Virus record (IMG/VR): IMGVR_UViG_3300025153_000009
Span: 1 to 47,344 of that record
Direction: 5' to 3' (one strand)
Length of the DNA: 47,344 nt
Source of the DNA: a virus
The position numbers and the translations under genes are program-made. The notes beneath the pieces are model-generated. The model did not search any database. It saw only the letters and a program-made list of their open reading frames with translations, and had not been told where the DNA came from. Positions 1 through 47,344 of the stretch are shown one piece after another; position 1 is the first letter of the stretch, and each line of letters begins with the position of its first letter.

Positions 1-3000
1 GGATAGGTGGTCAATATTCAAAAAGCGAAGCCCTGACAACTGGCTTGGATCCAGCGGTATTCTAAATCCTAAATCTCCTTGAATGATTTGTACAATTTCT
101 CCATTCTCTCCCCCAAGGCGAACAATGAATTTTGTACGGAATTTACTCGGCGCTTCGTGAACGCCAAGATCGCGACTTGATGCTTCCCAGAATGCGAGAA
201 TATCCGCTTCGGTTTTAATCTCGGGATAAGCAATCGAGTTCGGTTTCTTAGTAATATTGAAGCCCGTAAACTCAACAAACGACTCACCTTCCAGCCGGAA
301 GTTCAGCCAGCTGACATAATCGAACTCACCCCTTATTTTCGCCATGAAATTGATACCATTAATCGGAAGGTCAACCTCAGCGCCCGCCAGCGGTAATTCC
401 ATGACCTCGACAAAGTTGGCAGTATATGGGATCATTGTTCCGTAAAACAAACCGCCTTTCGCAACCGGAGGTTTTGCAAGAATTTCAAAATCATTCTGTC
501 GCTCCATGACCAAATCACCGGCAAGTTCGAGCTTGAGATTGATTCTCCTTTGACCTGCAGTTCGATTGACCTGTGGCGTTCCATAAAGGAAGTAATCAAT
601 ATCTGTCTCAGGTGCCAAGTGAGTGAAGATCGTTTTTTTGATCTCAACATCGTCCAGATCTGTTAAGGTTAGCGTCGCCTTGTCGTGCTCGATGTCGGAA
701 ACAATTCCTTTTACATCATACCAGTCTGGATTTTTAAACTTGCTGTCGTCCTGAATTGAGATGTTGCCAATCTTAGCCGCATTCCAAAGCTCGAATCTCG
801 CCTTGGCTAGAAATTCGTCTGTGTAAAGGGTGAAAAATATTGTCCTTTCAATTACGTGCAGATCGTGCGTCAAAACAATCTGGTCTAATTTGTAAAGCCC
901 TGGTTCAACTACTATGCCATCTGTTTCCTGAAAAGCCTTGTAGGATTGAAGCTCGGTTTCTCCACCGTCCGCGTACATGAAAACATCAAGTATCTCAATG
1001 CTTCCCTTAGAAAGGATCATTTTCAAATTGTTGTGATACCCGGTAATGGTTGATTGAATATCAAGTTTGGCAGGCAATTTGAAAGCTCCTGGAATTATGC
1101 CAATCGTTTTAGGTATCGCAGTATCTAGTAATGTAGTTACCAGTTTCGGCAAAACATTCACTCTGATCGGAATTTTTACCTCAAACACAAGCCCTGACTC
1201 AGGATCCGTCACATCATAATACAGATAATACATTCCTGCTTTTGGAGCACGTGCAGTCGCAGTTACGTCAAGAAATATGATTGTAATATCTGTAAGCCAG
1301 TCAGGTTTATCCGTTAGTACCCATGAAAGGGTATTAAGATCAAAAATATCATCTGTTTCCTGATCATCGTTTAGATCATTGAAAGCAGCCGTTACGTAAT
1401 CGAATAAGTTAATTGAATCTGTACTTTTAACCTTTTCTACATATTGAAGGGGAACAGTAATATCAAATATGGCTCCTAATCGACCGCCAGAACTTGCTCC
1501 AAGAGCCTCAGCTAATTCATCATTTGTAAGGCCTATTTCTTCCGCGTTAACCCTACCTGACGAGCTATCCTGTTTAGTTGGATACACTCCGTCGCCTTGT
1601 CCTGAAACTGGGTTAAGCAACCTCGATCCTGGTATATAGGAATCCTGCCGAAGCTCCTCAACTGGAATCTCTTCATATTTGACTTGAATAGCCGTAACCT
1701 TAACTTTCCGGGAATAGTCATTGAACGAGTATCGAACAATACGCATCCTCATGTTTCCCCTATCCGCTAATACCAGAGTGTGCAGATAGCTTAAAAACGG
1801 CGCTCCTGGCATTAAAGTAATTTCTCCTTCAAGAATATCCAAGGGCCGACTCGTGAGGCACAACCTATCCAGCATTTCAGCCCGGTAAATACTAAGGCTT
1901 TCGTCTAAGTCGGGCCGACGTCTCCAAGATTTAGTATTTTCAATACTCCCAGGTATGGTAAGAGAGCCACTATACCATGGGTTATAATCGCCGGTGATAT
2001 GGTGAATTGTTTCGGCCTCTTCATCGGTTTTAGAACCCCTCTCTAAAGTGGTAGCATACTTTGAAGCGTCGTCTTTCGCTACAAACCCTTCAATGGTTCC
2101 TTTCAGATTGTATACCTTATACCAATCACCTGTTTTGTCTGGATGTTCGGTTATCTTGTAAAAACGGATAAAAATTTCTTCAACAGGTATCGGCATTTTT
2201 TCATTTGCCGCAGTAAAATCAATGGGAATTTCAAAGGTGCCTTTCTGAACATTAACTCTTATATTTATAACTTCCCATGAAGCTCCGACAGCCGCCTGCG
2301 TTCCACCCGGGTTACTTATTTTTGAAATTATAATGTCATCGTTTTCGACGACTACACCTGCCGCCCCTCCGATTTTTCGGGTCTGTCCGGGAGGAATCCC
2401 CTCAATGACGTACGTCCACCCCGGAATGTTTCCATCTGGATAATTCGGGTTGCCTGAAACGTCGATATGCCCTCTACCTATCACACCTTCGCGATCCAGT
2501 GGAGGCACAATGATAAACCTGTAGGTTTGCCCTGCCGGAACGTTCTCCTGAAATGGTTGACCCCAATAAGTTATCGCTGGATTAGTCGCGCTCGGAAACC
2601 TAAGAGCGATGATTATATTGGATGAAAAAGGTTCTGTCTCATAGTCGAAGCTGATCGTAATTTTCTTGTCTCCGGGAGAAACCCTTCCCGCAGACGTTTC
2701 AATCCATTCGGAAGGCTCTATATGATATCTTTTATTGTCTACCGTATATTGCACTACACCCAATGTTGTAATCATTACCCCTTGACCTAAAATTTGTCTC
2801 AGGGTTTTCTTTTTCTTCTTATCATAAGGCCCGGGAGCTTTGCCATTTATTTTAAGTACCGAAGGCGCGTCAGGGTCACCCCCAATGTGGTATTGCTCCC
2901 AGCCGGGATTACCTTTCGGCATATGGGAAAAATCCCAACCTACCAAACCGTCGTTAGTCCAAAGAACCATATTCCCGTTCTCGAAGTAGGGAGTTTGACT

Positions 3001-3882
3001 GCCCAAATCAACTTCCGTCCGATACTTGGTTATAGGCGGAAGTATTCTGATCTGACCTCCATCAACACTAAAAGCGTCAGTATCATTTATTATGTAAGTC
3101 CCTGGCCAGGGGCTGGCAGGAACGGCCGGTCCGTCGTTAAATGGGAGCTCTCGATAACTTCTTTCAAACCCGGTTGCGTGATCTACAATAGATCTGACAA
3201 CCCACCGGTTATCCCACTGAGTTAATTCAGCTGTGTGGTGATCGAGAATATCAGTTACGATTTCGTCACAATACATTGCCTCGCCATTCTGATCATAGAA
3301 CCGGGCGGTATTGATCTCAAAGGAAGCCAGGCCAAATTCAGGATCACCTATCCAGGAATTTTCATACATATGGGTAGACACCCGTAAACCTAATTCACTG
3401 CCGATAATTTCCAGGCATTCCTGAATCAGTTTTAATCCGGTCTTTTTAAAAGTGTTGTCAGGGTTGACGTACTTTTTCTTTGAAAGGTGAGCAAGTCCGC
3501 AACTGGCTGTCAAACTTACTGTCCACGGTGGTTTTTTATACGGCCTGGCTGCGTCCCAGGGTTCAAGCCATCCAGTCCATTCAATCTTTTCAGGTGTTGC
3601 TCCAACGGCCGGAATGACCCTTTGACAGAAGAACGTTTTCCTATCATACACGAACTCAGAAAGGTCGTATTGCTCTTCAAGAAACAGAGATATTCTTGCC
3701 TGGGAGGTAACAATTGGTTTATCGAAAAAGGCATCAGAAGCGCCTTGGTCGATATCACATGCGCCGTAGGTATTATGCCATTCTTTGACCGGCCCGACGT
3801 AATCAATTTTAAGGAAACGAATTTCCTTGATTATCCCGTGACTGTCTTTATACCTGGAAAAATACTTTAACCCGTACGCCAT
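1..3882 (-). CDS. Phage tail-tip / baseplate-hub-like protein, 3' end beyond the window
   Basis: A single open frame runs from ATG at 3882 to the window edge, 1294 codons without a stop, so the protein is larger still. It starts 2 nt after the tape-measure stop, which is where siphoviruses place tail-tip (Dit/Tal or hub) genes. The first 130 residues look like a small beta-barrel module with SLFLEEQYDL and WTGWLEPWD, reminiscent of a gp27/Tal-like hub. Residues around 820-910 look like an Ig/cadherin-type beta domain (PKAGMYYLYYDVTD). The rest is beta-rich with no enzyme motif that I can see. I infer the tail tip and host-recognition organiser. The exact family is not recognised, and the C-terminal part, which usually decides host range, is not visible. 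Confidence 0.75.
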   Translation of the reverse strand, partial: MAYGLKYFSRYKDSHGIIKEIRFLKIDYVGPVKEWHNTYGACDIDQGASDAFFDKPIVTSQARISLFLEEQYDLSEFVYDRKTFFCQRVIPAVGATPEKIEWTGWLEPWDAARPYKKPPWTVSLTASCGLAHLSKKKYVNPDNTFKKTGLKLIQECLEIIGSELGLRVSTHMYENSWIGDPEFGLASFEINTARFYDQNGEAMYCDEIVTDILDHHTAELTQWDNRWVVRSIVDHATGFERSYRELPFNDGPAVPASPWPGTYIINDTDAFSVDGGQIRILPPITKYRTEVDLGSQTPYFENGNMVLWTNDGLVGWDFSHMPKGNPGWEQYHIGGDPDAPSVLKINGKAPGPYDKKKKKTLRQILGQGVMITTLGVVQYTVDNKRYHIEPSEWIETSAGRVSPGDKKITISFDYETEPFSSNIIIALRFPSATNPAITYWGQPFQENVPAGQTYRFIIVPPLDREGVIGRGHIDVSGNPNYPDGNIPGWTYVIEGIPPGQTRKIGGAAGVVVENDDIIISKISNPGGTQAAVGASWEVINIRVNVQKGTFEIPIDFTAANEKMPIPVEEIFIRFYKITEHPDKTGDWYKVYNLKGTIEGFVAKDDASKYATTLERGSKTDEEAETIHHITGDYNPWYSGSLTIPGSIENTKSWRRRPDLDESLSIYRAEMLDRLCLTSRPLDILEGEITLMPGAPFLSYLHTLVLADRGNMRMRIVRYSFNDYSRKVKVTAIQVKYEEIPVEELRQDSYIPGSRLLNPVSGQGDGVYPTKQDSSSGRVNAEEIGLTNDELAEALGASSGGRLGAIFDITVPLQYVEKVKSTDSINLFDYVTAAFNDLNDDQETDDIFDLNTLSWVLTDKPDWLTDITIIFLDVTATARAPKAGMYYLYYDVTDPESGLVFEVKIPIRVNVLPKLVTTLLDTAIPKTIGIIPGAFKLPAKLDIQSTITGYHNNLKMILSKGSIEILDVFMYADGGETELQSYKAFQETDGIVVEPGLYKLDQIVLTHDLHVIERTIFFTLYTDEFLAKARFELWNAAKIGNISIQDDSKFKNPDWYDVKGIVSDIEHDKATLTLTDLDDVEIKKTIFTHLAPETDIDYFLYGTPQVNRTAGQRRINLKLELAGDLVMERQNDFEILAKPPVAKGGLFYGTMIPYTANFVEVMELPLAGAEVDLPINGINFMAKIRGEFDYVSWLNFRLEGESFVEFTGFNITKKPNSIAYPEIKTEADILAFWEASSRDLGVHEAPSKFRTKFIVRLGGENGEIVQIIQGDLGFRIPLDPSQLSGLRFLNIDHLS

Positions 3883-3884
3883 TA

Positions 3885-6764
3885 TTATCTCGCTAATGCT
3901 TTATTTCTTGCCTGAACCCTGTTAAACGAGACATGCAAGTCTTCTCCGCGAATCACTAAATCCGGGATGAAAATATTTCCACCTCCTCCGCTTTTAGAAA
4001 TTGCTTCCTGGACGCTTTTGGCAATCGAAGTGTCTACTTTTGAATAAGGTGCGATCATTTCACCATCGACCCGAGCGTTGGCGTTATCACCAACAATCGC
4101 TGTCATCTGACGGTGAACCATAGCACCCTTCGCAAATCTTTTGATACTTGAAGAAGCTTTGTCTTTGACGCTGTTTGAAACAACTTGCCCAAGAGCAACG
4201 AGTCCAACCCCAGCTGCAAGTGCGGTCGCTGGATTTTTAGCGAATACTTTAAGAGCAATACCAGCGGTACCGAAGCCAATAAGAGACTTACCTAAGTCTT
4301 TCAATAAAGACCCGATCCGGCTCATTACGTTTTTAGCGAAAGTGTCAATACCTCCAACTCCCGACATTAGATTACCCAACATCTCGCCAAACCCCACTGC
4401 AATATCACCAGCGGCCCCTCTGACAGCGCCGGTTAACCCAGCATTCATTTCATGGGTTGCATCAACGAATCCCTTTACTCTTTTCTCGTATGCTGTAACA
4501 GATTCCCCGACCTTTAAAGGCATGGCGTCAAAAAATTTCTGAACTTCGCCGAATGAAGCGGAATCACCTAAAACGCTTTTCAAATCCATTGCGCCATAAG
4601 ATCGGGCATCGCTTATCCTTTTCGCGTCGGTGTTATTTAGCGCATCGGTAGAGCTTGGCAGCCGGTTTTCCATGACCTTGGTTGTCGCGGCTTTTGCTTT
4701 GTCAAGACCGCTGGCAAGTGAACCGCCAGTGGTAGCACCAATCGTTTTGAGCATTTCCAGGTTGAGCCCCGAAACCACTCCGACATAATTTTTATATTCT
4801 TTAACCTTGTCTCTTAGAGCGTCTTTATCCCGGCTGTACTTTGTTAGCAGATCGATCGCTTCAAGTTGTTTTTCGACATCCGTTAACTTTTTTGTTGAGT
4901 CGGTTAAATCATCGGTCGCGTCAGATGTGCCCTTTAATGTATTCTGAGGATCCTTTTCAGGCACAATTGCATTTTCAGCCCGCAATTCTCGACGGGCCTG
5001 GATGGTTTGAGGAATAAGATCTTTTAACCCTGACCTCTTTTTCTTGATTTCTTCAGCCAGGGAATCACTTTTGATACGGAGATCTTCGCTTCGGTTAAAG
5101 TCTTTTCCCTTTAATGCTTCCGCATATTGTTCACGAACCTTGATGCGTTCCTTTACCAGGCCACGAAGTTCTAATGTCTCTTTTTGGAATGCCTCAATAG
5201 CTCCGAGGCTTAAAAGCTCTTTTCTGTTGGCAACATCCTTAATATTTAGCTTGCCAAGCTCTTCACTGTACTTTTGAAGATCGCTCCCGTTTAATTTAAG
5301 AGTTTGGTTGCTAAATTGACCCATCCCCAGGTTAACCTGTCGTGTTTCCGAGCCATTGGAAAGGATACTTCTTAGTTCACTTTTCCTAATATCAGACTTT
5401 CTGTTTTCGGCAAGAATAGCCTCCCGCCTGGTAGCCTGCATTGCTTCCAGAAGTTTCTTCTGCTCTTCCGTGTGCGTCTTTACTTTGCCGGTACTGATAT
5501 CTATTGCGTTGCCATATTTATCCCAGCCTGTGACAGCAACCGGAGCAAAATCAGCAATCTGTTTTGTAATGTCTTTGAGCGTCTTTTGCTCATCTGCCGT
5601 GAGTTTCGTTTTGCTTTTTAGCTCGTCGTATTTGGCGATCAGAGGATCCAGCTTAGTTGCGTAACTAGCTACCAACTCCTGTTGTTGACTGAAAGATTTT
5701 ACCTCAGACGCAGCAGATGCAAACATTAATGCCAAGCCAGAAAGAACCGTCGTTGTAGCAACAATTGCGACAACGGGCCATACAATGCCTGATAGACCTG
5801 CGGCAATTAAAGGCCAAGCAGATATCAACCCACCAACGGCAATTGTCAATGCAGGAACAACGACTGCCAATCCTCCGATATAGAAAATTGCTTTTTGCGC
5901 CTCAGGACTTAAACTTTTAAAACCTGTTGCTGCATTATCGAGTATATCACTGACTCCTTTTAAAGCAGATGTGATGCCAAAGGCTTTGTCGGCGCCTTCG
6001 CCCATCACCCCAGAAAAGAAAGTAAAACTGTCGGCTGCTTGCTCAGAAGCAGATGCTGCCAGTCCTTCAACCTTAGGTATCTTTTCAAGCAGGGTAATAA
6101 ACCCTTCAATGAATTTATCAATACCAAGTTTATTAAGTTTCTCAACGTCCGTTGTGCCGAATGCCTTTTCAATGACATCCATTGATTGGGGGATACGGTT
6201 TGCCAGCTGCCGAAGATCGACCTGATTAATGTTGCGGGTTCCTTTGAACTGTTTGAGGTTGAAAAGTGCAGGCTCCAGGTCGGCCTGATTACCACCAGCT
6301 GCGGTAATGGCGTTGGCGAAAGATTTAATGGCCCGTTCTGCCAGACTTGATTCAAGCTTAACGGCCCTGAGTCCTACCAAAGCTTTTGCACCATCGAAAA
6401 CTCCTATGTTTGGTTCCTTAGCTAATCGTCTGACGTCGTCTAAGGTTTCGCCATAAAGAGTTAGGCCTTTCGACATTCTTTGCAGCTCCGTATAGTCCTT
6501 GTAGGCTTTTCCAACGGCAAATAGGGCAGGAAGAGCGCCAATAATAGCGGTTTTCTGTCCAATGTTTGTTAGATCACTGCCTAACCTGGTCAGACCTGCT
6601 CGAAATACTTTTTGTTCAGCATCGGCGCGCTTGTACCCCTGAGCAACATTTGAATTGAGCTCTTGAGTGAAAAGCATCGCGCGTCTACGGGCATTGTTGA
6701 GACTGGAAATTAATCCTGACTCATCACCCGTTATTCGTATGTTCGCTCCTCCGATTGCTGTCAT
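3885..6764 (-). CDS. Tail tape measure protein
   Basis: 959 aa. It sets tail length and is later injected with the DNA. Residues about 75-200 match the N-terminal tape-measure domain (LQRMSKGLTLYGETLDDVRRLA, then a Q-V-D-L-R-Q-L-A-N-R-I-P stretch). Hydrophobic segments lie at about 291-351 and again at about 810-870, as is normal for these proteins. The middle (about 360-640) is rich in charged helices. At the usual 1.5 angstrom per residue the tail would be roughly 140 nm, which is inference. The start ATG at 6764 overlaps the chaperone frameshift frame by 4 nt. The gene sits exactly between the chaperones and the tail tip, as in lambda-type siphophages. Confidence 0.93.
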   Translation of the reverse strand: MTAIGGANIRITGDESGLISSLNNARRRAMLFTQELNSNVAQGYKRADAEQKVFRAGLTRLGSDLTNIGQKTAIIGALPALFAVGKAYKDYTELQRMSKGLTLYGETLDDVRRLAKEPNIGVFDGAKALVGLRAVKLESSLAERAIKSFANAITAAGGNQADLEPALFNLKQFKGTRNINQVDLRQLANRIPQSMDVIEKAFGTTDVEKLNKLGIDKFIEGFITLLEKIPKVEGLAASASEQAADSFTFFSGVMGEGADKAFGITSALKGVSDILDNAATGFKSLSPEAQKAIFYIGGLAVVVPALTIAVGGLISAWPLIAAGLSGIVWPVVAIVATTTVLSGLALMFASAASEVKSFSQQQELVASYATKLDPLIAKYDELKSKTKLTADEQKTLKDITKQIADFAPVAVTGWDKYGNAIDISTGKVKTHTEEQKKLLEAMQATRREAILAENRKSDIRKSELRSILSNGSETRQVNLGMGQFSNQTLKLNGSDLQKYSEELGKLNIKDVANRKELLSLGAIEAFQKETLELRGLVKERIKVREQYAEALKGKDFNRSEDLRIKSDSLAEEIKKKRSGLKDLIPQTIQARRELRAENAIVPEKDPQNTLKGTSDATDDLTDSTKKLTDVEKQLEAIDLLTKYSRDKDALRDKVKEYKNYVGVVSGLNLEMLKTIGATTGGSLASGLDKAKAATTKVMENRLPSSTDALNNTDAKRISDARSYGAMDLKSVLGDSASFGEVQKFFDAMPLKVGESVTAYEKRVKGFVDATHEMNAGLTGAVRGAAGDIAVGFGEMLGNLMSGVGGIDTFAKNVMSRIGSLLKDLGKSLIGFGTAGIALKVFAKNPATALAAGVGLVALGQVVSNSVKDKASSSIKRFAKGAMVHRQMTAIVGDNANARVDGEMIAPYSKVDTSIAKSVQEAISKSGGGGNIFIPDLVIRGEDLHVSFNRVQARNKALAR

Positions 6765-7488
6765 CCAGATTCATTCATTTTAGCCTCCATCGCAAGCTTC
6801 TTTTTCAAACTAATCCTGCGTGCGGCCTTAGGTGGCTTATTGGTAGATTTTGCCGTTGCCTCGGGCTTAGACCATTCTTCAAAACTCTTTGGTTCAACTC
6901 CTGCCGCAGCGGTAGTGCATGCATAGGTATTGTATGCCTGAAACTTTTGCATCTCCCACTGTTCGGCAACTCTTTTGTTGTATCCTTCGTGAAGTAGGTT
7001 CAATTCGTAGGTAGTAAGGTCTCGCAGTTCGGAAGGGTTGATCCCAATCTTGCCCGCATCCCGCCACCAGTCCCGCCAGTCAACAGCAGTTATTTTGTCT
7101 GCGTCTCCTTGCTTTTTCCCTCTTCCTTGCTTTCGTTTAGAAGTTTTGTCAGCCTTTGCACCAGCGGCTCGAACTGACGATTTGTAAACCCCACTGAATT
7201 TTGATAGGCCAGCAGAACGAGTTTTATATTTTCCTCATCTTTGCAGGTCTCATAAAGCGCTATGAACTCCTTTTCATCCTTCCATTTTTGTTCTTCGGGT
7301 TCAATGGCTTTTTGAATCAGAAAAGGAATGATCTCAAAATCCGGCATATCACTGTTTAGGATTTCAAATCTGGGATGAGCCTCTTCAATTCTGCGCCTGG
7401 TGTATATTCCAAAATTCAGCTTATAGGTATCCTCTCCCAGTTTCAGGGAAAGTTTGGTATCGGAAAAGTCTTTAATAGTATCCTTCAT
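6761..7488 (-). CDS. Tail assembly chaperone, -1 frameshift fusion (lambda gpGT-like)
   Basis: Join of 7488-7114 and 7114-6761. The first 125 codons are the 0-frame chaperone. After the slip at GGGAAAA the -1 frame reads on without a stop for 117 residues to 6761, giving about 242 aa. Without frameshifting, the second frame has no good start: the first candidate is a TTG at 7003, well inside the open stretch. Its open reading reaches right back to the slippery site, which is the signature of a programmed fusion. The extension contains VDWRDWWRDAG and a basic tail (AARRISLKKK). In lambda the G and GT proteins coat the tape measure during tail assembly, and the same job is inferred here. Confidence 0.8.
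7090..7488 (-). CDS. Tail assembly chaperone (lambda gpG-like), unshifted product
   Basis: 132 aa, ATG at 7488. It is a small acidic, helical protein upstream of the tape measure and downstream of the tail tube, the standard chaperone slot. I do not recognise the family from sequence alone, so the call rests on size, position and the frameshift site near its 3' end. The TAA lies 24 nt after the slippery heptamer, so most ribosomes should make this short form and a minority the long form. Confidence 0.8.
   Translation of the reverse strand: MKDTIKDFSDTKLSLKLGEDTYKLNFGIYTRRRIEEAHPRFEILNSDMPDFEIIPFLIQKAIEPEEQKWKDEKEFIALYETCKDEENIKLVLLAYQNSVGFTNRQFEPLVQRLTKLLNESKEEGKSKETQTK
7114..7120 (-). promoter_or_regulatory. 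Slippery heptamer GGGAAAA for -1 ribosomal frameshifting
   Basis: Read on the minus strand, the 0-frame codons are G GGA AAA AGC, which is the X XXY YYZ pattern and one base from lambda's GGGAAAG. Both tRNAs can re-pair after slipping back one base. The -1 frame is open on both sides of the site. I see no convincing pseudoknot just downstream, only a weak 4-bp GCAG/CTGC stem. Lambda also lacks a strong one. Confidence 0.8.
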
Positions 7489-7509
7489 AAATTGGTTTGA
7501 AATAGATAG

Positions 7510-7538
7510 AATCCTCCCTGCTCATGGCAAGGAGGATT
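7510..7538 (-). terminator. Strong intercistronic hairpin after the tail tube gene
   Basis: The arms AATCCTCCTTGC and GCAGGGAGGATT pair over 12 bp with one wobble around a 5-nt loop (CATGA). It lies between the tail tube stop (7543) and the chaperone start (7488). There is no T-run after it, so it is more likely a partial attenuator or an mRNA-stabilising 3' structure than a full terminator. Either would let the tube protein be made in excess over the chaperones. Confidence 0.55.
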
Positions 7539-7542
7539 GTTG

Positions 7543-8010
7543 TTAAGCTTGTGCTGTAACTACCGGGGTTTCGTCGATTGTAAGAGCGATCGCATAGGTT
7601 GCTGCTTCACCGTTTGTTGCGGTTTCACGGAAGGACGCGATGTATGCGAAGAACGTCCGAATCGAATCTCCTATAAACTTACCTTCATACTTGTACTGCC
7701 TGCGAACCTGAGGTTTAGCGGCTGCCCATCCTTCAAATTCGCCCGCGGAAACGTTTGTAGCAACATCACCGGTTGCGTATTGGAATACAAAGCCATTGAG
7801 ATTGAAGTCGTAAACAGAATCCTCACCATTGTCGATATTCCTGGTTCCTGCATCGCAGTTCAGTTTGATCATTTCGTTTGCCAAACCGTATTCTTTACCT
7901 GTTGCGCATCCTACCAATACCCAGGCAGGCGTTCCAACGGACCCTTTATTGACGAATAGGTTTCGTTCTTTGGCCAGTACGGCCGGTTGTACTCTTGCAG
8001 CTGCTGCCAT
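7543..8010 (-). CDS. Major tail tube protein
   Basis: 155 aa, ATG at 8010. The Ala-rich start, a beta-rich body with SVYDFNLNGF and YEGKFIGDSIR, and the ending TIDETPVVTA fit a TP901-1-like major tail protein that polymerises into the tail tube. Its position between the tail terminator and the chaperones agrees. It is followed by the strong hairpin at 7510-7538, as expected of a highly expressed virion gene. Sequence recognition of the family is moderate; the position carries much of the weight. Confidence 0.75.
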   Translation of the reverse strand: MAAAARVQPAVLAKERNLFVNKGSVGTPAWVLVGCATGKEYGLANEMIKLNCDAGTRNIDNGEDSVYDFNLNGFVFQYATGDVATNVSAGEFEGWAAAKPQVRRQYKYEGKFIGDSIRTFFAYIASFRETATNGEAATYAIALTIDETPVVTAQA

Positions 8011-8037
8011 TTTTTACATTTGTTGATGAAGTGATAT

Positions 8038-8427
8038 TTATATTTTTATCTGTGCGTATGCTTCAAATTCTATGATCTTGATGCTTCGTTCTGCATTCTC
8101 GCTAAACTCATCGGGCAATTCTTCGCCGTTCAGGATTGTGATTCCTACACCATCTTTTACACCTGAGAAATCATCAAGCTTCGCTCTTATGGCGGTCATA
8201 GCACTCACGCACTGCTCATATTTCTCTGCGTGGATGCCAATTTCGACAACACCCGTTTTGATACCTGTACTGTCATCACAGCCCATTCTCGCCATTCGGG
8301 AAGAGCTCACATACATGGCCGGGAAAACCTCATTTGCCTTAATTACATTTGGCCGGATCCGGGCTCCGACAATTGCGTTGAGTTCCGTACTCTCCCGAAG
8401 CAGAGCAATAATTGCTGTTGTAATCAT
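8038..8427 (-). CDS. Tail terminator / tail completion protein (DUF3168/gp17-like)
   Basis: 129 aa, ATG at 8427 overlapping the upstream stop in an ATGA junction. The pattern starts with a helix (IIALLRESTEL), then NAIVGARIRP and FPAMYVSSS, then strands typical of tail-terminator proteins that cap the growing tube and join it to the head. The gene order gp10-like, then this, then tail tube is that of HK97-type phages. Confidence 0.72.
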   Translation of the reverse strand: MITTAIIALLRESTELNAIVGARIRPNVIKANEVFPAMYVSSSRMARMGCDDSTGIKTGVVEIGIHAEKYEQCVSAMTAIRAKLDDFSGVKDGVGITILNGEELPDEFSENAERSIKIIEFEAYAQIKI

Positions 8428-8963
8428 ACTCCGATTTGGGGAAAGTTAGAGCGGGCCCACGAAACAAATTCCTCCTGGTATCTTTTTTGAACTTCGGTTC
8501 GCACACCTTCAATTGTTGTAGTGAAAGCACGCTCCAGAAAGTTGTTTGCTTTGATACTGCCACGGTTTGCGCCTCTTTTAGTTTTCCTTGACTTTGTACC
8601 CATCGTAATGAAGTGCGTGCGCCATCCAACCTTTGATGACTTTTTACTGACGCCGATCAAAACACGTCCCATTTCACCAGGAGCAGCTGGAACTACTTTT
8701 ATCCGCATATCGCGTCTTGTTGCTCCGCCTTGACGGTGTGCGTTTGGATTTGACTTTTGCCTGATTGCGTTTCTGGCCTTGCTTAATGAAGTTTTTTCCT
8801 TTCCTCCATTGGAAACGGGGACCTCCATACGTGCCCTTTGATACATTGGTTTAACCGCCTTTCTCAAAACTGAATTAGCTTTCGCTGCAGGCATAATCTT
8901 AGCGTACCGTGTCATTGCAACGGCAAGTTTGGTTATATCCTTTGTGTCGAAAGTTACTTTCAT
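8424..8963 (-). CDS. HK97 gp10-like neck/tail-component protein
   Basis: 179 aa, ATG at 8963 in an ATGA overlap with the upstream gene. It is very basic. The features LRKAVKPMYQRARMEVPV, then GRVLIGVSKKSSKVG, HFITMGTKSRK and FLERAFTT are the usual course of the HK97 gp10 family: a K/R-rich start, a G-T-K-x-R-x segment and a P/N-F-L-x-x-A-F ending. These proteins act at the head-tail junction. This is one of the clearest head-tail assignments in the operon. Confidence 0.85.
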   Translation of the reverse strand: MKVTFDTKDITKLAVAMTRYAKIMPAAKANSVLRKAVKPMYQRARMEVPVSNGGKEKTSLSKARNAIRQKSNPNAHRQGGATRRDMRIKVVPAAPGEMGRVLIGVSKKSSKVGWRTHFITMGTKSRKTKRGANRGSIKANNFLERAFTTTIEGVRTEVQKRYQEEFVSWARSNFPQIGV

Positions 8964-9334
8964 TGTAGAATCATCGTTTTAACCCTCCATCCTTCCCCTC
9001 TGCCGATTTCGGTTATAGGAGCAATAATTTCGTAGAACTGATCTGTGAATACGTCGCGAAGTTTCCAGGTGGTTTTGACGCCATTTGTTTTGTTGTTGAG
9101 ATCAGGAATAAACCGAAGATCCCATTCGCACTCAACAGACCCGGAAGCAACATGTTCGGCGAGGTCTTCACCTGCTCCATTAACAGAATCCAACCTTTGA
9201 GCTGGGTAATTTGAATAAACTACAAGCGATCCAGTGCCAGCTTCATTTACTGAATTATCTTCATCAACCGGCCGGATTATATCAACGCGCCGATCGTATT
9301 TCCTAGCCAGTTTTGCTCTATCCTGCGTAGCCAA
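8960..9334 (-). CDS. Head closure / head-tail joining protein
   Basis: 124 aa. The only usable start in frame before an upstream stop is TTG at 9334, 17 nt inside the previous gene, so a TTG start is likely real. The body has DRRVDIIRP, an RLDS...GAGEDLAEHVASGSVECEW stretch, and a C-terminal FYEIIAPITEIGRGEGW, matching the SPP1 gp16/phage head-tail joining fold. It would plug the connector after packaging and accept the tail. It is coupled by an ATGA overlap to the gp10-like gene. Confidence 0.75.
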   Translation of the reverse strand: MATQDRAKLARKYDRRVDIIRPVDEDNSVNEAGTGSLVVYSNYPAQRLDSVNGAGEDLAEHVASGSVECEWDLRFIPDLNNKTNGVKTTWKLRDVFTDQFYEIIAPITEIGRGEGWRVKTMILQ

Positions 9335-9887
9335 TGACGTATGGTGCGATTAGTTTATCAGACAATGTTCTCTTTTCGCTTGTTGTATCTCCTCCGTTAT
9401 TGAAGTCGTCGCTGATCCTTATCCTGATTGCCCTTAGCAGGTCCTCTGGAACTTCTCCTTCCGCTAATCCAGCCTTGAAAACGACCCGGTGACGGCATGA
9501 AGCAGACGAGGCACTATCATTCCAAATGATTTTGGTTCTACGCTTGCTTACTTGGACCAGTTCATACGAATCGCTATTTATTAAACTGTATCCGTCTATT
9601 CCTGGACTGTCTCCACCCTTGTAAGAAATACTTTCAATGGTTTTGATGTAGAAAGTGTCCCTGAATTCGCAAGGCCTGCAATCGGTATTCCAGGTATAGG
9701 TTGAAATTCCAAGCTGAAAATTGCAATCCGTTTCGACGCTTCTAACCGCTGATCCAATTATCTTGTTGATGAGATCATCTTTCCCTGTATAACCTTGAAT
9801 GTCCATTTCCAACCACGATCTCGCCGTCTCCAGCGTGATAATCTCAGTGGTGTACTTCTCAGTTATAAAGGGATAAGATAATTCCAC
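9318..9887 (-). CDS. Head-tail connector protein (gp6-like)
   Basis: 189 aa, probably from GTG at 9887, 3 nt after the preceding stop. It opens with ITLETARSWLEMD, then GKDDLINKIIGSAVRSVE. That is the helix pair typical of gp6-like (HK97/phiE125 gp8) adaptor proteins that form a ring under the portal. A central beta part and a C-terminal helix (EDLLRAIRIRISDDF) agree. It lies between capsid and head-closure genes, as expected. Confidence 0.82.
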   Translation of the reverse strand: MELSYPFITEKYTTEIITLETARSWLEMDIQGYTGKDDLINKIIGSAVRSVETDCNFQLGISTYTWNTDCRPCEFRDTFYIKTIESISYKGGDSPGIDGYSLINSDSYELVQVSKRRTKIIWNDSASSASCRHRVVFKAGLAEGEVPEDLLRAIRIRISDDFNNGGDTTSEKRTLSDKLIAPYVIGYAG

Positions 9888-9890
9888 GTA

Positions 9891-10046
9891 TCAGACTAGT
9901 TTTGCGAATTTCTTTCCTACCCATTCGTCTGCAGTCTCCTGGAGAACTTTCACTTTTTCGCCTACTTCGTTGGCAACAAGGGGGTGGAATTTGATGATTT
10001 CGATTTCGACCGTTTTCTTTTCGGTCTTTTCTGTTTTTTCTGCCAT
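9891..10046 (-). CDS. Small lysine-rich head-region protein
   Basis: 51 aa, ATG at 10046, stop TGA at 9891. It begins MAEKTEKTEKKTVE and ends DEWVGKKFAKLV. Its short beta-like core (VEIEIIKFHPLV) followed by GEKVKVLQETADEW resembles small capsid-adjacent proteins such as decoration or head-fibre-like peptides. The role is not recognised. It lies alone between capsid and connector with short spacers. Confidence 0.65.
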   Translation of the reverse strand: MAEKTEKTEKKTVEIEIIKFHPLVANEVGEKVKVLQETADEWVGKKFAKLV

Positions 10047-10102
10047 TTTATTTTTTTGGAAGTGGGCCTTTTACAGCCCCGTTAAAACTAGTTTAAACCA
10101 AC

Positions 10103-11425
10103 TTATGCAAGGGTAGTAATCGCATCCTTGATTCCTGCGAACGATTTCACACGAGCTGCTTTCATTGAATAGAAGGCATTCGCTGTCACTTCAATTTGAG
10201 CCTTTTTCTTTTGTGTGAAAGGATCAATGATGTACTCTGTTGCACCCCACATCCCCACAAGGAAATCATAGAAATTCCCGTAAACAAGTGCCGACAAAGT
10301 CGCACCAGAAGCTCCTTTTGTAATGTTGGAAGGGACGATATTGGAAGTTACTGCCGTGTGACCATTCAATACATCTTCTTTGCTCCATACTGGTTCACCG
10401 CTTGTACCTGAGAAGATTTGAGTGGTCTTAAGCTTTGCTTCAACCTTGGTATTGGTCAAATACACCGGCTTACCGCGTTTGTGGTTGTAGCCCTCAACAA
10501 GTGCAGCCAACGCTACCACGTTGTTGTAAGTCGGCGCGGCACCATCCGTGCCCAAGGCCAGTAGGTTTCCATTTCCGGAGATGATAATGCTTAAAAGAGT
10601 TGAAATTGCTTCTGCATTCATCTTTTGAGCAAAAGCCATTCCGATCGAGTCGATCACGAACCTTTGCATATCGATAGAAGATTGAATAAGCAATTGGCGC
10701 GAGATAGGAACGGTTGTACCTCTACGGGCTGGCTTCATTGTGATCTCACTCCAGAGAATTTCAGAATCAGTCATTGCCTCAATCTCGGTAAGATCCTGAA
10801 TTACAGGAACGCTATCTTGTACAGGGAAAGCGATATCGCCAGATAGTCCGGTCATGAACCTGGCCCCAACTTCATCCAAAAATGTATTAGCTTGAAGTAC
10901 TTCCAAAACGCCCTGAACGTCTTTTGGAACCAAAACTCCTCCCTGATCTCCTACATTAGTTGTTTGACCAGTAACAGTCTGTCCCCGTTTTTGAAGTACA
11001 TGATCTAGAACGACAACACTGTTCCCGCTCAATTTGATGCCATCCTCTTTCGCGCGTGCTTCACCCATTTGATGAACTTCGGCTTCCACGCCGTCAAGCG
11101 CCCGATTGTCAAGCTTTGCTAATAGCGCACGGTTCAGGTTGAACGAGCCTAAATCCCTTTCATCACCAACGGATGTGTCGCGGTTCCCTTCGGAATGTCC
11201 GGAACCGATTGTCACTGCACGTAGTTGAGCATGATGTTCAAGTTTTACCTCCTGCGCAATCAACGTATCTAACGCGCGAAGTTCGTCGGCCTTGGTTTCG
11301 TAAGCAGTAAATTCTTCAGTGTTCATATTGCGGCTTTCAGCTTCGCCAGCTTTGGAAGCCAGGTCAACCTCAGCGAATTTCAACGCCCTTTCGTCTTTCA
11401 GCTCTTTTAATGATTTCTTTGCCAT
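10103..11425 (-). CDS. Major capsid protein, HK97 fold
   Basis: 440 aa, ATG at 11425. The first 100 residues are a charged coiled-coil delta domain (LKELKDERALKFAEVDLA). The HK97 shell domain follows, with GGVLVPKDVQ, ARFMTGLSGDIAFPV, RRGTTVPISRQLL and a C-terminal ALVYGNFYDFLVG plus NAFYSMKAARVKSF. The delta domain is normally removed by the adjacent prohead protease, so the mature chain should be about 300 aa; this is inference. The gene directly follows the protease, the canonical order. Confidence 0.95.
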   Translation of the reverse strand: MAKKSLKELKDERALKFAEVDLASKAGEAESRNMNTEEFTAYETKADELRALDTLIAQEVKLEHHAQLRAVTIGSGHSEGNRDTSVGDERDLGSFNLNRALLAKLDNRALDGVEAEVHQMGEARAKEDGIKLSGNSVVVLDHVLQKRGQTVTGQTTNVGDQGGVLVPKDVQGVLEVLQANTFLDEVGARFMTGLSGDIAFPVQDSVPVIQDLTEIEAMTDSEILWSEITMKPARRGTTVPISRQLLIQSSIDMQRFVIDSIGMAFAQKMNAEAISTLLSIIISGNGNLLALGTDGAAPTYNNVVALAALVEGYNHKRGKPVYLTNTKVEAKLKTTQIFSGTSGEPVWSKEDVLNGHTAVTSNIVPSNITKGASGATLSALVYGNFYDFLVGMWGATEYIIDPFTQKKKAQIEVTANAFYSMKAARVKSFAGIKDAITTLA

Positions 11426-11457
11426 TTTTTGTTTGTTGATGAAATGTATTATTTAGT

Positions 11458-12054
11458 TTATCTCAATAAAATCGTCTGCGTCCTGGCGAAATTCCGTTCA
11501 TGCATTCGTTCAATCTTTCGGGTGTCTTTAATAAAATCGTCGAAGGATCTCTTCGCAATATCTGTGGTGGTTTGCAGGTACGCTGGCATGGATACCGGAC
11601 CCCATTCAAATACGGTTTCAATCTTGCGAACCCATCTGATAATTACCCCATCGGGCTCCTGAATCCACTCGTCACCCCCTTTTTCCTCTGCTTTGAACAT
11701 GAATGAACTGCCGGTAACGTCTCTTCTGATTATTGGAGCAAGTACCACGTCCCGAGTGTATTGGTTATCTGGCGGCAAGGTGTCATATTCCATCGCTTCC
11801 GGCGTAACCGTGTAACTGGTTGTCTTATTCCTGACGTTTCCAAGGATATGGTCCATGTTGTGATTGTAACACGAAATGGCGTCTTCCATATTGGCAAAAT
11901 CTAAAGCCCTTGGGTCAATGATTTCGAAGAACCAACCCAGTTTCCGCGACCTGGCATTGAACACGATTCCCTTTCCCGGAATATGCCATACTCCGTCCTC
12001 AGCGTGAATTGCTCTGACTTCACTCTGTTCCTGTGGCAGTATCCTCTTTTCCAT
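11458..12054 (-). CDS. Prohead protease, HK97 (U35/S78) family
   Basis: 198 aa from ATG at 12054. The open frame reaches 12168, but those extra 38 residues are basic and lie inside the portal frame. Family residues are visible: His65 in CYNHNMDHILG and the Ser in TGSSFMF around residue 117, matching the His/Ser pair of HK97 protease. ETVFEWGPVSMPAY follows near 148-160. It cleaves the capsid delta domain and itself. It overlaps the end of the portal gene by 35 nt. Confidence 0.9.
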   Translation of the reverse strand: MEKRILPQEQSEVRAIHAEDGVWHIPGKGIVFNARSRKLGWFFEIIDPRALDFANMEDAISCYNHNMDHILGNVRNKTTSYTVTPEAMEYDTLPPDNQYTRDVVLAPIIRRDVTGSSFMFKAEEKGGDEWIQEPDGVIIRWVRKIETVFEWGPVSMPAYLQTTTDIAKRSFDDFIKDTRKIERMHERNFARTQTILLR

Positions 12055-13366
12055 TGCCTTTCGTTGGTTTTTTAGGTGTGTTCGCCTGATCCAGTGAATC
12101 AAGATGAACCATCGCTTTTTGCACAAGCGGTCGCGAACCGATTTTCTTAGGATAGGGTGCTTGTTCATGAAGAGCCCTTATTTCATCCGGTGTATTCAAT
12201 CCAGCAAAAACCATTTTGGTGTCGTGCTCAGCCTGTGCTTTCAAATCACCTCTCAGAAGTCCTTTGAAATTGTGTCTTGTGTATAGTCCGTCAATGATTT
12301 CGTCTTTTCGGAAGCACTTGTAATCTATTTCCTGTTCTATCTGGACTGCGATCGGAATTAAGACGTTGTTGGCAACTCCGATGTACAATTGTTCGATACC
12401 GGTTCCAAAACTTGTAGTCTTCTCGTTATCGCCGATCATACTCAGCGGAATTCCGAAGCTTTTGGCAATATCACGGTCGGATTTCTCAAATAAGGGCATC
12501 AAATCGGCCTCTACAGGGGCTTTCCCGACCTCGTGCCACTTCACACCCTGACCTAAAACAACGAAGCCGAAACCACCAGAATCATCGCCTTCGAGCCCTT
12601 CCAGGATGCGTTTCTTGTATAATTTGGCCGTTTCTTCATCCTTAGCGTTTCCACCAGTCGGAGTTTCAAGAAAACCACCCATGAAAGTCCCTTTTTCATA
12701 GAACTTTTGAGCAAAGGCCTTGGCAAGCAGGTCAATCTTAATGGTTTGAGACTGCCAGTTAAGTATTGAGCATCCGACATTGCCGTCATCACTAATATCT
12801 CTCAGAAATATTACATCATCCTGGGAGAGGGTTTTCTTTTTAGATTCTATTCTAAAAAAGTAACGGTCTGTTTCTTCGTCATGAAGGATTGTTACATCCT
12901 TTGACCTGTATGGAATGATTCGAACTACATTTCTTAGCCCATCCCTTTGAATTTCTGCAACCGCCCACCCATAAATCAAAAAGTTGATAAGCATTGTCCG
13001 CCTGGCAATAATGGAAGACATATTTCCATTAAACCGGGTATGAATGATATAATCCAGGTTATGAATCTTCTCCCTTTTACTCCCGCCGCCTTCAAGTTCA
13101 CGGTAAACACTATACGGTAGACTTGAGATAACATTTGATATCAACTTCACACATCCAAAGAATGTAGCGATACCCATTGCATTCTTTGCTGTGACGTGAG
13201 CTGTAAGGCTCTCCAATCCATATTTTTTCAAAAGGAAGGAAGCCGCGTCCTCATGAGACATAGCATTCTGAACCGAACGTGATTCAGTTGTGCCATTCAA
13301 TGCGGGATTAGTGGATTCAGACGAGATTTGGCCCCGACTAAATATTCTTCCAAACCAGTTGTTCAA
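12020..13366 (-). CDS. Portal protein, HK97 family
   Basis: 448 aa. The likely start is TTG at 13366 (MNNWFGRIFSRG), because portals usually begin with NWFxxIF, a stop lies just upstream, and the next Met is 35 residues in. Family marks are FGCVKLISNVISSLPYSVYRE, DVIFLRDIS, FGIPLSMIGD and TTSFGTGIEQ. It forms the 12-mer ring through which DNA is packaged. The C-terminal tail is Lys/Thr-rich. Placed between terminase and protease. Confidence 0.93.
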   Translation of the reverse strand: MNNWFGRIFSRGQISSESTNPALNGTTESRSVQNAMSHEDAASFLLKKYGLESLTAHVTAKNAMGIATFFGCVKLISNVISSLPYSVYRELEGGGSKREKIHNLDYIIHTRFNGNMSSIIARRTMLINFLIYGWAVAEIQRDGLRNVVRIIPYRSKDVTILHDEETDRYFFRIESKKKTLSQDDVIFLRDISDDGNVGCSILNWQSQTIKIDLLAKAFAQKFYEKGTFMGGFLETPTGGNAKDEETAKLYKKRILEGLEGDDSGGFGFVVLGQGVKWHEVGKAPVEADLMPLFEKSDRDIAKSFGIPLSMIGDNEKTTSFGTGIEQLYIGVANNVLIPIAVQIEQEIDYKCFRKDEIIDGLYTRHNFKGLLRGDLKAQAEHDTKMVFAGLNTPDEIRALHEQAPYPKKIGSRPLVQKAMVHLDSLDQANTPKKPTKGNGKEDTATGTE

Positions 13367-13429
13367 GATTGATTAAATTTTTATAAAGTTACTGGCAAGT
13401 ATTAACTTGGGAGGTAAACCATGTTACCT

Positions 13430-13639
13430 CTATTTTCTCTTTTTGGCGGCGTAATAAGCAGATTTAAAGGATTCAAATGATGAATAGTAATTCAGACACG
13501 GATGGGCTTCGCATTTCGACTCAATACGCTCGAAACACATCCTCAATCCGGTTCCTTTAGCCCTTAATCGGTTGAAGTAATCATAAAAAGACTCCTTCGT
13601 TAAAATCACCTCAAGCTTTTCCTCTTCCGCGTATGCCAT
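13430..13639 (-). CDS. Small unknown protein between TerL and portal
   Basis: 69 aa, ATG at 13639, 9 nt after the terminase stop. It is charged and helical (EEEKLEVILTKESFYDYFNRL), has two Cys (CFERIESKCEAHPC has three in all) and a basic end AAKKRK. I do not recognise it. The tight spacing in the late operon argues that it is real. Confidence 0.6.
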   Translation of the reverse strand: MAYAEEEKLEVILTKESFYDYFNRLRAKGTGLRMCFERIESKCEAHPCLNYYSSFESFKSAYYAAKKRK

Positions 13640-13648
13640 ATTTCAGAA

Positions 13649-15394
13649 TTAATAAACCAAAACTTTATTGTTACTGTCAGAATTAATCAAGTTGTCCCAC
13701 CTAGCAAATTCGCCTAGTGCCATCACGGATGCAGCGATCCCGTCAATTTTATCTTTACTCTTCGCTTTGTTAGGTTTCATATTGTCGTTGGAATCAAAAT
13801 CAAGAACCACATTCCCAAGCATCCAGGCAGTAACAGGGTTCCCATCGTGTCTCAATGTGCCGTTTAAAATTAACTCTTCAAATAGCTTGGTTGGCGGGCT
13901 TAGTGATGTGTAACCCTGTGGGAAATCCCTAACTATGGAATGATGTTCCCAGGTTAATTTTCCTGTATCCTTGTTAACGGTTGGTGCGTTTCTGGTTCCT
14001 AAGGCATCCCGTAAATTGTCTTTGAATATTTGGGCGCCAAACCGGTCAAGGCCAATGAACATCGCTTCATACTTCTCGCAATCGTCTAGAATATCCTTTT
14101 CCACCTTCCCGTAGTCAGTCGTCTTCCCTGGAGTAGGGATCAGATGTCCGGCATTTATCCAGTCTTGATAATCTATCCCCCCACGTGCCGCATATTTTGC
14201 GGCATCCTCAGCGCAATAGTGCCGGACAGTCAGATAATTGTATGCTGGATAGTATCTTGCAACGGATGTAATATCATTGGTCCTTCCAAGGTCAATTCCG
14301 CCATAGAACTCTGCATCAATGGGTATTTCAAAGTCCGGATCAGCACACGCGTTCCAGGTTTCAGCCGGTATCCATGTGGTTGCAGCGTCCGTCCATAAAC
14401 TAAGTCTCTTGGTTTTGAAATCCACCTCTTTGCTACCAGAGCGAAGCGCCATTGAAAACTCTTGTCTGAGCTTGGACAGGAACGTTGTGACTTCAAGATT
14501 TGGATTTGCTTTTACCCAATTGGCTTCATCCCTCCAGTCGTCCCCCTCATCAATGGTGTAAATCAGGGTGAAAATGTGGTCGAGTTCATACTTTCCTTCC
14601 AACATTCCAATTAGAATCTCTCGGTGTTTGAAACAGGGACCTTGCTTATTGAATCCGGCTGTAGTAATTGCTACCAGTAGAGGTTGCGGCCTGTTCGACT
14701 GTCCGGTACTAAGTGAATTTTTAAATCCGTCATTATCATGGGTGTGATACTCGTCAAGCATGACCAGTGAAGCGTTCAGTCCTTCACTTGTGTCTTTATC
14801 ATGAGAAATTGACCTCATCTTAGCCCGTTCCTTTTTGATCGTAACTGAGTTGGTCAGAATTGTGACTAACTTCCTGAGCTCACGACTATTCTTGATTTGA
14901 TGGACGGCCTCTTCAAAGCAAATATTGGCTTGATCGCGGGTAAAGGCACCAAAATAAACTTCCGGTGCTGCTTCATTGTCAGAGGTTAGGGCATAGTTGG
15001 CTATTCCGGATCCGAGTGTAGACTTTGCATTTTTTTTCGCCACCTCGAGATAAACCTCTGTGAATCGCCTCTTCTTCGTCTTAGTAATCTTCCATCCGTA
15101 AATACTGGCTATCATGAAGGCATTCCAGGGCGACAGCTCGAATCTGATCGTACCGTCCGCGTTTATCCAGTCCTTTGGGACACTTGCGCGTGTGACGGAT
15201 TTAGTAAGAACCAGGAAATCAAAGAACCTCAATGCTTTACTGGCTGCCTTGTCGGAGAAATACCAGCCCTTTACCTCAGATTGCTCTAAATCGCGGTAAT
15301 GGCGTGCAATTGCTAACTTGATAAGATTGCCAACGACAATTTTTCCATCTCGAACGTCCTCCGCATACTGTAAAGCCTTATCAAGAGTATTCAT
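13649..15394 (-). CDS. Terminase large subunit
   Basis: 581 aa, ATG at 15394 overlapping the TerS stop by 1 nt. It is the packaging motor. The ATPase part has a variant Walker A, VAKKNAKST at about 118-126, and Walker B VMLDE at 211-215, with the coupling YHTHDND next to it. The nuclease part starts near GGIDLGRTNDIT (about 365-376), with a later acidic LDFDSNDN. Length and motifs fit the phage terminase-1/HK97-type large subunit. Confidence 0.95.
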   Translation of the reverse strand: MNTLDKALQYAEDVRDGKIVVGNLIKLAIARHYRDLEQSEVKGWYFSDKAASKALRFFDFLVLTKSVTRASVPKDWINADGTIRFELSPWNAFMIASIYGWKITKTKKRRFTEVYLEVAKKNAKSTLGSGIANYALTSDNEAAPEVYFGAFTRDQANICFEEAVHQIKNSRELRKLVTILTNSVTIKKERAKMRSISHDKDTSEGLNASLVMLDEYHTHDNDGFKNSLSTGQSNRPQPLLVAITTAGFNKQGPCFKHREILIGMLEGKYELDHIFTLIYTIDEGDDWRDEANWVKANPNLEVTTFLSKLRQEFSMALRSGSKEVDFKTKRLSLWTDAATTWIPAETWNACADPDFEIPIDAEFYGGIDLGRTNDITSVARYYPAYNYLTVRHYCAEDAAKYAARGGIDYQDWINAGHLIPTPGKTTDYGKVEKDILDDCEKYEAMFIGLDRFGAQIFKDNLRDALGTRNAPTVNKDTGKLTWEHHSIVRDFPQGYTSLSPPTKLFEELILNGTLRHDGNPVTAWMLGNVVLDFDSNDNMKPNKAKSKDKIDGIAASVMALGEFARWDNLINSDSNNKVLVY

Positions 15395-15876
15395 TAGTCA
15401 TCATCCATTTTTCTCATCTTCTCGAATTCAGATTCTTTCTCTTTCGGGGAGACGCTAATTTTAGAGCGGGCAGCTGGAGTAAAACCAAACTGATTCGCAA
15501 GGGTTTGTGCATTTTTTAGGGCACTATTTTTAACTCCAACCCATGGGTTTTGTACTTTGTATTCACCTGCTTTACCTGGAAGCGTAATTACCGAACCCTC
15601 TTTTTTTATCGCTTTAATGGCTTCGAGGTATGACGCCATTTCAACACAGTAGGCAGATAGCAATCCGAGATCAACCCGGTGCAAACTCTCCATTTCTATG
15701 AGCTGCTCACAAACGCTAACCCATTCAAGCCTAGCTATTTTGCTAAAATAAGTTGGTGCAGATGGAACGTGTGTAATCAACTCCGGCATCATTTCATTAG
15801 TCACTGCCCGGTCTTCCCGGAAAGTCCCCTGAAGTTTTTTTAATGCTGTTGATTTTGGTGGTCGACCTGTTACCAT
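15394..15876 (-). CDS. Terminase small subunit, P27 family
   Basis: 160 aa, ATG at 15876. The opening GRPPKSTALKKLQGTFR is the hallmark of the P27 family. LEWVSVCEQLIEM, AYCVEMASYLEA and a C-terminal NQFGFTPAARSKI also fit. It recognises the packaging start and recruits TerL. This is the first gene of the packaging block. The roughly 130 nt upstream are AT-rich and hold no recognised signal. Confidence 0.93.
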   Translation of the reverse strand: MVTGRPPKSTALKKLQGTFREDRAVTNEMMPELITHVPSAPTYFSKIARLEWVSVCEQLIEMESLHRVDLGLLSAYCVEMASYLEAIKAIKKEGSVITLPGKAGEYKVQNPWVGVKNSALKNAQTLANQFGFTPAARSKISVSPKEKESEFEKMRKMDDD

Positions 15877-16009
15877 TAGTATCTTTAAGTTAGCATTGGA
15901 ACATTCTCACTAATTTCAACTCTGTATTTTTCACTTCTTTAACCTTAAAATCCATTAGGCCACGTTGTCGGTAATTCTCACTACTTTTAGGAAACTTAAC
16001 TCTATTTTT

Positions 16010-16444
16010 ATGCACGACTTAATTGATGAATTGAAAAGTGCGATATTTAATAATTGGAACGATGTAAGGCTAATCGCTAACCATGTGGATGAGCGGGATC
16101 GCAGCTTTCCCGTATTTGAATATGCGATAAAAATAGATCCTGCTCATGTTGTCGTTGGATTTAATTCGTTTCCGAATACTTTAAATATTTTCTGTCAAAA
16201 GCTTGAATCGACAAAGGATTTATTGAACTATATTAGTGAGTCAGATGATCCTCAGACAAAGAAAAAAGTTCCTAATCACATGCACCACGAACTATCCGTT
16301 AAAATTAATAACGATGGCACATTTACGTGCGTAAAGGTTTTCGGTGTTCCGTATATCGCAAAATCCATCGGTGAAGTCATAGGCTTTATTTTAAATGAAA
16401 TAAATGGTGCGTTTGATAAACTTGAAGCTGGCATCCTTGAATAA
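16010..16444 (+). CDS. Unknown 144-aa cargo protein, relative of the SGG-tail family
   Basis: ATG at 16010; an upstream TTG at 15965 would add 15 residues but looks less likely. It starts with an amphipathic helix (MHDLIDELKSAIFNNW), has a mixed strand body containing LESTKDLLNYI, and ends with a helix EVIGFILNEINGAFDKLEAG and ILE. N-terminus, STKD segment and C-terminal helix resemble the protein at 31235-31657, although this one lacks the SGG end. It lies antisense to the late genes, beside a second cargo gene, which suggests a moron with its own promoter. Function unknown. Confidence 0.7.
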   Translation: MHDLIDELKSAIFNNWNDVRLIANHVDERDRSFPVFEYAIKIDPAHVVVGFNSFPNTLNIFCQKLESTKDLLNYISESDDPQTKKKVPNHMHHELSVKINNDGTFTCVKVFGVPYIAKSIGEVIGFILNEINGAFDKLEAGILE

Positions 16445-16486
16445 ACCACCTGAATAAACCCAATTTTCACGCAATCGAAAATTTGT

Positions 16487-16915
16487 ATGGAAGAACTTCA
16501 AAAACTGATTCATGATGCTCTGATTGAAAAATGGGCTGAGATAAAACAATTTCCGAACCGGTTCTTTTTTAAACCAGAGAGCGAAGGTGTCGAAGAAATC
16601 ATCTCGTTTGAACCTCCAAGATCTGTGTCACTTGTTATCAAAGATGATGACCGGGTAAACGTTGAGCTTTACAAGAGTGAATCCGCGACCCGGCTCCGTC
16701 AGGAATCAGCTGATTTTCGTTTAAGCCAGTTACGATCACCATTTGAAAAATTCTCGGTAAAAAACATTGTCAATTCTCACGGTAAATACTACATCGAACA
16801 TCAAAGCTCAGAAGGCGCAGGCCTCGTTGATTATTGGTCGCTATCTGAGCTTTGTGATCAGATTGAAAAAGCTTTTTCGAGTCATGAGGGTGGTGGGATT
16901 AGTTCTGGTGGCTGA
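16487..16915 (+). CDS. Unknown 142-aa cargo protein ending GGGISSGG
   Basis: ATG at 16487, 42 nt after the previous gene. An N-terminal helix MEELQKLIHDALIEKW is followed by beta-like segments (VEEIISFEPP, SVSLVIKDDDRV), then a C-terminal helix SLSELCDQIEKAF and the Gly-rich tail GGGISSGG. The same end is found in the genes at 28521 and 31235. It is not similar to any family I know. Its antisense position within a lytic operon suggests expression from the prophage state. Confidence 0.75.
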   Translation: MEELQKLIHDALIEKWAEIKQFPNRFFFKPESEGVEEIISFEPPRSVSLVIKDDDRVNVELYKSESATRLRQESADFRLSQLRSPFEKFSVKNIVNSHGKYYIEHQSSEGAGLVDYWSLSELCDQIEKAFSSHEGGGISSGG

Positions 16916-17068
16916 TTGCCTTTCCTTATAGCCACCCCCCCCAGAGTTTTGACACGCTAAAAGTTTGACGGCAGAGGCGATTGCCAGCACAAATAACGCT
17001 AAGGAATAGAGACACCCCTCCCCATTGCTCTCTCGGTGTCATATGTATTCTATACAATATACTGACTA

Positions 17069-17383
17069 TCAAACGTTTAACTTGTCCACCCTCAACACCA
17101 CCAACCAAGGACTGTAATTAGCAATCCATGCTTTGATGGTCTTCTTCTGACCTGGTGCCGACAGGTCGAACTCCAGCTCCTTCCTGCCATGCTCTCTATG
17201 AGCTACCACCACCTTGGACAGGTTGTCGTTCATCTCTTCATCATCACCAGTAGCCAGGTTGATCGTGCATACAGGGCCATCAACTACGAAGCTCTTGCAT
17301 ATTAGCTTGATGGGCTTGCCTGGTTCGCTGGTAGGCTCCTCAGTTACCACTGGTGTTAACAGTTCGTTGGTTGTCTTTGTCAT
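17069..17383 (-). CDS. Unknown 104-aa protein
   Basis: ATG at 17383. An unstructured Thr/Glu/Pro start (TTNELLTPVVTEEPT) leads into a beta-rich body (VCTINLATGDDEEM, RKELEFDLSAPG, PWLVVLRVDKLNV). It is the last gene of the HNH cluster. About 150 nt of non-coding DNA separates it from the convergent cargo gene ending at 16915, where I see no clear terminator. Not recognised. Confidence 0.6.
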   Translation of the reverse strand: MTKTTNELLTPVVTEEPTSEPGKPIKLICKSFVVDGPVCTINLATGDDEEMNDNLSKVVVAHREHGRKELEFDLSAPGQKKTIKAWIANYSPWLVVLRVDKLNV

Positions 17384-17420
17384 AAGATCGTTACTTGATG
17401 ATTACTGAATCAGGAAAGCG

Positions 17421-17726
17421 TCAGGAGTGACACACAAGCACTCCTGACCTTCCTCTCTGTCTTGCTTCTTCTGCTGACTTCTTTACGTGGCATGGCTTGC
17501 ATAAACTTTGGAGGTTATCAAAATCAAATGGTGCACCTCCTTGCTCTAACGGCTTGATGTGATCTACTTCTGTCGCCTCAACTAACCGCTCTTTCTTTAA
17601 GCACTTTTCACAGCAGGGATCTTGTAATAGCTTGGCTGGTCTTACTTTGTCTCGCCATAGCCTGCAGTCTCTGATCTTTCTTACTTCTGCTTTGGAACGC
17701 CAAGCTATATTCGTCGATTCTGTCAC
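17421..17726 (-). CDS. HNH endonuclease (packaging-associated)
   Basis: 101 aa from a GTG at 17726; no alternative Met lies nearby. The full HNH core is visible: CCEKC (about 38-42), then EVDHIKPLEQGG, FDFDNLQSLCKPCHVKK. The two CxxC knuckles bind zinc and the DH/N/H residues form the active site. HNH proteins beside TerS/TerL take part in DNA cleavage during packaging in HK97-type phages, which is the likely role. It overlaps the previous gene by one base. Confidence 0.9.
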   Translation of the reverse strand: MTESTNIAWRSKAEVRKIRDCRLWRDKVRPAKLLQDPCCEKCLKKERLVEATEVDHIKPLEQGGAPFDFDNLQSLCKPCHVKKSAEEARQRGRSGVLVCHS

Positions 17727-17914
17727 TACTTCTTTGCTGTGATTCGGACGACTTTATAGAATTTCTCAACCATTGTCATTCCGTTATGCTCCTTGTAGAG
17801 AAAGACTGCCTGGTCTTCGTATTGCGCCATTGTTTCACTAACACATCTAAGCTCCACCGTTATCAGGGCTCCGGCCCTTGCCTGCTTCAACTCCCTGACA
17901 TCCGCATTACTCAT
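17726..17914 (-). CDS. Unknown 62-aa protein
   Basis: ATG at 17914 (a GTG one codon earlier is possible). It begins MSNADVRELKQARAG and ends VEKFYKVVRITAKK. The start lies inside the end of the upstream small gene, and the stop overlaps the HNH start by one base, so translation is probably coupled. Not recognised. Confidence 0.55.
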   Translation of the reverse strand: MSNADVRELKQARAGALITVELRCVSETMAQYEDQAVFLYKEHNGMTMVEKFYKVVRITAKK

Positions 17915-18053
17915 CACTGTCGTTTGGTTGAATAACTGGCTCTTTGGGTCTCACAACCTTCTTGTAGGTTCTACGCTCCGATTCTCCTTTTAGCTTCGTG
18001 TGAGCAATTACTCTTGGTGGATTAGGCTCTGTCCTGATTTTCCCTCTGATCAT
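17907..18053 (-). CDS. Very small basic protein, 48 aa
   Basis: ATG at 18053, TAA at 17907. It is basic and Pro-rich (MIRGKIRTEPNPPRVIAHTK), ending QPNDSDE. The overlap with the next gene at an ATGAGTAA junction supports a real coupled gene. Function unknown. Confidence 0.45.
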   Translation of the reverse strand: MIRGKIRTEPNPPRVIAHTKLKGESERRTYKKVVRPKEPVIQPNDSDE

Positions 18054-18121
18054 TTTTGCTTCGATTTAGTTTGTCTTCAATTCCTTGATGATGAAGTGCA
18101 ACCTTTCAAAATCGCTATATG

Positions 18122-18149
18122 AAAAATGCGGGACGAATGAACGCCCCGC
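18122..18149 (-). terminator. Rho-independent terminator, minus strand
   Basis: Minus-strand GCGGGGCG and CGTCCCGC pair (one mismatch) around TTCATT and are followed by ATTTTT. It could end the early operon after the primase-helicase. It also sits right downstream of the promoter at 18345-18375, so it would end that transcript too. Confidence 0.7.
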
Positions 18150-18338
18150 TTTATCGCTGCCACCTTTCGATGTGTACAAACAGAGCCCGAGGGGACGGGA
18201 AGGCTGGTTGATACAGCAGCAATCTTTTTAATTTCGGATATGGGTTAAGGTTCGTAGTCCTGGTTAAAATATGGGAAGCAACATGATCACTTCCCTATAA
18301 AATTTTTGTGAGATTGGGACAAATGGAACTACTCATTG
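18122..18338 (-). ncRNA. Candidate phage small RNA, about 215 nt
   Basis: The roughly 350-nt gap between the primase-helicase and the small HNH-cluster genes holds a good Bacteroidota promoter and a good terminator facing the same way, with no open frame longer than 13 codons between. The predicted transcript contains a 7-bp hairpin GGGAAGT/GCTTCCC (one wobble) and a CCCG/CGGG hairpin before the terminator stem. No known RNA family was recognised. The promoter could instead be a late promoter whose transcript partly reads through into the HNH and terminase genes. Confidence 0.35.
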
Positions 18339-18344
18339 GTCAGA

Positions 18345-18375
18345 CAAATATAAACAAATTCTATTTAAAAACAAA
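18345..18375 (-). promoter_or_regulatory. Bacteroidota-type promoter, minus strand
   Basis: TTTG at 18375-18372, then exactly 19 nt, then TATATTTG at 18352-18345, a perfect match to the TTTG / TAnnTTTG consensus. It starts transcription near 18338, leftward, away from the primase gene. Confidence 0.6.
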
Positions 18376-18402
18376 TTCAATAAATAAAATCGATAATGTC
18401 GG

Positions 18403-20340
18403 CTAAAATGGGGGTTCTCCCTTTTGAAGGGTATAATCAAAGTGGTCCGTTTGCGGCGTTTTGATTGGTATACCTGCTGGAATAACTTCAAATTCTGTGG
18501 ATAGTGGAAGTCTGTAAATGTCTGTTTGTGGTGGGATGGGCTTGTCTAAAACGATTTCCAAGGGCTTTGGTTGATTGTGAAACTTCCTGAACCTCCAATC
18601 GTCAATTTCGTTTATGAAGGGCATGTATTCCTCGGAGTAGGTACTTGCGATAAAGTTATAATCGAAAGTTACTTGGCCCTGGCTACCTATGAACTTATTC
18701 CTCACCTTCTGAACATGGGCTGTTACTGTATCCCCAAGTGGCATAGTCTTGCTTTGCCGGGTTCCAAGATTTCGATACATGGTAATCCCATTGTCCGTCA
18801 TATTCGCGAAATGGGCGCTACCTGAAATGTCGTACAATTCAGGAACTTGAATTTTCCACCCGCCTTGCTCCTTGACCTTTGGAATCTTCTTTGGATGTGC
18901 TACCAGGAACACATGAACACTATACTCGTCTTTGAATTTTACGAATTCTTTCAGTATTTGATTCACGTAATCCGTTTCAGTAGAAAACCCTTCCGTGTTG
19001 TGTTCCAGGGTATTCCATGGATCAACAACAAGCGATTTAATGCCGTATTGCTTTACAAGTTGCCTTGCTCTTTCCAATATTCCGGATATGGTGAGGTCTT
19101 GAAAACCAAACATAAAAAAGTGCTCGTTTAAAAATTTATTGGCTGCTATCACCAATTCCCTAGTCATTCCGTCCCTCTTGTTTATGCCTCTTCCTGTAAA
19201 AATCTCAGTCAGTTTCGTTATGTGGATTGCATGTGGTGACTGCTCTCTGGATAGGACAGCATGCCGCCAGCCATGCCTGGATGCGAGCCTGACAAGGATT
19301 TGATCCAAGAAGGTTGACTTCCCGGAGTTTGGAATTCCAGTAATAACCGTGAGCTCGCCGGGCCGAAAACTCATGATTTTATCAAATTGACCGAACCCAA
19401 TTTTATCTCCCTGAGGATATCCGTTTTCGTGGTAATCTAAAACCTGTTCAAGAAAATCTTTTGGCTTACTGACGTCTTTGATCGGGTACGGGACCGCATG
19501 CTTTATCACTTCATTTAATTTCGCTGAACCGTGCTTTACGAGAATATCGTTGGCGTCTTTACAGCCTTCGACGGGTTCAACGATCCAGCATCTTTCACGG
19601 CCCAAACGCCTTGCTAATTCCTCTTTGAGGGCATTGCCAACCGGGTCATTGTCGATAAACAAAATGATCCGCTCCTTGTCCTCAAACTCCTTCCAGCAAT
19701 TATCCAGGTATTCCAGCTTAGGAACCGGTACAATGCCGCTTTTGGGGATAGCAGAACCTCCGTTTGGCACTGACACGCAATTGAAGATATTTGCTTGGTA
19801 AGCAGCCAGAACGTCTGGCTCTCCTTCGACAATTACCGCTTCCTTTTTATCCTTGATCGAATCCAGGTTATAAAAAATTAACTCTGCGCCACCGGACAAG
19901 CGGAAGTCCTTGTGCTCACTTCTGGACTTGTTGTTGATTAAAACATTATCTCGGTAATACGGGAAGGTTACCCATTTCTCGCCATCCTTGAGGTATTCGC
20001 CAATTTTGAACCGTTCCAACACATGGCTTTCAATCCCTCGTTTTTGGAACCAATCTATCCACCATTGACCAACTATGGTTTTATTTTCTCTCGGCAGTTT
20101 GTACTCTTTTTTTTCCACAGGGATAAAATTTTTGTCTTTGATTCTTCCATGCCAGTCGCAATGGTGGCACTTGAACAAGCCTTGTGAAACATTCACCGAA
20201 AGAGCCTTAGCATTTTTCTTTTTTCGATCTTGACATTCTGGCTGTGGGCATCTTAGCTCCTGTTGATTCACGTTGTAATTCACCCCGTAAATACCCGCCG
20301 ATTCGAAGGAATCAAATAATTTACTAGTCTCGGAGTTCAT
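18403..20340 (-). CDS. Bifunctional primase-helicase (T7 gp4 / Twinkle-like)
   Basis: 645 aa, ATG at 20340. Zinc-binding Cys pairs lie at 31/36 and 58/61 (CPQPEC, CHHC). A TOPRIM domain follows with VEGEPD (171-176) and FIDNDPVG (228-235), then a RecA-like helicase with Walker A GIPNSGKST (335-343) and a Walker B-like SLVVDPWN near 444. It unwinds DNA and lays primers at the phage fork. It overlaps the DUF4373-like gene by 17 nt and closes the early operon. Confidence 0.93.
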   Translation of the reverse strand: MNSETSKLFDSFESAGIYGVNYNVNQQELRCPQPECQDRKKKNAKALSVNVSQGLFKCHHCDWHGRIKDKNFIPVEKKEYKLPRENKTIVGQWWIDWFQKRGIESHVLERFKIGEYLKDGEKWVTFPYYRDNVLINNKSRSEHKDFRLSGGAELIFYNLDSIKDKKEAVIVEGEPDVLAAYQANIFNCVSVPNGGSAIPKSGIVPVPKLEYLDNCWKEFEDKERIILFIDNDPVGNALKEELARRLGRERCWIVEPVEGCKDANDILVKHGSAKLNEVIKHAVPYPIKDVSKPKDFLEQVLDYHENGYPQGDKIGFGQFDKIMSFRPGELTVITGIPNSGKSTFLDQILVRLASRHGWRHAVLSREQSPHAIHITKLTEIFTGRGINKRDGMTRELVIAANKFLNEHFFMFGFQDLTISGILERARQLVKQYGIKSLVVDPWNTLEHNTEGFSTETDYVNQILKEFVKFKDEYSVHVFLVAHPKKIPKVKEQGGWKIQVPELYDISGSAHFANMTDNGITMYRNLGTRQSKTMPLGDTVTAHVQKVRNKFIGSQGQVTFDYNFIASTYSEEYMPFINEIDDWRFRKFHNQPKPLEIVLDKPIPPQTDIYRLPLSTEFEVIPAGIPIKTPQTDHFDYTLQKGEPPF

Positions 20341-21247
20341 CTGGGAAGCCTAGCTGTTTGTGGTAAATGGATAAGTGATCGCCGAACTCTATTCGCTTTC
20401 CGACGTGAATCGAGTTTCCGAAAGCGATATTGTCATACTGACTTTTTCTGCGCTGACGTTCCAAAAGCGCCTCAGGAGACAATGACTCAGCTTCAAGCTC
20501 CTTGGATTTGGGATAGCTCTCCATTAGAGCGACCAAGTCAGGTTTCCATGTTTTTGAAATTGCAAATGTCCATTGCTTCATTTTTTCACCGCCCTTGACT
20601 GTCCATCCAGTCGATGAATAGTGGTCATAAAATTTTTCCGTGAAAAGCTCAGAAGCCTTGCTGCTAGCCTCATACTTTTTCCGGACATGGTCTTTGATTT
20701 CGTCTACTGTTGGTTCAACAAATTGGTCAGGTTTGGAGCCCCCTTCTCCTTTACTTTCCTTTACTTTACTTTCCTTTACTTTACTTTGTGTACCAATGTT
20801 GGTAATAACCTCACTTGAAGGGGTGTTAACGTCTGCATTATCTACACTTGAAGGGGGGTTATTGTATACATTAACTCCATAAAGTAAAGGAGAAGTACTT
20901 TGTCTTCTTTTTGTCGCTACTGAGTACTTTTCTTGTATGTCATTACTAGTCAATACATTATATGATTCAAATTGCTTTTTATCAAAGAAGCCAAATTCAA
21001 GTAATCTACCGATAATCTTGTCAAGTACTTTTAATTCAACCCCTGGAAGCCGTTTTAGAAGCTTCATTTTCAAGATCGAAGTCCACTCAACATAGTACCC
21101 ATTGTTGTAAATAAGGCATAGAAGCTTGACCGTGGCAAGCTCCCCAACTGGACCAAATTCACCGCTTATTGCCTCTATTTTTTCGTCCTCGAAGTAGTCT
21201 ACATCAAGTGGAAAATACTCCAATCCAGTTTTCTGGGGTCTTGCCAT
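20324..21247 (-). CDS. Phage replication protein with DUF4373 (Lin1244/Lin1753-like) N-terminus
   Basis: 307 aa, ATG at 21247. The N-terminus (GLEYFPLDVDYFEDEKIEAI, then GELATVKLLCLIYNNGYY) is the DUF4373 winged-helix-like domain seen in phage replication initiators and helicase loaders. The middle is a low-complexity stretch with a 5-residue repeat KVKES, encoded by a 15-bp DNA repeat near 20750-20787. The C-terminal half (KFYDHYSSTGW, MKQWTFAISKTW) resembles DnaD/DnaT-type DNA-binding tails. Overlap with the primase-helicase supports a joint role in origin opening and helicase loading. Confidence 0.85.
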   Translation of the reverse strand: MARPQKTGLEYFPLDVDYFEDEKIEAISGEFGPVGELATVKLLCLIYNNGYYVEWTSILKMKLLKRLPGVELKVLDKIIGRLLEFGFFDKKQFESYNVLTSNDIQEKYSVATKRRQSTSPLLYGVNVYNNPPSSVDNADVNTPSSEVITNIGTQSKVKESKVKESKGEGGSKPDQFVEPTVDEIKDHVRKKYEASSKASELFTEKFYDHYSSTGWTVKGGEKMKQWTFAISKTWKPDLVALMESYPKSKELEAESLSPEALLERQRRKSQYDNIAFGNSIHVGKRIEFGDHLSIYHKQLGFPDELRD

Positions 21248-21269
21248 TGTTGATTTTTTAGTTCGTAAA

Positions 21270-22535
21270 TTAATGCTCGGAAGGTGGTGTGGACAATCCC
21301 GCCAACGCCTTATATAAAGACGATTCCTTGATCCTCACGTATGGGTTTGCTTCTTCAATTCGCTTCCAACCCATCATTTCAATCGTGTACACAGGGTTTA
21401 TCATGCGTTCGTTGAGGAGGTAGTTAGCAAAGGTTTTTCGTGCAGTGTGAAAGCGTATTTTCTTCTCAACTTTGATAAGCCGCATTAGAAGATTTAAGAT
21501 TGTTCCGTTGGCGTTCAAATTATACGGCAGATTAGCTACCCCTCCGTATTTTCCGATAATACGCTGAGCTTCAGGTAGTAATGGCACCCGAAACCTTGTT
21601 CCAGATTTTCTCCTTTTGCCGCAAAGCATTAAACCGTCTTTCGTCTTTGTAATTACAGCCGGTTCCATAGACCTTGCAGATTGCGCTATCTCAATTTGCT
21701 TTTTTTGAGTATTTGGATCCATTAAAATATAATCTCCAACCGCCAACCCTGTCCAGCAACAGAAAACAAATGCATCTCTAACTTCTTCCTCACGTCCGGA
21801 CAATGATTGTTCGGTAAGTGCCCCCAGTTCCTCAGGTTCAAGCCAAACAAGATCAGTATCTTCTTCCATCTTGACTTTCTTGACTACTTTACAAGGATTT
21901 TTATCGATCAGATTTTTCCGGATCGCGTATTCAAATACGCAACTGAAAACATACATTGCTCGGGTTACAGTGCCACGGGCGTGGGTACCAAGAAAATGCA
22001 ATTGGACCTCCCTAACGTCTTCGTCAGTATAATTTACCAGGGGTTGGGTGACCAGGTTAAGGGCGACAAGGATGTTTTCGTAAAGCTTTCGATATCGAGA
22101 TCGCACCCCAAATGTTCCTGCCGAAATTGTTTTGCCAACCTGTCTTTTTTGGTCTTCAATGTATTCATCAAAAACGTCTGAAAATGTTTTGTGTTCATCT
22201 TTAATTCCGGCATCACCAGCATATATTCCCGGGAGCGCCCGAGCTATGACTTGCTTGTTTATGACGCTGCCCTTTTTTTCGTATTCCATGTGCATTACAT
22301 TCAGCCGCTCATTTACGCGATGCATCAACATGGTACAAGCTAGAGCATTTTCGCAGGTCTCGTTGGGCTTTTGTTTGCGTACGTCGAACTCAGACACATG
22401 CAGTCTTATCTGGCTTATGGAGTTAACACTAACGAATTTTTTATTAATGGAAATTCGAAGATATAAGTTGCCCTTCTTCCCAGGAACAGTAGAGGGGCGA
22501 ACATAGAAATATGTGCTTAGATTATTTATTAACAT
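21270..22535 (-). CDS. Tyrosine recombinase (Bacteroidota type)
   Basis: 421 aa from ATG at 22535; the frame also allows a TTG at 22571. It has an N-terminal arm-binding part, a SAM-like core-binding domain (FSDVFDEYIEDQKRQVG), and a catalytic domain with WTGLAVGD, a KTKDG beta-turn Lys, HTARKTFA (H-x-x-R), MGWKRI (Trp in the H/W place) and NPYVRI with the nucleophile Tyr. TGLA in place of TGLR is common in Bacteroidota enzymes of the IntDOT type. It sits inside the early operon and not at an element end, so it may be the integrase of element A or serve another recombination step. Confidence 0.85.
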   Translation of the reverse strand: MLINNLSTYFYVRPSTVPGKKGNLYLRISINKKFVSVNSISQIRLHVSEFDVRKQKPNETCENALACTMLMHRVNERLNVMHMEYEKKGSVINKQVIARALPGIYAGDAGIKDEHKTFSDVFDEYIEDQKRQVGKTISAGTFGVRSRYRKLYENILVALNLVTQPLVNYTDEDVREVQLHFLGTHARGTVTRAMYVFSCVFEYAIRKNLIDKNPCKVVKKVKMEEDTDLVWLEPEELGALTEQSLSGREEEVRDAFVFCCWTGLAVGDYILMDPNTQKKQIEIAQSARSMEPAVITKTKDGLMLCGKRRKSGTRFRVPLLPEAQRIIGKYGGVANLPYNLNANGTILNLLMRLIKVEKKIRFHTARKTFANYLLNERMINPVYTIEMMGWKRIEEANPYVRIKESSLYKALAGLSTPPSEH

Positions 22536-22577
22536 GGTTTTTTGTGTTTTGTAGTTCTTAATAATTCCCAAAATATT

Positions 22578-23114
22578 CTAGTAATGAAATTCTGCTAAAA
22601 TTTGCTTAAAGGGCATAGCCATGATGCACATCGCTTCCAACTTCAAAATGAAATCCTGATACATTTTTAGAATACCCTCTTTCTTTAATTCATGGAGTAC
22701 AGTGTACAACTCAGCATATTTTTTGATATCGTGCGGGAGTCCTCTCACGTCTCCCCCATATTTATCAGTGAATGCCAACAGAACTTCATGTGGTTCGAAG
22801 GGTACTCCGTCCTCTAAAAATTGGCTTTTGTAAGGCTCGAAACGATTGTTTTTGAAGGCTACAAGAACAGTGTGGACCTCACCTATGGTTTGCATTAGAT
22901 TTTCGACCTGGCGAATGGCTTTCAGCAGCGTTATAGTTTGCGGCTCGATTTCATCATTTCTTTGTTTAATTAATGCGGCAAGTTCTTTCAAACTGACAGG
23001 ATCGTCTTCCTGTGGTTCATAGTAGTCATTGAGTAAAAAATAATCGCCTCCTGAACCACGATAATCGGTGTCAATCAGGTGCTTCATTTCCTTTAAAATT
23101 CCAATAATATTCAT
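22578..23114 (-). CDS. Unknown early protein, paralogue of the 24993-25688 gene
   Basis: 178 aa, ATG at 23114. It is acidic and helical. The segments LKAIRQVENLMQTIGEVHTV, LPHDIKKYAELYTVL and the ending FKQILAEF can be aligned with LKNLIRTVGRIGKTVHEF, LPSDIGQYKELVEIL and YSEILQLF in the gene at 24993. The two therefore probably arose by duplication. Function unknown. Confidence 0.7.
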   Translation of the reverse strand: MNIIGILKEMKHLIDTDYRGSGGDYFLLNDYYEPQEDDPVSLKELAALIKQRNDEIEPQTITLLKAIRQVENLMQTIGEVHTVLVAFKNNRFEPYKSQFLEDGVPFEPHEVLLAFTDKYGGDVRGLPHDIKKYAELYTVLHELKKEGILKMYQDFILKLEAMCIMAMPFKQILAEFHY

Positions 23115-23186
23115 GTAGTTCGGTTTATGCTGTCACCAGCCGTGAGATAATAAAAGGCATTTCAATTCCGATCTAACCCGCTGATC

Positions 23187-23597
23187 CTAAGTATAAAATG
23201 TGATAAACATTTCAATCAGTGCATTTCGTAAATTTATGCAGTATTGCACGTCCTGTTTCCCCCGGACGTGCGCGTTTTCCTCCAATAAATAGTGGTCAAA
23301 AACCTGTAAAACAATTCGTGTCCACCGGTTTGCACCCTCGTTTCCAACGTAAAGCAAATCTTCAAACTCACTGTTCATAGTACCACATTTGCCAAGTAGT
23401 ATCTGACTTCCTACGCTCTGAAAAAACCTTAGCAACGAACGATGTAACCAGGTCTGATCAATGAGAAGCTCGCGGGTCGGTACGCATACATATGCCTCAC
23501 AGAAGACTTCGGTTGTGACAACGCACAATCCCAATGTGAGGTTATGTTCTGACAGTTGAACCCGCAGAAATTCGGGCAACTTTATGGTTTCGCTCAT
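23187..23597 (-). CDS. Unknown early protein, 136 aa
   Basis: I chose ATG at 23597 (MSETIKLPEFLRVQL), 8 nt after the upstream stop at 23605; the frame is open to 23648, but that would overlap the previous gene. It is Cys-containing with a helical C-terminus (QYCINLRNALIEMF). It is followed by about 70 nt of non-coding DNA. Not recognised. Confidence 0.6.
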   Translation of the reverse strand: MSETIKLPEFLRVQLSEHNLTLGLCVVTTEVFCEAYVCVPTRELLIDQTWLHRSLLRFFQSVGSQILLGKCGTMNSEFEDLLYVGNEGANRWTRIVLQVFDHYLLEENAHVRGKQDVQYCINLRNALIEMFITFYT

Positions 23598-23604
23598 TTG
23601 CGAT

Positions 23605-24141
23605 CTAATGCTCAACAAGTTCAACTGCATCCTTTTCCGCCAACGCATTTTCGAAGTTATATCTTAAGAGGTCAGCGAACAGATCAGCAAGCATCGTTTT
23701 CGTTTTCACAGCGGTCGTGTTTATGTACCCATCCGGTGTCAGGTCATTACCAGAGTCTTCCGCAAGAAATGAATAGAATATATCGTCAAGTAGTTTGGTT
23801 TGATGGATGTAATCAAATACATTTTCGAACATCTCATTTAGCTCACATTCAATCCATAGATTTTCAACACACCCCAAGGCGACCGCCTGCTGTTCTGCAT
23901 TATTTATTGTAAGTAATAGGCATTTGTAGAGCGAACCAATGTTCATTTTTTCATGAGTATCGAGCTTGCAAAACCGATCTCCAGCAAAATGAGCCATGAA
24001 TTGATCAGTCATTGCCACGGTAAATTTCATGGACGCAGCGTGAATTTGCTCAGGGGTTCCGGTGTAGGTTGACTCCCAGCTAGCAGGCAGTGTAATAAGT
24101 TTAAAGTGTTCCATTTGGTTAGAATTTAATAGGTTATTCAT
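23605..24141 (-). CDS. Unknown early protein, 178 aa
   Basis: ATG at 24141, or possibly the second Met at 24114 (MEHFKLITLPASW). It is helical and acidic with no recognised motif. Segments such as FENVFDYIHQTKLLDDIFYS suggest a helical bundle. It is part of the tightly packed leftward early operon. Confidence 0.62.
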   Translation of the reverse strand: MNNLLNSNQMEHFKLITLPASWESTYTGTPEQIHAASMKFTVAMTDQFMAHFAGDRFCKLDTHEKMNIGSLYKCLLLTINNAEQQAVALGCVENLWIECELNEMFENVFDYIHQTKLLDDIFYSFLAEDSGNDLTPDGYINTTAVKTKTMLADLFADLLRYNFENALAEKDAVELVEH

Positions 24142-24176
24142 TATGACGGTTATTTGTATACGTGAATAAAAACTTA

Positions 24177-24488
24177 CTACCTCGTTCGGTTTCTAGCCAT
24201 TCTCTTGTCAGGAACTACCCGGCCCTGTTCAAGATAATTAAGCAGGTCGGAAGTTTTAAAGTAAAGCCTGGCTCCTCGCAGAACGTGAGGGATCTTGGCT
24301 TTCAAAGTGTAGACGTGCGGTTCGCTGCAGTTCAAGAATTCGGCTGTTTTCGCGACGGTCTTAAATTCGTCGGGGCTTGGGCCCGATTGATTCGTGGAAA
24401 CCGAAGCGAGTGCCGCATCAAGCTTACGCTCCAGACGTTCCAGGCTTTCCAGGGTCATCGCAAAAATGTTTGGTATTTCAGTAGCCAT
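24177..24488 (-). CDS. Helix-turn-helix (MerR/excisionase-like) DNA-binding protein
   Basis: 103 aa from ATG at 24488 (the frame is open to 24551). A short coiled coil (TLESLERLERKLDAAL) precedes a compact winged-helix: FKTVAKTAEFLNCSEPHVY, then GARLYFKTSDLLNYLEQG and a basic tail. This is the HTH_17 excisionase arrangement. The same layout recurs in element B at 45023. It may act as excisionase or early regulator; the nearby recombinase gene makes the first attractive. It overlaps the membrane protein gene by 11 nt. Confidence 0.75.
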   Translation of the reverse strand: MATEIPNIFAMTLESLERLERKLDAALASVSTNQSGPSPDEFKTVAKTAEFLNCSEPHVYTLKAKIPHVLRGARLYFKTSDLLNYLEQGRVVPDKRMARNRTR

Positions 24489-24984
24489 GATTGAATTGGT
24501 TTGATTTCGAAGATTTGCCATCTGCCCCATCACCTGGGAGCCTTGGGCCAAAATGTCGAGTCATTAACCCTATTACCAGGGTAAACAAAACGGAGGCGAT
24601 CATGGGCGATAGCACCCAGATCCAATTCATATTGATAGCGCCAACTGCTTTCATGACGATCAGACACACCGTGATAACGATCTCAAATTTGTGATTGCTC
24701 ACCGTCACGATATTTTCAAGGAACATTAGACGAGAGGTCAATGCCTGAAAAAATTCAGTGTATTTCCCCTCGCGGTTCATTATTCCCGTGATCGATGTCA
24801 TGCTTTTAACATTATTCTCAATGTGCAGGAAATCAATTGGACGTAGCTTTAACCAATCATCCATGAAGTAGATGTAGATACCCGGTATTTCGTCGGTTTG
24901 CCGGACCATCATACGGTGGTGAGGCTCCTTGATTCTCAACCGCTCTTTGGCGGTCAGGACGTAAATTTCTGGTGTAGTGCCCAT
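24478..24984 (-). CDS. Two-span membrane protein of the early operon
   Basis: 168 aa, ATG at 24984. The N-terminal half is soluble, with charged residues (AKERLRIKEPHHRM). Two hydrophobic spans follow, FEIVITVCLIVMKAVGAI and WVLSPMIASVLFTLVIGLM, joined by a 5-7 residue turn, and then a polar tail. It could be a superinfection-exclusion or early takeover protein. It is an unlikely holin because it is far from any endolysin gene. Not recognised. Confidence 0.65.
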   Translation of the reverse strand: MGTTPEIYVLTAKERLRIKEPHHRMMVRQTDEIPGIYIYFMDDWLKLRPIDFLHIENNVKSMTSITGIMNREGKYTEFFQALTSRLMFLENIVTVSNHKFEIVITVCLIVMKAVGAINMNWIWVLSPMIASVLFTLVIGLMTRHFGPRLPGDGADGKSSKSNQFNHGY

Positions 24985-24992
24985 TGAATTGA

Positions 24993-25688
24993 TTATTTGA
25001 AAAGTTGAAGAATCTCAGAGTAGGGGCGATGGGCGTCAATCATTTCTGACAGTTGGCGATACCATTCGTTGTAATTATCCAGGCAGTGCAGGATTTCGTC
25101 GATATCGGCCAGCCGTTTTTGTTCTTTCTGTTCAAGTTCGGACCGAATAGCTTCAACTCGGTCTGGTGTGAAGTAATCGACCGGCAGAGGTTGTAGCTTT
25201 CCGTTCTCGTCGCGGTACTCAAAATTTGCAGGATTGGTCTGCATCTCAAGACTCATGATATCTGGCTTCAACGTAGCAATAGCCAAAGGAAGGATTTCAA
25301 CGAGTTCCTTATATTGGCCAATGTCGGATGGTAACTCGTCGAATTCCTCGGTGTGCATCATATCTTTGAGGACTCCAATCGGGTCGACCGGTGCCCAATC
25401 TTCTCTTTCTTCGGGAGTTGAGCCTAACGTGAAATCATCGACGGAGAATTCATGAACCGTTTTTCCGATGCGCCCAACTGTTCTGATCAGGTTCTTTAAC
25501 TGAAATCCGGCTTTGTGCTTCTGAACGATTAATTGATCCATATCATTAGCGACTCCTCCTGAGGGCCAATTGTAGGTTGATGGACCGTCCGCATTGATGC
25601 TAGCCAGTGCCTTTTGTAGTTTGGAAAGACTGTCCAGCTTGATCGCTGGAAGTTCAGTAGTCGTTAAATTTGCTCCGTTCTCGTGCAT
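24993..25688 (-). CDS. Unknown early protein, 231 aa
   Basis: ATG at 25688. It shares three ordered segments with the gene at 22578 (see there). It adds an N-terminal linker (NWPSGGVANDMDQLIVQK) and a long charged helix (SELEQKEQKRLADIDEIL). No catalytic motif is seen. Confidence 0.7.
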   Translation of the reverse strand: MHENGANLTTTELPAIKLDSLSKLQKALASINADGPSTYNWPSGGVANDMDQLIVQKHKAGFQLKNLIRTVGRIGKTVHEFSVDDFTLGSTPEEREDWAPVDPIGVLKDMMHTEEFDELPSDIGQYKELVEILPLAIATLKPDIMSLEMQTNPANFEYRDENGKLQPLPVDYFTPDRVEAIRSELEQKEQKRLADIDEILHCLDNYNEWYRQLSEMIDAHRPYSEILQLFK

Positions 25689-25751
25689 AGTTTTACTGTT
25701 AAGGCTTTTGTTGTAAAGCCAGGTGGATGAATTGATTGATGTAAATTCTTG

Positions 25752-26150
25752 TCAGGCAGTGGCAATGTTATTTTCCCACGCCAATCGTATTCCTTTTATC
25801 ATTTCTAACCGCGCATTTGGAGGAAGATCGCCGCTTTCGGCAAACGAGTCGTAAATTATTTCCCTGATCGCATTTTCCTTTGTTAACTCTTGCTCAGACA
25901 TGGTATCCAAAATGAGATCGTCAACAAGAACCAGCATTTGCCGGACGCTGCTACATTCGTGCTTCTCATTTGCTGCAAACAAAATCTGCGCTAAGCGGAT
26001 CATGTCATTTCTTGTAGGTTCCCCAGGCGTTTCTATCTGAAACACCTTATCTATCAACTCCCAGTGTTCGCGGAAAATCATGTAACTGATAAGACTTTCC
26101 AAATCTAATGGAAAAGATGCTGGGCTTGCTTCAAATTTTGGGAATTCCAT
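25752..26150 (-). CDS. Unknown early protein, 132 aa
   Basis: ATG at 26150, overlapping the end of the upstream gene by 20 nt. It is all-helical and acidic (LDLESLISYMIFREHWELI, SVRQMLVLVDDLIL). No recognised family. Confidence 0.65.
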   Translation of the reverse strand: MEFPKFEASPASFPLDLESLISYMIFREHWELIDKVFQIETPGEPTRNDMIRLAQILFAANEKHECSSVRQMLVLVDDLILDTMSEQELTKENAIREIIYDSFAESGDLPPNARLEMIKGIRLAWENNIATA

Positions 26151-26433
26151 TTTGTTTTTCCTCGATTTGTTTTCTAATGTAAACTAGTTGCTTCGTGTAA
26201 ACTACGGTATTCCCAGGTTCGCGGTAATTCTTAAATGCGTCGATGTGGTTAAGTCTTCCCGCAATGAATGGTCTTGGATAGTAAACATTCAATTCAGAGC
26301 TTAACCTGATCGGTAGCTTCGGAAACATATCATCTGTTACTTCTTCCATCCACTTCCGGTATTCTGTCGAGTCGAAGTTTTGAAAAGCAATTTCTTCGAG
26401 GTCAACTTCCGGAAGTTCTAATTCGGCTTCCAC
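26131..26433 (-). CDS. Unknown early protein, 100 aa
   Basis: Starts at a GTG (26433), 2 nt after the upstream stop; no ATG is available nearby. It begins with an acidic stretch (EAELELPEVDLEEIAF) and later has FPKLPIRLSSELNVYYPRP. It ends in a charged helix. Unknown function, second gene of the operon. Confidence 0.6.
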   Translation of the reverse strand: MEAELELPEVDLEEIAFQNFDSTEYRKWMEEVTDDMFPKLPIRLSSELNVYYPRPFIAGRLNHIDAFKNYREPGNTVVYTKQLVYIRKQIEEKQNGIPKI

Positions 26434-26435
26434 GG

Positions 26436-26717
26436 CTAGGCTGAGATCAAGTAGGCGTGTTCAGTCAAAAGCTCTGCCTGTTCCTGATTTCGCTTGTCAG
26501 TCTCCACCCTCAGTTCCTTAATTACCTCGTTGGCGACTTTGATGAATTTCAAAATGTCCGAATGATGTGGTTGAACCTTACCTGACTTCCATGTTGAAAC
26601 TACTGCTCTGGACTTATGGAACCGCTTGTAAAACAATGTGTTCCCGCCCTCAAATCGGTTGATCTTCTCGAATGTATCGTCGATTACCGATACAAATGAC
26701 TTCCTGTTGTCGTTCAT
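26436..26717 (-). CDS. Cro-like small DNA-binding protein, first gene of the leftward early operon
   Basis: 93 aa, ATG at 26717. The middle (YKRFHKSRAVVSTWKSGKV, then HHSDILKFIKVANEVIKE) has the helix pattern of an XRE/Cro-type HTH. It is divergent to the three-HTH repressor and separated from it by two inverted repeats. That is the classic Cro/repressor layout, so it is inferred to be the lytic switch partner. A C-terminal charged helix may give dimerisation. Confidence 0.6.
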   Translation of the reverse strand: MNDNRKSFVSVIDDTFEKINRFEGGNTLFYKRFHKSRAVVSTWKSGKVQPHHSDILKFIKVANEVIKELRVETDKRNQEQAELLTEHAYLISA

Positions 26718-26784
26718 TATCGTTTTTGGTTAGATTTTGATTTGTTTTACCGTTTAATCATTTTTGAAAAATTGTTATTGAATT

Positions 26785-26819
26785 TTATTACATTTACCTA
26801 CTGATAGCAAATGTAATAA
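26785..26819. promoter_or_regulatory. Inverted repeat, probable operator 1 of element A
   Basis: Perfect 11-bp arms TTATTACATTT and AAATGTAATAA with a 13-nt spacer, in the divergent Cro/repressor gap. On the minus strand the right arm region includes TACATTTG, a match to the TAnnTTTG promoter box, so a bound repressor would cover the leftward promoter. Confidence 0.6.
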
Positions 26820-26839
26820 TTAATTATATCAAACCTAAG

Positions 26840-26869
26840 AATTTTGTAATTATTTTATGTTACAAAATT
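26840..26869. promoter_or_regulatory. Inverted repeat, probable operator 2 of element A
   Basis: Perfect 10-bp arms AATTTTGTAA and TTACAAAATT with a 10-nt spacer, just before the repressor start at 26889. Each arm includes TTACA, as in operator 1. The two centres lie about 52.5 bp apart, close to five helical turns, which would place both on the same DNA face. Confidence 0.6.
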
Positions 26870-26888
26870 ATGACAATCAAGATTTACA

Positions 26889-28181
26889 ATGGGATTTCGG
26901 GAAAACGTACTTCAACTTCTAAAAGATAAGAATCTTAGCCAGTCCGACTTGGCGGTGATGATCAACAAGCCGAGGCAAAACGTCTCCACTTTACTAAAAA
27001 AGGATAGCCCAAGTCATAAAACCCTTCTAGAATTCGCGAGGGCACTCAATGTTGATCCGGCTGAACTTGTGGTAGATGACACCGTAGATCCCGTCTCGTT
27101 AAATATCCCAGGGAAAATGCCGACGCCCTATAGCAGACTCCTTAGTTACATTCAGACGAAAAGCGTAGACCCCGATGAAGTTTCGAAAAAACTTAATGTC
27201 TCATTCGAAAAAATCCGTCGTGGGGCGATTCAAGGGTTCAGGATGCCGGATGGTTTGATTAATGCGCTTAATAATTTCGAGGACCTGAATGTTACATGGA
27301 TTCTTTCAGGACAAGGTCCGATGCTTTTGGATCAAAGTGAGTTTATCCTGGATAATCAAATTGATGACCCTCAAAAATATTATGAAAGGCTCTGGGAGTT
27401 TCTAGTCATTGAAGAAATTTCGATCGAAAGCTTTTCTCAACGAACTGGTATTCCTAAATCAATCATCATAGACGGGATGGAAGGAAAGGTTGGGGCTACT
27501 GCATATTACGCTCAAGAAATTACCAAAAGATATCCACAAGTAGACCCCATTTGGCTTATTTCAGGAGAAGGAGAGATGATAAAAAAGGAATACCAACGAG
27601 ATCCAATACGGCCAAAAGACGATACCGATAGGTTATATTCAACGAACCTTGAACTTATTCGAGGGGCTGGACGTGTTGAATTTCGTGATCTGGGCTATGG
27701 TCGATTTCTTGTAACCTCCCCGCTTGTATTGCTATCTGACCAAAAACGGTATGTCCAGGAATTTTCAGATAGGGAGTTTATTAAAGAACTACCTCTTCAT
27801 GCAGTTGTAATTGAACAATTACATTTTGGTAAATACCGAAGTTTCGAAACCACCAGAAAGGTCACCACATACGACGTGCTAGAGTTCGATGAAGAAGATA
27901 ACGTCAGTTTTGTTGATCGAGAAATTGATCAGAAAACAATTGTAACAGGAAGGTTAATCAATAATATGGGCGGAAAGAGAATGGCACTCGTTCATCGTGG
28001 GACAGAGTTTGTTGTGGTGGTGAAAGAAGGTGTGTTTTTCGCAAAGACAACCCAGGAAGGTATAAATGACGGAATACTTCAATGTACAATAACTCTTGGG
28101 GGGCAACTAATCAATAAGACTTTTAATAAAAATGACACCTTAGAACTTTACACCATCGAAATAGTCACAAATTACTACTAA
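26889..28181 (+). CDS. Three-HTH phage repressor with an S24-like C-terminus lacking cleavage residues
   Basis: 430 aa, ATG at 26889. HTH1 (1-64) is a clear XRE domain (LSQSDLAVMINKPRQNVS). Modules 2 (about 78-146) and 3 (about 163-232) each end in the Bacteroidota repressor signature, WILSGQGPML and WLISGEGEMI. The C-terminal 180 residues follow the fold order of the element B S24 repressor (GRFLVTSPLV, then a tyrosine/aspartate turn, then IKELPLHAVVIEQLHFGKYRSF). However, the Ala-Gly cleavage site is replaced by DQKRYVQ and the G-E-S-M serine motif is gone. It is probably the lysogeny repressor of element A, possibly controlled by a partner and not by RecA-driven self-cleavage. Confidence 0.8.
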   Translation: MGFRENVLQLLKDKNLSQSDLAVMINKPRQNVSTLLKKDSPSHKTLLEFARALNVDPAELVVDDTVDPVSLNIPGKMPTPYSRLLSYIQTKSVDPDEVSKKLNVSFEKIRRGAIQGFRMPDGLINALNNFEDLNVTWILSGQGPMLLDQSEFILDNQIDDPQKYYERLWEFLVIEEISIESFSQRTGIPKSIIIDGMEGKVGATAYYAQEITKRYPQVDPIWLISGEGEMIKKEYQRDPIRPKDDTDRLYSTNLELIRGAGRVEFRDLGYGRFLVTSPLVLLSDQKRYVQEFSDREFIKELPLHAVVIEQLHFGKYRSFETTRKVTTYDVLEFDEEDNVSFVDREIDQKTIVTGRLINNMGGKRMALVHRGTEFVVVVKEGVFFAKTTQEGINDGILQCTITLGGQLINKTFNKNDTLELYTIEIVTNYY

Positions 28182-28218
28182 AAAACGATGTCCATCTCAA
28201 ACGAACAAACAAGCCTAT

Positions 28219-28506
28219 ATGACTTCCACTGAAAAACTTGCACTCAGAGATAGAACTCTCGCCGAAGTCTCTCTTTTGATCCTCGCCGATCAACTTCCAC
28301 CGGAACAATATGCCGCCTTTTCGGCACAATTCGGCATTGATAAGATCGACACCGAGGATTATGCTCGGCTAAATATATTAAAGAACATTTTCACGACGCT
28401 AGCTTATCATGAAGCTGATGATCATACTATAGAAGGGCTGACCCACATTCGCCTATTCATTGATCATTTTCGCCCGCGTGACAAATATGCGCATCTTAGA
28501 CCCTGA
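28219..28506 (+). CDS. Unknown 95-aa helical protein
   Basis: ATG at 28219, 38 nt after the repressor, so it may be co-transcribed with it in the lysogen. All-helical (LRDRTLAEVSLLILADQL, YARLNILKNIFTTLAYH), ending DKYAHLRP. Not recognised; the position next to the repressor is that of lysogenic conversion genes. Confidence 0.65.
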   Translation: MTSTEKLALRDRTLAEVSLLILADQLPPEQYAAFSAQFGIDKIDTEDYARLNILKNIFTTLAYHEADDHTIEGLTHIRLFIDHFRPRDKYAHLRP

Positions 28507-28520
28507 TTAGCCATACCCTC

Positions 28521-28976
28521 ATGCAAACCCTTTACTACAAGATCCGCAACGCAATCACCGCCAGATTCCCGGATTTCGATTTAAAAACGGAATTCACACC
28601 GGAGGAATATCCAGAAATCTACGACTGCCGGTTTGTGGTCAACTCAGGAAGACCTTTTGCGATCCACTTAGCAAAAGACGGGCCTGGTAAATTGATGGTT
28701 TCGATTTTTCCAGCTTTGTTTAAGGATAATCATGCCGAAGAGAATATCTATGATATCTTTACTAACTATGGGGTCAGATTTACCACTGATGACAGCGAGT
28801 CGTTTATGATTGATGCTGTTAATGACCAAGACACCTTCAATGTCTTTCATCTCACCCAAACAGAGGGAAGCGTAGATGAATATATTCTTTGGCCAGAGAA
28901 TGCAATGATTGAAAATATTATTTCTACACTGGAACGGATGAACAAGAAAGGTGGAGCGATGGATTCGGGTGGGTAG
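28521..28976 (+). CDS. Unknown 151-aa cargo protein ending GGAMDSGG
   Basis: ATG at 28521. An N-terminal helix (MQTLYYKIRNAITARF) leads to alternating strands (CRFVVNSGRPFAIHLAKD, KLMVSIFPALF), a C-terminal helix MIENIISTLERMNKK and the tail GGAMDSGG. The order of elements and the tail match the genes at 16487 and 31235, although the overall sequences are very different. It ends at a terminator (28982). Function unknown. Confidence 0.75.
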   Translation: MQTLYYKIRNAITARFPDFDLKTEFTPEEYPEIYDCRFVVNSGRPFAIHLAKDGPGKLMVSIFPALFKDNHAEENIYDIFTNYGVRFTTDDSESFMIDAVNDQDTFNVFHLTQTEGSVDEYILWPENAMIENIISTLERMNKKGGAMDSGG

Positions 28977-28981
28977 GTACT

Positions 28982-29011
28982 AAAAAAGGAACCCTTGCAA
29001 GCCCCTTTTTT
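28982..29011. terminator. Bidirectional terminator
   Basis: AAAAAAGG and CCTTTTTT pair perfectly over 8 bp around a 14-nt loop that contains CTTGCAAG. T-runs fall on the 3' side in both directions. It lies between convergent genes ending at 28976 and 29016 and can serve both. Confidence 0.75.
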
Positions 29012-29015
29012 AATG

Positions 29016-29309
29016 TTAGTTTTCATTCGAAAAGCGAAGTGTGACGCTCCAGGGAAACCATTCCTTGGTCTCCGAACTTCCCATCTTACACCATTTGCCC
29101 CGCTCACTTAATATGGGACTGGGACTTCCTGGTTTTAGAGCGAAGTGCTCTTGGATCAAGGAGATAATATGATCCTCTACTGCCCGAATAAAGACCCGAT
29201 TTTCAAGCCCCGAGGTTTCATACATCAGAGCGATATCATCTGGCTTAACTGACTCTTTGCAAAAGTTAATAATCTCACTCCTCGGCCCATCATACACATA
29301 ACTTTGCAT
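29016..29309 (-). CDS. Unknown 97-aa protein
   Basis: ATG at 29309, transcribed against its neighbours and ending at the shared terminator. It holds a helix (VFIRAVEDHIISLIQEHF), a Pro/Ser linker and the end WFPWSVTLRFSNEN. It is a single-gene unit with its own upstream AT-rich region, typical of a moron. Not recognised. Confidence 0.6.
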   Translation of the reverse strand: MQSYVYDGPRSEIINFCKESVKPDDIALMYETSGLENRVFIRAVEDHIISLIQEHFALKPGSPSPILSERGKWCKMGSSETKEWFPWSVTLRFSNEN

Positions 29310-29489
29310 TGTGATTGTTATTTAAATTGATAAAAATTTAGAATTGCTTGTTAGTGAAATGAAGGTAACTCTGTATCGGCGTAAACACAACTTTTTTTTG
29401 AAATATAGCGGCTGCATTTGAGATGTTTTAAAAAATGTCCGTTTTGTGTACCTTGCCTCTTAACTCCCTCAAATTAAACAATCTATCAT

Positions 29490-30581
29490 ATGGATCTGTC
29501 CAGTTTCCCAAGAATTGCAAATATCACAGAAATTTATGATGTGTTCGTAAGTTACAATAGCAAAGACGAAGATAAATCACTGGATGTGGCAATTCGCCTT
29601 CAGCAATTTGGATTTTCGGTATGGAAGGATAATTGGGTACTAACAGGTGGTGACGAGTGGATTGATAAACTGCCCGATGCGGTTTCAAATTCAAGAACCA
29701 TGATTTTCTTGTTGGGAGAGCATGGCGAGGGTCCATGGCATAGTAAGGAACTGAAACTAGCTATCAAGAATGAAGTTGAAAACGAAACGATGCGAATTAT
29801 CCCCGTGTTTTTGCCGGGGTATGATAAAAGCAAAAAGGTGCCGCCATATTTAGGATCGAAGACCATTATTGATCTTGGGGATATGTCTGATTGGGCATTT
29901 TATTTGTTGAGATGTGCGATTCGCGGAGAAAGCCCAATAAGGAGGGATTTATTTGACAAAGATTCTGAGCCACAATTTGCCCTTGCAAGACTGAAATTTG
30001 TCAGTTGGGAGATAACTCATGATCGTGCTAAATATTCTGTAAACCTGCGAGTAACCAACTCAGGATCAGACACAATCGTAGTTACTTCTGCATTGATTCG
30101 AATAAAAAGAATAGCGAAGCATCCCATTGAGGATCAATTAATCGCATTTACAAAACCTATAAGGAAAAATATTTTGAAGGATGATCTTTATCTGCCAAAA
30201 CGCGGGGCGGGAAAAGACTCTTTTTTAATGTCGGGGTTTACAACTCATTCTTCCTTAACTACCAACGAAGTTGAAGATTTGGTAATTCCGTTTTATGTAA
30301 AGTATGGGTATAGATTGGTAGTGTCGATTGGGATATTCTGGTACATCTTAGGAGATAGCACTCAACGGTTGTCAGAAGGAGGTTACCTAGCCGTGGGTTG
30401 TCGCGGCAAGGAAGAAGATAACTACGAGGTGCCCAATTTACCAGAGCATTACTTTATGGAGCAGCATAGTTTGGATATTCCCTACATGCTATCCACGGAC
30501 AATTGGCCAACTCATTGGCCTGAGGGTGTCTCAGAAGAAGAATGGGAGGCATACGGAGGTGGCGAAAGAAAAAAGATGTGA
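29490..30581 (+). CDS. TIR-domain protein, candidate antiphage effector
   Basis: 363 aa, ATG at 29490. Residues about 14-150 are a TIR domain: YDVFVSYNSKDED, VWKDNWVLTGGDEW, then GEGPWHSKELKLAI, where Glu87 occupies the place of the catalytic glutamate of NAD-cleaving TIRs, and RIIPVFLPGYD. Residues about 160-330 form an unrecognised beta-rich domain (KFVSWEITHDRAKYSVNLRV), followed by a Trp-rich end. It is a one-gene unit in the prophage cargo. By analogy with bacterial TIR effectors it may deplete NAD on infection by another phage, with the C-terminal part as sensor. No partner gene (pAgo, ThsA, cyclase) is adjacent. Confidence 0.85.
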   Translation: MDLSSFPRIANITEIYDVFVSYNSKDEDKSLDVAIRLQQFGFSVWKDNWVLTGGDEWIDKLPDAVSNSRTMIFLLGEHGEGPWHSKELKLAIKNEVENETMRIIPVFLPGYDKSKKVPPYLGSKTIIDLGDMSDWAFYLLRCAIRGESPIRRDLFDKDSEPQFALARLKFVSWEITHDRAKYSVNLRVTNSGSDTIVVTSALIRIKRIAKHPIEDQLIAFTKPIRKNILKDDLYLPKRGAGKDSFLMSGFTTHSSLTTNEVEDLVIPFYVKYGYRLVVSIGIFWYILGDSTQRLSEGGYLAVGCRGKEEDNYEVPNLPEHYFMEQHSLDIPYMLSTDNWPTHWPEGVSEEEWEAYGGGERKKM

Positions 30582-30717
30582 GTTGGCATTCCTGCGCCAC
30601 CCTCCAACTACTTCCTGGAAATATTATTAACCGGTTAATAATTAGAATTTTGTTTAGAAATTATTTCTACGTAGGTTGGTGAACGTTTTACCCCTCTACC
30701 TTTACACATATCAGCCA

Positions 30718-31149
30718 ATGGCTATTATCGCAGCTCAGAAAGATGCCCTTCTTAGGCACTTGGTTGAAGATTGTCCCCTAGACACTTGGGGATCACAAAA
30801 AAGAAATGAGCCGTTATGTGATTTATTAAACAACGATCTCGCAGCTGTTTTAGGTCAGTTCGAAAGAATGGGGTTAATTTCATTCACTCCTACTTATGAT
30901 TCATTCAATTTCAAAATCCATGTTGAGGCTCACGATTTTTACGGTCGCGGTGGTTTTTTTGTAAACGAAGATTTATTTCAAAAGAGCATTGTGAAGTTAA
31001 TTGCGGAATTAGACGCCCTGGAAAAGCTTGATGCTGGTACTGCGGATCGAGCACTACGTTTGCGAAATATCAAGGACAATTTAATACAAGGCCTGGGTGT
31101 TCTGGCAAATGTCGCGACTTTTGGCGAAGCTTTTAAGAAGTTACTATGA
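30718..31149 (+). CDS. Unknown 143-aa protein, possible winged helix
   Basis: I chose ATG at 30718; a TTG at 30676 would add 14 hydrophobic residues. A helix-helix-strand beginning (IAAQKDALLRHLVED, LNNDLAAVLGQFERMGLISF) resembles a winged-helix fold. A long charged C-terminal helix region (LIAELDALEKLDAG) ends GEAFKKLL. It follows the TIR gene by about 135 nt on the same strand. A link to TIR cannot be shown. Confidence 0.6.
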   Translation: MAIIAAQKDALLRHLVEDCPLDTWGSQKRNEPLCDLLNNDLAAVLGQFERMGLISFTPTYDSFNFKIHVEAHDFYGRGGFFVNEDLFQKSIVKLIAELDALEKLDAGTADRALRLRNIKDNLIQGLGVLANVATFGEAFKKLL

Positions 31150-31234
31150 TTGTACAATAAAATAAATTCGCGCCCGCGCGAAGGGTTGTCGGTTGAATTG
31201 CGGGTCTCATCTATTAACCTTCCTAGCCCACTGT

Positions 31235-31657
31235 ATGGACAAACTTTCAGCTTTATTAAAATCAGAAATTGAAAGCAAATGGCCGAATGCCGAGGTAATT
31301 ACTTATGGTGACCAACGGAAGGGATTTCCTTCGATCGGGTATGCTGTAAGCTCAAGTCCTCCTATTCTTTTGTACCTATACGACAGAGATCCGGAAAACA
31401 TCGCATTGTCTTTGTTGAGATTTGATTCGACCAAAGATATTCAACGATTTATTATTCATGAAGGGCGAATCGAATTGCCTCAAAATGTTTTTGGGAGGAA
31501 ATTTTTTCAATTTACCCAAAATGCAGAGGACGAATTCTATCCCTTGATTTACCAGGGTGAGGATGGTCAACCCATGAATGGGGAAAAGAGAATCTCGGAT
31601 ATTATTGAAGAGATAGAACAAGAAATTACTGCGGGGGCAATAGACTCAGGAGGTTGA
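31235..31657 (+). CDS. Unknown 140-aa cargo protein ending AGAIDSGG
   Basis: ATG at 31235 (TTG at 31193 gives a less likely longer form). It opens MDKLSALLKSEIESKWPNA, has FDSTKDIQRFI in the middle and ends in a helix RISDIIEEIEQEI plus AGAIDSGG. It is the closest relative of the 16010 gene and carries the same tail as the 16487 and 28521 genes. The stem TTCGCG/CGCGAA at 31167-31182 lies in its upstream region. Function unknown. Confidence 0.75.
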   Translation: MDKLSALLKSEIESKWPNAEVITYGDQRKGFPSIGYAVSSSPPILLYLYDRDPENIALSLLRFDSTKDIQRFIIHEGRIELPQNVFGRKFFQFTQNAEDEFYPLIYQGEDGQPMNGEKRISDIIEEIEQEITAGAIDSGG

Positions 31658-31789
31658 TTTCATATGATTCGATGGGCTGGGTTGATAAACCAACCTTTAT
31701 TCAAAACAACGTTGGAATGGATTTAGTAAGCATTTTTGAGTTGTTTATTTATAATTTGTATAACTTCGTTAACAGAGCAAAAATAAACT

Positions 31790-31855
31790 TAACTTTGCAA
31801 GAAGGCATCTTACAGTACCTTTACCAAAGAACTAAATAACCGAGAAATTGGTTAT
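31790..31855 (+). promoter_or_regulatory. Probable promoter box and leader hairpin of the Panacea operon
   Basis: TAACTTTG at 31790-31797 matches the TAnnTTTG box; an upstream TTCG is a weak -33 candidate. Downstream, ATAACCGA and TTGGTTAT (one wobble) close a hairpin with a GAAA tetraloop at 31836-31855, about 50 nt before the start codon. The palindrome may be the autoregulation site of the toxin-antitoxin pair. The 245-nt gap from 31658 holds nothing else that I can support. Confidence 0.4.
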
Positions 31856-31903
31856 CGCGTAATACGACTACTACATAATTCTCACAAATCGCAACACCTT
31901 TTT

Positions 31904-32428
31904 ATGAAAGCCATTGATGACAACCAGCGCGTGTTGATCAATACTTTGCTGTACGTTATAAAAAAGTTAGGCTCGACTGGCGAATTTCACGAAGTTTTTA
32001 AGATTCTATACTTTGCGGAACAGGAACATATTAAGCGATTTGGGAAGCTTCTTCTTGATGACACTTATATAGCGATGAAGTATGGGCCTGTTCCTTCAAA
32101 ATCCTACAGAATTCTGAAAGACGTTATGCAAGGAGGGTATAAAGAATATTTCACATCTGTAACAGACAGAATGGTAAGGGCGATTGCGGAACCCGATATG
32201 GACTATCTTTCCGAATCTGAGATTGACTGCATAGATAACTCTTTGAAGCAATTTGGCGGTTTGTCGTTTATTGCCAAAACTGAAAAATCCCATGACAAGG
32301 CTTATGACGCTACGCCATTAAACCAGGCTATGGACATTATTAATATTGGCAGGGCGGGTGGAGCGAATGATGACACACTTAGATACTTACATGAAAATCT
32401 CGAAACTAAACGTGAGTTGTTTAAATGA
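31904..32428 (+). CDS. panA: Panacea-domain antitoxin (PanA / SocA-like, DUF4065)
   Basis: 174 aa, ATG at 31904. The region FHEVFKILYFAEQEHIKRFG, then DDTYIAMKYGPVPSKSYRIL is the Panacea domain signature (x-K-L-x-Y-F-A, then Y-G-P-V-P). Panacea proteins act as antitoxins for many unrelated toxins, sometimes as chaperones or proteolysis adaptors. It overlaps the next gene by ATGA, which is usual for a TA operon. The C-terminal helices after 130 are not conserved in ways I can judge. Confidence 0.85.
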   Translation: MKAIDDNQRVLINTLLYVIKKLGSTGEFHEVFKILYFAEQEHIKRFGKLLLDDTYIAMKYGPVPSKSYRILKDVMQGGYKEYFTSVTDRMVRAIAEPDMDYLSESEIDCIDNSLKQFGGLSFIAKTEKSHDKAYDATPLNQAMDIINIGRAGGANDDTLRYLHENLETKRELFK

Positions 32429-32877
32429 GTTTAGGAGATTTGTTTCCCCAAAGTTTTCGACAAGATTTTGCGGATCGAAGTATCCAGGTTGGGTGCGTTA
32501 TTAAAAGGATGATTAGCTGGACTGTGCCGCCAAAGGAAAAACGATTTGTAATAGTTGCAATAACTCCTGATGGGGTAAGTCTTGCTACAGTATTTATTAA
32601 CACGAATATCAATCCGAACGTTAACTTTTCACAGGAGTTAAAAAGTCTTCATATCCTATTAAGTAGCGAAGGTAGGGACTATCTAAATCACGATTCCTTC
32701 GTGGACTGCACCGATTTGTACGAGGAAACAGTTTCAGTTCTCACTCAAGCCGTAAAAGACGATGCAACCTGCCTCCTTGGTAAAATGGATGAAGAAGACT
32801 TAAGCAAAGTTCATCGTCTCATAATGGCTTCGCCTTCAATAAAAAAATTCAAAAAGAAACGTTATGGTTTTGCATAA
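32425..32877 (+). CDS. Putative toxin partner of the Panacea antitoxin
   Basis: 150 aa, ATG at 32425 coupled to the antitoxin gene. The strand pattern (IQVGCVIKRMISW, KRFVIVAITPDG, LATVFINTNINPN) with YLNHDSFVDCTDL and a C-terminal LLGKMDEEDLSKVHRLI resembles an SH3-barrel PemK/MazF-like ribonuclease. The match is loose, and no catalytic residue can be assigned with certainty. The partner position argues for a toxin. The gene is followed at once by a strong terminator. Confidence 0.6.
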   Translation: MSLGDLFPQSFRQDFADRSIQVGCVIKRMISWTVPPKEKRFVIVAITPDGVSLATVFINTNINPNVNFSQELKSLHILLSSEGRDYLNHDSFVDCTDLYEETVSVLTQAVKDDATCLLGKMDEEDLSKVHRLIMASPSIKKFKKKRYGFA

Positions 32878-32893
32878 CCAACGTTTATAAACC

Positions 32894-32921
32894 AACCCGG
32901 ACACCCCTCCGGGTTTTTTTT
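32894..32921 (+). terminator. Rho-independent terminator after the toxin-antitoxin pair
   Basis: AACCCGGA and TCCGGGTT pair perfectly over 8 bp with a 6-nt loop, followed by a run of eight T. It ends the rightward cargo transcription of element A just before the att-like sequence. Confidence 0.9.
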
Positions 32922-33015
32922 ATAACCCCACTTTACAATGTTAATTACAATGTTAGTCCTGCCCGAAAAAGAAAAAAACACCTAACAAATTAATGCTAAG
33001 TGCTTGATTTTCAGG

Positions 33016-33086
33016 TGGGCCCACCTGGAATCGAACCAGGCACCTACTGATTATGAGTCAGTTCAATCCAACCCTGAGCACTTATG
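33016..33086 (-). tRNA. Degenerate tRNA-Met(CAT)-like sequence, probable att site
   Basis: On the minus strand the anticodon arm (ACTGA, CTCATAA, TCAGT), a 5-nt variable loop, the T arm (CCTGG, TTCGATT, CCAGG) and the 3' acceptor strand TGGGCCC plus A are all intact, anticodon CAT. The 5' acceptor strand that should read GGGCCCA is missing, and the D arm is broken (AGTGCTCAGGGTTGGATTGA, with one stem mismatch). The gene cannot fold as a normal tRNA. A perfect 3' half beside an integrase gene is the usual sign of an attachment site left by integration into a tRNA gene. No other copy lies in this window. Confidence 0.55.
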
Positions 33087-33209
33087 TTTGACATTGCAAA
33101 TATAGCCTAATTCTCTATATTTGCACATATTTAAATACTCGCAAAAATGAATTACTATGAATTCCGCTGAGTGTTTTGTGTTTTACACTGTCAAAAATAC
33201 TGTCAAATT

Positions 33210-34571
33210 ATGGCAACTGTTGGGATCTATTTTGATGCTCGAATGTCGAAAGAAGGTGAAAGTTATGTGAAGTATGCAGTTTACCATGATGGCAGGCAGA
33301 AATACTTTTCGGCAGGGAAAACTATATCCGAGGACTCCGTTAAGTTTCTGAAAAAATACAAAGCAGGTCTGACCGGCGGTGTTCGCGATAAAGAACAGCG
33401 AAATCTATGGAACATGGTCTTTGGAGATACATTCATCAATGAAGCTGGCAATCAACAGAAATCACTTTTACCAGTCGCCCGGGAAGTCATTGCAAGACTT
33501 GGAATCGGTTTCACTTTTGAGAAATTCAAAAAAGGACTTTTGCAAAAAGATCCGGTTGTTGAAAAAACTGAGACAAATGACTTGATAGCAGATCTGAAAA
33601 GCAAAGCAGATGACTTAAAGAAAAAAGACAAGCTCAGTGATGAGAATCTCAACCGGTCCACTGCACAATCTTTGGTCAGGTTTACCGGCTCAGAGTCTTT
33701 ACCATACCAGGATGTAACCAAGGACTTTTTAAACCGGTATGAATCCTGGATGCTCAAAAAAGGTAAGCTACACCAGGGGAAAGGAAAAAACAAGAAAGAT
33801 GACGGACCGGCCAGTATTACCACGGTTGGAATTTATATGAGATACATTCGGGAACTGTTCAATTCAAAAATAGAATCAGGGTCCTTGCCAGGATTGATTT
33901 ATCCTTTCGGGAATCGTGGCTACACTGTACCCGCTTCCAAGAATATCAAAAAATCATTAACCATTGAGCAGATCGGCCAGATCATTAGCTATCAGCCAGA
34001 ACCAAAAAGCGATGAGCACAAATCGCGTGATTTTTGGCTTTTCTCCTACCTTTCCAATGGCCTGAACATCGCTGACATTCTGGAACTGAAAAAAGATAAG
34101 ATCGATCGAAAAAACCAAACGATTGAATTCGTCCGAACCAAGACCAAAGAAACCGGAAAGGCCGAGATTAAACGAATCCAGATCGATCTTAACCCCATCA
34201 CCCTAAAAATCATTGAAATCTTTGGCTGTAAGGATCCGAAGAAAAAATACATCTTCGATTACTACACTGAAAAGATGGAAGCTGTCAGAAAACGAGAGGT
34301 AAAGTCTCAGCTCATCAAGCTGATTAATAGAAACATGGCCATCATCGCCGAAAAGCTTGAAATCAACATGGATGTTACAACCTACTCGGCCAGGCACTCA
34401 TTTGCTACAATCCTGCTCCGTTCCGAAGCTCCACTTGCTTTCATTTCTCAAAAGCTTGGACATGCCAGTATCACAACAACCCAGAACTATCTGGGCAGCT
34501 TTGAAGATGATAAGGTTAAAAAGTACCTCAGTGCGCTGATTCCTGGTAATTCAGAACCTAACGATCATTGA
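33210..34571 (+). CDS. int: Phage integrase, tyrosine recombinase
   Basis: 453 aa from ATG at 33210; the frame runs back to 33171. The N-terminal 90 residues resemble the arm-type domain of Bacteroidota phage integrases, followed by a SAM-like domain and a catalytic domain with FSYLSNGLNIADIL, FVRTKTKE, TYSARHSFAT (H-x-x-R), LGHASITTTQ and NYLGSF (nucleophile Tyr). It starts about 125 nt from the tRNA-like sequence. It is expected to insert element B there. It converges on the repressor gene with a 14-nt overlap. Confidence 0.93.
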   Translation: MATVGIYFDARMSKEGESYVKYAVYHDGRQKYFSAGKTISEDSVKFLKKYKAGLTGGVRDKEQRNLWNMVFGDTFINEAGNQQKSLLPVAREVIARLGIGFTFEKFKKGLLQKDPVVEKTETNDLIADLKSKADDLKKKDKLSDENLNRSTAQSLVRFTGSESLPYQDVTKDFLNRYESWMLKKGKLHQGKGKNKKDDGPASITTVGIYMRYIRELFNSKIESGSLPGLIYPFGNRGYTVPASKNIKKSLTIEQIGQIISYQPEPKSDEHKSRDFWLFSYLSNGLNIADILELKKDKIDRKNQTIEFVRTKTKETGKAEIKRIQIDLNPITLKIIEIFGCKDPKKKYIFDYYTEKMEAVRKREVKSQLIKLINRNMAIIAEKLEINMDVTTYSARHSFATILLRSEAPLAFISQKLGHASITTTQNYLGSFEDDKVKKYLSALIPGNSEPNDH

Positions 34572-35361
34572 TAGACTTCACGATTCCATAAAGCTCATAG
34601 ACTTCATCAAGATGAAGCTCAAACTCAGGATACACTATCTTATCCTCATTATAAGAAACGCAGGTAATGATACCTGCGTCAACGTCGTGTTTTGAAATGT
34701 GCTTTACTACAATACCGCCCGAGTGGACAATGACCCATTCGAGGCGCTCTTGAAGATGTAATCTACTTTTCCATAACACACGTTCAAGGCTCCGACCGAC
34801 TACCACATCACCATCATAGATGGCTCGCTTCGTTCGGCCCTCCATGCTTTCCCCTTTTACACGGAAAGCGCGGTAGATTCCGCGGTGTACTTCTTTCACA
34901 AATATTTCAATTTCAGGAAGGTTTTCTATGTATTCGGTGTCATTATAGCCGGTCAGGTAACCCGCAAAGGCTCTTGGTTCAACCAGCTTAACATTCAATC
35001 TGTAATTGCCTGGGGAAATAATAGCGTGTTTATTGCCGGACTTGGTTGTAAGGTCTTCGTATTCTTCTTCTGAATTATATATTTCGGTCGCGTTGGATTC
35101 TTTGGATAGGTTTTGTTTGAGCATGTCGCCTTTGCCGTGCAGAAGCCATTCTTGATTTATGTCTGGATAGAAATCAGTAATCGTTCTAACAACATTCATA
35201 CTGACAGACGGATATTTGTTTGTTCTGATGTCAATTTTGAATAATCGGTTTACTACCTGTTGACCCAATCCAACCTCTTGGGCGAACCGAGATACATTAC
35301 CTTTTTTCTTCAATTCAATAACGTCCTTAACTCGCTTGTTAATGGGCGGCAATAAATCCAT
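34558..35361 (-). CDS. S24-family (LexA/CI-like) phage repressor
   Basis: 267 aa, ATG at 35361. The N-terminal HTH (VSRFAQEVGLGQQVVNRL) ends with the signature WLLHGKGDML near 72-81. The S24 part has an Ala133-Gly134 cleavage site in AFAGYLTG, nucleophile Ser172 in VKGESMEG and Lys220 in GGIVVKHI. It should hold element B silent and be inactivated by RecA-stimulated self-cleavage after DNA damage. It faces a rightward promoter through the operator at 35378-35407. Confidence 0.92.
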   Translation of the reverse strand: MDLLPPINKRVKDVIELKKKGNVSRFAQEVGLGQQVVNRLFKIDIRTNKYPSVSMNVVRTITDFYPDINQEWLLHGKGDMLKQNLSKESNATEIYNSEEEYEDLTTKSGNKHAIISPGNYRLNVKLVEPRAFAGYLTGYNDTEYIENLPEIEIFVKEVHRGIYRAFRVKGESMEGRTKRAIYDGDVVVGRSLERVLWKSRLHLQERLEWVIVHSGGIVVKHISKHDVDAGIITCVSYNEDKIVYPEFELHLDEVYELYGIVKSINDR

Positions 35362-35377
35362 AGTAATATATATTTTT

Positions 35378-35415
35378 CTAACCGCTTGTAATTTATCAAA
35401 CGGTTAGTATATTTG
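35378..35415 (+). promoter_or_regulatory. Operator plus early rightward promoter of element B
   Basis: Arms CTAACCGCTTG and CAAACGGTTAG (10 of 11 pair) with an 8-nt spacer. The same DNA carries a promoter: TTG at 35386-35388, 19 nt, then TATATTTG at 35408-35415, directed at the gene starting 35492. A bound repressor would mask the promoter. A near copy lies at 44902-44937. A further half-site-like ACTAAACGG lies near 35473. Confidence 0.7.
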
Positions 35416-35491
35416 TGAGTGTTAATACAGTTGCAATATAGCATCTGCAATAGTTTTAACAAACGCATTATTACTAAACGGTCAAAAATAG

Positions 35492-35731
35492 ATGGAAAAG
35501 ATTCTCTCAGCCACTGAACAGTTTGTAAAAGATCGGGATGAAAAAATTATCACCCGATATACGGAGCTCAAAGAATTAGGGACTGCTAAAACCGCAGCCT
35601 ATCGGAAAATAGCGTCAGAGATGTATCCCCCCATTCACGAGGCTACAATTTCAAGGATACTATCCAAAGCAGGTTTGAACCTGGAAAAAACAAAGACTGG
35701 CCGGCCACGGATTATGGAACCGGCTGTTTAG
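35492..35731 (+). CDS. Small early HTH-like protein
   Basis: 79 aa, ATG at 35492. First gene under the early promoter. TAKTAAYRKIASEM and ATISRILSKAGL form a helix-turn-helix-like pattern, and the end is basic with Pro (KTKTGRPRIM). It stands where Cro or an early activator would be. Family not recognised. The 98 nt after it hold no gene that I can support. Confidence 0.6.
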   Translation: MEKILSATEQFVKDRDEKIITRYTELKELGTAKTAAYRKIASEMYPPIHEATISRILSKAGLNLEKTKTGRPRIMEPAV

Positions 35732-35828
35732 TTATCACCTACAAAGAAAGTTTTAAATCATACCTCAATGAGCACCAGTCAAAAAATTTGACCTGGGTTA
35801 TTCCGTACACTTTAAAAAAAACAATGTC

Positions 35829-35996
35829 ATGGACAATGTAAAAATTCAAATCAAGATCAACGACAAAGAATTTGTCATCATGGAAAATGAAGTCCTCCAA
35901 GTGGACATGAGTGAACTAATGGATAAAATCACTCCACTGTATCGGCTTGTTGAACTTCTAACGGCAATGGCTGAGAAGCAAGCTCGACTTCGATGA
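35829..35996 (+). CDS. Small unknown protein, 55 aa
   Basis: ATG at 35829, TGA at 35994. It has two short strands (VKIQIKINDKEFVIM) and a C-terminal helix (YRLVELLTAMAEKQARLR). It looks like a real small protein. Its last 68 nt overlap the convergent gene at 35929-36177 on the other strand. Confidence 0.5.
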   Translation: MDNVKIQIKINDKEFVIMENEVLQVDMSELMDKITPLYRLVELLTAMAEKQARLR

Positions 35997-36177
35997 TGTG
36001 ATTAAGCAAATCACGAAGCTCCACTAGCTCCTTGTCGGTTAATTGATACTGCTTGAAGTCGGTGGGGTCTGTGTTTGATCTAATCTCAAAGTTGCGCAAA
36101 AATTTACGGTCTGTTGAAGTTATGACAAGCTGCGCTCCTCTTTGAAAACCCGCATCATTCTGGAATAAGTATTTCAT
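35929..36177 (-). CDS. Small unknown protein, 82 aa
   Basis: ATG at 36177. It has beta-like beginnings (AQLVITSTDRKFLRNFEI) and a helix (TDKELVELRDLLNHIIEVE), balanced and protein-like. It runs against the early operon and overlaps the 55-aa gene tail to tail. Not recognised. Confidence 0.55.
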   Translation of the reverse strand: MKYLFQNDAGFQRGAQLVITSTDRKFLRNFEIRSNTDPTDFKQYQLTDKELVELRDLLNHIIEVELASQPLPLEVQQADTVE

Positions 36178-36251
36178 TTTCTCTAAAATTTTAAGGTTGT
36201 GAATTATTGTGATTTCACCAGTAAAGGCAACTTAATCAACCAAATACTTTA

Positions 36252-36329
36252 ATGAGCACCTACCAAAACTTTTTGGAAGCGAAGATTCGTATTGCCGAAA
36301 AAACAGGGTTTGACCATATCCGATTTTAG
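36252..36329 (+). pseudogene. 25-aa open frame, possible remnant of a phage helicase/methylase N-terminus
   Basis: ATG at 36252, TAG at 36327. It reads STYQNFLEAKIRIAEKTGF and then DHIRF. This resembles the first residues of long phage DNA-methylase/helicase proteins (YxxFLxxKxxxAxxxGF). It ends 2 nt before the methylase start. It may be the stump left when the helicase part was deleted, or a translated leader for the methylase. Inference from memory of the family. Confidence 0.35.
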
Positions 36330-36331
36330 TT

Positions 36332-36955
36332 ATGCCAGTTAGCAACGTAACGTTTGAAAACAATATGGATTTCATGTCCAGATACGATGATGGGTATTTT
36401 GAATTAGCGATAGTGGACCCCAACTATGGTTTGGGAGATAAGTTGAAAAGCGGGGGAAAGGCTAACTTGAAATTTTCGACGCAGTATAAGGAATCTGGAT
36501 GGATTGATGAAGTTCCGGAGCAAGGATATTTTGATGAGTTATTCAGAGTAAGTAAAAATCAAATCATCTGGGGAGGTAACTACTTTAACCTTCCCGTATA
36601 TAGATGTCCGATCGTTTGGGACAAACAACAGCCCTGGGAGAATTATTCAGCATTTGAAATGGCTTGGAGTAGTTTCGATATGCCTGCAAAAATTTTCAGA
36701 TTCAGGCAGGCTGGTTTTTGTGGAGAAGATAAGATACATCCTACCCAGAAACCAGTCAAGCTTTACAAATGGATCCTAAAAAACTTTGCCCAGCAAGGCG
36801 ACAAGATTTTGGATACTGGAGTGGGCAGTCAATCGAGCAGAATAGCTTCTTGGGATTTGGGATTTGATTATTACGGTTGTGACAATAACACTAAGTTCTA
36901 TCAAGATGGATGTGACCGATTTAATGCTCATATAAAACAACTTACCCTTTTTTAA
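36332..36955 (+). CDS. DNA N6-adenine (or N4-cytosine) methyltransferase, beta-type order
   Basis: 207 aa, ATG at 36332. The catalytic motif comes first as VDPNYGLG (D-P-N-Y in place of the usual D-P-P-Y), followed by QIIWGGNYFNLP, HPTQKPVKLYKWIL and the SAM-binding motif DTGVGSQSS, then GFDYYGCD. This order is that of beta-class amino methyltransferases. It could protect element B DNA from host restriction. The variants DPNY and DTGVGS suggest divergence but keep the key Asp, Pro and Tyr. Confidence 0.87.
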   Translation: MPVSNVTFENNMDFMSRYDDGYFELAIVDPNYGLGDKLKSGGKANLKFSTQYKESGWIDEVPEQGYFDELFRVSKNQIIWGGNYFNLPVYRCPIVWDKQQPWENYSAFEMAWSSFDMPAKIFRFRQAGFCGEDKIHPTQKPVKLYKWILKNFAQQGDKILDTGVGSQSSRIASWDLGFDYYGCDNNTKFYQDGCDRFNAHIKQLTLF

Positions 36956-36962
36956 AAATCCT

Positions 36963-37913
36963 ATGACAGGATATGATTACTCACGGCAATGGTTCAATTT
37001 CGCCTTTGAAAATCAGGACAAAGTGTCTACAAAACATGGAATTCTGTATTTCTGGATAATTGAATTAAACAACCGTCTTGGCTGGGTTGAAAACTTTAAG
37101 GTTCCTTTTGATACGGCAGGGGCGGCTATTGGTATTAACCGCGCTCAAACTGTCAGAGAGACTTTATACGACTTGGCATCATGGGGTTTTGTGCGAATTG
37201 TTATCAAAGGAGCAAATCAGAATGTCTCCATTGTGGTATCCCTCAAAGGCTGCGAAGTGAGCACTGGACATTCACTAGAAAACTCCGTTCGCTTAAACGA
37301 AAATCGTTCGAGCGATGTACTAGCAACCGTTCAAGCGGTGTTCGAGCAGCCGTTTGAGCAAAGTCCTAGCAGCCGTTTAAGCACTGTCCCTATAGATAAA
37401 CAAGAAAACAAAGAAACTTTTAAACAAACAAACCTTAAAACAGATGACGCTAATCGCGTCGATGATTTTGAAGAAATCCCTTTCGAAGAAAAAAAAGAAA
37501 CCCCTTCAAAAGTTGCGTCAAAAGTTTCCCCTACCGTTCACGCAAAAATGAAAGAGATAATCCTTGGATTGAACGAGGGTTACTACTGGACTGCCAAGGA
37601 TGGGAAGGCGCTGAAAGGTATAATCACCAAAATTTCATTCAGGTTACGCACTAAAAACAAGGCAGACCCGACAGACGAGCAGATTGTGAGCTCTTTCAGT
37701 TGGATGATGAGAGCCCTGCCAGAATGGTATCAAAACAAATGGGATACCTGCACCATTGAATCAAAGTTTGAATCGATTGTAAAGCAAATCATTGAGGATC
37801 GCACAAATGGAAAATCAAATCACAACAACCAACCAGGGCCAAGCGGTATTAGTCCACGGCTCGAAAGTGCCTGGGAACTTCTTAATCAATCTCGTAAAGA
37901 ACGCCCGACCTGA
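36963..37913 (+). CDS. Winged-helix replication protein (DnaD/DnaT-like)
   Basis: 316 aa, ATG at 36963. The N-terminal 90 residues (HGILYFWIIELNNRLGW, then GINRAQTVRETLYDLASWGF) form a winged-helix domain seen in phage replication initiators. A low-complexity linker follows (FEEIPFEEKKETP), then a C-terminal helical domain (SFSWMMRALPEWYQNKW). It is expected to open the origin or load a helicase. No primase or helicase gene is seen in the visible part of element B. Confidence 0.7.
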   Translation: MTGYDYSRQWFNFAFENQDKVSTKHGILYFWIIELNNRLGWVENFKVPFDTAGAAIGINRAQTVRETLYDLASWGFVRIVIKGANQNVSIVVSLKGCEVSTGHSLENSVRLNENRSSDVLATVQAVFEQPFEQSPSSRLSTVPIDKQENKETFKQTNLKTDDANRVDDFEEIPFEEKKETPSKVASKVSPTVHAKMKEIILGLNEGYYWTAKDGKALKGIITKISFRLRTKNKADPTDEQIVSSFSWMMRALPEWYQNKWDTCTIESKFESIVKQIIEDRTNGKSNHNNQPGPSGISPRLESAWELLNQSRKERPT

Positions 37914-38529
37914 AACCGTTCAGATTGACATTGTTCGTGCTCAATCAGGTTTGACTATTCAAAGCGCAATGGCCCAGGAACATCAAATCAGTTTTCTTAA
38001 AAAAGCCAATCCGGATGTACTTGAACATGTTATTTCATTATTGATTGATACACTGGCGGTTCAGTTCAACGTGAAGGATAATTTCTCTGGAATCCAGATC
38101 GTAGACTGCACATTGACCATCATTGAAAAATACTGGTATCTACGGCCAGAAGAGATCATGTTTGTTTTCAAGCAAGGGAAACTTGGTTTTTATGGACCCG
38201 TTTACAACAAGCTCGACACCCACACCATTTTAAGTTGGATTCATAAATACGACACAGAGGAACGGATCCGTCAGGTTGAGATACAACGCGATTCATTCAA
38301 AAATGCAGAAGGTGAACCTCAGATTGATATCATGAAAGCATATCTGTCTGAGCAAAAAGCCCTTCAAGAAAATAACGGTGTGCCTACACTTGTGATTGAA
38401 TCCAGGGCTAAGAAAGAACAACAATTAGCAGAACGACGCGGCCAAATGGAATATGAGCAATTCCAAGAGGAATACTTCAAAAACCGCTCAGCATCCACCG
38501 AAAAAATAAAAGAATCAAGCAACCAATAA
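37807..38529 (+). CDS. Unknown early protein conserved-looking in Bacteroidota phages
   Basis: 240 aa from ATG at 37807; the first 36 codons overlap the end of the replication gene in another frame, and an alternative start is the Met at 37969. The core has YWYLRPEEIMFVFKQGKLG, VYNKLDTHTILSWIHKYD, a layout I associate with a Bacteroidota phage domain of unknown function (DUF6633-like, uncertain). The C-terminus is a long charged helix. It probably belongs to the replication block. Confidence 0.65.
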   Translation: MENQITTTNQGQAVLVHGSKVPGNFLINLVKNARPETVQIDIVRAQSGLTIQSAMAQEHQISFLKKANPDVLEHVISLLIDTLAVQFNVKDNFSGIQIVDCTLTIIEKYWYLRPEEIMFVFKQGKLGFYGPVYNKLDTHTILSWIHKYDTEERIRQVEIQRDSFKNAEGEPQIDIMKAYLSEQKALQENNGVPTLVIESRAKKEQQLAERRGQMEYEQFQEEYFKNRSASTEKIKESSNQ

Positions 38530-38541
38530 TCAACCCCCAAT

Positions 38542-39270
38542 ATGTCCAGATACGGCGAAACAACCGGCCCCGTGCCAAATCCAAGTCAGTTTTATTTAGA
38601 ATGGAATTCTGAACTGAATTCATTTTCCTATTGGAAAAAAGAAGAAGGTGAAGATGGAAAGAGAATTGCATATCCGTTACCGTTTCGGTTTGCGGCTTTG
38701 AAGTTCATGTCTTCAATTATTGGCTATGACGAAAACCGCCGTCAAGGGATCTACTCAAACGAGGTGGCCGATACACGAACAGAACCTTTCCGGGTATTGT
38801 ACCGCGATGGAACGCCACTGGCTCAGGGTTTCTACTCCCAGATCAAAGAGCAAGTCAATAATGCGGGGGGGCGCTTCACAAAATCGATCTATGCAGTTAC
38901 TCCAAAAGGTGCAATCGTAAATGTCAAAATCAAAGGTGGCCAAATGATCAACTTCGGCGCCATTGAAAAGCTCGGACTTCGGTATGAAGAAGAATGGATC
39001 GTTGTCGAAACGTTTGAATCAAAGGTTGATAAAGATGGCAAACCGTATTCCTTGCCAATTTTTCAACTGAAAGGATCCTTCACACAGCAGGATATTGATC
39101 TTACTGATCAGGCGATTGATATTGTGAAGCATTATTTCAATAGCAAAGCGCCGGTTCATCTTACCCAGGTTCCTGCCTCTTCCGCTTCTCAAAAGTCGAT
39201 GGTTACTATGCCGACAACCAACGGCCTGGCTGATTATGAAATGATTTCAGACGACGACTTGCCATTTTAG
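38542..39270 (+). CDS. Putative single-stranded DNA-binding protein
   Basis: 242 aa, ATG at 38542. The C-terminus ends ISDDDLPF, an acidic tip with a final Pro-Phe, as in SSB proteins that recruit repair and replication partners. Before it lies a flexible Ser/Thr/Pro linker (PASSASQKSMVTMPTT). The N-terminal 180 residues are strand-rich with aromatic residues (FYLEWNSELNSFSYW, FRFAALKFMS). I do not see a textbook OB signature. Position after the replication genes fits an SSB. Confidence 0.7.
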   Translation: MSRYGETTGPVPNPSQFYLEWNSELNSFSYWKKEEGEDGKRIAYPLPFRFAALKFMSSIIGYDENRRQGIYSNEVADTRTEPFRVLYRDGTPLAQGFYSQIKEQVNNAGGRFTKSIYAVTPKGAIVNVKIKGGQMINFGAIEKLGLRYEEEWIVVETFESKVDKDGKPYSLPIFQLKGSFTQQDIDLTDQAIDIVKHYFNSKAPVHLTQVPASSASQKSMVTMPTTNGLADYEMISDDDLPF

Positions 39271-39272
39271 AC

Positions 39273-39560
39273 ATGGACCCAAACACTCACTCAGCAATCA
39301 TCCCGCTTTCGGATGGGATGATTGCATTCGTTGACGGAATTCCGGATGAATGTGATCATAATTGGAACGGTGACGTAATTCTTTGGTCCGCCTCCGGGAA
39401 AACAATTTACTGGCACACGTATCGACAGTGGGCACATTTACCAAGTCGCGAAAGACATCGATTGATCTGTGATTATCACGATGAAATTGAGGATCCGGTT
39501 ACAGGCAGTTGTGTTTCCTGCTCGAAATGTAAAAAAGGGTTTTCACCTCCAATGTTCTGA
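39273..39560 (+). CDS. Small putative zinc-ribbon protein
   Basis: 95 aa, ATG at 39273. C-D-H near 27, then a C-terminal CVSCSKCKKGF, which could bind zinc. The rest has many Trp and His (ILWSASGKTIYWHTYRQW). It is packed between genes with only 2-3 nt spacers. Function unknown. Confidence 0.65.
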   Translation: MDPNTHSAIIPLSDGMIAFVDGIPDECDHNWNGDVILWSASGKTIYWHTYRQWAHLPSRERHRLICDYHDEIEDPVTGSCVSCSKCKKGFSPPMF

Positions 39561-39563
39561 ATT

Positions 39564-39932
39564 ATGCCAATCGAATATAAAAGCTACGGATGTCAGTACA
39601 AATGCGGATACCGTCACAACACGAATAAGCGTAGGATTGAAAGACACGAATCAGAGTGCTGGAAAAATGTGGAAAACCAGACCTGCGAGACTTGTGATTT
39701 CAACACATCTCAGTATGAGTACCGCGAACATCAAGACAACACAATTGTGCGTCGATTTGCAAGAAGCTGCGATCATGAGCATGGACAGGATTTGATTGAT
39801 AGAAATTATGATCAGCTAAAATTAAACCCGCCCCTTGATTGGGTGAAACCTGTTGTCCACTGCCCATTTCATAGCTCAATTTCGGACGAAGAAAGACAAT
39901 TGCAAGAAAATTTCTGGGATTCAAACGATTAA
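39564..39932 (+). CDS. Cys/His-rich unknown protein
   Basis: 122 aa, ATG at 39564. Pairs of Cys and His occur in CQYKCGYRH, then RHESECW, then CETCDF and CDHEHG, enough for two zinc sites. The C-terminal part is acidic. It lies in the tight early operon. Function unknown. Confidence 0.65.
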   Translation: MPIEYKSYGCQYKCGYRHNTNKRRIERHESECWKNVENQTCETCDFNTSQYEYREHQDNTIVRRFARSCDHEHGQDLIDRNYDQLKLNPPLDWVKPVVHCPFHSSISDEERQLQENFWDSND

Positions 39933-39934
39933 CC

Positions 39935-40282
39935 ATGACACAAACCCCACCACTAAAACCAGAAGTCTTCAAAGGGCTTCTGGTAACATATACCACAATC
40001 ATCATGCTCAATGCAATGGGTGATCTCAAAGGTACCGTGCTGTATTCTGCTAAACTTGAAAAAGCACTGGACGAACACAGCAGACTGAAACAACGCCGGA
40101 TCTTCCGTGGTGATGGGTCAGAAGATCAGGCGGTAAACGGTGCAGTGATGGTTGAAAAAATTATTTACGCGGTAACGGCCATTGCTCAGCAGCCAGATCA
40201 TGTTCAGGCGAATTTTGACCGGGACTTGGAAACGCTTATGATCCGGTATGGTGTGAATATGATTGAAATGGAGAAAATATAA
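39935..40282 (+). CDS. Unknown early protein, 115 aa
   Basis: ATG at 39935, 2 nt after the previous stop. All-helical (VFKGLLVTYTTIIMLNAMG, AVNGAVMVEKIIYAVTAI). It ends 12 nt before the methyltransferase start. Not recognised. Confidence 0.65.
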   Translation: MTQTPPLKPEVFKGLLVTYTTIIMLNAMGDLKGTVLYSAKLEKALDEHSRLKQRRIFRGDGSEDQAVNGAVMVEKIIYAVTAIAQQPDHVQANFDRDLETLMIRYGVNMIEMEKI

Positions 40283-40294
40283 AGTAAACCCAAA

Positions 40295-41479
40295 ATGTCA
40301 AATGTGGATCTTACCCAACAATCACCCGTTAGCCTCGCAGTTTGCCCCGGATTACTCGGCATCGAGCGAGGACTTAAAAGAGTATTTCCAAGGCTCAGAA
40401 CCGCCGCTTATGTGGAAATCGAAACCTTCATCGTGGAAAACCTTTTGTCAGCAATGGAAGCGGGTTTGGTGGATGCGGCACCTGTGTGGACGAATCTTAA
40501 AACCTTCAACCCGGATCCGTTTCGAGGCCTCATTGACATCTTATCTGGTGGATACCCATGCCAGCCGTTTAGTCTTGCCGGAAACAGGGGGGGGGCTGAC
40601 GACCCAAGACACCTTTGGCCGTATCTATACACAATTACAGAGACAATTAAACCTCTTTGCTGTTTCTTCGAAAATGTCGCCGGGCACCTATCAATGGGAT
40701 ATGACCAAGTTTACAGAGACCTTCGAAATTTGGGTTACAGAGTTGAGAGCGGAATCTACACTGCGTCAGAAGTTGGCGCGCCACACCAGAGAGAACGACT
40801 TTTCATTCTTGCCATCTTGGGGGACACCGGACGCGAATTTATGGAAAGGAGCGGTTTCAGAAGCGGGATTGATACGCAAGGATGGAGTAAGCAGAATGGA
40901 CAGATTGACAAATCAAGTAGTTCACGCTCCTTGGGGAACTCCCAGAGTTTCAACCAACGGAATGAACGGGACGAATCCAGAGGATCCGAAAGGAAGAATA
41001 GAAGATCAGGTTCTGAGCTGGCCGACACCCGTAACATCGGATGCGATAGGTGGAATTCCGATAATGACACAAGAGAAGTCGGGACGGTGGACGCAAAGAA
41101 GAAAGACCGGACAAATATTCACCGCGAAATTGAAGGATGTAGTAACAAACTGGCCGACTCCTGTAACGATGGACAAAATGGGCCCCAAGACGGACAAAGC
41201 ACTGATCAGGGAAAAGGAACAGATCAGACCAGGCCGGACGAGCTTCTCAAATCTTCGGGATTCGGTAGTACAAGGCACAATGACAGATTTCCAGCCGGAC
41301 AAGGAGAATTCCAGCACGATTGGGAAGAACCGCGCACGATTGAATCCAGCATGGTCTATACAATTGATGGGTACAACTTTACAGAAGATCTTCACCGTGC
41401 CATTGGCAATTCAGTTGTTGAACAAACAGCCGAAATAGCTTTCAGGGATTTATTGAAAAAGCACTTTCCGAATCTCTAA
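40295..41479 (+). CDS. DNA (cytosine-5-)-methyltransferase
   Basis: 394 aa, ATG at 40295. Motif I region SLAVCPGLLGIERGL, motif IV GYPCQPFSLAG with Cys89, motif VI ENVAG (126), motif VIII QRERLFI (165-171) and motif X AIGNSVVEQ are all present. The target-recognition region between VIII and X is long, polar and repetitive, with LGDTG, LGNSQ, LADTR and LADSC. Such LADT-type repeats are seen in phage Dcm-like enzymes. It modifies phage DNA, probably against restriction. Nearly the whole gene is also open in the +1 frame. Confidence 0.92.
   Translation: MSNVDLTQQSPVSLAVCPGLLGIERGLKRVFPRLRTAAYVEIETFIVENLLSAMEAGLVDAAPVWTNLKTFNPDPFRGLIDILSGGYPCQPFSLAGNRGGADDPRHLWPYLYTITETIKPLCCFFENVAGHLSMGYDQVYRDLRNLGYRVESGIYTASEVGAPHQRERLFILAILGDTGREFMERSGFRSGIDTQGWSKQNGQIDKSSSSRSLGNSQSFNQRNERDESRGSERKNRRSGSELADTRNIGCDRWNSDNDTREVGTVDAKKKDRTNIHREIEGCSNKLADSCNDGQNGPQDGQSTDQGKGTDQTRPDELLKSSGFGSTRHNDRFPAGQGEFQHDWEEPRTIESSMVYTIDGYNFTEDLHRAIGNSVVEQTAEIAFRDLLKKHFPNL
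40302..41438 (+). CDS. Overlapping-frame protein with W-[PG]-T-P repeats inside the C5 methyltransferase gene
   Basis: 378 aa from ATG at 40302, 7 nt downstream of the methyltransferase start and in the +1 frame (open back to 40263). Motifs: MWKSKPSSWKTFCQQWKR near the start, GGLTTQDTFG, KMSPGTYQWD, four repeats SWGTPDA, PWGTPRV, SWPTPVTSD and NWPTPVTMD, then NLRDS and LNPAWSIQLMG. These recall phage proteins that carry LPTPTxxD repeats and an LNPxWVExLMG ending and occur with Dcm genes. A random frame would not be open for more than 1.1 kb and carry such motifs. Its function is unknown. It could also be an old methyltransferase frame kept by the repeat. Confidence 0.6.
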   Translation: MWILPNNHPLASQFAPDYSASSEDLKEYFQGSEPPLMWKSKPSSWKTFCQQWKRVWWMRHLCGRILKPSTRIRFEASLTSYLVDTHASRLVLPETGGGLTTQDTFGRIYTQLQRQLNLFAVSSKMSPGTYQWDMTKFTETFEIWVTELRAESTLRQKLARHTRENDFSFLPSWGTPDANLWKGAVSEAGLIRKDGVSRMDRLTNQVVHAPWGTPRVSTNGMNGTNPEDPKGRIEDQVLSWPTPVTSDAIGGIPIMTQEKSGRWTQRRKTGQIFTAKLKDVVTNWPTPVTMDKMGPKTDKALIREKEQIRPGRTSFSNLRDSVVQGTMTDFQPDKENSSTIGKNRARLNPAWSIQLMGTTLQKIFTVPLAIQLLNKQPK

Positions 41480-41481
41480 CC

Positions 41482-41946
41482 ATGCCCAAAACCTGCACAC
41501 ACCCACCATGCACCCGTAACGTTTGGGGTAAAGGTTATTGTGATCGGCACCAATGGATGCGTGCCGACAAAAAGCCGAAAGCAAAACCCGAGCCGGTAAA
41601 AATCAAGATCGTTTTTAAAAGCTTCAGGTCGACGGTGAAGAAACGAAAAAGGATCAGACCCCGAACGCCTGAGCGGGAAGCTCAATATTTGGTATATAGA
41701 ATCCTGAGAGAAGAGTTCTTTTTGAAGTCTGAAAATCAAATGTGTGCGGTTTATCCTTACCTGAGAGCTTGCGACGTGCACCACATGAAAGGAAAGCTCG
41801 GTGAAATGCTCAATGATGTCCGGTGGTGGTTACCTGTGAGCCGCGAAGGGCATGACTGGATTGATCTACATCCGAAACTTGCCAAAGAAAGAGGGTTTTC
41901 AGGAGATAGATTAAGTATGACTGATGAATTAAATGAGAATGTATGA
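41482..41946 (+). CDS. HNH-like / NinG-like recombination nuclease
   Basis: 154 aa, ATG at 41482, 2 nt after the methyltransferase. An N-terminal zinc-like part, CTHPPCTRNVWGKGYCDRHQ, is followed by a basic linker and then CDVHHMKGK, with WLPVSREGHDWIDLHP completing an HNH-type core. It resembles small phage nucleases of the NinG/HNH class. The likely role is in phage recombination or DNA processing. Confidence 0.7.
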   Translation: MPKTCTHPPCTRNVWGKGYCDRHQWMRADKKPKAKPEPVKIKIVFKSFRSTVKKRKRIRPRTPEREAQYLVYRILREEFFLKSENQMCAVYPYLRACDVHHMKGKLGEMLNDVRWWLPVSREGHDWIDLHPKLAKERGFSGDRLSMTDELNENV

Positions 41947-42950
41947 AAATTGGCTTACAGACGAATCTTTTCAATGCGGCACCCAAACAGCCGTTAATGT
42001 TAGCCTATGGCCTTGGTGTAGATAGTACCTCGGTTTTGGTGGAGCTAAAAAAACGCGGGATTCGACCTGACGCTATTTTATTCGCTGATGTGGGATCCGA
42101 AAAACAAGAAACCTACGATTATTTGCCAGTCATAAATAATTGGCTTAAATCTGTTGGATTTCCCCAGGTGATTGTTGTCAAGTATGTTCCGAAGGATTTC
42201 AAAAATTGGCCTCCCTATTATTCACTTGGCGAGAACTGTCTAACTAATGGCACGTTACCATCACTAGCATTTGGATTCAAAAGCTGCTCTCTGAAATGGA
42301 AAGTTACACCACAAAATCAATGGACTGATAAATGGGGCCCTGCAAGAGATTATTGGTCAATCGGTGGCAAAGTCAAAAAAATTATTGGATATGACGCAAG
42401 CGCAAAAGATCGAAAACGATATGCTCAGGCCGTTGGTGTGGAAGATCCAAAATACGATTATTGGTATCCGCTGATTGACTGGAATATGGATCGTGATGCA
42501 TGCAAAGCTTCGATATTAGCAGAAGGTTTGCCGGTCCCTCCAAAATCAGCTTGTTTCTTTTGTCCATCCACCCAACCGGAAGAGCTTTTTACACACAAAA
42601 AGGAATACCTCCGTTACATAGTTGCAATGGAGGCCAGAGCATCGCCAAGATTGACACACATTGAGGGTCTGTGGAGAAATGGGGTCAAAGGAACAAGAGG
42701 TGGAAGTAAGAGGCCTGGAAAAATGACCGACTTTATTATTAGCGAAGGCCTGCTTCCAGAAGAAGAAGTAATAAGCATTCAAATCAACATGCCAGCTGAT
42801 ATAATTCGAAACCAAGAATTGTTTGCAGCGGGTGGAGAAATACCAGAATGGCATGACTTCCTTGAAATGTATACACCAGAAGATGCACTTGACGAATCCG
42901 GTATTTGTGGATCCTGCATAATGGTTTCAAAACAAACACTCTCGAAATGA
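41943..42950 (+). CDS. PAPS-reductase-like PP-loop enzyme
   Basis: 335 aa, ATG at 41943 in an ATGA overlap. AYGLGVDSTS (21-30) is a PP-loop (normally SGGxDS), followed by ILFADVGSEKQETYDYL, KSCSLKWK and a CFFCPS cysteine pair. Such proteins bind ATP and activate sulfur or other nucleophiles; relatives include PAPS reductases and DndC. In phages their job is usually unknown. Being next to two DNA methyltransferases suggests DNA or nucleotide modification, but no Dnd partners are visible. Confidence 0.82.
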   Translation: MKIGLQTNLFNAAPKQPLMLAYGLGVDSTSVLVELKKRGIRPDAILFADVGSEKQETYDYLPVINNWLKSVGFPQVIVVKYVPKDFKNWPPYYSLGENCLTNGTLPSLAFGFKSCSLKWKVTPQNQWTDKWGPARDYWSIGGKVKKIIGYDASAKDRKRYAQAVGVEDPKYDYWYPLIDWNMDRDACKASILAEGLPVPPKSACFFCPSTQPEELFTHKKEYLRYIVAMEARASPRLTHIEGLWRNGVKGTRGGSKRPGKMTDFIISEGLLPEEEVISIQINMPADIIRNQELFAAGGEIPEWHDFLEMYTPEDALDESGICGSCIMVSKQTLSK

Positions 42951-43171
42951 CCGACTTCCCAAAATACACACCAAATCAACCGGTCCTATGGGTATACACC
43001 CCCACAAGATCCGGTGATGATTATGTTTTTAAAGCTACTGTCAGGCAAGTACTGCCAGGTGATAAAGGTTATCTGATCGATACTGAGAACCAGAAAGGGG
43101 TCAAGGTTCGGGAGAGGGATTTGAGGCCGGAATTTGTTCACGATACACTTATTAAACAGTTTCCGGATTAG
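42947..43171 (+). CDS. Small unknown protein, 74 aa
   Basis: ATG at 42947 in an ATGA overlap with the PP-loop gene; the frame is open to 42905. It is a compact beta protein (PVLWVYTPTRSGDDYVFKA, GYLIDTENQKGVKVRERDL), SH3- or Tudor-like by pattern. It is the last gene of this rightward stretch. Function unknown. Confidence 0.65.
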   Translation: MTDFPKYTPNQPVLWVYTPTRSGDDYVFKATVRQVLPGDKGYLIDTENQKGVKVRERDLRPEFVHDTLIKQFPD

Positions 43172-43173
43172 GC

Positions 43174-43205
43174 AAAAAAATAAGCCCCCAAAGTATGAGA
43201 GGCTT
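43174..43205 (-). terminator. Terminator of the leftward membrane/lipoprotein cluster
   Basis: On the minus strand AAGCCTC pairs with GGGGCTT (one wobble) and is followed by A and seven T. It lies about 28 nt after the stop of the gene at 43233 and directly after the convergent gene ending at 43171. Confidence 0.65.
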
Positions 43206-43232
43206 AAAACTTTATTTAATTATATGGCTCAT

Positions 43233-43808
43233 TTACAATTGCAATTCCTGCCAACTGTGCGTTAAATATTCCCTAGACTCCATTTTAAGCACTCTGTTGT
43301 ACCACAAAAATGCTTCTTGTCTCGTAATGTGATATATTTTAATTGTAGCCAATGCAGAAGCAAAAAAAGTCAAAAGAGATAGATTAACAACTATCACTAT
43401 ATAAACTGGCGTATTGTAAAAAATACTCCAATTTAGATTGTCCACTAATTTTCTTTGCAATACACCTATGTCGGGATTAGATGATTTGATCATAAACGCA
43501 CTCTTCTCAATTTCATAAGATCTAATAATCATCCTTTTATAAAGACCCAAAAACATCTTAATGTGTAATCCAGATGGCCTTCTGCAAGAATGAAGATCGT
43601 ACGCCATGTCATTCCACTCGATAATTTGTTTGACAATCTTGTAATCGTCTACACTGATATCATGTGATTTTTTAAGAAAATCCATAGTTTCTCTTTGGAA
43701 TTCAGAAAATCTTAACCTCGAAACAGTGCTTTTTTGAACTGACCTGAGCCAATGCGCGAAAAAGACAGATATAGCCGAAAACGCGAAAACAGACAAAGTG
43801 AATAGCAT
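43233..43808 (-). CDS. Membrane protein, two or three spans, unknown
   Basis: 191 aa, ATG at 43808. It has an N-terminal hydrophobic start (LFTLSVFAFSAISVFFAHWL) and a second span near 130-155 (VYIVIVVNLSLLTFFASAL), with a polar helical domain between. It is AT-rich compared with its neighbours and sits in a leftward cluster inside the rightward early region. It may be a moron affecting the lysogen surface or superinfection. Not recognised. Confidence 0.65.
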   Translation of the reverse strand: MLFTLSVFAFSAISVFFAHWLRSVQKSTVSRLRFSEFQRETMDFLKKSHDISVDDYKIVKQIIEWNDMAYDLHSCRRPSGLHIKMFLGLYKRMIIRSYEIEKSAFMIKSSNPDIGVLQRKLVDNLNWSIFYNTPVYIVIVVNLSLLTFFASALATIKIYHITRQEAFLWYNRVLKMESREYLTHSWQELQL

Positions 43809-43819
43809 GATTTGAGAAT

Positions 43820-44065
43820 TTAAGGTTGAAGAGGTTGATTGTTATTTCCAAGGTCTAGCCGCCTATCCATTATTACTATGAATTTATCCCGGTAATCCTT
43901 GTTTTCGTCCGAAAGAGACTTTATTTGTTTATCCTTGCCGTCAATTATGTGTTTCACTAAAAAATAAATTAGAAGCAATGCTCCACTCAACAAGGCACCC
44001 GCTAAACCTAATTTACTTTCAAGAACTCCGAAAATATCCTTAAACCATAACGCAATTTGTGTCAT
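43820..44065 (-). CDS. Single-span membrane protein with coiled coil
   Basis: 81 aa, ATG at 44065. An N-terminal amphipathic start, one span (LAGALLSGALLLIYFLVKHII), then a charged helix (KQIKSLSDENKDYRDKF). Size and layout fit a small holin or spanin-like protein, but there is no lysis enzyme nearby. It is 11 nt upstream of the next membrane gene. Confidence 0.65.
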   Translation of the reverse strand: MTQIALWFKDIFGVLESKLGLAGALLSGALLLIYFLVKHIIDGKDKQIKSLSDENKDYRDKFIVIMDRRLDLGNNNQPLQP

Positions 44066-44164
44066 TTTCTTTTAATTCTTTGTAGAAGGGTGGTTTTATT
44101 TTACTATATAAGGATAATATTACGAGAAGTGGCGCTAGAAGAACTCCTACTCCCTATTCCTTGA

Positions 44165-44186
44165 ATATCATGGTTTACCATGATAT
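44165..44186. repeat. Perfect inverted repeat upstream of the membrane genes
   Basis: ATATCATGG and CCATGATAT, 9-bp arms with a TTTA loop, in the 200-nt gap between the lipoprotein gene and the membrane protein genes. No T-run follows. It may be an operator for the leftward pair. A second weaker stem (AGGTTTC/GAAACCT) lies near 44232-44252. Confidence 0.45.
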
Positions 44187-44266
44187 AGTAAATCCATTTC
44201 ATTTACTCAAAAACTCCAATACCGACTTTTCCAGGTTTCCGGTGGAGAAACCTTTTAAGGGGGTGT

Positions 44267-44782
44267 TTAGTCGGGTAAGTTGAAATCTGCTTTCAGATTC
44301 TCATATTTTGCATATCGTTCGGCATCGATCTTTGCACCTTTCATCCCTTTTAATACTACCACTCTAATCAAAAATTTAGACCCCGTTGGAATGGTTGTAT
44401 CGTTTCTAAATGAAACAAAGAATTCGCAATAAGTAAACCAAGTTGCAAGTTTAAAAAATCCGGTTTTCCCTTGCGTGTAGGCGAAAGAATTAAAAGGCAT
44501 GGCTGTATAAAATCCCTCATTATTGCTGATATAGGCCATTACAACATCGTAAGGATTAATCGCAGTAGGAAAATCATAAGTAGCGAACGTTGATAAATCA
44601 ACAACAGTATCGTAGATTTTTGGTTGATCTGCGCCGGTTCCCGCTTTCCCGGTTTCTCCCTTCGCGCCAGTTTGACCAATTGCGCCAGTATCGCCCTTAT
44701 CTCCCTTAGGGCCAACAGCGCCATCTTTCCTGGAACATGACAAAATGAAAAGTAAGGCAACGAAGTAGAAGACGTTTTTCAT
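44267..44782 (-). CDS. Collagen-like lipoprotein
   Basis: 171 aa from ATG at 44782; the frame is open to 44824. A signal peptide with a lipobox (VALLFILSC, Cys18) leads to 8-9 Gly-X-Y triplets (GPKGDKGDTG, GAKGETG), then a beta-rich C-terminal domain with aromatic residues (NEGFYTAMPFNSFAY, FKLATWFTYCEFFVSF). Similar collagen-like lipoproteins are common in Bacteroidota. It would be anchored to the outer membrane or inner leaflet of the periplasm of the lysogen. In a prophage early region it is likely a conversion gene. Confidence 0.85.
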   Translation of the reverse strand: MKNVFYFVALLFILSCSRKDGAVGPKGDKGDTGAIGQTGAKGETGKAGTGADQPKIYDTVVDLSTFATYDFPTAINPYDVVMAYISNNEGFYTAMPFNSFAYTQGKTGFFKLATWFTYCEFFVSFRNDTTIPTGSKFLIRVVVLKGMKGAKIDAERYAKYENLKADFNLPD

Positions 44783-44901
44783 GATAGAAGATTGGTTGAG
44801 TAATGCGCCAATTATACAAAACATTTTATCTATTTCCTAAAAATTTCTACTTAACGGCTAGAATACAATCCGTTTGAAAATAATTACAAACAAAATATAC
44901 A

Positions 44902-44937
44902 AACCGCTTGTAATTAATAAATCTGTTAGTATATTTG
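44902..44937 (+). promoter_or_regulatory. Second operator/promoter of element B
   Basis: AACCGCTTGTAATT, then, after the same spacing as at 35380, GTTAGTATATTTG. It carries TTG (44908-44910), 19 nt and TATATTTG (44930-44937). It points at the gene starting 45023. The repeat with 35378-35415 suggests control by the same repressor. Confidence 0.7.
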
Positions 44938-45022
44938 CATATGTTAAAACTAGCACAATAACACGACCAAGATAGCTGCACCGCCCGAATGCAGAAGCCG
45001 GTTGAGAAAAACGATCAAAGCA

Positions 45023-45325
45023 ATGGAAAACCCCTTTGAAACCATCCTGAAAGAGCTTAGCAACCTACGGTATGCTATTGAAAGACAGCAACCAGAGCAA
45101 AAACACGTACCTGGTGTGAACCTTGACCAATACATTTCTCTTAAAAACGTCTGCGAAATGTACGGGATTTCAAGCCAAACCTTGTGCGCTCACAAAGCTG
45201 AGATTGATTATGTGAAACGGTTCGGTCAGATCTACTTCCTGAAAGAATCATTAGCTGAATACATGGAAAACGGAAGGCCGGTAATTAAGGCTCTTTTTAA
45301 AAGTACCCGCAAACGTGTAGCATAA
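45023..45325 (+). CDS. Helix-turn-helix (MerR/excisionase-like) protein
   Basis: 100 aa from ATG at 45023 (TTG at 45002 possible). A coiled coil (FETILKELSNLRYAIERQ) precedes the HTH: YISLKNVCEMYGISSQTL, then GQIYFLKESLAEYMENG and a basic tail. The layout is the same as the element A gene at 24177. First gene of the second early operon, under a repressor-type operator. Probably a regulator or excisionase. Confidence 0.78.
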   Translation: MENPFETILKELSNLRYAIERQQPEQKHVPGVNLDQYISLKNVCEMYGISSQTLCAHKAEIDYVKRFGQIYFLKESLAEYMENGRPVIKALFKSTRKRVA

Positions 45326-45363
45326 CAACTACGCATACGATTACAATTCTAAACCCAATCAAG

Positions 45364-45696
45364 ATGACAAAGCCCTTAAAATCCACCCAACAGGAAATTT
45401 CTTTGGCTGATTACACTCAGCAAATCTTTGAGCAAATGCCAGAAGTCGCTGGCAATGAAAAAGATTACAAAGTATCCGGCAACATGATCACGATCATATT
45501 CGGATCAGAATACGGCGATTTTAAACTATCAATCCTGGTAACAAAAGAAGACACTTCCGAATCAATCCATCAGCGTTTTGTGCAGCTTTTGACCGACCAC
45601 ATCAACGATCAGCAAGATTTCGATCAGTGGGCAAACGATAACTACGAACACGCTTCACACACACAAGGATACGCTTTTGATTCTCTTACTCTTTAA
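45364..45696 (+). CDS. Unknown early protein, 110 aa
   Basis: ATG at 45364. A helix (LADYTQQIFEQMPEVAGN) precedes beta strands (YKVSGNMITIIFGSEYGDFKL) and an acidic helical end. Not recognised. Confidence 0.65.
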   Translation: MTKPLKSTQQEISLADYTQQIFEQMPEVAGNEKDYKVSGNMITIIFGSEYGDFKLSILVTKEDTSESIHQRFVQLLTDHINDQQDFDQWANDNYEHASHTQGYAFDSLTL

Positions 45697-45707
45697 AACT
45701 CAACGTC

Positions 45708-45947
45708 ATGCCAACTTTAAGCACATTCACAAAAAAAGTAGAAAAGCAAACAGTAATGTATTCCATGAAAAACCCGGACGAAACCGGTTTGAACTGGACT
45801 TACTGGCCGGAAAGTAATCACGTTGTGATGGGCTCTTCCTGGAATCAGATTGAAGGAGAAGAGATCAGGCCACTGGAATTTTTTGAGGCTTACGACAAAG
45901 CTATTTCTCTGATAAGTCTTCATGTTTCTCTTGCTCGTATCTGGTAA
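45708..45947 (+). CDS. Unknown early protein, 79 aa
   Basis: ATG at 45708, 11 nt after the previous gene. It has aromatic-rich strands (LNWTYWPESNHVVMGSSW) and a C-terminal helix (FFEAYDKAISLISLHVSLA). Not recognised. Confidence 0.6.
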   Translation: MPTLSTFTKKVEKQTVMYSMKNPDETGLNWTYWPESNHVVMGSSWNQIEGEEIRPLEFFEAYDKAISLISLHVSLARIW

Positions 45948-45968
45948 TCTTTAATTCTCTTTTCAATT

Positions 45969-46226
45969 ATGCAATCAGTATTAGAGCCTTCATTTTTTGA
46001 TCAGATAGCCGATTTGGAAGAATCTGCGCAACCTGAATTTTTTGGATCGTTTTCAGCCGGCGTGCAGGTGAAATTCGAAAATGAAAATGTAGTCAACGAA
46101 GTTTTTGATTGTCTTAACGAATTGAGAGACTATCAATTAGGAATCAGTAAATCATTTGACTTGAAATCCATTCAGTCAGCTATTGCAGCCTTGCAGATTA
46201 TTGAAAGGCGCGCGGAAGAAGTTTAA
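45969..46226 (+). CDS. Unknown early protein, 85 aa
   Basis: ATG at 45969. Acidic, with one strand region (VQVKFENENVVNEVFDCL) and helices. Not recognised; a tight operon member. Confidence 0.6.
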   Translation: MQSVLEPSFFDQIADLEESAQPEFFGSFSAGVQVKFENENVVNEVFDCLNELRDYQLGISKSFDLKSIQSAIAALQIIERRAEEV

Positions 46227-46254
46227 TTCTCTTAATCTTAATCACATATTTATC

Positions 46255-47337
46255 ATGTCCACAGAAACACTCGAACTTCCGGTTGAAACCGATAAGCTTT
46301 CACCGATTACCCAGGCAGAATCCGAAATTACACGGATCCGCACAAAAGCTGCTTCACTTACCATTGTTGATCACAACGACAAAAAAGGCTTTGAAGCTGT
46401 TTATCAAACCCGCCAGGAAGCTGCAAGACTTCGGGTTGATGTTGAAAAAACTCGTAAAGCGCTGGTTGAAGATTCCGTAAAATGGCAGAAGATTGTAAAC
46501 AGCACTGCAAATCCTCTTGAATCTAATCTGAAAGAGATTGAATCTGGTTTGAAGGTTAAAGAAGATGCTTACCATGCTGAAAAACAACGGATCAAGGATG
46601 AAGCTGAACGGTTACGTAAAGCAAGAAACCTTAAACGTCTGGCGGTAATAACCTCTCTTGATCCAAAATTTAACGGTTCTGGCTATACTTTGGGCGAAGC
46701 TTTCATTTCTCAGGATGAAATTGAAAATCTTCCCGATGCTGATTTCCAAACCAAAGTCGAATTGTTTGAAGCTGAATATCAAATCATTCTTGATGCTCGG
46801 ATTGAAGCTGAAAGACTGGCAAAAATTGAAGCTGACCGCTTGGAAGCTCAACGGAAAGAACAAGAAGCTGCTGCACTGGAACTGAAACGTCAACAGGATG
46901 AATTAGCCGCCGAAAGAAAGAAGATGGATGAAGAGAAAGCTGAGCTTGCTCGTGTTGAAGCTGCTAGGGTTGAAACTGAACGTCTGGCTGAAAAAGCAAA
47001 GCAGGATGCTATTGAAGCAGAAAAGCGAGAAGAAAAAAGGCTTGCTGATTTGGAAGCTGCGCGGGTTGAAGCTGCCGAAAAAGCACGGGTTGAAACCGAA
47101 GCAAAGGCAAAACGTGAAGCAGAAGAAAAGCTTGAAAATGAACGCATTGCCAAGGAAAAAGAAGCCAGAAAACTAGCTCGTCGCCCCGACATCACAAAAT
47201 ACTATGACATGGTTGCCCAGGTATTGAACATTGTCGATAGTGTCACTTTCAAAACAGAAGAAGGTATTGCCGCTCATGCTGATTTCAAGACTGGAATTGA
47301 ATTGCTAGTTAAATCCAGTGTGCTGAAATCGGAATAA
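46255..47337 (+). CDS. Long coiled-coil phage protein (DUF1351-like)
   Basis: 360 aa from ATG at 46255 (frame open to 46183, inside the upstream gene). The N-terminal 100 residues (GFEAVYQTRQEAARLRVDVE) and a small folded part near 130-180 precede a long Ala/Glu/Lys/Arg coiled coil, about residues 180-310, with near-repeats such as VEAARVE and EAKAKRE. A C-terminal helical domain follows (DITKYYDMVAQVLNIV). DUF1351-type proteins lie next to phage recombination genes (RecT/Erf); any such gene would be just past the window. Confidence 0.7.
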   Translation: MSTETLELPVETDKLSPITQAESEITRIRTKAASLTIVDHNDKKGFEAVYQTRQEAARLRVDVEKTRKALVEDSVKWQKIVNSTANPLESNLKEIESGLKVKEDAYHAEKQRIKDEAERLRKARNLKRLAVITSLDPKFNGSGYTLGEAFISQDEIENLPDADFQTKVELFEAEYQIILDARIEAERLAKIEADRLEAQRKEQEAAALELKRQQDELAAERKKMDEEKAELARVEAARVETERLAEKAKQDAIEAEKREEKRLADLEAARVEAAEKARVETEAKAKREAEEKLENERIAKEKEARKLARRPDITKYYDMVAQVLNIVDSVTFKTEEGIAAHADFKTGIELLVKSSVLKSE

Positions 47338-47344
47338 AGAAATA

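Follow-up and report, generated by a model that had tools for sequence, protein, structure and literature searches.

One phage locus, two overlapping reading frames: probable dual coding of a two-polypeptide C5-cytosine DNA methyltransferase

A locus in the genome of a temperate phage is, with a probability that we put at roughly 80% from its sequence and that of its relatives, a single dual-coding gene that specifies both chains of a two-polypeptide C5-cytosine DNA methyltransferase. It lies in an IMG/VR virus record of 47,344 nucleotides, the whole of which is called the window below. The frame 0 product is designated alpha; the +1 frame would encode a second protein, beta, which is most likely the target-recognition and motif IX subunit of the enzyme. 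This role is assigned to beta because other phages hold PTP modules between motif VIII and motifs IX–X, or on a split partner. Both frames are open for more than 1.1 kb, as the sequence-only reading had reported, and the locus has the following features, all on the plus strand.

40295..41479, +, frame 0 ORF (alpha), C5-cytosine methyltransferase, ATG to stop, 394 aa; PF00145 (1e-28), phrog_363 (8e-41), alignment A1
40302..41438, +, +1 frame ORF (beta), predicted WPTP target-recognition modules and motif IX; phrog_1008 (3e-16), stop avoidance, substitution pattern, alignment A2
40295..40307, +, double start: frame-0 ATG at 40295, +1 ATG at 40302, alternative frame-0 GTG at 40304; core ATGTGG at 40302-40307
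40556..40573, +, motif IV, PCQPFS with the catalytic Cys, frame 0; PCQ invariant in A1
40790..40804, +, motif VIII, RERLF, frame 0; the selected frame changes from 0 to +1 just 3' of it
40818..40931, +, +1 module 1, WGTPDANLWKG...NQVVHAP
40932..41018, +, +1 module 2, WGTPRVSTNG...EDQVLS
41019..41150, +, +1 module 3, WPTPVTSDAIGG...LKDVVTN
41151..41339, +, +1 module 4, WPTPVTMDKMGPKTDK...
41340..41387, +, motif IX, LNPAWSIQLMGTTLQK, +1 frame; consensus LNPxWVEQLMGLPxGW
41387..41434, +, motif X, DLHRAIGNSVVEQTAE, frame 0; invariant G/V columns in A1

Canonical C5 enzymes have the target-recognition domain (TRD) followed by motif IX and then by motif X (GNSV), motif IX of Streptococcus phage IPP48, RKLTPRECWRLQGFPD, being an example. 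Frame 0 of the window has motifs I, IV (PCQ), VI (ENV), VIII and X, as judged by Pfam PF00145 and the invariant columns of A1, and alpha thus comprises the large domain with motifs I–VIII and X, the region from VIII to X being low in complexity and occupied by LADT repeats. The TRD and motif IX are not in the same chain as these catalytic motifs; both are in the +1 frame. Beta, of 378 aa, starts with the ATG at 40302 and stops at 41438 (the stop-to-stop frame begins at 40263); its N-terminal half overlies the catalytic domain of alpha, and its motif IX is degenerate past LMG, with TTLQK instead of LPxGW. No Pfam match was obtained for the +1 protein, while frame 0 matches PF00145; at 3.3e-16 the +1 protein matches phrog_1008, named 'DNA methyltransferase' in PHROG, as do 9/9 related records searched. 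The description 'associated' is too modest for the +1 protein, which has the TRD and motif IX, both missing from frame 0.

The open +1 frame exceeds chance. Relatives were gathered both with a frame 0 query, hence unselected for the +1 frame, and with a +1 query, giving 151 distinct loci. In these the +1 frame stays open along 97% of the frame-0 gene (median); the third frame (+2) reaches 16% and the reverse frames 20-30%. The window gene has two +1 stops, at its 3' end, where codon shuffling predicts 10.1 and synonymous shuffling 7.1, and 0/200 shuffles reach so few. Summed over 100 genes with both landmarks, the +1 frame of the N-terminal region holds 0 stops, where codon shuffles predict 370 and synonymous shuffles 272; frame 0 of the TRD, given the +1 codons, likewise holds 0, where 719 and 527 are predicted. 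The shuffles neglect some codon-neighbour effects; the third frame of the same 100 genes is nonetheless as expected (733 stops against 760, and 802 against 741). When relatives were checked for +1 stops, all of the 59 frame-0-selected genes with a located motif VIII (59/59) were stop-free up to that motif, and the +1 stops examined in the window, L001 and other relatives all lie 3' of motif IX.

Codon-position rates show which frame is conserved where. They were taken from 34 disjoint pairs with no locus in common, and the 374-pair set agrees. Over motifs I–VIII the rates at frame-0 positions 1/2/3 are.132/.070/.222, with position 3 faster than position 1 in 33/34 pairs. The order is reversed in the WPTP region (TRD;.220/.095/.100, position 3 slower in 25/32 pairs) and in motif IX (.265/.062/.030; 29/29), and it returns around motif X (.147/.075/.394, position 3 faster in 30/31). 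As frame-0 position 1 is the wobble position of the +1 frame, selection follows frame 0 over motifs I–VIII, the +1 frame over the WPTP modules and motif IX, and frame 0 again over motif X. Neither stops nor a lack of constraint, the two outcomes in relatives that would have spoken against a coding +1 frame, was seen: the rates show purifying selection on the +1 frame over the WPTP and motif IX region, and together with stop avoidance they show that related genomes maintain each of the two frames by purifying selection. Third positions are slower in motifs I–VIII than in motif X (.222 against.394), as expected if the +1 frame matters there too, which alone is no proof. In protein terms, LNPxWVEQLMGLPxGW has a mean identity to consensus of 80% in the +1 frame, against 46% for the same DNA read in frame 0 (100 genes), and in the five closest relatives (L005-L009) identity to the window is higher in the +1 frame than in frame 0.

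The same pattern explains the repeats. The dodecamers starting at 40817, 40931, 41018 and 41150 do encode L-[GA]-[DN]-[ST] when read in frame 0, and the +1 reading gives W-[GP]-T-P, as noted before. Two repeat families had been proposed from them, of which one stands: WPTP, with its LNPxWVExLMG ending, is constrained in the +1 frame, whereas LADT and its variants are the frame-0 spelling of WPTP/WATP/WGTP codons. Because selection there follows the +1 frame, we regard this as one repeat, with LADT as the frame-0 shadow of W-x-T-P.

The +1 frame could also be a shadow ORF, an untranslated by-product of strong conservation in the methyltransferase, and conserved frame-0 motifs do impose some similarity on it, PCQPFS for example yielding a recurrent +1 string. 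This would not account for the TRD and motif IX, where the +1 frame is constrained and frame 0 is not, nor for two loci, L091 and L093, whose TRD is interrupted by stops in frame 0 but open in the +1 frame, nor for the fact that single-chain and split relatives have the same peptide in their main frame. On the strength of the frame hand-over and the single-chain relatives it was rejected as highly improbable.

The beginning of the gene also points to two products. The element [AG]TGTGG, which joins the +1 start to a frame-0 GTG 2 nt downstream, is present in 129/136 loci (ATGTGG in 119/136, with GTG replacing ATG in 10 more). In most loci that GTG is the sole frame-0 start within 40 nt, and just 12 loci, including the window, have a frame-0 ATG at -7. 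The +1 start is therefore the most conserved start of the locus, [AG]TGTGG being kept while other frame-0 starts are mostly absent. The 7-nt distance between start codons, to which attention had been drawn, is real in the window (ATG 40295 and 40302) but is not conserved, and was dropped as the key signal in favour of ATGTGG. Programmed +1 ribosomal frameshifting after motif VIII, yielding one chain of motifs I–VIII, WPTP modules and motif IX in place of two independently started proteins, would suit both the frame change just past motif VIII and the existence of single-chain versions. It requires no open +1 frame over motifs I–VIII, yet 0 stops are found there against 272-370 expected; it leaves the conserved +1 start (129/136) unexplained, and a second shift would be needed to reach motif X. 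We consider frameshifting unlikely.

The arrangement of the same parts in relatives bears on the two-subunit reading. In Mycobacterium phage Seagreen, gp68 is a single chain with motifs I–VIII, five LPTP modules, RLAAAFPEWMMGWPAGW and GNGVCPQQA; gp4 of Gordonia phage Stultus has its PTP modules in a single chain in the same way, as have many IMG/VR loci, L216 and L217 among them. PTP modules thus occupy the target-recognition position in single-chain relatives, and in the single-chain L190, L192 and L216 motif IX and the TRD belong to the catalytic chain. In phage JewelBug, gp81 ends right after motif VIII, and gp80, in the +1 frame, has the LPTP modules and motifs IX and X, with 51% identity (7e-39) to the in-frame region of Seagreen. 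A profile of the +1 C-terminus of the window family matches the in-frame region of single-chain and split relatives (Prob 97.0, 183 columns) and the nested-relative set (Prob 99.3). The latter layout appears to be widespread and mostly unannotated in many unrelated phages, including many actinophages; nested-frame relatives were found in E. coli N15, Salmonella epsilon15, K1ind2, ZCEC5, Burkholderia BcepC6B, Paenibacillus Bloom, Edwardsiella PVN06 and Klebsiella YX3973. No close copy of the N15 gene was found in the E. coli genome set.

Searching by tblastn with the +1 protein retrieved C75C1 and two cyanophages. In cyanophage Ssp-JY39 the +1 frame is annotated, as 'hypothetical protein', and in cyanophage Yong-M2-251 it is frame 0, as 'cytosine-specific DNA methyltransferase'. 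The translations of both frames are identical in these two records (L002, 2001-3116; L003, 1994-3133), whose annotators chose different frames, so that public databases store both products under unrelated names.

Motif X is in the +1 frame, not in frame 0, in L011, L019 and L030. Such a change of frame is what one would expect if two subunits complement each other. L218-L222 divide the enzyme in yet another way, motifs I–VIII, IX and X forming one frame-0 chain; in these loci and in JKSyngboy and Graduation, motifs IX and X are kept in frame 0 and the PTP modules are in the +1 frame. The retention of IX and X in these frame-0 chains, the Pfam-level match of frame 0 to a methyltransferase, and an N-terminal half of beta with no known counterpart would all suit a +1 product that is real but separate in role (for example anti-restriction or regulatory) and merely overlaps the methyltransferase. 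The recognition modules, however, are in the +1 frame even in L218-L222, JKSyngboy and Graduation, single-chain relatives have these modules within the enzyme, and motifs IX and X shift between frames as complementing parts, which makes a separate role very improbable.

The model of the natural single chain of L216 (pTM 0.74) has a C5 methyltransferase fold and superimposes on M.HhaI with Z 22.0 and rmsd 3.3 over 250 aligned residues, along the full length of M.HhaI (model 1-343 on 12-326); its motif IX and X regions are of high confidence and its PTP module is of low confidence. AlphaFold modelled the +1 protein of the window alone at low confidence (pLDDT 58, pTM 0.25), and a sequence search of solved structures with +1 C-terminal profiles gave no credible match. 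As the models of the +1 protein and the PTP module are poor, the DNA-reading role of beta is argued from position and homology.

Two-polypeptide C5 methyltransferases and some nested pairs annotated in GenBank are already known. Multispecific phage C5-methyltransferases of the SPR/SPbeta type have several recognition modules, of a different TRD type, in a single chain; those of the window are on a second, overlapping-frame subunit. In M.EcoHK31I the gene of the small subunit also overlaps in another frame; the +1 protein studied here differs in spanning all of alpha from a shared start, and the arrangement is nested, modular and widespread. According to PMC3404938, M.EcoHK31I (YGGCCR) has motifs I–VIII and X on the larger subunit and IX on the smaller one, a division matched in the window sequence, and its TRD is assigned to the large subunit, unlike the recognition modules of the window, which are on the +1 protein. 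M.AquI (CYCGRG) is naturally split in the variable region, as here, and its distribution of motifs (I–VIII / TRD-IX-X) is seen in JewelBug gp81/gp80, Geodirt and L019/L030. The window differs from M.AquI in that alpha retains motif X and the frames overlap along the whole gene; motif X accompanies IX on the small subunit in L019, L030 and JewelBug. Seagreen gp68 and Stultus gp4 have the same modules and motif IX between VIII and X, but in one frame and one chain. Nested overlapping pairs are annotated as two genes in GenBank for K1ind2 (ORF29/ORF28, 'C-specific methylase' and 'Mte8-like'), fTaEco01 (TE1_031/TE1_032) and Paenibacillus phage Bloom (gp56/gp57); the start of beta lies further into the gene in these pairs than in the window family, and their annotations state no dual coding, constraint or subunit role. 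A literature search without most subscription papers found, beyond annotation tables, no paper on phages that describes the dual coding of this overlap, its frame hand-over or its subunit role. In phage eiAU, several ORFs were noted to overlap and frameshifts were predicted, with no link drawn to the methyltransferase (PMC3025963).

The two-subunit reading can be stated as a mechanism. Alpha, with motifs I–VIII and X, would bind AdoMet and provide the catalytic cysteine (PCQ), and beta would contribute its W-x-T-P modules for target recognition together with motif IX, the parts that make up the small domain which reads DNA. Both subunits would begin at the conserved double start on one mRNA; being made together, they should assemble into one enzyme, presumably as in M.EcoHK31I, and the shared start would balance their amounts, beta being a predicted translation product. 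The N-terminal half of beta may be kept as the price of the shared start or as an assembly domain. The enzyme would mark phage DNA, probably against host restriction, and exchangeable WPTP modules would set the methylated sites module by module. Related modules recur at differing positions among relatives, which suggests exchange of specificity.

Closely related phages differ in form. Stultus (L192) and Geodirt (L191) are near-identical Gordonia phages of the same genus; most modules of Stultus are in frame 0, those of Geodirt are in the +1 frame (annotated gp4) above an unannotated frame-0 ORF, an indel region past the first module shifts the frame, and the dual-coded stretch of about 250 nt 5' of it is 100% identical. 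We lean towards a system widespread among phages in which one stretch of DNA encodes both subunits in two frames over nearly its whole length, a catalytic one in frame 0 and a cassette-like specificity subunit in the +1 frame. In this view phages alter their methylation pattern by exchanging WPTP modules, motifs IX and X pass from one frame to the other, indels convert two-frame and single-chain forms into each other, and the N-terminal half of beta is overprinted on the catalytic domain.

Some loci show further variation. L091 (2932-4582) and L093 (2887-4477) have an enlarged TRD with many WxTP-type modules in the open +1 frame, the frame-0 stops falling within it; motif X is in an isolated frame-0 ORF, which suggests a third polypeptide or another route to this motif. 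In L058 the methyltransferase gene contains, in its third frame, an HNH-endonuclease-like ORF (CxxC...HHPDY...CxxCH; 2361-2930), with the +1 frame open across it. The +1 frame of L182 (1858-3216; Klebsiella phage YX3973) is stop-free from the WPTP protein into a downstream endonuclease VII/HNH-like ORF, so that the specificity subunit may be fused to a nuclease.

The phage context is that of the following genes.

13649-15394, terminase
26889-28181, repressor-like
33171-34571, integrase
36332-36955, N6/N4-methyltransferase-like gene
41943-42950, PAPS-reductase-like gene (phrog_424)

The N6/N4-methyltransferase-like and PAPS-reductase-like ORFs near the dual gene are perhaps part of a wider DNA-modification set. 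The host is probably a member of the Bacteroidota, since the bacterial contigs whose proteins match the +1 protein are mostly from this phylum (Dyadobacter sp. Leaf189, Mucilaginibacter, Chitinophaga); the copy in Dyadobacter sp. Leaf189 is 53% identical.

Long same-strand overlaps, which gene callers do not allow, are rare in DNA phages and frequently met with doubt. The overlap of more than 1 kb described here is backed by many loci, a frame-by-frame pattern of selection and natural one-frame counterparts, and the prediction is that each of its products forms half of a single enzyme. If this is true, many phage genomes are annotated without a methyltransferase subunit or in the wrong frame, both choices having been made in Ssp-JY39 and Yong-M2-251, and the annotated chain alone cannot give the methylation specificity of the phage. 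The family would then be a testable case of overprinting and of gene fission and fusion by change of frame.
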